DNA from: Hysterium pulicare CBS 123377
Taxonomy: Eukaryota; Ascomycota; Dothideomycetes; Hysteriales; Hysteriaceae
NCBI GenBank assembly: GCA_000467715.1
Contig: AJFK01000180.1
Span: forward strand, 124,001-188,000
Direction: 5' to 3'
Length of the DNA: 64,000 nt
Shown: positions 1 to 64,000 of the stretch, piece after piece
Layout: each line of letters opens with the position of its first letter
How positions within the stretch are numbered: the first letter of the stretch is position 1
Position numbers and translations under genes: made by a program
Notes under the pieces: generated by a model
The model's database searches: none
Told to the model about the DNA's origin: nothing
Seen by the model: only the letters and a program-made list of their open reading frames with translations

Positions 1-1186
1 CCGTTGTTATATTCGGCAATCGATTCATACCGATGCTGCAAAACGCAGGTCTCGTACTCGTTCTAGTGGGCGGCTTCGTAACAATAGTCGTCGTTGCGGC
101 AATGCCCAAAACCCACGCCTCCAACGCCTTTGTCTGGAAAGATTTCGATAATGCTACTGGTTGGTCAGGAGGTGTTGCATTCCTTACTGGAGTTTTGAAC
201 GGAGCGTTCACGATTGGCACTCCAGATGCTATCACCCACATGGCAGAAGAGTTTCCAGATCCAGCAAAAGACCTGCCAAAGGGCATTGCCGCACAGATCG
301 GTCTAGGATTTCTGAGTAGGTATCCTGGAATGATTATTGTCAGGCCATATGACTGACTGAGTACTTAGCTGCCTTTCTCTATGGCATTGCCATATTCTAT
401 GCCATTTCTGACCTAGATGCCGTCCTGACGAGCAACGGAGCATTTCCTTTGGCCGCCATCTACTCTCAAGCAACCGGGAACAAGGGTGGAGCCTTCGGAC
501 TTTTATTCATCGTCTTCCTATCCCTCTTAATCTGTGTCATTGGAACATTTGTCACCGTTGGTAGGATCTGGTGGAGTCTGGCTCGGGATAACGCAACTCC
601 ATTCGCCAGTCTGTTTTCGAACGTCAATGAGAAATTGAGTTGCCCCGTCCCAGCAACACTCCTTTGCGGTAAGCGCACTCCGATCGAACCTCCTCGACAT
701 TGAATATATTTCTAACAATTTTGCCAGCCGTCATTTCCACAGGGCTCGGAGCCATCCCACTCGGTAGCAAGGCAGCTTTCACCGATTTAGCAGGCTCCTT
801 CATCATTCTCACATCAACGTCCTACGCCCTCGCGATAGCTCCGAATCTATTCACAGGCCGTAAGAACGTTCCTCCGGGGCCATTCTACTTAGGCTCAGCT
901 GGTTTTATCATAAATGCTGCTGCCGTTCTATTGATCATTTTCTTCAACATCATGTTCTGTTTTCGTAAGCTCATACCCCTTTCCTCCGAAAGTTCAGACG
1001 AGCACAAACTAATTCCACTCCTCCGTAGCCTATGCACTACCTACCTCCACTCAATCAATGAACTACAACAGCGTCATCTTAGTTAGTATCGTCACCCTAA
1101 CAGCATTTTGGTGGTTCTTCCATGGATTACGCAAGTATCCAGGGCCGAAGTTGGCTCATTTATATGTCGATGGCTCGAAGTTATGA
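1..1186 (+). CDS. Amino-acid/GABA permease (APC family), C-terminal part
   Basis: The gene enters from the left edge; codons begin at base 3. Exons 3-315, 369-668, 728-964 and 1029-1186 join in phase to about 335 residues ending at TGA 1184-1186. The introns (53, 59 and 64 nt) have GTAGGT, GTAAGC and GTAAGC donors. The protein is strongly hydrophobic with several membrane spans. It carries the PDAITHMAEE segment and the end segment MNYNSVIL...FHGLRKYPGPK, which I recognise from fungal GABA/choline-type permeases (the Uga4-like branch of the amino acid-polyamine-organocation superfamily). The expected role is proton-coupled uptake of amino acids or GABA across the plasma membrane. The N-terminal spans lie outside the window, so substrate cannot be called. 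The exact last intron is the least certain part. Confidence 0.85.
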
Positions 1187-1891
1187 TGTTCTCGTTTTCT
1201 AAGAAGAGAAGGAAATTGGGTGACCATAGATTTTAATAGGGGTGTCGGCTGTCTGTGTATACCCTGTAAAGCGCTACTGTCCAGTTGCTTCGATTTCTTG
1301 TATTCGTAGTATGTTTTACTTCAATGGGGTGATTAAATTATAGAATCAAAGACTTTCAGCCTTTGATTTGTTCTTCTTGTCTATCCTCCTTTTAATCCAT
1401 CATTGCAGAAAAATCGTGGATGCCGTGACTTCACATATCTCAACGAGGCTTTCTTTTGGCATCCGAAGGTTTTGCTCGAGACCATTGCCAAATGGAGTGA
1501 TGACCAAAGAGTAGTCCCCGACAGCGACTTTCAAGGAGCTTCACGCATCTCTTGAGGTGTTCAACAATTTGCTTAAAGCCCATGAAGATTACACAGTTCG
1601 TCATGTCCCTGTAGTCTATTCGCGTGTCCATGCGGAGGTGGCTATGGATTGCTGATTAGCTTTAGGCTTGGTGAAGGGAAGCAAATGTCGTTTCTTTCGC
1701 TTAGAGGGTCCTGGTAATGCCTTTTGATCTGAATCTGGTTTTCGATTGCCAGTAATTTTGCAGCTGAAGTTGAAATTACGGGCCGTAGATGTGGTGTGTA
1801 AAGTAGGGGCTTTTGCTCCGTCAAGTTTCGAAGCCTCGTTTGGGATTCTTCTTCTTCCCGTCCTTATACCTCGCATGCGTTCAGGGAAAAC
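1187..1891. other. Non-coding, between convergent genes
   Basis: This should hold the 3' regions of the permease and of the minus-strand gene that ends at 1892. Short open frames on both strands show no family resemblance and no supporting splice structure. Nothing else seen. Confidence 0.5.
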
Positions 1892-3043
1892 CTACTCCTC
1901 ACTCCCTTCCGCTGAACACGCATTCCCGAAGTCCTCTTCCACTCCTTTCCACCAATTATTCGCCTTTCTCCAGCCAAACGCAGTATAACATCCAAGATCA
2001 AGGAAAGCGGCCCCCACATGTCCTAGCATCTCCCTATCCCAAACATCCTTCCTCCCCAGCTCGCTCTTTTCCTTCGCTGTCAGCTTCTGTCCTTCCTTAG
2101 TCTGCCCTTCTTCCTCATCATCCAGATCCGGTTTGTAAATCTCCTTCTCCCACTCCTCCAACTCAAAAGCCTCTTCTGCGCCTCGATATCCGACCAGTGC
2201 TTTTAGTTGTTCGAACTGAGTAGGGAATACGGGTAGCGGCGCGCTTAGTTTTCCGTTGGGGTGTGTGAAGCGAACTGTGGGCGACCAGGGCATGTGTTTG
2301 AGTGGCAGAGATATATAGTGCCAGTAGACGGTGCAGCTCCAGGCGACATGCGGTTTCAGTTGAAAGCGGCAGGGGGAGGCGGTGCGGACGTGTGCTAGCA
2401 TGACTGGATTCACATTTAAGCCTGTCCAGATGGAGCAGAGGAGTGGAGAGATATCGCAATCTACGAATGCGAGGCCGGCGTTGCTTGTCGTGTTGACTCT
2501 GTGGGTATGGTAGTATTCTAGGAGACGGTTGAATGCGTCATTGTATGCGTCGCAAATATAGTCCGGATCCTCACAGCTCCCAGACTTATTGGTGAAGGAA
2601 TTTGTGCGGGTTGAAGGTGTTCCGGCAATATAGATCCAAAACTCCTGCATCGGATACTCCGCCGTCCCGTCCTCATACAATTGCATCTGCTTGAAGTATC
2701 CCCAACTCGATAACTGCGTCACATCATGTATCAATGGCAAAAGCCTCTCACTCGCACTCCACGGCTTGGGCTTCTCGCCCGCAAATCTTGCTAAGTTCTC
2801 ATTTGAAATTCTCCATTTATAAAGCGATTCGCGGTTCGCAAGTTTCTCGAGCTCGGTGAAATAGGATTCCTCGATCTCGCGGGCGCGTTGCGTGGGGAGG
2901 ATAACGAGGAATACGAGCGCGAGGCCGATGAAGATGACAAAAACGACGATGGAGAGGGCGGTACAGAGGACGTTGCGGAGGGTCAGTCGAGGTCGGCGGA
3001 TGAAGCGGAGAGGATTGAGGCGGCGGAGGTAGTAGAGGAGCAT
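1892..3043 (-). CDS. Membrane-anchored hypothetical protein, possibly thioredoxin-like
   Basis: This is a single open exon of 383 residues. A basic N-terminus (about residues 1-24, rich in Arg) is followed by one strong hydrophobic span (about 26-50), suggesting a signal-anchor protein with a short cytosolic tail and a large lumenal or external domain. In the middle, the pattern FVDCDISPLLC followed about 11 residues later by NPVML resembles the Cys and cis-Pro surroundings of a thioredoxin fold, but no CxxC redox motif is seen. Other cysteines (GSCEDPDYICDAY) could form disulfides. The C-terminal quarter is acidic and lysine-rich. I recognise the overall type as a conserved fungal hypothetical protein but not a named family; the thioredoxin-fold suggestion is inference. 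The next gene upstream, wc-2, is on the same strand and about 1.1 kb away. Confidence 0.75.
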   Translation of the reverse strand: MLLYYLRRLNPLRFIRRPRLTLRNVLCTALSIVVFVIFIGLALVFLVILPTQRAREIEESYFTELEKLANRESLYKWRISNENLARFAGEKPKPWSASERLLPLIHDVTQLSSWGYFKQMQLYEDGTAEYPMQEFWIYIAGTPSTRTNSFTNKSGSCEDPDYICDAYNDAFNRLLEYYHTHRVNTTSNAGLAFVDCDISPLLCSIWTGLNVNPVMLAHVRTASPCRFQLKPHVAWSCTVYWHYISLPLKHMPWSPTVRFTHPNGKLSAPLPVFPTQFEQLKALVGYRGAEEAFELEEWEKEIYKPDLDDEEEGQTKEGQKLTAKEKSELGRKDVWDREMLGHVGAAFLDLGCYTAFGWRKANNWWKGVEEDFGNACSAEGSEE

Positions 3044-4157
3044 GGAGGGAGGAAGAACGAAGAATTGATGGAGAATTGAAGAGGTCGCAATGCTTTTCAG
3101 TGTTGTGTAACATGATATGCAGGGCGCACGGTAGATTTATGTCGAATGACGTACCATTGTACATGTTACCATTAACAGATGTCGGCAATCAATTTGGGAC
3201 CCTTTTTAAAGCACCTGGATCTCAGAGCACATCTAGTAGTTTGATATGCCCGGATTGCGGAAGCCTATAGATCGAGCTTACAACAAATATCTAAATGTCT
3301 AGATGCCTAAAGTAATAGTATACCCTTAAATATCAACTACAGGATAGGATTGTGGAAATAACTATGCGAACTCGCGGGGCCTCCGCCGGAGACTTTTGAT
3401 ACTTAATGCAGACTCTCAGCCAAACATTATTTAATTACATTTCTTTATGATCCTCTAAAAAGACTTTAAAGATTATTCTTTAAATGTATATCTTGTTCTA
3501 GCTTATTAGTACTAAGCTTCTTAGTCTTTAGTATGCTCTGCTCTAGTTAGTTAAACATACTTTCCCCATCTTACTCTATGTTACTACTATCCTATCTATC
3601 AAACTCTATAGATTGCTTATTGTTCCCTACCCATCAAAAATTAGGTTGGTTCGCGTTAGGATTTTCCGTCAGGCGCTTGGTGCAAGCTTGGTAATTCCAT
3701 TTATGATGTTTATTGTTGAGTCGCTCATTGGCGTCAGCACGAATAAGGAGGATTGACTAGGGAGACGGGAGGAGATTCAGTCAGGGTTGAGAAAAGAATA
3801 GGTGATAGGAATGCAAGAAGAATGTATTGGTATCATGTATAGCAGCTATTCGCCTTAGCAAGCCATAAAGCCTGTATTGTCCCAAATTCGCCAAAAACTT
3901 AAGAATATGTATATCAGACCTTGGAAACCAGTATTATTTACATATGGTGATGGCTATTACTCTCTTTTCTCTGGTACTATTCGGTATTCGTACTCCCGTG
4001 AATCTAAATATCGTGGCCGAGGCCTAAATAAATGGTGGTGGATATTGATTTTCGTACAATCTTTATCCTCAAATGCTTCTGGTGAAGACAATTTCCGTCA
4101 GGCTCTTCTATCTCCTCACTGGCTATGTGATGGCGAAGCGATTTAGGTCTTATTAGC
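3044..4157. other. Non-coding spacer with an AT-rich patch
   Basis: This holds the promoter side of the gene at 1892-3043 and the 3' flank of wc-2. An AT-rich patch lies at about 3290-3640 (separate entry). An 89-codon open frame at 3877-4146 (+) looks fortuitous: it has low-complexity composition, no family resemblance, and lies in the wc-2 3' flank. Confidence 0.5.
3290..3640. repeat. AT-rich, TpA-rich patch, possible RIP-worn repeat remnant
   Basis: The stretch is markedly richer in A, T and TpA steps than its surroundings, for example the repeated ttaaagatta and cttagtcttta-like words. It is interrupted by a short GC-rich block near 3377-3395 containing the palindromic core ccgccgg. In ascomycetes such islands are often short remnants of repeats mutated by repeat-induced point mutation. 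No open frame, terminal repeat or recognisable element remains, so the assignment is a guess from composition only. Confidence 0.25.
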
Positions 4158-5614
4158 CTAACCACTGCTGGTACTAGTCTGAGTCGGCAATCCTGGTGGT
4201 TGCCCGTGTCCAGAGGGATTCTGCCTCTTCTTTTCTTTCTTTGCCCAGCGCACTAAAAAATATTAGCAGATATAGGACCCAAGGATATGAAGAAACGCTT
4301 ACATCCACAAGCATTACATAAGGTCTTTGGCCCATTGGGGCCTTTCCTCCATTCGGGGGAATCTAAAGTGCCGCAATCCGTGCACACATACTCATCTGCG
4401 ATTTTCAGTTTCTTCTTCTTGTCCGAAGTGCTCCTGCCATCCTTGTCGAGTGATATCTGTATTCCTACGTCTCCCCTGATGAGATGTGGACTTGCGTCTC
4501 CAGTACTAATGCCTTGGGAACGCTCTCCATCACGGTATCGTAACCCAGTCAGCATCTCAATTGTTTCTAGATGAGTGGCTCCTTCATATCTGGCCATTTT
4601 GTCATTAATACTATCGGGCTTGCTAGCCGCTAACGCCTCGTCGAGATTTTGTCTTGTGAGCGCTGTATTCGACACTGCAGGTTTAGCTGGCGGAGGCATG
4701 CTATTATACATAGGATTGGACACTGGTTCGCTTTCTGTCCGCTGTGTCTCGGAAGTGGTGACCGAAGTCCGCCCCTCAGCTTTCTTCTGCCAGTGCCTGT
4801 CTTGCGCTTCCTGTTCCTCGGCCTCCTCCCTCTTTAGCTCCGCTATCCGTTTCATGAGTCTTTCATTTTCTATCTTGTGTTCGAGAAAGGTATCGAGAAG
4901 GGCAGCGTTTTTTGTGGGGTAGGGTCGTGACATCATGAAGAAGCCCCGACAGAATGCAGCGCCATTGTTTGGACCAAACGTGGCGGCTTCGGAAGAGAGA
5001 TGCGGATGACCGTGGGATTCGAAAATTGCCCAAGCCCCGTCGTCTTTGCGGAAGCGGTAGAAAAACCTGAGAGGATTGCCAGAAGCAATGGACTCATTGA
5101 ATTCCCGAACGAATATTCCGCTGTCATCCGGGTGTATGAAGTCTCCCACAAACCGTCCGATTAGCTGGCTAGGGTCGTATCCGGTAAGGTCTTTACACGA
5201 TGGTGACACGTAGAGAATCCTGCCATCTGGGGTTAAAATGTGCAATAGATCTCTGAGCTCTTCAAGCACGCGCTGCGACCAATTTCGCCGCTTGGTAAAC
5301 TCAGTTAATGTGCTCCCTCCAGTATTGATGATGGGTGCCCCAAATCCTGTGGGTAAAGGACCAGCACCTGCACCCGTCATCGTATTGTTTTGCATGCCAG
5401 CGAAGGCATCATTGGGATCCACTGCCCCGGCCGCCGGCTGCTGTAGCTGCTGTTGCGAAAAGGGTGTGCTAAAAGACTGGGCGGTAGCATTTTGGCTCTC
5501 GGAATCGATTTGCGACAGGTCAACGTCCATAGGCATCATGTCAACGTCGAGGCCCGCCATCAGGCCCGACTGATCAGGAGTGAAGTCAGCGATAGCTGGT
5601 GGTAGACCCGTCAT
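4158..5614 (-). CDS. wc-2: White Collar-2 type GATA transcription factor
   Basis: Two exons (5614-4303 and 4252-4158) joined across a 50-nt intron encode 468 residues. A Gln/Pro-rich N-terminus is followed by a PAS domain at about residues 115-235 ([18 protein letters not shown], then [19 protein letters not shown]) and a coiled segment near 240-285. The C-terminal GATA zinc finger spans about 411-436 with spacing Cys-X2-Cys-X18-Cys-X2-Cys, as in WC-2. The intron cuts the finger right after CNACG; splicing restores [11 protein letters not shown], the basic tail of this finger class, while the unspliced frame loses it. WC-2 heterodimerises through PAS with the blue-light receptor WC-1 to drive light-responsive and clock transcription in the nucleus. 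The start MTGLPPA at 5614 is chosen by family likeness; the frame stays open upstream to an ATG at 5962, so a longer N-terminus is possible. Confidence 0.95.
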
Positions 5615-6075
5615 CTTTGCCGTCGATATTGTGTCAGCAGTCGTCCGGGATCCTGGCATCAAGGTGCGCACATACGTCGGTTGGGAATGTCCCGACGCTC
5701 TGGAACATTGTGTGATGGCTGCGGCAGCCACAGTTCTTCCAACCTTAGCATGCACCTTTGAGGCGGCCGAAATATGCAGAGGATGAGGTGAAAGGCGAAG
5801 GTATTTGTTAGAGGAGGATGTTGCTGACGTGATATCACGAGACAGAGCGTGCGTGACGCAAACCCGAATGCCGGACGACTTTGGGTGAATTGATCTGCAG
5901 CGCCACAGCTGATCACGTGCTCGCGCGAAAGCCAAGTCGCGAATTAGGCCGCCACGCTCCACCTCATCTTCTCCATCGCACCTCCTGCTGGTAGACGACC
6001 ACTGGGGAAAGGCTCAAGAAAGAGAGCAGTAAAGAGTTCTGGTTACACTTGTTGGACGCAGCAAGTCGATTCACC
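5615..6075. promoter_or_regulatory. Shared divergent promoter of wc-2 and RAD50
   Basis: Only 461 bases separate the two divergent start codons, so the promoters must overlap. A CACGTG E-box-type palindrome lies at 5914-5919. The part next to wc-2 is also open in the wc-2 frame, so some of it may be leader or coding. No clear TATA box was seen for either gene. Use as a shared control region is inferred from geometry only. Confidence 0.5.
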
Positions 6076-9000
6076 ATGTAAGTGAGAACGCTTACGGTTG
6101 ATGCTATGGAATACCCTTGACTGACATCGTGTAGGTGTACGTGAACTTACTGTCAATCCTACGCTATAACTCCAAACACATTTGAAGAGTAATACTAATT
6201 GCATCTCAGCGAAAATCGACAAGCTGTCGATTTTAGGGTACGTTTTTCTTCCTCCTTAGTCTCATCTACCCCGAGACTGACCTCTAATAGTGTCCGCTCA
6301 TTCGACAACATCGTGAGCCAGACGATCCAATTCAACACACCCCTCACCCTCATTGTGGGCTACAACGGATCTGGAAAGACGGTATGTTATTTCCGCTCAA
6401 ACAGCCCGCCGGTTCTTAGTGCTGAAACAAAGTATAGACCATTATCGAATGCCTCAAATATGCTACTACTGGCGAGCTTCCCCCTAACAGCAAGACCCAA
6501 GGGGCTTTTATTCATGACCCGAAGGTACGTGGAATATGAGTACAGACATTTCGCGCCAGCCTTTACTAACTTGCGGTAGCTTTGCGGCGAGAAAGAAGTC
6601 TTGGCGCAGGTCAAACTTTCTTTCAAATCGACTTCTGGAGCTAGGATGGTGGCCACTAGAAGCTTGCAGCTTACGGTGAAGAAAACCACTAGAACGCAAA
6701 AGACTCTGGAAGGTCAATTATTGATGATCAAGAATGGCGAGCGCACGGCTATCTCTTCCCGAGTGGCCGAACTCGATCAAATATTACCACAGTATCTGGG
6801 TGTTTCTAAAGCGGTCCTAGAGTTTGTCATATTTTGCCATCAGGATGATAGTTTGTGGCCAATGAGCGAACCATCCGTCCTCAAGAAGAGGTTTGATGAA
6901 ATTTTCGAAGCTCTGAAGTACACTAAGGCTATAGAAAACATCAAAATTCTACGAAAGAAGCAGAACGAAGAGCTGGCCAAGTATAAGATTATTGAACAGC
7001 ATTCGAAGGAGGACAAGGACAAAGGAGACCGAGCGGAAAAGCGAATGACCGAGCTGCACGATGAGATTGAAGGACTTCGAGTTCAACACACCGAGCTCCA
7101 GGGCAAGATCAAAGATGCGAGGCTGAAATCACAAGACGCTTTCGGCCATGCTGCTAGATATGAGCAGATAGTAGCACAGCTCAGCGGAAAGCGAATCGAA
7201 CTGAAGGCAGTCAAGAAGAATGTTACGGAGTTGGAGCATAACTTAAGAGAGATGACCGACTCGGATGACGAGTTGCAATCTATCCTAGATCAATACGAAG
7301 AACGAGTGAACCAGTATCAAGAACAACGGGAAAGCATGCGACAGCATTATTCAGACTACGCAGAAGACCTCGAGCTCAACCGCAAGTCTTTGGGGATCAA
7401 GCAGAGCGAGATCGGTAAATTTGAGGCTCAGAGAGACCAACATGAGCGCCACTTGAAACATCGTGAGAGTCTAATAAAGGAGACTGCACGGCGTCATGGT
7501 ATTCGCGGATTCGATCTGGATATCACAGATGCTCACATTCGTGAGTTTATGGAGTTAGTCGGCAAGAAGTCGAAGGAGGCGAACAAAGGGCTTGAGAAAG
7601 CTCGCCAAGAGACGCAAGAGGATCTCAGAAAGGCCCAGGTCGCGCTCAATCAACTGAACGAGCGGAAGTCGGCATTGAATCAAAGCAGGGAAACGTCACG
7701 GTCACAAATTGCCACGAATGACAAGAAGTTGGCAGGCTTTCAGTTGGAGATGGACAAAATTGAAATTGACGAGGGCGGTGAAGCGATCCTCATAGACAGC
7801 AAAGAAGAAACGGAACGACGACTCAAAAAGGCCATCTCTGATTATCAAGAGGCGAAGTTGGACAGTAAGATTGGGGAGACCGAATCGCAATTGCGCGTCC
7901 TTGATGAAAAGAAGGAGAAGCTGGATGCTGAGTTGATTGAGGCCACAAGATCGGCTCGCGATTCCGCTCAAATTGAATATCTACAGAATCAACTCAAAGG
8001 CAAAAAGCATAGCCTGGACACCATGAAGAACGCGCATGGACCCCAATTGTCCAAGATATTAGGACCAGAATGGGAAATAGCTTCTCTTGACTCAGCGTAT
8101 CAGACTGTCGTTAGCCAGGAGGCTTCCAAGGTTAAGGAAGCCGAGTCGCAGAGGGAGAGCACCATTCGTACTCTGGAGAAAATCAACGATAGGCTCTTCG
8201 CCAATGAGAACGATCACAAGAAAAAGGTTGAAGAGCTGCACAGATGCGAAGAAACAGTGCTGAAAGCTCTCGGCGAGGAGGACGATATAGACAGCTTTGA
8301 GGAAGCTCTGCGGCAACTGGAACAAGACTACGAGTTGGAAACTTCTGATCAGTCTAAGTTCCAAGCAGTGTTGGATTACTTCCAGAAGTGCCTAAAGACA
8401 GCGCGGGAGCACAACGAGTGTCGACTATGCCGGAGACAATTAAAGGATGATAAGGCCCTGAACTTTTCGAAAACTTCTTTCATGACGAAGCTTGAAGCAC
8501 AAATCGAAAAAAGCTTGACAGACACCAAAGAAAGCAACCTAGAGGAATTGACATCCGAGCTGGAAGCGATGAGGCAAGCAAAACCGAGCTTTGACGCGCT
8601 GAATCGCCTCAAGGATAACGAGATTCCGACCCTTGAGTCCGAAGCTACTAAGCTGAAATCCGAGCGTCAGACTCTGAACGACAAGCTTTCCAGACAGGAT
8701 GTTGATGTTCGCGATCTGGAAGCAATCAAGCGAGAAGTCGAATTCCTGGCCAAGAACGTTCAGGCCATAGTCAAGTACTACACCGAGATTCGCGACGATG
8801 AGGCAAAGATCCGTGATTTGTTAGCGAAACAACAGGCAGCTGGTCGCTCACGTGGGCTCGAGAAGATTCAAGAAGATTTGAAGAGCGTCAACGAGGAGAG
8901 TCGAGCTGCAAAGGCTGCTTTCACTCGCCTTTCAACCGATAGAGAGAGGTCAAGAGGTCAAATCAATAGCTTAGAGCTGAAGATTCGAGACATCAACGCA

Positions 9001-10356
9001 GAGTTGAGCACTGCCCAGTCAAGACTGAAAGAAAAACGCGCTTTCGCTGTGCGAATCGAAGAACTCAAATCTCATAACGCCGAGCAGAGAAATGCCATGC
9101 GAAAAACTGACAAAGACATTCAAGATCTTGCGCCACAGATTGAGCAAGCGCAAATCAAATACGATGACATAAACCGCCGCGGTAACGAACGGATTCAATC
9201 GGCGCAAGATGAGAACGCAAAGATGTCTGACAGCGTCCGACAACTCCAATATGCTGATCAAGAAATCACTGCTTATGTTGACAAAGGGGGTCCTCACCAG
9301 CTTGCGCATGCACATGAAGAAATCAAAACCCTTGAGGACGAGGTTGCTCGTATTGAAAGCGAGATTCGACAGATTACTGTCCAGATCAAGAAGATTGAGG
9401 ACAACCTTCGGAATACCGACGATACAAAGCGTGCCATAAATGACAATCTCAGGTACCGACGAGCGAAACGGGATCTTGTGACACTTCAAACCGAAATTCA
9501 AGAACTAGAATCTCACAATGCCGAGGCGGATAAGGACCGTTACGAACGCGAGGGTAGCAAATGGCAACTAGAGCACAACAGTTTGACTGCACAGCAAGCC
9601 AGCCTCTTTGGCTCTCTAAGATCGAAGGATGATCAGCTGAAAGAAATGATATCGGAATGGGACACGGAGTATAAAGATGCTGCTTACAAGTACAGAGAAG
9701 CCCATATCAAGGTCGAGACTACTAAAGCCGCTGTGGAAGACCTAGGCCGTTATGGAGGTGCATTGGATAAGGCAATCATGAAGTACCACACGTTGAAGAT
9801 GGAAGAGATCAATCGCATTATTGAAGAGCTCTGGAAGAAGACTTACCAGGGCACTGATGTTGACTCCATCCTCATCCGCTCGGACAACGAGACTGCCAAG
9901 GGCAACAGATCCTACAACTACCGGGTGGTCATGGTCAAGCAAGACGCAGAGATGGACATGCGTGGACGTTGCAGCGCCGGCCAAAAAGTGCTTGCCAGTA
10001 TCATCATCCGCCTGGCGTTAGCAGAGTGCTTTGGAGTCAATTGCGGACTCATCGCCCTTGATGAGCCTACCACGAATCTTGATCAAAGCAACATTCGAGC
10101 CCTGGCGGAATCATTGTCAGAGATCATTAAAGTCCGCAGGAAGCAGGCTAACTTCCAGCTGATTGTCATCACTCACGATGAGGAATTCCTAAGATACATG
10201 CAATGTTCGGAGTTCTGTGACACGTATTATCGCGTGTCGCGTAGTGACAGGCAAAAGTCAATCATTGAGAGGCAATCGATTCATGATGTGAGTAGTTGGC
10301 AGATACTCTCTGATTGAGCAGCACATGTATACTAACAGCGTTCGTAGGTCACTTGA
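6076..10356 (+). CDS. RAD50: RAD50, ATPase of the Mre11-Rad50-Nbs1 double-strand break repair complex
   Basis: Exons 6076-6077, 6135-6136, 6210-6237, 6291-6381, 6438-6524, 6580-10287 and 10348-10356 join in phase to 1308 residues, normal for RAD50. Features in order: N-terminus [17 protein letters not shown]; Walker A GYNGSGKT at about 34-41; long heptad coiled coil; zinc hook Cys-X2-Cys (CRLC) at 684-687; second coiled coil; ABC signature region CSAGQK near 1201; Walker B LIALDEP near 1227-1233. The protein tethers and senses DNA ends in the nucleus with Mre11 for repair, telomere upkeep and checkpoint signalling. The start is odd: ATG is split as AT|G, and the only join I found that gives the family N-terminus uses a 2-nt exon (6135-6136) between two introns with good signals (GTAAGT...CTGAC...TAG and GTACGT...CTAAT...CAG). 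The last exon adds only Val-Thr-stop. Confidence 0.96.
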
Positions 10357-12441
10357 TTCGAGCGTAATATGCGATTCTGGGATTCATAGAGCGTTTGTTT
10401 CGATGAGAAGTGTTCTCGGCTGGCATGGAGTTTTCAAAAGGGCATGAACTGGCGTTACAATGGTTTCATCATGGTCGTGTCATTCACGCGTTCAATAGCA
10501 GATTGATAGGCTGTTTGTGCCGTAAAGCGATCGTGGCAATCAACTTCCTACCCTCTTTTAGTTGTACGGATTATATATTCCCAGACAATATAAGCCCTTT
10601 ATGGTTTATGTATTAAGAATGGATCCGGAACAGTCATACCCACGCAGGAACTCTCGTTGCCGGGTGACTAGCCAGCTCATCCAATTCACGAATCCCATCT
10701 TACCATAGATCAGGTTTCTGGAGATTACATGACCAGGTTTTCAAATCAATATGGCAGTTGCCCCTTCCAATACCTTTGCCGCGCACTCACGGAAATGAAG
10801 CTACGTGTACGCGCTCCCTGGAAATCAATAATCAGGCTGTTATATTCATGAAACGGCCAAGCCCAAAGGCCATGCGGAGCTCGCTTCTTTCGCTCACAGC
10901 GCTCGCCCCACTTGACGCATCAATGTTCAAGCATCACAATAGCAGTCTTCCGCAACAGTTTGTGCTTCCAAGTCCGACTTTCGCATAACTCAGTTGCGAA
11001 GGATGGAAAGAGAAAGGAGAAGGGCATTCACGTGCTTAGCTCGGGCGGGAATAGGTTCTTGGCACACGGCAGTTGGACGCTTGTGGCAAGATATTCTAAT
11101 TTTACGACCGCTAACCAATTTAATTCCCCTGACACGTTCGACTTCGCCGCATCGCTAATCACTTACCGTTGAAGGGAGCATCGTGCAGCTATCCTGGGAG
11201 TGATTGCAGGAGTCTTGCCCCTTCTCCATACCTGTGCAATCTCCCTCCAGAAATCTCGTCGCCACCGCCAAACGTGGAGTTGCCAGCCATGATCGCGAAC
11301 AACTCTGGTTGACGGCTGTCGTGCTATGTGGGCGTCCTGATCGCGATCTTCCGGACCCGCTGCTGGCTGGCAGCAAGCCCAGAAGCAACCACGCGCAAGC
11401 TCCTCCTGTCAACGGAACCTGGACGGGTCAACCGTTGTTGGCAATGATGATGATCTGCTCTGATAGGGGCGTCTGTGGCTGATGATTGGCGCTGCGAGAC
11501 GGGTGCGGCGGCGAGGGTGACTGCAAGCGGCCAGCCCCGTTCCTGAACATTACAGTACCATCTCAATCTCAGCAAGTTTTTCAAGAAACGTCGACATGGT
11601 GTTCCGAAAAGAGAAGATTACCTTCATGTTCAGGATCAACAAGCTTTCAGGCTGATATCGGTGGCTCGAATTGAGGATCGTCGCTAAAGGACAAGCTGTT
11701 TCACAGCCTGCCCAACCTCTAATCCATGTGGGCGCTGGACATGTTGTGTACCACTCAGGAGGCATGACGATGCCGATGTGCTAGGGTTGGCTTGTTGTCT
11801 CTCTCTCCTGCACCTCGCCATCCACCATCTCTGTTGCTCCACTACCAGCCTGCCTGGCCCAGCATGGCGAAAGCAGTAGTCGCATGAAGAAAGGGCTCTG
11901 CTAGAAACTTGGTGAACGGTGCTACCATCCAAATCGCCCCGCTTTTCCTCTAGACGTGTCGGTCCACTGCTATTATTGTTGATAGCACATGCTCGCCTTT
12001 AAGACATCATGCAAGGCCCAGCAGAGTACTTTGTACCTACCTGTAACTCTAGTTTTCGTCTTCGTTTTCGTTATTGACGCTCGCTCGCACGCTGTCTTAC
12101 TGCTGGACAAATCACTCGTCATTTAATAAATCTCATCTACATACCCTACTCCAGCAAGCAGAAAGACCTGTCAGCCTGCCTCATCCTTGTGCTCCCCCAG
12201 CCCTTAAATACACCCCCAGTCTTTACTTGCCATACTCCGTGCCATACTCCGTGCTTCCTTTCGAATTCCAAGTATTCGCCGCGCCAGGGATAGTGTCGCC
12301 CCAGCATTCCTATCATTTCCCATCATCGTAAATTTGGCGACCTCCCTCCGTTTTCAGAATTACTTCCTCTTCTTTGTTCTTTAAAGTTTATATCTCTCGT
12401 TTGCGCGCGTTAAGCATCACTCTTTCTTGTTAACCGCCATA
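10357..12441. other. Non-coding, RAD50 3' flank and long upstream region of the glucanase
   Basis: About 2.1 kb. Open frames at 11155-11584 on both strands overlap each other and show no family resemblance. The last 150 bases before the glucanase ATG are rich in C and T (tracts such as cttcctcttctttg), typical of a fungal promoter with pyrimidine runs near the transcription start. No tRNA or repeat seen. Confidence 0.5.
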
Positions 12442-14340
12442 ATGTTTTTCACTCGTGTGATATCAGTTGCTTTGGCAGTCGGCTCAACTCTCGCTGCTCC
12501 TGCGTAAGTACTTCATTTTCTTTAAACCTAGATTTAATTTCACTCTGTACCACCTGAGTTGTTGCGTGGCATTCATCTTAAGAAGTATCCGGTGCTCCGG
12601 CCGCTCGTGGTGACGAATGCCGCTCAAACAATGGTTTTCAAAGCATGAAAGCTCTCGAGTGGCGTTGGGACTGTATCTCACCGTTAGAATGCTCTGCTAA
12701 CGTAAGCAGGACTAAACGTAGTGTTGCTTTTGGATGGGGCTCTGAAAAGATACGTGGAGTCAACATTGGTGGATGGCTGGTGCTTGAACCGTAAGTAAAG
12801 AAATCTCAACATCCTGCTTCAACTCCCACCCGCGAATCTAGCAGCATTGTCGACGTGCTGCCGATAATCTTCAATCATGAAACTTGATGGTCTTGGAACA
12901 CTTCCGGTCTGACCTTTTCTCTACAGATGGATTACACCTTCAATTTTCCAGTCATTACCGGCTGGTGTTGTCGATGAATTCACGATGGGCCAAACTCTCG
13001 GCCACGATGCTGCGCTTGCCATCCTGAAGAAGCACTGGGATACATGGGCGACATGGCAGGACTTCAACAAAATCAAGCAAGCAGGCTTCAATGTAGTGCG
13101 CATCCCCGTTGGGTTCTGGGCTTACGACACATTCGGCACACCATATACTACAGGCGCTGCGCCCTACATCGATGCTGCGATAGATTGGTCAAGAGGACTA
13201 GGATTGAAAATCATACTTGATCTCCACGGTGCTCCGGGATCTCAGAACGGGTATGACAATTCTGGGGAAAGGCTCGCAAACCCGGGCTGGCAACAGGGCA
13301 GCACCGTCCAAGAGACGCTCCAGGTTCTCAAGACCATTTCGGATAAATATGCCCAAACCAGTTATCAGGACGTCGTCATCGGCATTGAACTGCTCAATGA
13401 ACCCCTATTGTCTAAACTGAACTATGATTCAGTCAAACAATTCATCCGCGATGGATTCGGCCAAGTAAGGCAGACGTCAGACACCACAGTCATCTTTCAC
13501 GATGGTTTCAACGCTCCAAACACTTGGAATGCATTCCTCACGCCTCAAGACAACAACGCTCAAAACGTTGCTATCGATCATCACGAGTATCAAGTTTTCG
13601 ACAACACCGAAGTAGCATGGCAGCCGTGGCAACACCGTCAAGCTGTGTGTAACAATGCTGAAAGCTACAATGGGGCCGATAAATGGACCTTCGTGGGTGA
13701 ATGGACGGCGGCTATGACTGACTGTGCACCCCAATTGAATGGTAAGTGGAATTTTGGTTTGTCGCGTTTCTCCCCAGCCACACCTATTTCCGTCGTTCCT
13801 GCAAGCAATGGTACACAGCATGAACTGCTGTGCACAACTGCTTCGGGTCTCCGAAATCGCCCAAGCAACACAAACCGCATCCTACATCTGGGAGATTAGC
13901 CCAGGAACCATCTCTCATGGATGCTGGATCGCAGACTTTGATTCCAAGCCACGTTTCCCTTATTCTCCTTTTTCTACCAAAAACTAAAACACCTCACATA
14001 ACCCCCCTTCTTTTGAAATACTAAACGCAACTCACTAACTTCAAATAAAGGTCGCGGAACCGGTGCACGCTTCGATGGCACATTTCCCGGAAGCTCATCC
14101 GCCGGTAACTGCACCTGGCAATCGGACATCTCGAAGTGGCCTCAATACTACAAGGACGATACCCGTGGCTACATCGAGGCCCAGATGGAAGCCTTCGAAG
14201 CCAAGACCCAAGGGTGGATCTTCTGGAACTTCAAGACCGAGGCTGCCGCCGAATGGGATGCATTCAAGCTCCTAGACGCCGGTGTTTTCCCTCAGCCGCT
14301 CACCTCCAGGAAGTTCAGTGCGATCTGCAACAATTTGTAA
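12442..14340 (+). CDS. Secreted glucan 1,3-beta-glucosidase (exo-beta-1,3-glucanase, GH5)
   Basis: Exons 12442-12503, 12710-12790, 12927-13741 and 14051-14340 join in phase to 415 residues, the usual size. An N-terminal signal peptide (MFFTRVISVALAVGSTLAAPA) is followed by a Lys-Arg site (TKR) suited to Kex2 processing. The mature part begins with IRGVNIGGWLVLEPW, a hallmark of this family. The catalytic acid/base is Glu206 (ELLNEP) and the nucleophile Glu306 (FVGEW). The enzyme removes glucose from non-reducing ends of beta-1,3-glucan in the cell wall or medium and acts in wall remodelling or glucan use. The introns (206, 136 and 309 nt) are long for this locus; the third contains an open stretch but splicing it out restores LNGRGTGARFDG, as expected. 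An alternative Met within exon 1 is unlikely because it would remove the signal peptide. Confidence 0.93.
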
Positions 14341-15502
14341 ACAACGAACACTCGAAGCATAGCAATTAGGTGGTGTCCGCTTACGGCACCGGGTTATTTT
14401 TCAACACCTTCTTCTTAAAATAGACGAACTCTTTCACGACCTTGAGCTACACAACCATCATCCCACCCTCTTGATCACTTAATCCCTGACTGAGATCTCG
14501 AGACGGAGAAACACGACTTTCCTTCAAGCATACTCTTGCGCATACAAAGCACAGCATAAGCACAGTACAGCAACACACATTCAGCATTCGCTTTCATCAC
14601 TATCCTTGATTTCCGCAAACGGCATTTTTTTGGCATTCTAGAAAGCAATGTGCGGAACCTCATTTTTGGGGGGACTCGAAAAACTTTTTGAGTAGTAACT
14701 TTCCTGGATACCCTTGGTCTTCTCTTCTCGAGACCTAATTTTTGGAAATCTAATTTGTATTCTTATGGTGGGTTTGTGGTGGATGTATTTATGGTTGGAG
14801 AGGAAGGAAGAGAGGAAAGGGGGATAATGTTTGGGACAATGGATCTGTTGATAGATGTGTAGATAGTCGTGAGAGGAATTAGAATGGGTTTTGGAGCCTC
14901 GAGGATGTTTGATGTGCTCTTCGTGTGATGTTCTTGAATTGATTGTAGGCAAGGCGAGCCTTAAAGAGTTGTGACGCCAAGCATGTGATTGATGCCGAAG
15001 CTTAGCAAGCGTTTTACGTCTTTTCACCTTCCATCCCAGAATGCAGAAACATTCGTCAATCATCTAACCACATTAACCCTATTTTAGATTTATTTTGATA
15101 TCCTCTCACGAATCAAACAAGAAACTCAGGAGTCATGTGCTCTATCATTCCTCCTCTAACGCAGTTTGCAAGCTATCGTGGTGCCGTTCTTTTTCTCCTT
15201 CGCAATTAAATCGTCAATCGTGATCATCACACTTACGATGAGAGCTGACGCCCGGTGGCGGGTTAGCTAGGAAATAGGGCTCCATTTGGTGACATTATGC
15301 AAGGCTTTTGACCACCTGCAGCCGCAGCCGCAGCCTCAGCCATTCTTAGCAAGTTGAGGTATCACCGTTTAGGCAGCCTTCTTCTGATTTTGCACGGCGT
15401 CCATGATTTGCTTCGTGAATGCAGATCTCATTCTACGATTTTACAAACATTCTAGTTATCAACAAGTATCCGACATGGATTCCTTCGTCTAAGTCCGCGA
15501 GC
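14341..15502. other. Non-coding spacer
   Basis: This holds the 3' flank of the glucanase and the upstream side of the HET gene. A 141-codon open frame on the minus strand at 14638-15063 has a His/Lys/Ser-rich composition without family resemblance and is taken as fortuitous. A short run of cagccg units is present near 15318-15340. Confidence 0.5.
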
Positions 15503-17687
15503 ATGTCAGAAACTAATGGAGAAGAGGAGGCAATGCCAGGCTGCAAACGACATCGCGATGAGGATGATGACGAAGCTCTACGACTGGGGTATATGGCGCG
15601 CCAAGTACATACGTCGAAGCAACTGAATCCGAAGCTTCGAACAGGGTTGCGGCGCAGGTATGTATCACCAAGCTCCTCGTCTCTCTGCAAGAGCTGTACC
15701 ACTGTAACTCGTGAACTTGATGAATTACTATCATCTGGGGAATACATTGCAAGCTCCGTTAAAAAAATCACTCGGTTCGCTGGCAGATGCGAAAAGAAAT
15801 CCACATTGTCAATCTTGTCAAGATCTTTTCTCAGCATTCGGGTTAAGCTTTCAACATAAGTCTCAACTATACTTTGAGATGGGACCGCTGGACACTCAAG
15901 TTAGAATCGGAGACCACGATTGGGTACGGTTGTTTCCACTACAAGAGTCGATAATACAACCCGACCTCCCCGATATCCAACAAGATATTGGAAGGCGATT
16001 CGACAGACACTCTGTGGATATCGAAGTAGCACGCGAGTGGATCCGTCGATGCGATCGAGAGCACAAATCATGCAAACCACCACCCTATCTCAAGACTGAG
16101 CTTCCACTATATCTTATAGATGTTAAACAGGAGTGCCTCACCCAGGGATCAAGCATCACTACCACGTATCTCGCTTTGAGCTATGTATGGGGCAAGGCTC
16201 CAGTCACGAAGACCACTTCGAGGAATATCGAGGATCTAAAGAAACCCGGTAGTCTTGCATCATCAAGCTCAGATGTCATAATACCTAGTACAATTCGTGA
16301 TGCTATGGATCTCACATCTGCCCTTGATCTTACATATCTTTGGGTGGACTGCCTATGCATTATGCAGGACGGCGAATGTATCCAGCAGTATCTCAATGCT
16401 ATGGGCTCGATATACGCAAATTCATCTTTGACTATCGTAGCAGCAGATGGAGACGATGCAAACCATGGTATCAAAGGCATTAACAGGTATGCAAGACCCA
16501 GGGACGTTCCTTGCCATACTGTTACATACGGGAGACGTTCATTCAAAGTCATGGAGGACTTTGACGTTCAGTCATCACAAATCCCGAAAACCCCATGGGC
16601 CAAACGAGGCTGGACATTTCAAGAAGGTTTTTTCGCCAATCGAATCCTCATGTTCCATGGACTGATGTCTTGGATCTGTCCAGCTGCCTATCGAGAGGAG
16701 GGTGGACTTAATCGATTCCACCGCCAAACGTACTCACTTCTAAACAGTATGCCCAATATATGTCAAAGGCAGGATCTTTCCTTATTAGACTACTACACCA
16801 CCCTGGTTAAGGCTTTTAATATCCGGCAGTTGTCGTATGAGTCTAATGTTCCAGACGCTTTTGCTGGCGTAATGACGTTCTTTTCGGCTCAGCCCGAAGA
16901 CAAGGCAATGCATTTCCTCTACGGCAATCCCTCAAAGTTCTTTGAAGCGGGGCTATTGTGGCGGCATAGGATAGAGACACTCATGAAAAAGAGAATTGTC
17001 ATCGACCCTGTTACAGGAAGCAACCAACTGCCCAGTTGGTCTTGGGTGTCATGGCAAGATGTGCTAGATTTTTTTCCGTGGAAGGATTTCGCAACCACGC
17101 TATACAGGCATACAATTGCTGTCCAAAAAATATGCGGGGGCTGTGGGGAACATGTTCCTATGATACGATCCTTTTGCTGTCGCAATAGTGCGGACGGCAA
17201 TTCCTCCTTGCTTGGACATCTAGATGCCTACAGTCCTCTTCTGTCCTGCCGGACTGAACGCGCTTTGTTCCATCTAGCTGACATTCGAGACTGGACGCAG
17301 ACTCAGTCTCCCCTGGATTATACGATTCTTGATCAGCGCAACCTTTGGGCAGGAGCAGTCACGCTTGACTCTATTCCCCTACAGGAAGTCTTTGGCCGAG
17401 CCACAACGTACTCCATCAATGAGATCGTTCATAGTGGTGAGCTTCTCACTTTTGATTCTTACGAATTTATTGCTATCAACGTGGCCTCGGTTAGAAGTTA
17501 TCATCTTCCTTTTATACCTCACAAGTATAAAGACAAACCCACGCATGAGGAAGGACTACTGGTCCGAAATGTCCTCTGGATCAAAAGGACAGACGGAATT
17601 GCGTACAGAATAGGTATCGGTCAAATCAGAAAGGACTTTTGGGATAGTCACGAAACTCGAGATGAAATTGACCTGGTCTTCGGCTGA
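15503..17687 (+). CDS. HET-domain protein, frame interrupted near the N-terminus
   Basis: The downstream part is a long open frame ending at 17687. It holds the HET domain: YLALSYVWG, then TIRDAMDLTSALDLTYLWVD and CLCIMQD, then TPWAKRGWTFQE. Upstream, a different frame starting at ATG 15503 carries an acidic stretch and the Cys-X2-Cys motif LCKSC common just before HET domains; the second such motif, CQSC, is in the downstream frame. The two frames meet around an A7 run at 15761-15767 and differ by one base; no intron of credible length fits there (only about 29 nt). So the gene is either disrupted or the run was misread in sequencing. HET proteins act in vegetative incompatibility and trigger cell death on nonself contact; most family members have unknown partners. 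The HET call is firm, gene integrity is not. Confidence 0.85.
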
Positions 17688-18153
17688 TCTACAGCGGAAA
17701 GACTAATAACCGTCGTCCGTTTTCGTATCTCTACTAGTGTAATACATGGGTATCGATGCCACATCGTAACTTTCAATATGGCGAGGTTGTTGTCATTCTT
17801 CTAGATGCAGTTTATCTCGAAAATTCCCCTTGGCTAGGTCACCCAACTTTCCATTTGGCCTTTGGACTCCAAAATCACTATTATCTCCACACTTAATACT
17901 TACGAGCTTGGGTCGCCTCTCACTATACAACATGAACGCGCGGAGATCATTAAGATGAGTCGAAGGGATAACTTGTAGACTGAGCAAAAGTTGATCAAGA
18001 AAATCCAATCATCATATTTTCCCAATGTATGCAGCTATGAAGCGATAGCCCCAACCCACCCTAACGCTCCGACTTTTCATGTATCACAAGAACTTGTGCG
18101 AAGGTTTGTTATTCCCTCTTCCTAATTTCCGACTAAACACTAGCACCGCTCAC
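17688..18153. other. Non-coding, between convergent genes
   Basis: This should hold the 3' ends of the HET gene and of the minus-strand oxygenase gene ending at 18154. Nothing else recognised. Confidence 0.5.
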
Positions 18154-19801
18154 TCATCCATAGAAACCCAAAACCTTATTCGCGCGATCCAGAACCTCTC
18201 TCTCGCCAGAGCTCAAGCCCTCCGCATCGGCATCCCATTCCTTCAAACCCATGGCCCGACATCCCTCCTCCCCAACCAACTCCTCCATCTTCTCAGCCGT
18301 GATCCTCCCCACATGCCTACTCTCTCCCTCGCCACCGCCAAAATCTGGACTCGGTTCCCCCTTGACGAACTGCGCTCTCTGTCGAACCAGGTACTTTGCA
18401 TTCTGCTCCGTAAGCGGGCAGGCTGGGATGTAGAGGACGGAGGAATCGGACTTCCCGGCGTGGACTTTGTCGACAGCGTGGATGGTATCGCAGTGCCAAG
18501 CTACGTAGTCGCCTGGTCGCACGCGAGGCATATGAACCATTGAATTTTGAAGATTGAGATGCGGATGCAGGAGGTGTGAAAGCTCTTGGCCATGGCCCGG
18601 CGTCGCACCTTGGAGCCAGGAAGAGGGTGTTGAGTCCAGGGTCCAATTGTCTGGAGCGAGGAAATCCGAAGACGCTGTGACCGCTTCTGTGGTAGACTGC
18701 GCCCCAGCTTCGACACCCTTTCTCGGCGAGAAAAATGGACGAAGGAGATAGTACGCTGTAGCCTTCGCCAAAAGCGGATTCACGAGCAACGTCCCTTCAA
18801 ACGGCCCCGTCGTACTCATACTCATCCACCCCTGATACATGCGGAACATGCTACAAGCCCCTACTCCCTCATGCAAATCGCTCACAACAGGTAGCCTGCA
18901 ACTACTCTCCCATGGATCAAACTCTTCCCACTTGCCTTCCCAGATGGAATCGTAGACGTGGCCGAGGCCGTAGCCGGCGGGGTCCCAGCGTTCGACACTG
19001 CCGCCGTCGACGTGGGGTCCTAGGGCGAATTTGGAGTCCCCCGGGAGACGCATCCGAAGGCGGTCGGCGTAGCTTAAGGGGTGGCTGGTTGAGATTGGGG
19101 TTGAGGGGGTGCGGCTGTGCCAGAAGGACATTAGGAAGGCTTGGGTGGCGAGCATGTTGGGGTGGGCGCGTGCGCGGAGTTGAGCGGGGGACCAGTAGAG
19201 TTCGTAGACTTGGGGGTTTTCGGGTGGGAAGGCTGGGGGGGTTGTTAGATATATATCTTTGGATTGATGCACATGACAGGAATGATAAAGTGTAATAGGA
19301 AGTTTGAAGCCTTGAATGAAAAATGTTGGCGAATACACCAGAATAACACGACTCACCTTTTGTATGAGGGTTCTTTTTGATATATTCTCGCAAATCGTCC
19401 TTCCATTGCAATGCTTCATTTTCTGGTACAACCCCCCTTACCACTGCCACTCCACGTTTCCTGAGCTCTTGCTTGAACGTCTCCGGGGCATTGTCGATGT
19501 TCTTGTAGTCGATTTCAGGTATCGCCTTAGGTCCCAGCTCCACGATGAGTGGAATTTCTTGCCGCAGATCCTTGAGCAGACGCTCCCAGGATGCTCGTAC
19601 GGCGTCTTCACGACCTTGGATCAAACGATCTTTAAGATCCGCATAGTGGGGAGGTAGTGGTGCGAACTGTTGACCTGAAAGTGAGACAAACGCATCTGAT
19701 ATATCGCCCGCTCGTTTTTGAGCCTGAGTGGCGGCTGTACGAAGCTGTGTAAGGAGGTGTTTTGATGCTGACGGTCGGATGAATTTGCGAGCGGGATGCA
19801 T
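18154..19801 (-). CDS. DUF1479 protein, putative Fe(II)/2-oxoglutarate dioxygenase (YbiU-like)
   Basis: Two exons (19801-19357 and 19232-18154) across a 124-nt intron encode 507 residues. Splicing joins KNPHTK to AFPPENPQVYELYWSPAQ, a continuous DUF1479 sequence. The family resembles 2-oxoglutarate oxygenases: an iron-binding His-X-Asp is visible as PHVDGG (His222, Asp224) and a distal His in AWHCDTIHAVD (His395 or His400). The substrate is unknown for this family. The start at MHPARKF is preferred because the frame upstream to ATG 19948 codes an unlikely low-similarity extension, but a longer N-terminus (possibly a targeting peptide; the chosen N-terminus is itself basic) cannot be excluded. 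The next gene lies head to head, about 0.9 kb away. Confidence 0.9.
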
Positions 19802-20694
19802 CCTGCGTGCTGGCTCGAAGTTGAGGCACTGACCATTTATCGTTTTCAGTCTGGAACTATGTTTATATAGTTTTGTGTTTGTGCCAATGCCATTATATAC
19901 TGTATACTGATATGGCTGAGATCGTGGTTCACGTGTGCTATCCGACAATGTGGAGTAGTCGGGTAGATCGATCTAAACTCAAAACGGCATACTTCCCGCC
20001 ATCTTCGGCTTGCCGACTGCTCGGCCGAACGTTCAAATCTTCGCAGCGCTGCCATCGAGGAAGACTTCCGACAGCCTTCCAACTGAATACTCACAACCTG
20101 TCGAGGTGAACACATCCTCATACACTTCCCCGCGTATCAACCGTCACGATCATTGTGAATTGATGTCCGTGGTATGATGGATCGTCTCAACCTGCCCCTC
20201 CTTTCGCCCAGTCAGCCCTCCCCGCCATATCATGCACCATCCCACCCTACGTTTCAACGCCATCGCCAACTGAAGACGCAGTCTGTAGCGGCGGCCCGCA
20301 TTCCCACTGACCGCCTGGAAGATTGTCAATGGCGTCTGGCAGAACGCGACTCCAAACCGTGAAGTCAGTTAACTTTGCCTGGGCCGTCTCCTTTTGTTCT
20401 TGTTATGTGGAGCAAACTAATATTCACCCATCTTTTGGTAATTGGATCTACCTTATCTGCCCTATCGTGATGCATTATAGTGGAGCTCTTTGAAGCAGAT
20501 CACTCTTGAATGCCAACCACCAAGCACGCGTTTACGACCGCCTCGGCGGGACGGTCTCCGGGACCCAACCTGGAACGCGGAGTATTTGAAGAAGGATTCT
20601 GCCACTTATTAATGCCGCTCGACATCGTGTGCCATTGAGCTCAAATTGATTCTTTTTTATTTAGACTTTTCGAGGCCTGCCCGCTGTTTCCGAG
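19802..20694. other. Intergenic region between divergent DUF1479 and GH1 genes
   Basis: About 0.9 kb, expected to hold both promoters. No clear TATA box or repeat noted. The part up to 19948 is open in the DUF1479 frame. Confidence 0.5.
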
Positions 20695-22452
<1,758 letters not shown>

Positions 22453-25400
22453 GGCTTGAAGGATGAGGGACGGCAGATGGGCAGAGCGTTAGAATCCATC
22501 GGGCGTGCCGTCTTCGTGCCGTCGTCGTGTTCTAGTGTATGCATGGAAGGTTTGTTGATCTCGTTCGTGGTGGAGGACGAACACAGATCGGACGCCACAA
22601 GGACTGTCGTTCTCAATGGCACACGCGCATGGCCACTAATGACGAGGCGTCCGCAATAACACGAAAAATTAGATGATGGCATCCAATAAAGACAATGCTT
22701 TTAACTGTGTTCGTCATCGTTTACGATTGATGGTGTGCTTAGGCTGCAGAGGGTTTAATTTGACATTCCGCATCCCGAGGTTCATCACGTTGACGTTTGG
22801 GTTGCGGCATGGGGCTAATGTAAGTTCGCGTAGGAAGAAATGCATAACCCCGCCAGCCCTGTGTCACAGTACGTTGATCAGCCAAAGGTGTGTTTCATGT
22901 GTTCCTGGCGATTAAACTTCCACCATGGCGCCCTCGTGGTCAGCACCGGAGCATTTCGGATGAGGTATCGGTATCGGTAATCGGCTCCTGCATATCTTGG
23001 ATGCAGGGTGATGAAGCAGATTATGCATTCGGTGAAAAACGAGAGATCGCGACGTCCATCGATTGACGTACTACGCGAGAAAATAGGGCGCCCTAGTCGT
23101 GCAGATCGCCAGCAAGTTTCCCGTGATCAATTGCATACAGTTCCAGAGGGGTACAGGTACAGATGCCAGATGATGTCGTTCGCAGAAGTCAAATGTACCT
23201 ACGTCGCACCTATATTTTCCGTGGTGGGTGGACATCTGCACCTTCCGGGGGTCCGCATAGGGGTCAACCTGGGAAGCATCGTGGCATCCCTCACGATTCC
23301 TTGACACTTAGCTTCCATTTCCCGTGGAATCTGCCCTCCAGCACGTCTCACACATCTTCCGTGGTTGATGAACAGTGCTACCGCATTACCTTTCGGTTCC
23401 GGAACACATTCCGCAGTTCACGAGCCATGGGGTTTCTGTTCTGGTTCGTATCCTGTATTGGTTGGGCAACTGTTCTTCCACACGCCTCTACCACCTAATA
23501 ACAATACGCGGCGTGGCAAGACGAGGAGCATCCTTCGGTCAGGCCGTCTACATTTCGGGGAGCCTTCACTTTGGAGGAACTTTGGGATTTGAAATTGTCA
23601 GCTTTTGGACCCGCTCAGCGCGACAAAGACCATGGCACCCGAGCTCTCCTGCATGGAAAGTTCTTCATGCAAGTTCTTTCGATTTGACAAGTCGGATTCG
23701 CAACAGCGCAGCGCCACATAACTGCAACCGTTGGATGACCCTGTTGTTTTCTCCCTTTTTTTTCCAGAATACGCCATCTGCTACACCACTAGATTTTGCC
23801 AGCCTACAGCTTGTGGGTGCCATCTTTTACAATTTGGCTAACCGGGGGAGTCGGCCCAAAAAGCTAATTCTCAGACATGCAGCTAACAAGTCTTCCGCAT
23901 TCAGACGCTTCAACAACCGAGACAACCTGTCTGGTTTTCTGATTTTGTTGTTGGCGTCTGATACGGCACATGACAACCAATGCATCCGCCAAGAAGGGCA
24001 ATAGCTTTCTTGACGCTGCAGCAGTGAATCATTTGTAGCTAGGGCTTGGTTCCAAAAAGGGCACGATAGCGCCAAGCTGGGGCTTCATCACAACTTGCGC
24101 TAGCCGCATGATCGCCTCTGCCATTCACGAACTCTATCGGTTCCTGGTCCTAATTGGTCCGGAGAGCGTTGCTAGCTACCGCTGGCGTATATATCCTCAG
24201 GGATGTCTATAGCATGGGGGAAAGCCACCCCTCAGGCCCTTGGATTTTGATGGCGTGGCTATTCTCCTACTTGTGTTTCTTTGCGTCTCGCTTGAGGAAG
24301 CCAGCGCCTCTGCAAGATGAAGCCACACCACCCTCCATTATCGAAGAAGACTTCATAATTACGTCGAAAAGAGGAATCGCTTTCGTCGTCTAACCCTGCG
24401 AAACCAATAAATTCGTCATTCGAGATCTCATACAATATGTTCTTCTCGGCCCGTAACGCTATCGACAACTCCACAGCGGTTACCCTACAAGGCGCGGAGA
24501 CTGCTGAGCAATGCGACTTGCGGGAGCTGGCGACATACATGGATGGCCCCACGGCTAGGGGCTCTCATGTCAGGGAAGCTGTTGCAATTCGATCATCGTC
24601 AAAGATTTAAAGTTTTTGGTTCTGCCTGTGCGCTGAAACGAGATTGGAGCAGTGTGGTTCAGTTAAGTGAATGCATGGACGAGGTAGCGAATATCGTTTC
24701 CGCAACAAGTAACCTGCATGTATGAAGCAACGAACACTGCGAGGTCAAGGCCGCGTCGCCTGCGCATGTCATTCCGGGGGCGTCATCTATCGGCTACAGC
24801 AATAGCGCAGGTCGCTGTAGATGGTAATGGCCCAGAGTCAAACAATGGTACGGAACATGGCGGGCTCTGTATAGCTGCGGCACGGCGTATGAGGCGGGCT
24901 TTGGGTCGCCAACGTTGACCAAAGTCCTACCACATACGACAGCAGGCCACCAGAGAGCCCAAATTGTGGTTGAGACGTTGGGGGCCTCTTCCGATAGTGG
25001 GTGTTCGGAACGATGCAAGCGAAAGGTCGAGCAGCAAAGGTAAGCCAAGCTACTACAAGCACGCAAGCACGCACGCAACGATGGGGCGGTACGTTGGCTA
25101 GTTGGTTCACCTCATAGGTACGGTCGACATCATTCGGCAACAGACACGAGGGGCTGGATGTTAGGTGGTACAACAGTAGCCCTGTAAGGATGGCGGGGGA
25201 CAGCATGGAAGCATGGAAGACAGAGAGTCGAGCGCCATGTCGGGCCATGCCCTGCCCCTAGAATCTTCTTCAGGGGCCCCACATAAGAAAGTTTACCGGA
25301 CTGTCTCTCCCCTTGTCGCCACGTGCTGGGCTGCCATGGTAGGCCCCGGTCTGTGCGGTGCGCAGTACTTAGCGCTATGCACTCTGCCATAGTGAAGCTC

Positions 25401-26511
25401 ACCGGTCATGGAGCGGCAGGGGCCCGCAGCCAGCTTCTGCCTCCGCCATCTGCAGCTACGGGGCCTCTCGTCGTCGCTCGTTCTGCATCTGTGTCGTTTT
25501 GGGCGACGTCTGTTTTCTGTGACGCCGCGCCAGCCAGCTGAAGTACATGTCCATACGGCGCCCTGCACATGGAAGCGAAATGGCGGCGCAACAAGCGTCG
25601 CCTCCTTCAACCTTTGATCTCCACTGCCATGTGGACCGTACTGGGATGCCACGCCTCTCTAGCTGGCCTACTCTCGCTTCCATTGGACGGGGAACGTTGG
25701 CATGTTCTCGAAAGCCAGCTTTGAGCAAAACGGGAACTTGGCCGAGCTAGCCAGGGCATCTTGCGACAGAGGTACGCAGCGTCATGTCGTCCGCCAGACG
25801 ACATCGGCCGCACGAGGTCGGCAGCAGCAGCAGCAGCATCCAGCTGCGGTGGAGGCCGCGTGCGAACTAAAGCGGCCCTCGCTCCAGGTGTCTTTGCCCG
25901 GGCAAGGAGCCAGACGGCTTCGAAGGTGCGAGGTGGACTTGATGCTGTCATATCTGCCTGCTGAACAACGGATCGCGATCGGTGATAGGCATGCCTGTGT
26001 AACGAAGGCTTGCAGCACTCTATCAACGGTTCTTCTGCCCCTTTCAAGCCTCGTGGCTCGTCTCCAAGGTTTGAGCATGAAACCATTTCCCCGCATATGT
26101 CCGCACGTGTGCTTACCGCTATCTTGGATCCCAACTTGCATCTAGCGCCGCCGAAGTGTCGAGACGCGGAAGGGTCGAAGCGTCAGAGCGATGCGAGGTA
26201 CCCTATTATGCTCGAGCTGATAATAGGTTAGCTCCAGCCTGTCCCTCGCGGCCAGCTGCTCCCATACTTCTCCCAAAAGACTCGACTTCCTCGAATGCTA
26301 ATTTCTCCTGATCTCATCATACCACTCTGAGCCAGCCTGCCATCCGTGCGAGCCTCCATTACATTAATCACGTCAATCCTTCCGTTGTCAATTTCCCCCC
26401 AGCAACAGGGTCCACTTCGTCATCTTTCTTTGCAAGGCCGTGTCCAGGTTTCGGAGCCGCTTACCGACATATCATTTACTTCTTCTGTCACCGCCCCCCA
26501 GTGGAGCCTCC
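22453..26511. other. Long non-coding region upstream of the bZIP gene
   Basis: About 4.1 kb. Several open frames of 100-209 codons lie here (for example 23375-24004 +, 25607-26134 -, 25702-26145 +), but they overlap on opposite strands in a GC-richer stretch and show no family resemblance or splice structure. A short (cag)n run is at about 25815-25835 and a gcaagcac-type repeat at about 25057-25080. A 69-codon upstream frame at 26346-26555 overlaps the bZIP start. It may be the promoter and long leader of the regulator gene. Confidence 0.45.
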
Positions 26512-27950
26512 ATGACTTCAGTACTACCTTTCAGAAATCCAATTCACTTTGGTAATTGTGACCCCATGAGCACGCCAACCTACACCCACTCGCCTCTCAT
26601 GGCCAGCATGAAGAAGTCGCCCTCGTATGAGGGCCAATCTTCAGGCTCCGAATCCAAGAAGCAAACCACGCCTGGTGCCAAGCGACGGCCGTCTCGGGCA
26701 GGTACGCGCAGCGTCACAACACTCACCGCTGCTCAACTGGAACGGAAAAGAGCAAACGACAGAGAAGCCCAACGTGCTATCCGCCAGAGAACCAAGGATC
26801 ATATCGAATCACTGGAACGCCGAATCGCCGAACTCACTACTCAGCAAGATGGCAATAATCCTTCGAGAATCATGGAATTGATCCGACGAAACGAAGAGCT
26901 CGAACAAGAGAACGCCGTCCTCCGATCGCGTCTCAGCCACGCAGTATCAGCTTTGGGCGGCTCAGACTCGAACATAGGTACGTGGTGCACTTGTCCAAAG
27001 CACAGATCAATTCTTGTCTCCCAAATTACGCGGCTTGTATATTTGCTTTTGGGCTTCGGCGCGGGATTCGGCGACAGATAACCGCATTTCCCGAAGCCTT
27101 TATTTCCTTTTCGGGTGTTTCCTCGTTTCTGGAAGCTTGCCGAGCTGCTGCGTAGCCGGCAAATGACTCCTCGGTACCTGCGCAATGGCGCGTGCGCAAA
27201 CGGCTTTGCTGACGATTTTGCTTTTTAGGAAATGTGATGGGCGGAGCAGAAAGTGGCATGTTGTCAGCAACTGGTGGAGCGCCGTCTCCAAGCGATAGGG
27301 TTCAGATGCTCAGCCAGCCTCGACGGTCATCGACAGGAACCGCGAGGAGCGTTCACTCAGCACCTGACCAGGGAACTCCAGTTTCGCAACCCGGCCATTG
27401 GCAGCCTCAACATGCAGCGTACGCAACGACTGCATCTCCGCATATCGAACACCCAAACCCCTTGGACGTTGCCGGACAGTCGGACGCCGTACGCTGGAGC
27501 CCTCACCCCCATCCTCATCAGCAGCAGCATCCCGTCTCAATGGGCGTACAAGACCCTACTCTCCATGCAGTGGACTCAAGCGGTCTACAATACCCCTACG
27601 TTCTAGATCCAAACAACCGACCGATAAATTACCCCATGGAAAATCAACAGATTCAACCGCAGTCAATGCAACAAATGACTCCCGGCTACGGAACCCCCGT
27701 CTCCAATCCTTCGCCTCACCCGCCAGAGTATCAGCGCCATATGAGTGGGCCGAATCTTTCGATGAACGCCCCAACCCCTCAGCAACAAACACAGTATTCA
27801 TCCTATCCAACTCATGCACATCAGGCATATGTGCCACAAGTCAGTCATCCGGGAGAGATGCAGATGATGCAGCAGCCACAGGGAATGATGCAAGATCAGA
27901 GCCATATCATATACCATATGAACCCCATTATGAAAGTGGACCCCAATTGA
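26512..27950 (+). CDS. bZIP transcription factor
   Basis: Exons 26512-26977 and 27229-27950 join in phase across a 251-nt intron to 395 residues. The basic region at about 77-97 (ERKRANDREAQRAIRQRTK) with the conserved Asn-x2-x2-Arg layout of fungal bZIPs leads into a leucine zipper at about 98-145. The rest is low complexity: Ser/Lys-rich before the basic region, and a Gln/Pro/His/Met-rich C-terminus (QQQQ, HPHPHQQQ, MQMMQQPQG) that looks like an activation domain. The protein should bind DNA as a dimer in the nucleus; target genes cannot be read from the sequence. The start is uncertain: ATG 26512 is the first in a supported context, while ATG 26566 (MSTPTYTHSP) in the same frame is as likely. 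Splicing joins SDSNI to GNVMGGAESG; reading through the intron would add a stop at 27081. Confidence 0.88.
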
Positions 27951-28828
27951 GAATACCAGGGAGAAAGGACATCATTCAAAGTTCACCTTTTAGGGTGGAT
28001 GGCACAACCTATGGCTACCAGAATTCCAAGGCAAAGATGGTTGACAGGATGGGAGGAGTGCGAGGAGCAGAGCATTGCATAGGAAACTATTCTACATTGC
28101 CGAGTCGGGAAAGCTGCTTTTGCGGAATATCAAATTCAAAGCCGCTGGTCGATCTGTTCGCGGACTATGCAAACAGATGTGACGGCAGTAGCCTTCCGAA
28201 AGCTTATTATTGCATTAAAGAAAGCGAGGAGCGATACACTACGCGTGGTGGTACCTGTTCAGGTAGTACACCGAAACTCACAGTACCACATTAGAAATAC
28301 TAGCTCGGAACGTAGCTCAATTTGTCATCATGTTCGACCAGTACCTATCTGAACCACCCCGAAAAAGCCTTTACCAGCATAACCAGATCTCGCACACCAA
28401 CAGATACCAATGGATGTCGCAATCCTCACGTGGAAAAAGACCATGAATCGAGAGGCATCTGCACAACATTCTTCGAACCAGGGGACCAGCACGTTACTTC
28501 GAAACAACGGTCGTTCGAGTCGATGAGGCAACCGTATGCGGGGACATCGGATGCGCTTGCATTCGAAACCAGCTATCATTGACAGAAACATCACAAGGCT
28601 CTGGAGCCATGGTAGCAATAACTATCAGGCCATTGTGCCAAGCTGGAACCGGTACCGATTACGCAAAGTCCCAGAGCCCTAATGGACCCTTTGAGTCTTG
28701 GCTTGTGCAGCTCTGGCTTGATCGGCCCGGATCTGAGCTAGCAGATCGGGATACTGTCCGGGTACCTGTCAGTGGTTGGAAAACAAAAAGGAGAATGGCG
28801 TGACGGCTCCATGGTTCATCACTACAAC
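27951..28828. other. Non-coding, between convergent genes
   Basis: 3' flanks of the bZIP gene and of the minus-strand oxygenase. A frame open from 27398 to 28294 is a shadow of the bZIP exon running into the 3' flank. Nothing else seen. Confidence 0.5.
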
Positions 28829-30353
28829 CTAAAGAACCTCGCAGGTTGCCTACAGAACACAGGCGACGCCACAAACCGTCTCAAAGAAAAAGGAGAACCA
28901 GACACAACACTCACCCATCTCTCTCCCACATCGGGATGACTTCTGACCCTGTTCATCAAGGTCGCTTCTCCAAGATGTCCCCACCTCCCTTTCACAAACG
29001 TAAACTCGACATCATCTCTCCTGGCCTTCCTGGCCTCATCTCTGAGCTTCAATACACTTTGCGGCACATCCATAGCCTCGAACTGAGCATCATAGCTCAC
29101 GCCTTGGAAGAAAGGCACCGAATACCTCGCCCCATCACCCTTCCTAGGACTCAGAACTCTATGCGTGGTGCTCGCGCAGACACCATCTGTCAAAGCCTCC
29201 ATGCCTTGGCCTATCGCTACGACCAGCGTACCAGGGATAGGCGAACAATCAACCCACTCTCCTCGCGCGTTCTGCGCCTGGAGTCCCGGCTGCGGAGACG
29301 CCTGCAAGAGATAGCTAGTTAACATGCTGTCTTTATGAGGTCCGACGCCCTGCCGTAAGATCTCCTCTTTGCGCTTTTCTTCATCGTTCGCGCTTTTCCC
29401 TAGGGCTTGGATATCGACTTCAGGATACTTGACGATCTTGAGCTTGTGCTGCTGATCTGTATCGAAGAATTTATCGAAGGCCGTCGAGGGGAGGCCTATG
29501 GCTTCTGCTATTAGAGAAGTGAAGAAGGTGCTTATGGCTGCCATGCGTCGCATGTAGTCTTCGTATATGGGGCGGAAGGAAGGGAGATGGGAAGGCGAAG
29601 GCCATTGGTTTGGTGCCAGTAGGTTATGGTAGAGTGGCGCCTCCGAAGAAGGGACTTCATGAGGTGTAGACAGATCGAGTTGCTCGCGGTGGTCGGGGTT
29701 ATGGGCTGTTGTCTCGTTGTCGAGCTGGCAAATCCTTGTCAGCCCGTGATGATGATAAGTTTACCAAGAAAGAAGAAGAGAAGAGAAGGAAAAAAAGTAA
29801 AGAATCGAAAACACTGAACAGACATGATTAATGACCCCTTTGATATCCTAGCATTTGTTTATCGGTACGCATCAAAAGCATGTTGGGTATTTGATTTTTT
29901 TACAGCATAGCATAGCATATAAACTTTGTAATAAGAGCAAATTTAAACATCTTCATCGTTCTCACCAAAACCTTAACATGTCCCTCCTTTCTGATCTGTA
30001 ATCTCCAGCAACTTGGGAAACCCAAAAACAAAAATTGGAAGCTTATAAAACAACTAAAAATTAAAACTCACCCTACTCCATCCCAAAAAGCTTTTTTGAT
30101 TCTTCATCTCAATCTTCTCCTTTTCCTCCCACGGCAGCTCTTCAAAAAACTCATGACATTCCCTAATCACACCCTCAACTAAATCCTCGGGCAGCCCGGT
30201 TTCAGAGAGATACAAGAAGCCAACGTTCAGCAGAGCTTCCCGCAACGAGTTCAGGAATTGCGGCTTTGTTTTCGGATCACGGGCTTGCGAGAGCGGGAGG
30301 ACGGGGATTTGAGAGAAGGTGTGGGGTTCTGAGGGCGGGAGTGCTGAGGGCAT
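28829..30353 (-). CDS. Isopenicillin-N-synthase-like Fe(II)/2-oxoglutarate oxygenase
   Basis: Exons 30353-30072, 29724-28915 and 28849-28829 join in phase to 370 residues. The N-terminal DIOX_N-type domain (about residues 10-120) contains LREALLNVGFLYL and KNQKSFLGWSR, followed after splicing by LDNETTAHNPDHREQLDLS. The C-terminal core has the iron ligands His224 and Asp226 (GPHKDSMLTSYLLQ) and His282 (STTHRV), and Arg294-x-Ser296 for 2-oxoglutarate. Members oxidise varied small molecules, including secondary metabolites and gibberellin-type substrates; no substrate is predictable, and no biosynthetic cluster surrounds it. The first intron is unusually long (347 nt, AT-rich) and the last exon only 7 codons, so the C-terminus after VGERW is the weakest part. 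A start at ATG 30404 (17 residues longer) is possible. Confidence 0.9.
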
Positions 30354-31945
30354 TGTTTGTGTTGGAGGTAGGTTATCAGAATGGAAGAATTGAAGAATCG
30401 ACAACGCAAGATTTAAAGATCTAGGAGAGATGCAAGAAGGAAAGATTCAGATATCCGTGTTGTTTTCGTCAGGTTCTTCGTGGCGTGCTCTCACGCCTTT
30501 TCGTGAGTGATTGCGGGGCACGCCCTATGCCCCCATCTGCTTGCACCACCCTTTCCCTTGCTCTTCTCAAGCCAAAATCCACCTCACAGCCAGCGACAAG
30601 GCCGAAATCTTCAAAAGCAGCACAGCAGCGAGAGCAAAGACTTCAGCCACAAACATGTCTCTATCCCTCTCGCGCATCAACGGGCTTGGTGTTGTCGGAC
30701 TGATTCATGATGCCCGCCCGCGTTAATGCGAGTATTATTGCGCCATCCCATAGACTCGCTTCATCGTGACCAACGCCCTCGTCGTCATCGTGCAACCCTC
30801 GTGTCATGTCACATGAATCGCAAAGCGCGGAATCGGTACCGCGGGCTTGGAAAGTCGCATGGCAGAGCAAGGTATAATAAGGCCACGCTTAATCTTACTT
30901 GTACTGCTCCTATACGAGGATACGGACCTCAAAGCATTTGAAGTGCTGTTAAGCTCAGTCCACAACGAGGACCAGGCCCCCGGATCCCCGGGTAACGGGG
31001 CTTATTTTAAGCCTTCCATGGATCGCCCTGTGTCACTTTGTGTAAATTGGCCGTCCGTGGTGGTACAAGTAACGGTTGCGGAGAGGGTTGGGATGGGATT
31101 GGCTTTCCGCGGTGCACTGACTACGGGATGAAATTACAATCGCGATTGATATTGATGGACTGTGCTTTGGTATATGGTGTCAGACATGGACGGGGGGGAC
31201 GCGTGGGATCATGGGTCATGGTTGCACAACAGGCATCACCGCTGGGCCTTGGAGATTTAAAGTTTGCATGGGACGGAGGATGAGGGTTGGTATAGGCAAT
31301 TCTGTGGGGTCTTTCGGTCATAGCGATTGCTGCTATGGACATGTGTTGGTTTTATTATGTGGAGGAGGGTTTGGGGTTGGTGTCAGCGTTGGTGGGGTCT
31401 TTGGATTGTGAGATGATAGTGAGGCTGCAGAATGAGGCTTGAAATAAGCTCCGTGAACTGGGGTGGTGTTATTCTCGTCTCATTTTAGATGTTGGTAGTT
31501 GCTTAGAGTAGATATGTCTAGATTTATGGTTGGCAAGTGGAGAATGCCTTAGTGACATACGCATAGTCACACACGTAGAATTTGTTTACTGGTTATTGTT
31601 GTACAGCATGCCTATTTTGGGGAAGTAGATGAGGGATACGTCTATGCACGTACTGTGAGCTAAACTGGCAATAATGCACTGAGAAGAGTCCGACTAAAAC
31701 ATATAATTAAGAAGTACTTAAAGATTAACATTTATAGAATATTAATCTAATCCTAGATTAGAGCTCTAGAATTAAGTATACCGTAGCTGTGCAGAATGAA
31801 CCGAACTCCCTTTGACAAGTTTCCCAAATCCAAATGCCATACTCTAAATACGGGAAATGCCATAGCTGTATACCTCAAAGCTCAAACGGTATCATTATAA
31901 CTCCTTAACATGCCTAACCCTCCCCCAACCAATCTGTTGGAGAAC
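30354..31945. other. Non-coding spacer
   Basis: About 1.6 kb, with the promoter side of the oxygenase on the left. Overlapping frames of 66-94 codons have no family resemblance. An AT-rich patch at about 31690-31790 is listed separately. Confidence 0.5.
31690..31790. repeat. Short AT-rich patch with a small inverted repeat
   Basis: About 100 bases of strongly AT- and TpA-rich sequence with the small inverted repeat taatcta...tagatta around 31742-31760. It has words in common with the patch at 3290-3640 (ttaaagatta). It could be a RIP-worn remnant or simply an AT-rich spacer. Confidence 0.2.
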
Positions 31946-32239
31946 CTAAGAAAAAGGTGATAGACGTTGATGTGCTGATGGTTTCGTATCATCTTCCGGA
32001 GCTGGTTTTGGCTTCTTCTCCGATACTGGAGGCTCGTTTGCTGTTTATACTTAGTCCCATCAAGCTTAACAATGCAGATACTATAATATCTTACGAGGCT
32101 TCAAGGTCTTGGTCTTAGATTCTGGTTTAGTCCATTTGAGGGCTTGCTCCAGCTTCTCGAGCTGGGGTAAAAGTGAACGAATCTCTGGTTTGACCGCAGT
32201 GTGTGTGGCAGAGAGGCAGCGAATCGCGTTTAGGAACAT
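31946..32239 (-). CDS. Candidate small gene, 79 residues, unknown function
   Basis: ATG 32237-32239 opens a 145-nt exon to 32095. A 54-nt intron (GTAAGA donor, actaag branch-like word, CAG acceptor) leads to a 95-nt exon 32040-31946 ending in TAG, and the phases match. The predicted protein begins MFLNAIRCLSATHTAVKP, which looks like a basic amphipathic mitochondrial presequence. Then comes a helical stretch (EIRSLLPQLEKLEQALKW) and a Lys/Pro/Glu-rich tail (EKKPKPAPEDD). I recognise no family. Support is the clean intron, the preserved frame and the protein-like composition; the gene was too short and split to stand out as an open frame. It lies tail to head with the spartin-like gene upstream on the same strand, about 340 bases away. 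Confidence 0.45.
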
Positions 32240-32581
32240 GGTTGCGGATCAAGGTGATAGTGGTAGAAAGTTGCTTCGAGGTGTTTCCCAAAGGTCGAAT
32301 GGAGTTGATGTTAAGTTGGAAAAGGTTGATAGTGGGTGTTTGAAAATCAGGGAGAAACTGTGTACCTGCAGTTTATATGGGGTTGAGTGGAAAAAGCTAA
32401 GATCTGAAAACTTTATTGTGATGATATATAGTGAAATGGGAATCTGTGAACCACAGGCAGAAAATGGCACTACGGCCAGTTTTAAGCAGACAAACATGAC
32501 GCCAGAAAACACGTCGCAAACCAGGTTCAATCACCGTATGCCTTTCATAAGCTCATTCATCGTCTATGCCCATTTCTAATC
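32240..32581. other. Spacer between two minus-strand genes
   Basis: It would be the 3' flank of the spartin-like gene and the promoter or leader of the small gene. A plus-strand frame at 32109-32579 covers it but overlaps the small gene antisense and has no family resemblance. Confidence 0.4.
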
Positions 32582-34144
32582 CTATCGCTTCTCAGGTGCG
32601 TATTGACCATGCAGTGGCTCGCCGATACCAGGAGAGTAGTTTGATGCTGGCGCACTGCCATATGTCACCACCGAAGGTTGTCCTTGTCCCAAGCTATTGT
32701 TTTCGACCCCAGGTCGAAAGTCGATAGGGTTTATTACGCCGCCGTCTCCACCTCCAACAACGACCTCACCGCCTCCCTTGACCTTCCCTACAACCATGCC
32801 TTTCGCGACAGACTTGATGACTGCACGCCTTGAGACGCCCGTGACATCAATATATACTAGACCAACGTTCTTGACACCTCCCGCCAGATCCGCTGCGATG
32901 GTGCCAGCATCTTTACCATACTTGTGGCCAACCACTGTGCTTGCAGCAGCCCCGCTAGTTGTCAGCAAATTCTTTCCAGAATAAGCAATACCATCGGCAA
33001 TCGTCGAGAATGCAATCATGGATTTGTTCAGAAGACCAGGTTTGTACTCTTCGTTTACTGTGCCGTCCTTGTTTGTAGTCTTAGATGCTTTGGCCTTTCG
33101 GTTAGCTAACGAAGCGCCGATATTCTGAGCATGCTTTGTTGCTTGCCCAACTGTCTTGGCAGAGAGGCCCGCTACTCCCGTTGTGAAAGTATTGATCTTG
33201 CGCACGCGGTCGTGTGTTGTCGGTTTGAATGTCATGGGGGTTTCATTTGGTTTTACTTTCTGGGTGAAGTTCTCAGCACCAGAGACGAGCATATTACTGA
33301 GGTAGCTTGAGCTTGTAACGATCAATCGAGAGGCAGCTGCCGCATTCTGAACAAGTGTGGAGTCTTTATATGCTGGGTGTCGTGCCAGGCGGAGGTAGTC
33401 TTCGGAGATCGGTTTTACATCGATTCGTTTACCGTCCTGCGACACCGTTATCTCGACAGGATCTGCAACAAAGTTAGCATCCGGATGTGATTTGTCATGG
33501 TGATTCCATGGCTTACTCTTGGATCCAGGTTTCAGCGATGGGTCTTCAACCACGTTGGCACCTTCTGCTAATTCGCCGACAACGCTTCCATTTTCTTCGT
33601 CCACTAGAACAATGTGGCCTGGATGTTTCTCTCCGTAGCCAACATATCCTTCGCCTGGTGCGTACTCTGCAGGATTGTATGGTTTTGCACCCTTCTCAGA
33701 GGGTGGGGCAGTTGCTCGTTCTAAGAATGCCGTACACTGCGCCAGAATAGTCTCGAATGTATCGATGTCTTCTTGGGTGCATTGACTGGATCCCTTCCCT
33801 ATTGTAGGGAACTCAATTCGTGTAAAAGCTCCACTGCCAGGACCCATGTCCCATCGTGGAATTAGGTAGCTTCTCGGAGGCTGATGATAGATCTGAGTAG
33901 TGGCGGGTAGGGGGAGGTCGAGTTCGGGTGGCAAATTGAGGTGAAGGTAGAAGTCTTCCTCAGGGGCTTCGTTCTGTCCATGGGTGTTGCTGAGGTCTGC
34001 GAATGGAGAGTTTGTAGGGACCATCAACAGGGAGAGTGTTTGTGCGCCAGAAGGAGTAAGAGACGTCTCCTCTCCATTCTGGATATGGTATGCCCTGATG
34101 TTGCCGATAGAGTAGAGCAGGCGAGGGTCATTATGGCCTGCCAT
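32582..34144 (-). CDS. Senescence/spartin-domain protein
   Basis: Single exon, 520 residues from ATG 34144. The N-terminal half is a folded beta-rich region (LLYSIGNIRAYHIQNGEETSLTPSGAQTLSLLM, given here in parts: the LYSIGNIRAYHI and TPSGAQTLSLL segments). The C-terminal half, about residues 260-460, matches the plant-senescence/spartin domain by its alternation of short Gly/Ala-rich helices: LVTSSSYLSNMLVSGAENF, TTGVAGLSAKTVGQATKHA, IADGIAYSGKNLLTTSG and VGHKYGKDAGTIAADLAGGVKNVG. Spartin-type proteins associate with lipid droplets and endosomal membranes in animals; the fungal role is not established. The tail is Gly/Pro-rich and probably disordered. The gene is divergent from the TRK transporter, about 0.75 kb away. 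Confidence 0.85.
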   Translation of the reverse strand: MAGHNDPRLLYSIGNIRAYHIQNGEETSLTPSGAQTLSLLMVPTNSPFADLSNTHGQNEAPEEDFYLHLNLPPELDLPLPATTQIYHQPPRSYLIPRWDMGPGSGAFTRIEFPTIGKGSSQCTQEDIDTFETILAQCTAFLERATAPPSEKGAKPYNPAEYAPGEGYVGYGEKHPGHIVLVDEENGSVVGELAEGANVVEDPSLKPGSKSKPWNHHDKSHPDANFVADPVEITVSQDGKRIDVKPISEDYLRLARHPAYKDSTLVQNAAAASRLIVTSSSYLSNMLVSGAENFTQKVKPNETPMTFKPTTHDRVRKINTFTTGVAGLSAKTVGQATKHAQNIGASLANRKAKASKTTNKDGTVNEEYKPGLLNKSMIAFSTIADGIAYSGKNLLTTSGAAASTVVGHKYGKDAGTIAADLAGGVKNVGLVYIDVTGVSRRAVIKSVAKGMVVGKVKGGGEVVVGGGDGGVINPIDFRPGVENNSLGQGQPSVVTYGSAPASNYSPGIGEPLHGQYAPEKR

Positions 34145-34900
34145 GACGACGCCGAGGGGTGTTGGAGAGTTGGAGTTGGAGCTTCGACAAGGCGAAACGG
34201 AAGTGAAGCGAAGATACTATAGGGAGCTATAGATAGCCAGGAGGAAGAGGCGTCTAAAGACAAGACGTAGAAGAAGAGAAGGTAGTAGTTGATGGTAAGC
34301 GGGCTGAGATGGAGGGGGTTTTCTACTGCCACCAACAAGCCAAGCATTCTGAGCATCATCCAACACCACACAATTCCTGTATCGCGCGCTAAACAACGTT
34401 ACGTCAAAGGTTCGAATGTATGAACGCCACAACTACGCACAGCCACATGCATGTGCTCACTGTGATTGGATAAAGCCAACATAAGCTTAGTTGTCCAACG
34501 GCGATCGAGTCTGGAATTGTGGCTGAGCGCGATTTTCTATGATTCGTTTGCGGCTGCGACGATGATTTGCGCACCCGCACTGCAACACTCCTGTCCGATT
34601 CTCCGCGTGAATACCTCAGCAATCCCCTTCCAACTATCCTCTAGTACGGAAATGACTTCCTAGATGCTGTCTCACGACCAATATGCGATGGCACGTGCTT
34701 GATTACGTATGGTAGGAGTTTGACAAACCTCTCTTTTCAAAGACATCCACTTCCCACCCAACACTTCAACGACAAGGCCATGGATTATTCACCGCCCTTT
34801 TGGATATGCCACTCGTTCCCTAAGAAGCTCTCGAAAGTCCGACCCTCGCGAGCCGGAGCTCAAGACAGCCCGTAAACATCCATTTACAAAGACTACCATC
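34145..34900. promoter_or_regulatory. Intergenic region between divergent spartin-like and TRK genes
   Basis: About 0.75 kb. It should hold both promoters. The TRK-proximal part is rich in CAAC/CCAC words. An in-frame candidate start is not seen upstream of 34901; the ATG at about 34780 is out of the TRK frame. No TATA box was recognised. Confidence 0.4.
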
Positions 34901-37841
34901 ATGAAATTCCCAGCTCCTCCAGGCGTTGGACCTCTTCGTCGAATAACACGCGCTCTCCGCCGGAGTCTCCCTCCTTTCAACTTTATTACGATACACTACC
35001 TATACTTTGTTGGGACATGTCTGTTGGGTGCTATAATCTTCTGGGGCGCCTCTACGCCCGCGAGGAGCGTAGATTTCACGGATTCGCTCTTCTTGGTTGT
35101 TAGCGCCATGACGTTAGCGTGAGTGATCTCAATCTTTATCTCATAAGGCGCCGTGGCATCGCCTAGTCATAAGTATCAGAAGCATAGGCCGCATATATTT
35201 GTCACCAACCATCTGACCGGAACCAGGACGGTTAAGAGAAAGTCTTAGTTCAATTGATGGCTCGTCAGCTTTGATCAGTAGTGCTGATAGGTTTTAGAGG
35301 CTTGAATACGGTAAACCTCTCGACCCTAAATACGTTCCAGCAATTTATGCTTTTCGTGCTCCTTATGCTTGGCTCCGCCATTTTTGTATCCGCATTTGTA
35401 GTCCATGTCCGAAAAAAAGCATTTGAAAGGAAGTTTAATTACATAGTTGAGGAACGTCGAAGGTCAAACGAACGGTCAAGGAGCAGACACCGGACTTCAT
35501 TATCTCTTGTCAGACGCCTGTCCATGAGCTTCTCTAGATCAGACAACAGAGCTGCGATGGTCAGTGAGCCAGTGCATAGCGCCGATACAGATGAAACGAA
35601 ACAAGGATCAATGAATGGATCTGGCCAAGGCAAAGAGCAGAGTCAGAACAAGGAACTTATCAATTCGGAAAGCATTGAGCCTCAAGGACAGCCTGGGGTC
35701 CTAGAGAGCGGTTCCAATGAAAAGCCCATTGACAATAGGACCGGTCCATCTACTCAGCCAACAGCATCAGGAATCATCAGCGACACTCAACAATCTGACA
35801 TTGTTTTACCTGACTCAAAATCACTTCGACGACAAAAGCGTACCATCACGTACCAAAGCGAAAATGGTGATTCAATCACAGTTGATCCTGATGAGTCCGC
35901 TATTGACGACAGTAATCCACCCGAACACGTCACCTTCGGTCCAGACACGTATTTCCGTATGGTTCATTCCATCGACAGAAGTCCATCTAGACACAATCAC
36001 CATCGTTTTCTCTCCATGCAGGGCATCGGTGCCAATTCTAACGTTAGTGTAAGGCTCCGGCCGTCGTCCCAAGCAACTAGTCAGAGTGAACCGCTCCCTG
36101 AACCCCCTGGCGATCCAACCAAGCAAGATCTGCATTTCCCGTCGTCCGGGTACATCTCACGCAATTCTCAGTTTCATCATCTAACAAAGGCGGAGAGGGA
36201 GGAACTCGGGGGTTGCGAATATCGGGCAATACAGTTTCTGGCCTGGGTCGTCCCAATCTATTTTTTTCTTTGGCAGTTTCTTGGATGTCTAGGCCTCGGA
36301 GCTTATGTCGCGAATAACAGAGCCTCAACAACTTTGCAGAACGGGTTGAACCCATGGTATGTTTATCTCATTATAGAATATCTAATAGCGCTCGTACATA
36401 CCTTTTTATGCGTGTCTACGATTTGCCATTTTCTTCAAGTTTTCATTTTCATCTCAAAGCGTGAAAACATTCTCTCTCTATCGCACTTGGCTTAGGGCTA
36501 CGTCGTTTGCGTTGCTCAAGGAAAGAGAATATCTTTGTTCCTCTCTTCGAAAGCTCTGGATAATGTCAGAATTGTGCGCACAATGCTAACCATGATACAC
36601 AGGTGGGTCGGTGCCTTCAATGCCGTGTCCGCATTCAATAACTCGGGTATGAGCTTGCTCGATGCAAACATGGTGGCTTTCCAAACTTCGGTCTACATGC
36701 TTCTTACCATGGGACTCTTGATCCTTGCTGGAAACACTTGTTATCCTATATTCCTTCGACTTATAGTGTGGACAATTCTTAGAACACTACCGGACGACGG
36801 GCGATGGGCTGCGTCACGAAAGACTTTACAGTTTCTCTTGGATCATCCCAGGAGATGTTACACTAATCTATTCCCTTCACAGCATACATGGTGGCTCCTT
36901 TTCTCTGTTATATGTCTCAACGGCGTTGATTGGGCCGCATTTGAGATCTTGAATGTGAGTTGCGTTTTCCCTCATTGTCACTTGACCCAGAATGCAGGAT
37001 ATGGCTCTCCGTGTATCAGAAGCTAACCCACAAGTCATCTAGATCGGCAATAGAGCCATCACATCCCTTCCAGACAGAATTGAAGTTATAGATGGTCTCT
37101 TCCAAGCCATTGCCGTTCGCAGCGGTGGCTTCTACGTCGTCACGATTTCCAATGTACGCATAAGCCTCCAGGTCCTCTACGTGGTCATGATGTACATAAG
37201 CGTCTATCCCGTCGTCATCACCATGCGAAACTCCAACGGTAAGGACCTCCCCAATCTCCACATCAAAGCCTTCACGCAGTTAATTTCCCGAATAATCTAA
37301 CGTATTATGTATAGTCTACGAGGAACGGAGTCTGGGAATTTACGCAGATGACCCTAGTTACGAAGCCAGAGCCTCTTCATCCGCGCCCAAAATCTTTAGC
37401 AAAATCCGCCGCCAACTCACCGGCGAACCCTTCGAACAAACAAAATCCTACTTCGTGCGCCAACAACTCCGCGCCCAACTGGCACACGACCTCTGGTGGA
37501 TCGTACTCGCCGTTTTCCTCATCATGATCATCGAAGGTTCATCCTTTGAATCCAATCCCGCCGTATTCTCCGTCTTCAACGTCGTCTTCGAAGTTGTGTC
37601 CGGTTATGGATGTGTAGGTATCAGTGTCGGGTTGCCGGACAAGGCGTACAGCTTTTGTGGCGCATGGCATAAGTTGAGTAAATTGATTCTGTGTGCGGTC
37701 ATGATTAGGGGCCGTCACAGGGGTTTGCCGGTTGCGATTGATAAAGCGGTGTTGTTGCCTGGGGAGGAGTTGCATCAGGCCGAGGAGGAAGATGCGCAGA
37801 TTAGGATGGAGAGAACGATGAGTAGGGGACGAGTTGTGTAA
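34901..37841 (+). CDS. TRK1: TRK-type high-affinity potassium transporter
   Basis: Exons 34901-35118, 35298-36356, 36603-36954, 37043-37238 and 37315-37841 join in phase to 783 residues. Four membrane-pore-membrane units are visible through their pore loops: SAMTLAGLNTVN (across intron 1), AVSAFNNSGMSLLD, AIAVRSGGFYVVTIS and SGYGCVGISVG. Each carries the Gly of the K+ selectivity filter or its usual substitute. A long hydrophilic, Ser/Arg-rich cytosolic loop (about residues 115-375) separates units one and two, as in fungal Trk1. The protein sits in the plasma membrane and takes up K+ with influence on membrane potential. Intron 2 (246 nt) and intron 1 (179 nt) are long, but the joins NGLNPW|WVGAFNAVSAF and TLA|GLNTVN leave no doubt. 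The loop is likely a target for phosphorylation. Confidence 0.95.
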
Positions 37842-40800
37842 GGGGCTTCGAGCGACTACGATAGTTAGCTTTGTTCTGTTCAATGTGAAGATTGTTGAAT
37901 GCAAAGGTTAATAGTAAGGTATAAAATGAAGAAAAAATTATCTGGAAGAGAGACAGTGGCGTTGTCATGTTGTGCGTTATTTGAAATTGGTTTGTGCTCG
38001 GGATCGTGATCGATGCTGTGGCGAATGAGTCGCTCCGTACAAATCATTTTCGTCTCACCGCTCCGAATCCATCACCCTATATCAGAATGCGTGCAGTGTG
38101 ATCCAGCGTGTTCTATTCGCTCTAGATTCATTCACGTACCTTATTTTACGCATCATCATGACCGTTTGACGACATCTATGGTGGCAGTCTGCCCTCGCTT
38201 TTGATTGCAAGCCATGACGTCCTCCCCTTACGGCGACAACTTCGACGCCCCTCACCTTTTCGCCACCCACCATTCTCCTCCCAAATTCCTATCCACAGAA
38301 AAGTCGCGAGTCTGCCACAGCACGTAGCCGTCAAAGGACCGAAGCCATGGTTCATAATCCATCAATCTCCGTGACATACCCTGCCAACAACGGTCCAACA
38401 AGACAACCTCCCGCAAATGCCCACCTGTTAACATGTTCCTCCCATGCCCACCATTAGGGTCTATTTCCTGCTCTTTCTCCTCGACGTCCCCAGAGGTATC
38501 GGCCATGATTGGATATAATGCACGCGTTCGAGGAATACCGATGAAGCTGGGTAACGCACGTACCAGTCTTCTGTCTCCAAAGGATTGCCTCTCGAAACCC
38601 TAACAGGCACACGACGGACATGCTAAAGCAAACCCCATGCAGCCGGATGGTATGGCCCGCAACGGTCCATCATGTCCCTAACAAGTGGAGCGCTGTTGGA
38701 AGGGAGGATGAACAGTAGAAATTAGAGAGAGGACGCTTCCGCTTGCCAATGAGACGTGCTATCATTACGAATTACCAGGATGCTATCCAATGCTGCCATC
38801 AGCGAACCTCGAATGAGAAAGCCAATAGAGGTAGAGAGGCGACGGTATGATCACAAAATGGAAGGACTGATGGAAGACGCGTTGTAAGGGCCGCCGAGAC
38901 AAGGACGTATTTCGTTTAACATGAGCGGGCTCTGACAAGCAGCGATACCTTTATCACGATCGCGACATTGTGTAACGATTGACGATGCAGTATCTTTCTT
39001 AGCGTTCAAATGTGCTGAGGTCTGAGACAGCTCTACTACGTTGAGGTCACGTTATCAGATTCTCACGATGATCATCAATCTGCAGCATCGCAGCCTGCTT
39101 TTTCACCAATGCGAGACGGAGGAGGATGTCGATGCCGACGAGGGTAGGAGCCATTCCAAAATTGGCGTTGTACCTATGATCCCCGAAGACTTTACCATAA
39201 ATGGGGCAATAAGAATGTCTGCACTCATTCCAAGACCTACAGATCCCATCGTTTGGTCTCATTCCCTTGTGGTATTGTATGTCTTAAGAGTGCTATTCCG
39301 ACGGCCCGCCTGTGAGACATCAGCTCTGCGAGGAAGCTAGAAGCTAGAAACAAGGCACAATTGCTGCAGAGGTAGCTTGCGAATACGGCACCACGACAAG
39401 AACAGCACAACTGGATCCAATATAGAGCGCAATAGTAGCACTGAGAAGTGCAAGAAGACCGATTCGGAGGGACGACCGACGAGGGGAGTTTTCTCAGCTA
39501 GCCAGCCGCCAGGAGAGTGGTACTGTAGGGATCGCAACGATATTCCACTGCCAAACGTTAAGGATCAGGAATGTCTATGAGAGCGACGAGCGCTGATCGA
39601 GATGGAGACTGACCGTTCCTAGAGCTCCTTAAATTCTCCTTTGCAAAGCATGTGGTGCGGAGGCATTACTTGCTACGGGGGCACCAGCTGTTGCGCTTGT
39701 TGCCAGACCTGTAGAGTTCCTCTGGAGGCATGTTCTGGAAATTGTTTGAACAAGCTGTTGCTCATTAAGGCGGGCCTTTGTTACGACAACACCGTGGACA
39801 CTCTCCTTTCTGGGTGCGCAGGTCAAAGAGAATGGAATGATAGAGGACATCACTGCTTGGAGAAGCATATCCTGAAGACATCCTCGGACAGCGCATGTCT
39901 TACAACCTATCTACGAGAGATACTCGGTAGGCGCGTTCAGAACTGTTTGGTCTGCAGATGATGTGAAGAATGAAAGAACAATGACAAGCTGACTCGGCGT
40001 AGCAGATAATTACCACAATATTCGTACACTCGGCCAAAAATGCCGTTCCAATGAAGAACGGGTCCAAGCTGAGGCAATGTAACGCCCACGGCCAAAGTAC
40101 CCGTACGAAATACCTACGCACCATGTAAAGATTCAATGAAATGTATTACGCAGTACAGTAAACACACGTTACGACCAAAGATATTGCTCAAGGTATAGAC
40201 CAGCTAGATAATCGATATTTGATCGAGTTTTGACAACATTGAGAGCCATACCGGATGAGTGTATACTACTGCTAAGTGGATGCGCGCATGTTGCTTGCAA
40301 ATACTTGTAAAGGTCATTCAAGTAATAGAGCACGTAAGTCTCATGGCTTCAACAATTAATCGTGAGCGTCGTAACCTGTGGCTCTAGGATGTGTCCGCCC
40401 CTCTTAACTCCGGGGCTAGGAGTCTACAAAGAACTTTGGACCCTTAAATGTCATTAAAGCCAGCTGCCCTCGTTAAGCCTATTAAGGAGGCACTTGCACG
40501 TACTGTCTTCATTGTTGTCAAAAAAGTTCAGGTTTAGAAGCAACACCCGCCCACTCCTACTAAGTACGCGGTGACCGAAGGTGCCGCCACCGGTACACGT
40601 ACAAAACAACAATTGACCACATCATCATTGGAAAGCCTCTGCTCGTTTCGGCGGTTCGGCAAGCCGTCGTCAATAATACTACATACCTTCACTCCCGACC
40701 GGTATGATCCCTTCCGTCCTGGCCTCCCGAGCCACTGGCCACTCCAGTGTACATCTGACTTCCTTTTCAGGTAACTCTTTTGGGTTCTGTTGATTCCGGT

Positions 40801-42737
40801 CGGTCTCCCAACCCGACGAATCACATTTCTCGATACACCTTCTATGATCACTCACTCCACCCTACCTATTGAATTGGAATGAAAGGGTTCGTTCCGGACG
40901 CCCACGCCGGTTTATTAGGAGCTTTCTATTCAGCCGTGGCATATTTGCAGCCTCAGGTGTCTTTAAAGACTTGAAACTGTCTGACGATTTCCATCAGCTT
41001 GTCTTTGGACAAGGAGAGACTTCTCTGGCCTCATCATTTACTGCTTTCCCACGTTCAATCCCTAGGAGTATGCAACGGGCAAGAAAAACCAGAGACCAAA
41101 AATTAATTTTATACTGATCAAAGTAGCCTAGCAGCCTTCTTAATGCCTGACGGGAAGAGCTGCTACCGTATCATATCATCTCATTGAACTGTGCTAAGCC
41201 CAAAAAGGCAAGGGAATAGGAAAGTCTCATCAATTTTCCCTCTCAAATAATTCAGTCAGGCTGTGGTCGGACGAGTAGGTCATTTACAAGTGTGTGAAGT
41301 CTGGGTGTTAGCAGAGCTCTACAAATGGGTATATTCGACGTAAATCTGGAGGGGGACCGTCGTGAACTCGGACAAAGTAGGCGCGGGGCAAATAAGGGGT
41401 CCAATGCCAGCCAATGGGATCTTGAACTGCCATGGTGGGAAACAAAAACTTCCCCATGTGTCACTAGATGCCGGTCCTGGAAACCCGATGGTTGCGCCAT
41501 GGTGATCAGTTCCGGACAGCGACTTTGCCATGGGGGCAGCGAAATATGGAGATTTTTGCGAGAACGGAATTTTTTGATTCGCTCCCGGGAGCAGGCCCCG
41601 AGTATGACGGGTTTTGTACGTATTGAACTGCCTTTCTGCGACGGGCTCTGAAATGAAAAGCAAGGCGAGTACGGCTTTGTTGTAGGGCTTTCGTAATGGG
41701 TGTGTCGTGTTTGTATTACCCGGGAACACTTGTGTCTCGGGAGACACTTTTTCACACCGCGGACTTTGTCAGAACATCGTCACAATGCAATAATATTTTT
41801 TTGCAAAGGCCAATAGGTGCCTTCTGAAGCCCTACTCTTTTTGGTCTGATTTGTTTTTGCTCCTTCGTTACTGCATTGTGCTACATGACTCCGAAGACTG
41901 TCTCACATGGTTCAGCGCGCGCTTCCGAGGTTACGACTCCCCTTGATCCCATTTGTATCCTTGACGTTCGTATATTTGTGATAAAAGCTTTACCGGATGC
42001 TCTTGTTGATGAGGACTACCTCGTGATATGTCTGCTATACTGGAGAAAGACCTGTTTTAGTAGCTAGTTGACACTCGATTATCATCTGTGTAGACTTGCT
42101 GACAATCAATCAATCCGGATTAGTTACGCCTAGCATTCACTAGAACACTTCTCGTCTCATAGGGCAACGATCCCACAGACTCTGTTTCCACAAAGACATA
42201 TCCGCCAATCTATATGATGATGGGATACAATGGAAAGGAGGTGGTGGAGGGAATGGAATGGAATCAAGTCCTTCTGCCAAAGGTGCATCTCAGAAGTGAG
42301 ATAACCTTACAAGACTATCCTACGTGTCGATACGATGTCAAGGTACAACGGAGCGGTCGCGGCTTAAGTCAAACTATTATTCAAACAGCTCGAGAGCTTT
42401 GTGTCTGCATGTTAGGTGGTCACGTCGCTATATAATCCGAAAAGAACATTGTGCACGTAAAGTGTTTTACCACATACTTCGCCGGAGAACATCGTGAGTT
42501 TCCAATGAGTGATGGAGGAGGTTGCTCTCTAATGGCACATTATCAACGAATACTGAAATCCCGTAGGGCAATCTGAACTGTATAAATAGATGGTGTCAGA
42601 CGGTGTTCAGTTCTTCTCATCAGCACTCGCTACATCTTTCAACTTTCAACAACTTTTACACAACTAATACACTCCTTAAACCCCCTTCAAATATTCCAGA
42701 ATCTGCAAGCCTGTTCCAACAAAACCAAACCGCAACA
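37842..42737. other. Gene-poor region of about 4.9 kb
   Basis: No convincing gene was found. The longest frames (for example 41252-41755 -, 39641-39961 +, 40534-40851 -) overlap others and show no family resemblance. An 84-codon frame at 38252-38506 (-) starting MADTSGDVEEKEQE reads somewhat protein-like and ends beside a possible GTGAGG donor, but no matching exon was found. No terminal repeats or transposase motifs were recognised. The right end holds the promoter of the first SprT-like gene. Confidence 0.45.
42581..42588 (+). promoter_or_regulatory. TATA box of the first SprT-like gene
   Basis: A perfect tataaata word lies 150 bases before the chosen ATG at 42738, followed by a CA/CT-rich leader (catcagcactcgctacatc onward). 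This is one of the clearest core-promoter words in the window and supports an expressed gene. The distance implies a leader of roughly 115-125 nt. Confidence 0.6.
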
Positions 42738-44117
42738 ATGTCATTCATCCCACTTTCGGAGCACATTCAACAGGACATAAACGACGCCATGGAACCGATG
42801 ACCCCGACCTTCGGAGAACCATCTACAATGCGCCGGGAGCGCCTGTGTAGGCGTTTTGTAGACCCAGATCGAGTTTTCGGGTCTGATATGCCGGCACCTG
42901 CTGAAGGACAACCTGTCGGCTTTACCGCCGTTAATCAAGAAACGACTGTCGTAAACCCCTTCCTAACTCTTCCTCGGGATACCGAAATGAACGAGGAGGA
43001 GGATCAAGAGATACCGATGGCTAGCCCGAATGCTACTGACCCTGTGGAAGGCTGCATTGCCACTAACCCTGTGGAAGGCTGCATTGCCACTAATCCTGTG
43101 GAAGGCTGCGCTGCCACTAATCCTGAGGAAGGCTGCATTGCTACTAACCCTCCCTCGTGCGGGGGTAATGCAGTTGAGGCTACTCCTGACCACCGTCTAA
43201 AGAAATCCAAGCGAACCGACGCGAAGTCTACCCTAGACACAGTCATCAAGACCGAGCGTAAGCGGTATAACATGCGTCGTTCCACGTATGAACAACACCC
43301 ACTCGTCGTCGCCTACTATCAACAAGGTTTCATTCCGGCTAACGTACAGGAACTCTCGCAAGTCGTCAAGGCTTGCAATGTCGCATGCACATGCGACGAA
43401 TGTGACAAGAAGGCGTATAAAAACGCCCGATGGCACAAGCAAATTGTCGTTGGCCCTAATGGGCTTCCGATAGTGACCATGGGCGTCGCAGGTACGCACG
43501 ACACACTGTACCTTGCTCGAAAGGCAATTGAGTACTTCGATCGTCCTGTACAAGAGTTCAATGAGGTCCAGCAGGCTGCTGTTCAGCGCTTGAATGAGCT
43601 TGTAATGGACCTAGGTAATGGACCAGCGTCGCGGTCATCCGTGTTCAAGGCATCACTGATCCTCGACTTCTTGCGTGCGTTCAACGATGTCTTCTTCATG
43701 AGCGCTATGAAGTTCGAATTCGATTGGGCAAACGCAAATATGCCTCCTGGTAGCGGAATCTCGGCCTACCATCCTGACGGAACTGCCACCTTCCGCATTG
43801 TCATGTGCGCAGGCTCCTGGCAGCCTACTTGTGGGTCGAAATCTCCCGACCGCTTGGGTGCGCTTCTGCATGAGGCCCTCCATTGCTTCCTGTACCAATT
43901 CGCTTGCAAAGACTGCAAGACGGAGCACAACAACATTGGTGTAGGGCATGGTAGGGCATGGCAAATGGTCGCCTCCAAGATCGAGCAGGCCTGCCGAGAC
44001 TTGTTGGGCTTTCACGTTGATCTAGGTACGTTCGAGGGTATACAGCGTGACGTGGGTGTTGACAAGGCTCAACTCCCAAGCATCCATGACCTTGAAGAGT
44101 ACAACTTTCTTACTTGA
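42738..44117 (+). CDS. SprT-like zinc metalloprotease with N-terminal nonapeptide repeats
   Basis: Intronless, 459 residues from ATG 42738, chosen for its cAAcaATG context behind a TATA box; the frame is open up to an ATG at 42603. Order: acidic, disordered N-terminus; four tandem copies of a D/NPVEGCIAT unit at residues 101-136; a basic stretch (LKKSKRTDAK); the cysteine motif CTCDECDKK; then a SprT-like domain with HEALH at 378-382 and GHGRAW with His404. The pattern HExxH followed by GHG is that of Spartan/Wss1-type peptidases, where the three His bind zinc and Glu is catalytic. Known SprT proteins cut proteins crosslinked to DNA; whether this one does is unknown, as no PCNA- or SUMO-binding motif was seen. 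A diverged paralogue follows in tandem. Confidence 0.8.
   Translation: MSFIPLSEHIQQDINDAMEPMTPTFGEPSTMRRERLCRRFVDPDRVFGSDMPAPAEGQPVGFTAVNQETTVVNPFLTLPRDTEMNEEEDQEIPMASPNATDPVEGCIATNPVEGCIATNPVEGCAATNPEEGCIATNPPSCGGNAVEATPDHRLKKSKRTDAKSTLDTVIKTERKRYNMRRSTYEQHPLVVAYYQQGFIPANVQELSQVVKACNVACTCDECDKKAYKNARWHKQIVVGPNGLPIVTMGVAGTHDTLYLARKAIEYFDRPVQEFNEVQQAAVQRLNELVMDLGNGPASRSSVFKASLILDFLRAFNDVFFMSAMKFEFDWANANMPPGSGISAYHPDGTATFRIVMCAGSWQPTCGSKSPDRLGALLHEALHCFLYQFACKDCKTEHNNIGVGHGRAWQMVASKIEQACRDLLGFHVDLGTFEGIQRDVGVDKAQLPSIHDLEEYNFLT
43038..43145 (+). repeat. Four in-frame 27-bp tandem repeats inside the SprT-like gene
   Basis: Units at 43038-43064, 43065-43091, 43092-43118 and 43119-43145 differ at only a few bases and each codes a nonapeptide of the form (D/N)P(V/E)EG-C-(I/A)AT. 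Being a multiple of three, gain or loss of units would keep the frame. Each unit adds one Cys. Confidence 0.9.
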
Positions 44118-44873
44118 TAGGTAAGGATCGATGTTCTTTCGCGTGTGTAGTTCTGTAGAATTCAGCACCAGGTCTTCATTTTAGACGGGGATATTCGTTA
44201 TCCGTAGGTGTTTTCATTCTTACCTAACCTGTTAGTCTTGTATGGGGAATGAGGACCCCAAAACCTCAAATAGATTGAGAAATACAAAGTTCAAACCCCC
44301 TAATACAATGATCTCTTCATATGAAAAAGTGACGTGATACATGAGATAATCTACCAAATTGGGTAAGCAGAACGTAGGACGGTCGAAAACATATGAACTG
44401 AGCCGTGGAGACTGTCGCGATGAAGGCCAAGCAACTAATCTGATAGGTGACGGTGTCAACTTGAAGGACTTCCGCCCAGGAAAAAGATCATAGCAAATAA
44501 ACAATAGCAACGTGGATCAAGTGTTAAATGAAATGCCTGAGTGACGAAATTCTTTTCGGGTTGTGATCCTGACCTCAAAGGAAGATTGTGTCCAAGAGGA
44601 CATTGTTTTAGGTTAGAAACAAAGACTCGAGTGTCTACAAGTATGACATCAATAATGTGAGGGAAGACGCTGTTTCAGATGAGATGCCATGGACAAACTT
44701 GAGCAGATATAAGATGCAGATTGGCAAGGCATCAGCAAATGGAATCATTGCCTTCGCTCGTTGGTCGACGCTGTTGGCAACGTCATTTTCGAGCATTCCA
44801 TTGCTGCAACCACTCAAATTTGCATTGTTACTTCGACATCGATACGCAGTCATAAAGCCTACGTTAGACCACC
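44118..44873. other. Spacer between the two SprT-like genes
   Basis: About 0.75 kb. A 92-codon minus-strand frame at 44232-44510 has no family resemblance. It should hold the 3' flank of the first gene and the promoter of the second. Confidence 0.5.
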
Positions 44874-45805
44874 ATGTCTTCCGTTCCGCAACTGCACTTT
44901 ACAGATCCAGGGGCTGTCGAGGAGCTTGAGAAGTACGTCTGGATGAGAAACAAGGCTGGCACCTGTGACATGTGCGACCCCATGCCATATATCCGGTCTT
45001 TGCCTTCAGGTCGTCAGCAAGAAATACACCTACCTTTAACGTATAATCGCTACGACCGCTTAGTGAACGGAGTGCCACAACTTACTCCATCCGCCTACGG
45101 AGCGATGCATCTTGTGCGCCGCACCATAGAGTACAGTAGACGCGGAGATAGAAAAGAAAACTTGAATGATGCCCAGCTCATTGCTATTGACAAAATTCGA
45201 GCAGTGCAAGAAACGGAGGGCCGCTTTTCATTGTGGGAGAGACTGAACGACCTTAACGGCCGAACGGTCTCAGACAACAAAATAATCGAGCTCGCTGGTT
45301 TGTTCAGCGTATATTCTTTTTCGGCACCATGCAAGGTATCAAATTTCGATGGGTACATCCACTCGAACATGCTTTCGGAGAGTGTAACCTCGAGGAATCA
45401 AAACCAGTCATCAAGATGGATTTTATGGACTGGCGGGAGGAGGACTGGACGCCGCACTCTGACGTTAGGCGATTGCACCGTTTGAGCACTCTCCTACATG
45501 AACTCCTGCACGGCTTTTTGCAACTGCACGTACGTAAACGTTGTGTGTCGTATGATCGCGATGTCAATCCGTATGGCGGACACGGTAGAGCTTTTCAACG
45601 TATCGTCTTAGCAATAGAAGAGGTTTGCCCTCGATTCCTAGACTTCCAAGCCAACTTATTTCGCTTCGGAAGTCTGAGTGTGCATCAAGACGAGGCGAAT
45701 GGGACGGATCCGCCCAGTATCTGCGATCTCATGCACTACAAATTTCCATACGTTACCAGATTCTCCGGTGACGCTGAAGATGGGGAGGCTGGAGTGAAGA
45801 TTTGA
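44874..45805 (+). CDS. Second SprT-like metalloprotease gene, frame interrupted
   Basis: Tandem paralogue of the gene at 42738. From ATG 44874 the first frame carries the family cysteine motif (GTCDMCD) and the helical region (LRRTIEY-like LVRRTIEYSRRG, LNDAQLIAIDKIRAV). A second frame, ending at 45805, carries HELLH (starting at 45497) and GGHGRAF, so all zinc-site residues are present. The two frames meet near 45313-45325, at a short T run, and differ by one base; no intron of credible length fits (about 27 nt). Comparison with the first copy shows the region on both sides is homologous, so this is either a recently disabled gene or a miscalled homopolymer. It lacks the nonapeptide repeats and the long acidic N-terminus of its neighbour. 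Confidence 0.7.
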
Positions 45806-46358
45806 TGCAGATTGTCCTGAGGGAGCAAGTATTAGGTGACTGACCGCCATCGCCTTGAGGATGAGACGTGAGGTGGAAAAGGAGGGCTGCGTCATAATCT
45901 TAGAAAATGGAACCGGGCGGAAGGACTATACTCCGGGTAGATAGCACGTGCTGCGATTGCAACATTTTCACACTGTCATGTATGGGTAGATAGTGAATTT
46001 CATACGTGGTATTTGAATATCTAGGTAAATAGTAAACGATAGCGTGATATCTATTCCACAACTCGCTCCAAGCACCTCTTCAACAGCGTCGATCCAATTT
46101 ACTATCCAGCCATATGCCAATGCCCAAACTATAATCATCAAATCCAAACAAAGTTATGCGGCCATCCATTCTCTCATAAGGGGTATATATGCCACCATCA
46201 ACAAAAGAAACTAAACTCAAAAAACTCCTGGGTCATGCGAGATGAATGTAGCGCTATATCATACCAATACTCAAAGAAACTCACAAGCTCCGTCCCAGAC
46301 AAAACAAAAACAGTCTTTCATTAACGATAGTAGCGATATGCAGAAACAAGCAGTTGAT
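45806..46358. other. Non-coding, between convergent genes
   Basis: 3' flanks of the second SprT-like gene and of the minus-strand coiled-coil gene. Nothing else recognised. Confidence 0.5.
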
Positions 46359-48684
46359 TTACTCAGCGAGCGACTCTTTCAAAGCATCCTCATCCAAATG
46401 CGTCACCGTAACCCGAAACGGAATATCTGGCACGGGACTGAAGAATCCCGTCAAAGGACCATTCTGATTCACACCCGGCGGACGCGTCTTTATCGGAATA
46501 GCTTGTTTCGGGAAGTCCGATGTACGAGGGGAAGGCGAAGGTGAAGGTTTATGAATAGTCTCAGAACCAGAACTGCCCGTGCGACTGTGATCGGTGTCGG
46601 ATGGCGTTTTCAATGAGGAAGTTGGGGAGACCCCGGTTCCCCATTTGCCAAACACCCATCCACCGACCTTTTGTCCCAGCGTCCCTTTGCTAGGTTGAGG
46701 TCGTAGTCCTGGTTTTCGGTTCCCAGCAGTACCGTAAAGTAGTGAACGATTGTAGGTACTACTGTCAAGATCTCTACGCGATGCGCGCGTGGCTGTCGCC
46801 GTTGTAGCGCTCAGTACTGGCTGACTGGATGCCACGAACGAAGAGGGCGAAGCAAATCGTGGACTATGAGGCAGAAGCAGCTGCGAGGGGCGAGATTTTA
46901 GCGTATGAATATCCATTCCAGAAATAGAGATAAGGCTTTCGTGAGATGCAGCACGGCGTAGTCCAGGTCGAGTCCGCTTGGGAAAGTATATTTCATCTGT
47001 CTCGGTATCGAGCTCTGATGAGAACGCAGGAGATGTCAGCGAATCTTTGTCTGGCCCATCTTCGTTTTCTTCAAGGATTGTTGGGTGTGTGGAAGGAGAA
47101 AGTTCAAAGTCGTCGACACTGGATGGCATCTGAGACCGGGAATTAGGTGGGCTGAGTTGCGTGATCGTTGCAGTAGCTAAGCTTGACTTGGGTTGGATCT
47201 GTACAGGCATAGATGTGCTGCGCGAATCTACGGAACGTAGCCTAGCTTGTGGACTTTGGTAAGCAAAAAAGTCTGGAGAGCCTGGATCGTTATCTTCCGG
47301 GCTTGTAGGGCGGGAGGAATCACTGAAGACGCGGTCGAAGATCGAGGATGTCCGGCGAGAATTTGAATAGGCGGAACCTGGAGCCGAAGAAATGGTAGTG
47401 GAAGCGATAGTATTGTTTGACTGGATGGACCATCGTTGGTGATGATTAGGAGTTGAAGCAGCGTTTCGCGCTAGCTTCGGTGGCCTCGAAGACTGCCCAC
47501 TAATTGTGATTCCATTTACCGAGGATCGAGGAGAATGAGTGCTTGTGGGGGGAGTAAAATGGCCGGCAGTAACGACATGTCGCCTTTTCTTCACACGATT
47601 AAGCGGAACCCTTGTTTTGGGGGTCTCTTTCCGTTCAGCTGGTGCATGATAGTGATGATGAACATGAATCTCTCGATTGTATCCCGGTTCCGGACTCATC
47701 TCTTTTTGCAGATTGGGCGTCGTGGGCTTTTCTTGCAATGGAGAAACTGGCTGATGAACCTGGAGCTGGTCTCGAAGTCGTTCGACTTCTTCGTTGGAGC
47801 TGTGAAGCATTTCTCGAAGCTCCACGATTCCCATCTGCAACTGGGTGTTCTGGCTAAGAATGTCATTGACGAAATGAGAAACAACATTGGTTCCACTCTT
47901 ATCAGGCACGCCATTCTTAGCCGCTGCGGAGCCCTTCAATCTTCCCGCAGCGGTTCGCAGTTCAGCTTCTACAGCTCTTCGCCTCTCCATGCGCCCCACG
48001 AGCTCTACGTGGCGCTCTCTTTCTTCTGTTGCTTCCTTCTCCATTCTGTCCATTTGATCTTGCAGGTCTCCGATTGTCTTCTCGGCCATCCTCCATCTCT
48101 GCAAAGCTGTCCTCTCCTCCTGGACTGTAGTCGAGAGCGTGTCGTGAAGCTGAGCCTGATCCCTTTCCAGCTGTAGTAGTTGTCGTTCCAGAGACTCAGT
48201 GCGCCTAGCCAGGATTGTCACACGTTCGAGTTCTTCCTGGGTAGCCTCAAGAGTTGCAGTAAGAGTGTTGACCTGCGTATCGGATTCTGAGAGGGCATTG
48301 TTGAGCTGTTCTAGCTGATCCAGCAAATTTCGGTTGTCTTGAACGGTTTGCGCATTTCTCTGCTCCAGCTCCAACTTCTCCTTTTCCAGATTCTCGATTG
48401 TAGAGGTCATATGATGGCGCTCCTGCGCAGCACTAGCCATAGAAGCCTCATGTCGTTCCAATAAGGCCTGTATTGCAAATGTCAGCGGCATGGTTGTGAG
48501 ATAGCGACAGGTCGGAGAAGAAAGCGCGTACTTGGCCGTATGTCGCTGCAGTCTGAACGTTGCGCTCCAACCCTTCGATTAAACTACTGGCATGAGCTAG
48601 ATGCGGGCAGTTTGTCTCTCCGCAGCAACAGTGCACATTCTGGAATGTGGTTTCCGGCAAGGTCGCAGATGCCTCCTCCATCAC
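46359..48684 (-). CDS. Coiled-coil protein with a Cys/His N-terminus, unknown function
   Basis: Exons 48684-48532 and 48467-46359 join in phase across a 64-nt intron to 753 residues. Order: a short N-terminus with a Cys/His cluster (CCCGETNCPH at residues 19-28, possibly metal-binding); long coiled coil at about 52-290 (LEKEKLELEQ, LDQLEQLNNAL, LERQLLQLERD); a striking HVHHHYH motif at 319-325; a long Ser/Pro/Thr-rich disordered region with many SP/TP sites; and a conserved-looking C-terminus (GGWVFGKWG; GFFSPVPDIPFRVTVTHLDEDALKESLAE split by the end at 46359). It resembles conserved filamentous-fungal cytoskeletal or spindle-pole type hypotheticals, but I cannot name the family. Phosphorylation by proline-directed kinases is plausible from composition. 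Confidence 0.85.
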
Positions 48685-49557
48685 GGTTGTCGAGACGCGT
48701 TTGTCGTAGGACTTTGCGCACGCGAAAATGATAAGGCCGACACAAAACAGGCCCAGAAGCGATCGCTCATAGTTTAAAAAGATGCCGCGGGATTAGGTAG
48801 ATGTATGGCGAGAGCGGAGTTGAGTCGTCGAGCGTGTTGACCACTGCTCTCGTACCTGGCGGACCTACGTAGCGTGTGCTTCGGCAAATCCTGTTTGCCC
48901 CCATCCCTGCGTGTGAGACCCAGCCACCACGTTTTCGGAATAGCTCTGAATCACAGTGTGATTGGCTCACGTGAACATAAAAGGCACGCGGACCCTGCGC
49001 CTTCATCCATCATCTGAACTTGAAGGCCACCAGCCTCCTTCTTTATATTTCATCCTTTAGCCAGATTGCAATGCAGCTTTACATCATCATCAGGGGTAGC
49101 ATCAGAACTACGTGCTAGAGTCGTCTCTCCGAGTGCAAGATTCACCCCTTTCTACGCGTTTTGGATAAGCAACTTGCCTACATAGTACGCTAAAGCATGC
49201 TCGAAACATGACATGATCTCGCGACTTCACGGATTCCTTAATCATGACACTACTCTGCCTTGTAGGGTATAGCGCTTGAATCATCATAGAAGAGCCTTTC
49301 ACATCGGAGCCAGTTGACACCGTGAGATAAAGGCCAAATAGAAGCATCATCTATCTCTGAGTTCGCCATTTTCCTATTCAAGGAGCATCCATTCCCTGTA
49401 GTTATACATCATTCATTCCGGGTGCCTGAAATCCAGCACCATCTCGTGCAGACCTTCATTGCATTCATGCATTTCCCATGTTCCCAAAAACAAAAAACCC
49501 CCCTCCATGATATGTGTTAGAGCTTTCATGCACTCCAAATGATGACTCCGTACACGT
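48685..49557. other. Spacer between two minus-strand genes
   Basis: About 0.87 kb holding the 3' flank of Clr2 and the promoter of the coiled-coil gene. Short overlapping frames without family resemblance. Confidence 0.5.
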
Positions 49558-51887
49558 TTAGTCAATCACGACCGTGACTTTCGATTTCTTCCGCTCCATA
49601 TCTGGCTCATCAAGAACCTTAGCGGTAGTCTCATCCTCATCTCCTGAATCTTCATCCTCATCCTTTTGACGATGGGCGTCTCTCGATTCGCTTCTTGAAG
49701 CTGTGTCATAACTTCGTTTCCTAGTCGGGAAGGTAGAAGACTCGCGAGTGTTTACGCTGGTGGCCCCACTACTGACATCCCCAGACTTGCTTCGAGCAAG
49801 ACTGGGAGCCAAGAATCCACGAAGACCGCGCTGTTCCAGGGCAGATTGCTTCTTTCCCTCTTTATCCTCTTCCGCAGCCAACTCATCAATCGTTTTGATC
49901 CACTTACGCCAAGTAGCCGGGTCTCGGTCGTTTAGGTCCACGCCATTCAAAGTATCCACATCCAAACACTCCTTCCTTGAATCACCCCAGAACCACAGTC
50001 GATCGAAGTGGTCACATATTTTCTTGTAGTGGATAGATGAGAATGTCCGAGCTTCCCGAGCTCCGTCAAGACCTTCACCGAGGTTAGGAATCAGGCTTTG
50101 GCCCCCGTTCTCGGACGTAGAAACTTTCGAGAACCACAACACCATGGCGTCGGCCTCAAAGCAGCGGCCTAAAATCCGGGTGAAAGGGACTTCCATAGCT
50201 TTTGTAGGCCCATGCAGGGGATACCATTCTTCGTAGCCATCCAGAACTTGCGGGAGGTCTCCTTCGAACTTCCCATCAGCATAGGTAGCAGCTTGATCCA
50301 GAGTGTAAGCTTTTCCGACGATGTGAACGGCGGAGTTGTACGGTCTGCCTTCATCCATGTCGTTGTCACTTGCGAGATGTAAATTCGACAGCTTGAGTAG
50401 GATCGATTGGATCTGAAGAACATCGACACAGGCTTGGGTGCCGGCTTTGGGGCGCAAACGAACGACATCACCTCTAACTATTGATTCCGAGCCAATATAG
50501 ATTCCGTGACAATAGATCCGCGCATCTGGCCATTTCCCGGCGAAGCGGTGCTTTCCCATAAGTGAGAAAGACGACATTACGGTCAATGCGTTTTTGATGG
50601 TTGGATGCCAATCTGCTTCCGGTATAGGATCCAGGAACTCTTTCCAGAATATAAAGGGTCGGGTGTGATGCAAGGGTACGTACTTGTACCTCTTCGAGAG
50701 AGACTTATCGGTTCCATTCGGATCGGGAAGCGGTTCCACTCTTACCCCAGATTGATTGACGTTTGTTTCTTTCTCGGTTTGTACCACGAGGTCTTCGATG
50801 CTGACTGTTTCAGCGGGAGCTTGTCCTACAACACCAGCTTCCCAACGCGGATAACCTGTGAAGGCATGGAGATTATGATTGTAGATCCTGAATTCCCTGG
50901 ATTCACGTTCATGGCAAATTTCTTCGCCAGGCCCTAGCTTGCGCACGAAGAGTAGCAAATCACCAACTCTAGGTACCCATTGCGGCTGTGATTTGTATTT
51001 GTGTAAAACTTCAGGCATGATTTCTTGTTCGGTACGCCAGTCCATACTCATTGGCTCCAGGATGGGTTCATCCACGGTTCCGACGCGTTTCAACTTGTCG
51101 ATGAGATTCCGATACACGTCCGGGGTTCCTTCTTCATCAACACGTCCTGTATCTTGACCAGCGCCCAGGAGTTTTGGTCTGCCTTTTTTCTTTACGATCG
51201 TATCATCCTTTCCAATGCCACTGCCGTTTGAGACACTCCGAGGTTTCTGAGCTGAGCCGATGTTTGGGACCCGTGAACCTCTGGCTTGGCAAACAGTACA
51301 TTGGCATCCCATGCTAACCCCTCCATGTTCCATTAAGAACTTGAAGTGGGGGAAGAAGCGGTTTGGTGAGTCAAAAACTTTGTGATTCGGATGCCCATAT
51401 AGCCATCGATCAACCTTTTCGAGACCATATCAGATTACCAATCATTTGCAGCTTGGGAATGATACGTACCACTTTGGGATCACTCGCTCGAGGTTTTTGA
51501 TAGAGATTGTATCCATCTGGTAGTCGTTCTAGGACGTACTTGACCCCTGCGCAATGTCAGTCAGGAACTGTCTCTAGCTTGCTATGCCAATGATGTAGGC
51601 TTCGTTGATCTTCAATAGCAGACAAAAAGAGTCCAAACGAAAGAACGTGTGGACAAAATGTAGTTTTGGCATGCTCACCAGGTAGCGCTTCTCCTCGGCT
51701 TTCCATCCAAAGATTCCCGATCTTTTCAAGGTAAAGGGTTGGCGGATCGATCTGTCTGTACTTTGTCAAATCTGGGAGGCTGTGGGCTCTGTCAGCCGCA
51801 TCACACACATAGGCGTACGAAAACTTACTGAGTAGGATCGCCGTCTGAACCAGCACGAAGGGGAACAACAACGGTTCCTGCTGACAT
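49558..51887 (-). CDS. clr2: Clr2-like transcriptional-silencing protein (cryptic loci regulator 2)
   Basis: Exons 51887-51829, 51779-51679, 51546-51470 and 51414-49558 join in phase to 697 residues. The N-terminal part (residues about 20-121) has the Clr2 silencing-domain layout: YLEKIGNLW, LERLPDGYNLYQK, WLYGHPNHKVFDSPNRFFPH, then the cysteine-rich GCQCTVC (Cys116, 118, 121). The middle part (about residues 190-530) is the Clr2-specific domain, with VGDLLLFVRK, WEAGVVGQ, RGDVVRLRP and LGRCFEADAMVLW. The C-terminus is Ser/Asp/Glu-rich with basic patches (TRKRSYD, ERKKSK) that could be nuclear signals. In fission yeast Clr2 is part of SHREC, the Snf2/HDAC repressor complex acting on heterochromatin. 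A matching role in this fungus is inference from homology. The three N-terminal introns are 49, 132 and 55 nt. Confidence 0.9.
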
Positions 51888-53027
51888 AATGGTCTCAAGA
51901 GCTCTCGGTAACAACAGATAAAGGTTTAGATAGTTGCACAGCCTTTTTGTAGCTAGCGATGATGTCGTGACCCACGAGATGAGTGACACAAGTGAAGAGA
52001 TGGAAACGGTGAGCTATCACGTCTGCCTCGTATCATTGAATCACTGCGGGAGAAACGAGAGGAAGGGTACAGTCGCATCGCTCATAGAAGCAGTGAGATG
52101 ACGGTCATTGGTGCGGATGATATTCGAGTGAGCGGAGAAGAAGAAGTAGAACACGTGATGGGTAATGGATTGTGAGATATGGAAGAATAGTCCCTTCGAT
52201 CATTGAGATGAAAAGATGTAGTGGTGAAAAGAGACACCAATGAGAAGTCGGAGATGGTGAAGTGACTCTTATCTCCAGGCTTTCACGGAGCGCATTGTTT
52301 TAGCATTCTCATTTGGAAGACGTGTAGGGTGAATGGTGAATGAAGTTGAGGCACGTAAGCGAGCGTTCATCCCCAGGATTTTCAGATTGGCCTACAAGGG
52401 AGAGGCAGGGGTAGGTACCTTACCACCACGTGGTTTGGGGACGTCAATCTTCAAATCTTTGAGTAGCACATAATACCTAATTCTTCAAACAATCAAACGT
52501 AAATGTAGCAAGACTAGGTAAGCGGTCACACTTCCAAGGTTTCCCGCCGACCAACTGCCGAATTATACAGCTCCTTATCCGCTTTATGCAAGCTCACCCT
52601 TTAACATGCATTCCCGCCAACCGAACAAAAGCAACCCAAACCCCGTAACCCAGCGGGATCTGTCAGATCCTTGCCCGTTTCGCGCCCAAGTGTTTGGTTG
52701 ATCAGACCAATTTAGGCCGTGTTCTAGCGTTTCTGCTCCTAGGCTTCTGTCTACTTGCTGTAATTGGCCTCCATTCCGAAGCCAATTCACAATCTAATCC
52801 CCACGGGAGATGGCGACAACCACATTCTCGTTATGGCGTCCATCAATTGCCCGCCAGAGGAATGCCAGCAGGCTTGGGTGCGGTACCTGCTCCTCTGCTG
52901 CTGTCACTCTTCGCGACCTTCCAAGCTTGTCTCCCTCTCTCAGCCGCCGAGCGAAACCTGCATGACGCTTAGAGACACTGCAGCAGCGAGATGACCTATT
53001 GACTTTCGCCCGGAAATCCTGTATTCT
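51888..53027. promoter_or_regulatory. Intergenic region between divergent clr2 and the membrane-protein gene
   Basis: About 1.1 kb, expected to contain both promoters. The clr2-proximal half is purine-rich on the plus strand (gagagg, gagaag words). Two overlapping plus-strand frames at 52694-52994 have no family resemblance. Confidence 0.4.
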
Positions 53028-54394
53028 ATGTCACGGATCGGTTCTTGGGCAAAGATTCCTGAGCGACCATTGTCTCCCAGTTCTGCCCACGATTATGTCC
53101 AAGCTCTGAAGAAGCAGCATCAGTCACAGGACACCCATTCACATCTCTCGAATAAAAAATCGCTGTTCAGCATAACGAACATGTTCAGATCCCAGGACCT
53201 AGACCAGGACTTCGGAAGCCCTCAGACGAAAAAGATATCAACCCCAGCTGGACAAAGACTTTCCGTGATCTTGGAGAATGGCGACACGGTCGCGAAACCG
53301 CCTCTTCCGCATCGCTCGTCTATGAGGAAGAGCACGCTCCTGGAAGCACCGAGGGAGAGTTTAGAGGATCAATCGCCTGGTTCCTCAGGTTACTCATACA
53401 GCGTGTGGTCCGAGGTATCTGGAGAGAAGTTTAAAGGTCTTCGAAACAACAAACAAATAACCAAAAGAGGAGGATGGAAACGACTAGCAATCTTAATCGC
53501 TCTCGTCATCGCCTTAATAATAGCCCTTGCAGTCGGCTTAACTTTTGGATTAAAGAAGAAACACCACTCAAACGAATCAACTACACAATCACCAGCCGAA
53601 TCAGCCGCTTCAGTAGCTTCAGCAGCCTCAGCGCAGGCTACGAATACAGCATCAGGAGCACCAGGAGCAAACCCCACACAAACAGCCTCACTATCACCCT
53701 CCGCAACACCCTCGAATTTCCCCGTCGGCTCCTACAGCATGGTGACATTCCTCGACACCGTCCAAACAAACTGCACCGAGAACCCCGCAACCTGGACCTG
53801 CTTCCCTTACACAATCTACAACTCCGACCCCAACAAAGCCCTCGCAACCTTCAATTGGATCATCACCGAGCCCTCCAAAGGCACCTTCCAGATCTCCAGC
53901 ACCACAAATCCGTTCTCCATCTCCTTTACCAATGCGGACTTAGACCTCCTAGACGAAGGCCAAGACACCGAACGCTACCGATTCCAGATCATGCAGACGA
54001 AGACCGTGAGCCCGAGTACATCCATCACAGACGACAACAGCGCAGCGGAATGTTTCTTCAACGGGACAACCTTCCAAGCATATCTCTACACCAAGATGGC
54101 GAAGTCGTATCCGGATACCTCGAAAGGGCAGAGTTCAGGGAATCCCAGCTTCCCTGTATGGCCGTTTGGTGAGTTGTCTCTTGAATCCTGGTCGATAGTT
54201 CCGAGCTAACACACCCACCCCCAGCCATCCGCGTAGAACAAATAACAGGCGGCGGCACCAACGTGCCCAATTGCTACAAACTCTCCTCGAGCGGCGCCAT
54301 CGGTGACCAGATAACCACCGGTCTGGACGCGCAAGACCAGGGCGCGCTCTGTAGTTGTTTATACAAGAACTGGAGGACGCCTGGGACGTATTGA
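53028..54394 (+). CDS. Single-pass membrane protein with Ser/Ala-rich stalk, unknown function
   Basis: Exons 53028-54168 and 54225-54394 join in phase to 436 residues. Order: hydrophilic N-terminal part (about 1-150) with Ser-rich and SP sites, no signal peptide; one hydrophobic span at about 152-175 (LAILIALVIALIIALAVGL) flanked by basic residues, predicting a type II protein with the N-terminus in the cytosol; a Ser/Ala/Thr-rich stalk suited to O-glycosylation; and an external domain with paired cysteines (QTNCTENPATWTCFPYTIY, ECFFNGT, NCYKLSS, LCSCLY) and N-glycosylation sequons (NCTEN, FNGT). I recognise the layout of conserved fungal hypotheticals of this type but can name no function. 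The last exon restores the final Cys pairs and ends RTPGTY. Confidence 0.85.
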
Positions 54395-54827
54395 GTAGCC
54401 AAGAATATTGGATCTGTATATAGTGTAATAGATATTATGGGCGGATATTGTTTCATACTGGCTACATATTATATGTTTTTTTCTATGTTTTATTATAGAT
54501 GTTTGGGAAATACCTACCTACGGGAAGCGAGGAGTTTTTTTGGGAGACTTGAATATTCTGTGGCTTTTGTTTGATGGAAATTCAGATTTAATGGGGAGAG
54601 AATATCGTGGGTGGAGAGAGATATACTTGCTTAATAGGGATCTTGGAGACGCTCAATTTCTATTGGTATCCCAGCCACTGTTACTCCTACTTTGCTTAAT
54701 CACAAAAAACAGAGACTGTCTTGTCTTAATAAAGTTTGTCGACACTCATATGGTAGTGTCCAAGCCTGCAGGGAGCGTCCCTAACGCAATTACTCTAAAC
54801 TGCAAGAAACAGCTTCAATCCCGCATT
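54395..54827. other. Non-coding, between convergent genes
   Basis: 3' flanks of the membrane-protein gene and of Psy4. A plus-strand frame starting at 54540 runs antisense into the Psy4 gene and is a shadow. Nothing else seen. Confidence 0.5.
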
Positions 54828-56221
54828 TCACTCCTCAGTAACATCCTTCATCTCCTCCTCCTTCCCAGCCCCATCCTTCCCCTCATCTTCCACCTTCGCC
54901 GGAGGCAATGGCGAAACCGCCCTTCTCCCCACCGCAGCCTCGATATCCAGACTCCTAGCACCGACCCCGCCCCTCGTATGCTGCGGTCCCATATCCTCCA
55001 TTCCAATCTCCTCTGGGCCTCTTGCATGCGGATGTTCTTCCTCGCCTTCGACCGTATCAACGACTTCGCCGTTCACGAGTTCTTGATGGACATGGCGATG
55101 CGATGTCGGGGATGTTTGCGTGCCTATGACGACGCCTGCTTCTTGTTCTTGACGTAGGAGCTCGCCTTGGGTTACACCGCCCGCTTCGCGGAGAGTTGGA
55201 GCATCTGAGGAAGCGCCGTTGGTGGCGGTCACCGTGAAGGAGGGATTTGAGGTTGATGTAGGCGAGGTGGTTGAAGGTGTCGGTGCAAGTCCTCCGTTCA
55301 GGACACTGACGGTTTCGATCCTTCCAGCGCCATTGGGTCCGTCTACCATTTCTGTGCTCTCGCTCACGAGTTCGCTTTGTGAGTTCTGGTTTGACCGCAG
55401 CCATGGAATTGGTGTGAGTAGTGCCCCGCCCAGACTCTCGTCACTTCCCAACGTATTTGATGCGACGGGCCCAGCGCCATTGAGTAGAGAAGCGGTACTG
55501 CTAGGGAGAATGGCTTGCGGGAGCGGAAATACGGTTGTGGGGCTCGAAACCGAGACGACCCTGTCAAGAGCGCGGAGGTAGGGTGGCAAGTGTTTGTAGC
55601 GCGCTTTAGGATGCAATATTAACTCAGCGAGACGCTGGATTGTGTGAGGAGGGCTTTTGGGGAAGTTTTTGGAGAGTGTCGTCTTGATGGAGGTAAAGAA
55701 GCCCAGGATATCGGCGGGGAAGGTCCGAGGTTCGCTATTGACTTGGGCCGACGAGGCACGAGTGAATGCAGGGACGGGTGGCCGCGAGGGGGGTGTTGCT
55801 GGCGGCGCATTCTCCTTGTCTGCAGATTGGGATTCCTGGCTAGAAATGGAAGTTTCTTGGGGTTTACTTGGCGTGTTTGCGACAGATGGTTGGGGCGGAG
55901 GAGGGTCGGAAGATATCGAAGGTTTGGGAAATTGATTGATTATCTGGAAGTGAGCAGTGTTAGAGAGCAATTGTCTAGAAAAGACGTATAGAAGCACATA
56001 CCTCATCCAGGCGTGTCAATATTGACTCCAAGACACGCGGCCATTCTTCGCTATAAATTTGTGTCAGGTGTGGTGGGTCGAAGCACAATGTTCCAGAGAC
56101 AGTACTTACGAATCGAGCGAGCCATCTTCGGCAGCCCTCTCTAAAAGCTGATCGGCTATTGAATCGCGTCAGCATGTGATTGAGTCGAATGAGAGCGCGG
56201 GGCATTCTTACCTGAGATCAT
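54828..56221 (-). CDS. PSY4: Protein phosphatase 4 regulatory subunit (PPP4R2/Psy4)
   Basis: Exons 56221-56212, 56155-56110, 56050-56002 and 55943-54828 join in phase to 406 residues. The start exon is only 10 nt. The spliced N-terminus MISADQLLERAAEDGSLDS followed by EEWPRVLESILTRLDE and IINQFP is the PPP4R2 core; it continues with SPPHTIQRLAELILHP and YKHLPPYLRALDRVVSV. The rest (after about residue 180) is Ser/Thr/Pro/Glu-rich and probably disordered. In yeast Psy4 joins the phosphatase Pph3 and Psy2 to dephosphorylate gamma-H2A and checkpoint kinases after DNA damage; the same role is inferred here. An upstream Met-containing stretch (from ATG at about 56413) could splice in, but its phase does not fit the conserved reading frame, and a stop lies in frame upstream of 56221. 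Confidence 0.9.
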
Positions 56222-57300
56222 ATTGGAGTGTGGTGGATAAAGACGCGGTGAGGTGCAAAGCAGTGACTATCGCCAGTCAATCATCAGAAGCTAAGTAATG
56301 CGACTGCGCCACGGGAAAGCGGGCGAATGAGGCCAAAATAACACAGACGGACCTGAAAACTCACCCGCGAAGGCTGAGCAGGCTAGTTGAGGCTGTGCCC
56401 ATGAGATACCCATGCCAAGGTCTTGTCATCAGGCTGTCTTATGAGGAAGCATTCTTCAAATCCTCTTCTTCCTTCTCGACCTCGAGAGATTCGCCGTGAA
56501 CCTTGGGAGCACACAACTCCATCTCGCGCTGTTCTCGAAAGCTCGCATTTTTGTGGAGCGACAGAGCCCTTCGAACTATAGCAGTCGCGGCCTTCCCGAA
56601 CCGTCGTCGGTGGGACTTCTTTCAGCGCGACAGGGGCTGCCGCCGTGTGTGGAGTCGTGAGTGGGCACAGCAAAGCACAAGCGCCTCGTTCTCACCACAC
56701 ACCACGCTACTGTCTCTCCTCATCAACCATCCTCATTCTCTTTTGCTTCTACATCTCACCAGCAATCTTCGCCTTCTCTGATTTCTACCCCGGTCAATCG
56801 TTTATGAACACCCTCGACCGATTTATTCGAAGACGACTCCCTTTCTGGTCTTTTCAGTGCTATCCTCGCGCAAGGCCAAGATCATAGACGTTTCAGCGCC
56901 GCGACCCATTTACCGTGCACGCATCACGCCCGAATCCAACTGGTTTCAGCGTACGAAGACACTCACCGCAACCTCATTCGCTTCCCACGTTCCCCAGCAA
57001 CGCCGACATCCGACTGCTTCATTCAGGTCTCACTTGTGCTGCGATACCACCGCTCGGAACTATACCACTCCACGGCCGTGCTTGACAGCTTCTCCACTCC
57101 TCGCTCTCCTCGCTCTCTTTCCCTTAGTACATCACATCTGCATTTTCAGCCGCCAAAAGCGGCTGACTTATTTCGCCAAAATTTCTCAACACGAAGCCAG
57201 AGCATCCCTCCTCGGAGGCCACCCCTACCAACATCTAGGCGGTTATCATCACCGCGAAGGCTTAACCGCACCCCAACCGAGCTTGCAGCATACACCCAAG
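56222..57300. promoter_or_regulatory. Intergenic region between divergent PSY4 and the Golgi membrane protein gene
   Basis: About 1.1 kb. The frame of the right-hand gene stays open upstream of its start to 56857, but this extension is Arg/His-rich and unlike the family. Pyrimidine-rich tracts lie at about 56700-56790 and 57090-57130. No TATA box recognised. Confidence 0.4.
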
Positions 57301-58437
57301 ATGTATATACCCAATTCAAAATGGACCTGGACGTTTACCCTCGTCTCGCTAGTCCAGGCGATGATAGCTTTGGCTTTTGAAGCGTGCGTACTGCTCTTGC
57401 AATATCCATAACATGATCGACCATTTTTAACACCACCTACAGATATGTATTCGGAAAATTTCAAGCCAGCTTAAGAGGCGATGCCGAGAGCACACAGCAA
57501 TCGCGAACTATCCCAACATACCTCGCCGTATTTATGTTCGGCTACATTTATCAGCTAGTACTTGTCTACGACGCCTTGCGACTGAAGAACACAATTCAAG
57601 TGATCGGGCTGGTACTATATAACGTCGGAATCCTCATCTATGCTGCTATTCAATTGGACCAGATCAAGGATGCCGTAAACAATCTAACATCACGAGGCGA
57701 CATCGATCCGAACTTCTGGGGCATTGTCAAGCCAATTCTTATTGCTCTACCCTGCATAATGGCCCTTGGAACCATTATCTTAGGCTTCCTTGCCTGGAAG
57801 CTTTACGATGAATTTGCGTGGACCATCTACAAGCATATCAGCGCCGATCTGCGAATGAAACGAAGATATCTCACCTATCAGGTACATCTTCCTTCCCACT
57901 CATAAAACCCGTTCAATCAAAACTAATTCAACAAACCAGATCTACATCGCTCTCCTCAAGTTCGATTTCTTCTTCTTCTTAGGCTTCACAGTGCAATTCC
58001 TAGTCGTAGTCCGCAACACCAAAGACGCCGAATACTACCTAACCATCGCCGCACTCCCCGTCACCCTCGTCCTTCTCCTCCTCGCCGCCTACTGGACGCG
58101 CAAAGAGTTCATCATCGGCATGATCCTCATCATAATCGTCTACTTCTGCGCCCTCGCCTATTTCCTCTTCAAAATGGTTCGCATGTACGACCTCAAGGAC
58201 GGCCGTGTCCAAGATTACCTCCCAGCTAGGCGATCCTTGACCAGTTTCGCCGTCATCACAATCTTACTCCTTATCGCAACTATCATCATTGCGTGCGTTT
58301 GCACGCATAATTTCAATAGGGGTCTAAAACCGCATCTCAGTAAGAGGAAACCGGGACCGGGGCCGGAGGGTAAACAATACCAGACTGAGATGCCGAGTCT
58401 CGCTGGACCTGTACCTAGTCGAATGGAAATCGATTAG
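57301..58437 (+). CDS. UPF0658-type Golgi membrane protein
   Basis: Exons 57301-57383, 57443-57881 and 57940-58437 join in phase to 339 residues. The start MYIPNSKWTW is the usual one for this fungal family (UPF0658 Golgi apparatus membrane protein, as the fission-yeast SPAC1952.10c-like set). Seven to eight hydrophobic spans are visible, e.g. FTLVSLVQAMIALAFEAYVF, VIGLVLYNVGILIYAAIQL, ILIALPCIMALGTIILGFLA, ALLKFDFFFFLGFTVQFLVV, LVLLLLAAYW and FAVITILLLIATIIIACVC. There is a short basic/Pro-rich cytosolic tail. Function is unknown; a Golgi location is by family name only. Confidence 0.9.
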
Positions 58438-59260
58438 AGCCACAGAAGATTAGGCACCGGAATCTTTTATGTACGAACTACGAGAGTAGAGGAGAAAAGG
58501 AGATGGGAACAGGCTTGAAATTCTGCGCTTGGCGTGCATAGCCCTCGGACCTTGACTTTTAACCTAAGCAAGGTTGGGTCTGGTCACGAGAGGCATATCG
58601 GCGTTGTTTGGTGTAACAAAGGGGATATCAATATCTTTTCTGGGGGGACTCTTATGTTTTTTATGGGAATGGGAAGTTGAACTGCGGCGGATGAAGTATC
58701 GCTCATGTTACTCTCAGTTTGGATGGACGGGATACCATTCCGCGGGTCCTGAGGCACTAGCGCTTCTTCTGGAAGTTTCATTTACTGTATTTGACGGCCG
58801 CTGTATAACTCATTTCCATTGGATGTTTTGTCTTCGCTCCTTGCTGCTATTGTTGCTGCTGTTGGATTGCTACATTACCCCCTCCGCCTAAAGAGGCAGG
58901 CAAACGGTGGTTTGTATCAATCCTCACGATCTATATCAATGCAATGGAAATACCTCCATGTTCATGAATATGTACACTCAACTATGAATTGAATGTAGTG
59001 AGCTCCAAAGGGTATCTGACACATATTATGCCATGTAATGCCTTCCAGCCCAAATGAACTGTTTGAAAGGCTTTGCTATCCGTATATACAGTACAGTAGT
59101 AACCCTTTCCAGTCTTTGCTCTAGCGTACATACCCCTCGATTGTCGCCCTTAGCGTACTAAATGAGCCATGGTACCAGATGCGAAGGTGCCGCGGGATCG
59201 AGAGATGGTCTATGACAGACGGACGGAGAGAGGGAGATGGGGTGTTCTAGATCCCACACC
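58438..59260. other. Non-coding, between convergent genes
   Basis: 3' flanks of the Golgi membrane protein gene and of SYM1. A 105-codon frame at 58574-58891 has no family resemblance; a short gctgctattgttgctgctg run lies near 58845. Confidence 0.5.
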
Positions 59261-60155
59261 TCACTTCCCACCTCCGCTATTGAGGTAGCTGAGATAGCAA
59301 TTCCAACCTAAGCAAAAACTCCAATTAGCGGTTTCCCAAAACCAAACCAGAGCAGAAAACAATCGGAATGTGCCGAAAACTCACCCAAACTAACAATATT
59401 CACAACAAGCACCCGATGCTCCAACGGCACAAACTTGAAATTCACCCCCTGCACCGCCGGCCACACCATCCAGTTCTTCTTCAACGCCTCCACGTAGCTA
59501 CTCTGCAGCTTCTTCTGCGGATCGCTGCCCTCCATCAACGCCATGCTGGACAGGAATACGCCCAGATTGATGGACGCGAAGACGGTCTGGTCGCAGGCGA
59601 CGCGCGCCACGATGGTGCGGTTGGTGGTGGAGAGGTTGATTCGCCGTTGCAGGAAGCCGTACCATTTTGTTGCGGCGGGGCCGAAGACGGCTGGAGGGGG
59701 AAGAGGGGGTCAGTTGGGGTTGAGGTTGAGGGGTGGGGTAGGGGGAGATGTAAGTACCTCCTCCGTATAAAGCCATTCGGCCTGTTCGAGCCAGCTCGTG
59801 TTTGTCGACGCCCTTGCGCTCGACGAGTTGTTGTGCCATTACGTCTCCGGTTGCGAAGAGGACCTGTGGGTGTTGCGAACATGTCAGATCTGTGTCTATG
59901 CCGTTCTTCTGGGTTTGACGCCTTCGATATCGCAGCCCCCTTCTTCAGGGAGCGGAAGCTTGATAGAGACCGGTGATAGGTGGATTGTAGTAGAGAGGTA
60001 CAGCAAGGACCCAGGGAGAGAAACGGTTTGGAACATACAGCTGTGGTTATACTCTGCGTGAGCAACGGCGCCGTACGCAGCTTCGCCTGGTACCTATCCC
60101 ACTCATTAGTGCTTTTCCATATTCCGAACATGCAACCCACTCACCAGCGCAACAT
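59261..60155 (-). CDS. SYM1: Sym1/Mpv17/PMP22-family membrane protein
   Basis: Five exons (60155-60145, 60093-60039, 59863-59758, 59690-59385 and 59307-59261) join in phase to 174 residues, the standard Sym1 length. The start exon is only 11 nt. The spliced protein reads [22 protein letters not shown], then [52 protein letters not shown], and the signature [38 protein letters not shown], split here by exon 5 ([21 protein letters not shown]). Four membrane spans are expected. Yeast Sym1 sits in the mitochondrial inner membrane and supports metabolism under heat stress and ethanol growth. The intron 2 (175 nt) is the longest. Confidence 0.96.
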
Positions 60156-61138
60156 CTTGAGTCGGGCAAACGGCGAGCCTTCTTAGTTGGAGCGAGTGGG
60201 AAACAAGAGCGCAGCTGTGTTGAAAAGGCAATTGAAGAGTGTGAAAAAGATGTCAGAAGGCTGGAGGGTTAGTAAGAAGTTCTGTCGAGGATTCGCATAT
60301 CCCTGATCACGATCGCACTTTGGCGATGATGTCGTTCATGCAGGGATTATTTTAGCGTCGCCAGAAACGTTTGGCGCAGGGTCACCATCAAGAGCGATAA
60401 GTTAGTAGGTAAACCGTCCTAGAGATATCAATTCACGATTGAGTGTGTAGGCTTCGGCGACAGGATTAGTTCAGTGCAATACAGATTGCGACTTTCAAAT
60501 TTCAAAACTCTGTTCCAGCTAATCTCTCGCATCATCAATGTCACCGAAAAAGCAGTGTGAGAAGAGACCAGAGAGGACTTTGCATGTACTCGAAGGGTAT
60601 ACTATGGCAAAGTTGCTCCAATACAAGAGTAAACAATAAACAAGTAATGCTCCGCTGCAGAGTACATACTCACCACAGCGGGGTGCCCATAAGCACAGCG
60701 CAACCAATTAAGACCTGAAAAGTTTCCTCCACTCGATTACTGCCAGGCTTCCCATCAATGAAGACCTGACAACGCAAAAAAAAAAGACAATCTGTTCTGT
60801 ACACTTGACACGAGTGTGGAAAGTCAGGAACGCCGTGTCAAGCCAGATCAAGTTCTCCAAAGAACCCAATTCGCCCGCTCCGAATACACCTTGCAGCACG
60901 AACAACAAGATTTTGCTGCGAAAGAAAGGCGGAATAAGGATATTAGGAAAAAAGCAAGGAGAAACAATATGAGCTGGAACGCAACAAAACTCCTCCCACG
61001 CCTGCTGATGCATAGTACCGAGATCCTGCAGACCTAATGGATGGTGCTCAAGCCCTAGAGACGACCAAAGGGAAACCTTCGATTCCGAAACAGTTACAAT
61101 CGAATCCGTAACTACTATCAGCTTTTGTATCGGTGATG
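60156..61138. other. Non-coding spacer
   Basis: About 1 kb. It should hold the SYM1 promoter and the 3' flank of the kinase gene. A 144-codon minus-strand frame at 60708-61142 runs into the kinase 3' end and has no family resemblance. An A-rich run (about 10 A) lies near 60778-60786. Confidence 0.5.
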
Positions 61139-64000
61139 TCATCGGTCCTCTTTCCCGCGCTGCCTGCCTATTCTCCTGAACAAGTCCATTACCCTCTTCG
61201 CACTCCCGGAGCTGCCTGAATGCTGTCCTTGCTTAGGATCATCATACGCATCCGCAAACTTGCGACTCTTTTGCAGCACGCCCGGCCTTTCTCTTTGCTG
61301 GTGCCCATGAGGCGGATCATGACTGTTGAACCCGGCGGGATACTGAGGACGGTGGTACGAGGAGGAGGTTGGAACCACGGGCTCCGACGCTTCGGAGTCA
61401 TTGGCATGCTGGTAAGGGCGAGACTGTGATGCTGGGTGTGGCAGGTTTGGACCAGGGAATTTCTCGTCCCCGATTGTTTGGGGGTAGCCTTGTGATTCAA
61501 AGCGCGTCTGCTGTGCTGGTGCTGATGATGGAGCCGCCCGCATATCTCTGACCCGCTGTGCCGGACTGTCACGTGAATTGTCGAGTTGACCATCGTAGAG
61601 TACTGGGACGTTACTGCCCGTAGTACTTTGGCTAGGTGAACGACTGTCACCTCTTCCAAAAGCATTTCCAGGCCGAGTTTGCCCTCTGCTTCGTGGAGCG
61701 GCTGCCGACCGACGGGTATCTGAGGTGGAATATGAGGTTGGAGGAGGGGGAGCGGAGTCTCTGTGGCTGGAGAATGTCTTCGACAATGAAGCCGGGAGAA
61801 GAGAGAACCTTCTTGACGATTTGCCGCTCCCTGATTGATCTGTATTCTTTCGGCTGAAGCCAAATGAGGTACGACGCGAGGACTCGTTTGACTGCCGTGG
61901 AGCATCTTCATTAGCAACAGGACCAGCCATACTTGTGGGAGGGTATGATTTCTGGGGCTTTTGCTGGCTTTGATCATGGGATGGTCGGCCGCCAAATATG
62001 GAAGTCACTCTCCCAAGAGTTTCACTAACCGTATTAGAGCGCCTATGTCCCTTGGCATTTTGTGCCTCTGTCACTGCTTGTTGGCTTCCAGCTGGCATCC
62101 GCTGTGTGCTTAGTCGACCGATTGAAGTCTCACTTGGTATTGGCTCTTGCTGGGAAATTGGAGCTGAGATGTGATATTGCTTTCCTTTTGGCTGGGAAAA
62201 GCGTCCTTCGACATTTGTCTGCGCCACAGTTGCTGCTGCGGGCTGGCCATATGAATTACCGCGTGATGGTAAACGCGGTCCCCCGCCTAGAGTGCCTCCT
62301 GTAGAAGGCCTGTTGGTTGATGTAGCAGGTGCATTTCCAAAGGCTGTGTAGTCCGACACGGATCGCGGTACATCTCGAGCCGGCCGTGTCGGAGGTGCCA
62401 TGGTAGTTGGCGCCGCTGAGGAACGTGCTTGGTTTCGAGTGTTGGCGCTCGACGTTTGGTATCCATCTGTGGGAGGTACTTCAACTGGGCCTTCATCCTT
62501 GACACGCGTCCTTGGTGTTCCTCCAGTGGGGGCGGTTGGAGGTGATGCTTCTCCTCGAGCAGTCTGTGACTGGGGCGCCACATATTCGACTTGCACCGTA
62601 CGACGTTTGTTATCACGTTGTCCCTTAGGTTTCTCTGTTTGCTCTCCCCGATTTATGTTCCCATGTTTTGGCGTGAGACCTCCAACTGGAGAAACAGCAG
62701 TATGGGGCTTTCCAGGTTCTCGGACAGATGCACTTCGAGCAAGCGTGGGGGTCTCGAAGGGATCGTCTATTTCTACGTCAGTAAGCGACCAGGACAGATG
62801 AGACAAGGGGTTAAGCGTACGGGATGGGACTGTAGTGTTGGCTATATCGTTCGACGTCGTCGTACTGGAAGTAATAAAGCCAACCACATGTGCATAATCG
62901 CTTAGCCAGCTATGCCTGGCAACCTCGAACAGATCAGCTCGCTTCCGCGGGTCTGGTACAAGTATACGTTTCAACAAGTCTCTTGCATGCGGTGTGACGT
63001 ATTCGGGGAAGGTTAACGGCGTCGATACAATGTACTTGTATAGAAGATTAATATTGTCTCCCTCGGGGTTGGCAGGATCGTCGTCGAATGGTAAATATCC
63101 AGCAAGCATGGCATACTACAATAGCGCTCGTTAATTAAAATGAGACCAAGTAAGATGATGAGGACTTACTAATATCACTCCGCAACTCCAGACATCAACT
63201 TTCCGGCCCGTGTAAAGCGAATCGCTCACTACCAATTCGGGTGCGGCATAGCATGGGCTTCCGCAACTGGTTTGCATCAGGTCTCCCCTGCGGACCCCAT
63301 CAGTAGTGGCTTCAAGGTTCAATTTCCTCACAAAATCCTTGTTGCCCAGGTTGTACTCAATATCTTCGCCGAGTTCGTCTGTCGGATCGAAAGTGTTGGC
63401 GAATCCGAAATCTGTGATTATGATATTGCGGTTCCGGTCGAGTAGCAAGTTTTCGAGCTTCAAGTCTCTGTGCACAATGCCCTTCTTGTGCAGATAACCC
63501 ACACCAGATATTAGTTGAGCAAACAGTCGTCGAGCTGCGTTGTCCTTAAGGTATCGATGATTTAGAATGTAGTCGAACAATTCCCCTCCTGATGCGTACT
63601 CGAGTATGATCCCAATGTGTCGTTCCGTCTCAACCATTTCGTGAAGGCGTACAATGTTCGGGTGCTCCAATCCTCGAAGGATGTGGATTTCGCGGTAGAT
63701 CTTTGCCAGGCGACTTTGATTGGAGCCCAATGTCTCTCGTCTGATCAATTTGATAGCGACCTCTACACCGCCGTCTTTCTTCCATCCCATCTTAACCTTG
63801 CCAAATTCGCCCTCACCCAATGTCTGACCAAGAATATAATTTCCAAATCTTGAGTGCTTCCGGGAGTTCTCCGATTTCGAATGGTCTTGTCGGCTCTTAC
63901 CAGCGCCACGGCCTCCATCGTCTACGCCTTCGCTTCCAACAAGGCCGAGACCCGTTATTGGAGTTATACCAGTTCCAGCTCCTCCTGGTCGTGCCTCAGC
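61139..64000 (-). CDS. Kin4-like Ser/Thr protein kinase, N-terminus off the right edge
   Basis: Exons 64000-63170 (partial) and 63115-61139 join in phase across a 54-nt intron; 935 residues lie in the window. The kinase domain is complete: glycine loop LGEGEFGKV, VAIKLIRRE with the ATP-binding Lys, HRDLKLEN catalytic loop, DFGFAN, and CGSPCYAAPE at the end of the activation segment. The intron falls in SCGVIL|YAMLAGYLPF. Between DFG and APE there is an extended stretch (about 45 residues, with NLGNKDFVRK and RRGDLMQ), as in the fungal Kin4/Frk1 branch rather than Snf1. After the domain comes a long Ser/Pro/Arg-rich tail, with SP/TP sites, ending RRIGRQRGKEDR. Kin4 is a mitotic spindle-position checkpoint kinase in yeast; role here is inferred. 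The protein continues past base 64000. Confidence 0.9.

Follow-up and report, generated by a model that had tools for sequence, protein, structure and literature searches.

Does any single exon of the RAD50 gene of Hysterium pulicare CBS 123377 contain the start codon? In the window analysed here (64,000 nt of contig AJFK01000180.1, forward strand), the only ATG between position 5868, where the preceding ATG lies, and the first intron was found at 6076–6078 (5500–6300 scanned). This ATG sits within a splice donor, CCAT/GTAAGT (slashes mark splice boundaries), as an earlier note on the sequence had observed. That note also proposed that the codon is split by an internal exon of 2 nt. We consider it likely that the RAD50 start codon is completed through this exon, GT, and that no single genomic exon holds its AUG. 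This is the best reading of the sequence, supported by the N-terminus of the protein, by a splice path that is the only one to yield it, by the splice signals and by an estimate of chance rescue. From the sequence we also infer actual splicing through the exon, its constitutive use and its origin.

The RAD50 gene and its predicted product

All coding parts of RAD50 lie on the forward strand. The coding part of exon 1 is the AT of the start codon (6076–6077, preceded by TTCACC), and it is followed by a predicted intron 1 of 57 nt (6078–6134), the predicted exon GT (6135–6136), a predicted intron 2 of 73 nt (6137–6209) and an exon of 28 nt (6210–6237) recognized by alignment to RAD50 chains. The 28-nt exon, which lies directly 5' of a GTACGT donor, encodes KIDKLSIL together with the last two bases of a Ser codon and the first two bases of a Gly codon. 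The remaining coding region (6291–10356; exons 6291–6381, 6438–6524, 6580–10287 and 10348–10356) rests on the spliced model and on TIGR00606. The spliced model comprises 1308 aa and gave a full-length family match to TIGR00606 rad50 (E 1.2e-173, 579.8 bits, cut-off 453.75), with residues 2–1305 aligned to positions 1–1304 of the 1311 in the profile. Exon by exon, the N-terminal region had one matching place in the 37.2-Mb genome.

When the 2-nt exon was included, residue 1 of the model corresponded to chain residue 1 in five of five distinct RAD50 chain sequences (5da9, 5dac, 7zr1, 9bi4 and 9q9h; E up to 1e-30). We take 5da9, 5dac and 7zr1 to be from Chaetomium thermophilum and 9bi4 from Saccharomyces cerevisiae. 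Two weaker matching chains (3qf7 and 3tho; 2 of 7 in a wider listing) aligned from query residue 10 and were uninformative on the start. No fungal RAD50 relatives were present among the matches listed from the genome-contig and viral-contig collections; one scan of the genome contigs gave none, the alignment query at least three bacterial loci from them (26–30 % identity), and the queries on viral contigs returned none in one scan and two in another. A 79.5-kb IMG/VR contig encodes, at L015:4001–4192, a stretch whose best segment shows 42 % identity to RAD50 residues 1–54.

Two further features of the gene were recorded. At its 3' end, a possible 9-nt terminal coding exon (GTCACTTGA, Val-Thr-stop) follows an intron of 60 nt that carries GTGAGT and CTAAC (10288–10356). 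With this exon the alignment stops two residues before the end of chain 7zr1_C and the last residues are poorly matched; there may be an alternative, unspliced C-terminal end. At its 5' end, RAD50 lies in divergent orientation to a PAS/GATA gene that resembles white-collar 2, with about 460 bases between the probable start codons (5614–6076), and a promoter common to the two genes is possible.

A split start codon and the available splice paths

Left unspliced, the ATG at 6076 reads ATG TAA. The exon at 6210 opens in mid-codon (N/CG AAA ATC) and requires ATGT before its CG; since the chains align residue 1 to residue 1, the missing part is the Met and the first base of the Ser codon. Direct joining of AT to 6210 (AT/CG) gives no ATG and hence no Met, just as the earlier note had said. 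With the predicted exon in place, its G finishes ATG and its T starts the TCG codon, so that AT + GT + CG reads AUG-UCG and the protein opens with the family N-terminus MSKI. The translation and the residue-1 alignment to the five chains thus bear out the N-terminus that the note had derived from this join, and its letters and coordinates were all correct (AG at 6133–6134, GT at 6135–6136, GTACGT at 6137–6142, AG at 6208–6209 and CG from 6210).

The count of splice paths admitted GT and GC as donors and AG as acceptor, with a minimum intron length of 30 nt. From the ATG at 6076 to 6210 there were 32 canonical paths, two of which were open with a Met and only one of which was open with the RAD50 N-terminus (AT, GT at 6135–6136, CG). 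The second open path, which uses a donor at 6141, was rejected as it leaves the RAD50 frame. Acceptors at 6187 and 6189 were likewise rejected, an AUG being absent, and so was a zero-nucleotide exon at 6135, where AG/GTGTAC offers a possible donor, as this gives AT/CG and no AUG.

A distant or unrecognized first exon might instead provide the start. Direct joins to 6210 were open from 114 ATG–donor combinations when ATGs from 4501 onwards were considered, involving 70 distinct donors, three of which (5012, 5134 and 5464) fit GTRNG. None of the 70 fits GTRNGT, however, 45 are GC donors, the introns needed would be 434–1688 nt long and 104 of the 114 combinations use an ATG inside the opposite-strand reading frame of the white-collar 2-like gene. 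Two-intron routes through the donor at 6078 (ATGs 4801–6070) were open in 1161 cases, including 72 with GTRNG, and none of the 1161 combined GTRNG with a branch word and a YAG acceptor. We regard a start of this kind as very unlikely.

Skipping of the tiny exon (removal of 6078–6209), with RAD50 starting at an upstream non-AUG codon, was also considered. The joined T6077 + CG would still encode Ser-Lys-Ile in the right frame, which upstream of the join (5948–6077) is free of stops for 43 codons and contains ACG at 5954 and 6056 and no ATG. Against this, the resulting message would lack an AUG from 5990 on, residues would be added ahead of a start that equals residue 1 in five RAD50 chains, and a well-placed ATG following CACC would be disregarded, which leaves this an extremely improbable origin of the RAD50 start.

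Splice signals and intron lengths

Both predicted introns carry canonical signals, and the lengths, branch words and acceptor words that had been attributed to them were confirmed. Intron 1 (GTAAGT...TTGACTGAC...GTGTAG) contains overlapping TTGAC and CTGAC words ahead of GTGTAG, whilst intron 2 (GTACGT...TACTAAT...CTCAG) contains TACTAAT, with 11 bases after the branch A. The donor hexamer GTACGT of intron 2 is shared with the RAD50 introns at 6238 and 6525. In a candidate donor set that is contaminated and small (n=79), so that percentiles are weak, donor 1 scored above 84 % of the set, donor 2 (GGT/GTACGT, with a weak exon side) above 35 % and the zero-nucleotide donor TAG/GTGTAC above 32 %.

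Intron candidates were collected by signal from 264 kb with 90-nt flanks, a set in which real and chance introns are mixed and which is usable for the length peak only. The candidates peaked at 50–69 nt (22 in the 50s bin, 17 in the 60s bin and five in the 70s bin), so that 57 nt falls within the peak and 73 nt slightly above it; from 90 nt up, each bin held 0–7. The other four RAD50 introns measure 53, 56, 55 and 60 nt. A single 132-nt intron is unusual, though conceivable, by length.

These lengths bear on the main rival explanation, an assembly or sequencing error that shortened GTGT by one GT. In that case the genome would really read ATGT/GTAAGT..., and one ordinary intron of about 130 nt would extend to 6209; the error predicts ATGTGTAAGT at 6076, where the assembled start-codon region reads ATGTAAGT. 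Slippage is common in short dinucleotide repeats, the genome is in 596 contigs and the 130–139 nt candidate bin holds seven members. On the other hand, a length of about 130 nt does not fit the 53–60 nt spanned by the four remaining introns of RAD50, and the internal TTGACTGAC...TAG/GT/GTACGT would become a coincidence, the frequency of which was estimated as follows.

Chance expectation and genome-wide background

In the null model, 6 bases at the start and 20 at the end were kept and the interior was replaced by random genomic slices, the RAD50 locus having been removed, in 400,000 trials. Rescue was counted for internal exons no longer than 40 nt, and the strict test called for CTRAY and GTRNGT. 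The real RAD50 sequence satisfies the strict test, which was passed by chance in five of the 400,000 trials, none of them with a 2-nt exon. Loosening the branch word raised the number of rescues to 326 (79 with a 2-nt exon), and admitting any GTR donor as well raised it to 5593 (1107 with a 2-nt exon). If the assembly were in error, the internal signals would thus be a coincidence on the scale of 5/400,000 (strict) to 326/400,000 (loose branch word), and we judge such an error to be unlikely.

The pattern CTRAY-N3-12-YAG-GT-GTRNGT occurred 11 times in the 37.2-Mb genome, compared with 16 occurrences of the reversed pattern, and one of the 11 sites is exactly at the position that RAD50 requires. 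Genome-wide, any two bases between YAG and GTRNGT were found at 85 sites (180 in the reversed control) and three bases at 88 sites (148 in the reversed control). Since such sites are rare and do not outnumber the reversed pattern in any of these comparisons, there is no general excess of exons of this kind in the genome, and the case rests on the position that RAD50 needs and on restoration of the start.

Predicted consequences of mis-splicing

Mis-spliced RNAs were modelled on a transcript assumed to start at 5990 and to have lost its third intron. Unspliced RNA, or RNA that retains intron 1, would read AUG-UAA. Retention of intron 2 would give AUG UGU ACG UGA, a three-codon ORF (M-C-T-stop), and the exon-skipped RNA would contain no AUG from 5990. 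With these modelled products, translation of RAD50 should need both splices. The structure could conceivably act as an all-or-none splicing gate on this DNA-repair gene, a role that we put forward as rather doubtful.

Should the predicted structure be correct, it would provide a fungal 2-nt exon and a start codon that is formed only once two introns have been removed. An automatic gene prediction could overlook RAD50, a protein at the core of repair, or shorten it: in the model, the Met at residue 1 is the last before the Walker A motif, so that a later start would drop this motif. The RAD50 site would also offer a clean test of the minimum spacing from an acceptor to the next donor under intron definition.

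Proposed mechanism and origin

We propose that a constitutive 2-nt exon, GT, lies between introns of 57 and 73 nt, both of them short and of the ordinary U2 type. Each intron would be recognized on its own (intron definition) and the two would be removed consecutively, in either order. A stepwise course is suggested by the spacing, as two bases between AG and GT would hardly permit both sites to be bound simultaneously. In Pezizomycotina, short introns are described as paired across the intron and closely packed U2 introns as removed consecutively, in the relevant passages of PMC6616335. Removal of intron 1 first would generate ATGT/GTACGT, via an intermediate in which AT is joined to GTGTACGT and intron 2 is retained. 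Removal of intron 2 first would generate TAG/GTCG, which would also be workable, via an intermediate in which TAGGT is joined to CG and intron 1 is retained. The intron-1-first order that had been suggested is therefore possible but not required, because a donor, a branch word and an acceptor are all present and complete in each of the two introns.

The same mature message would result from one non-canonical AA...AG intron (6080–6209), without any 2-nt exon. The identity of the two messages is what speaks for such an intron; AA–AG is, however, an abnormal U2 boundary, and two canonical introns with branch words exist at this place. We hold this alternative to be scarcely probable. It does affect how the 2-nt exon can be proved: mature cDNA alone would be unable to do so, being letter-for-letter the product of the AA–AG intron, and the cDNA or RNA-seq junction check recommended in the earlier note would thus not be decisive. 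Read aligners may report an AA–AG junction at 6080–6209 in place of the 2-nt exon.

Two origins of the predicted exon appear plausible. Intron 1 may have been gained within an ancestral ATGT/GT...AG/CG structure, or one GT may have been lost from an ancestral ATGTGTAAGT, followed by adoption of the internal TAG/GT/GTACGT. Tandem duplication of intron 2 as the source of intron 1 was rejected as not significant: a first test was suggestive (8 of 1000 core shuffles, and 31 of 1000 with the donor kept), and in the anchored test 34 and 44 of 750 genomic GTRNGT sites scored at least as high as observed, one of the 34 being the overlapping donor at 6131 in the RAD50 locus itself. An origin from an introner or repeat was also rejected, as the 132-nt stretch matched only itself at E up to 10.

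Comparison with known systems

By sequence and path enumeration, the predicted exon has the properties of an ultra-small micro-exon: it is needed for the correct protein and has complete introns on both sides. Among open-licence publications, as represented by titles and the beginnings of abstracts, there was no 2-nt exon in RAD50 and no start codon assembled via a micro-exon.

Two arrangements with closely spaced splice sites resemble the RAD50 locus in part. Like the stwintrons of Pezizomycotina as described in passages of PMC6616335, it has two closely associated short U2 introns, with consecutive splicing and intron definition. Unlike in stwintrons, the donors, branch words and acceptors of RAD50 are all contiguous, no internal intron interrupts a splice element of an external one, and two exonic bases, the G and the T, are required and kept in the message; micro-exon wording was absent from the passages searched in the stwintron papers. 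The abutting acceptor and donor at 6135 (AG/GTGTAC) recall zero-nucleotide recursive splicing in Drosophila, in which no exonic base is kept from one splicing step to the next; at RAD50 zero-nucleotide use would give no AUG.

The RAD50 exon would not be the first of its size, nor the smallest. PMC12940212 cites exons of 2–5 bp (reference 16 there, Volfovsky 2003) from other organisms, namely Arabidopsis, Drosophila and humans, and this range covers the 2 bp predicted for RAD50. Exons of 1 nt have been shown experimentally in Arabidopsis APC11 and plant VPS55, according to passages of PMC4674806 and PMC8831610; there, too, an ultra-small exon is flanked by two ordinary introns, but the genes are from plants and the codons are internal. 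The earlier note was right to call exons of this size rare, but even smaller ones have been published, one of them in a fungal gene family (PMC12940212). As exons of 2 nt and smaller have already been documented, the surprise is moderate.

The closest parallel is that fungal family, CYP621A of Fusarium, in which 18 transcript reads, obtained in two species, and conservation among Fusarium orthologues support a 1-nt exon (PMC12940212). An apparent intron of 139 nt, over twice the median, concealed two short introns, and almost all deposited gene models were wrong at the 1-nt exon; the origin proposed for it is that a base near the boundary was lost and a cryptic exon then came into use (PMC12940212). 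A base-loss origin of this type would also fit a GTGT-to-GT loss in RAD50. In both cases a filamentous ascomycete needs an ultra-small exon to restore a conserved motif, and in RAD50, too, an apparent long intron would conceal two short ones. The RAD50 exon differs in being predicted from sequence, in having 2 nt rather than 1 and in lying in the start codon rather than inside the ORF, and this location is its distinctive feature.
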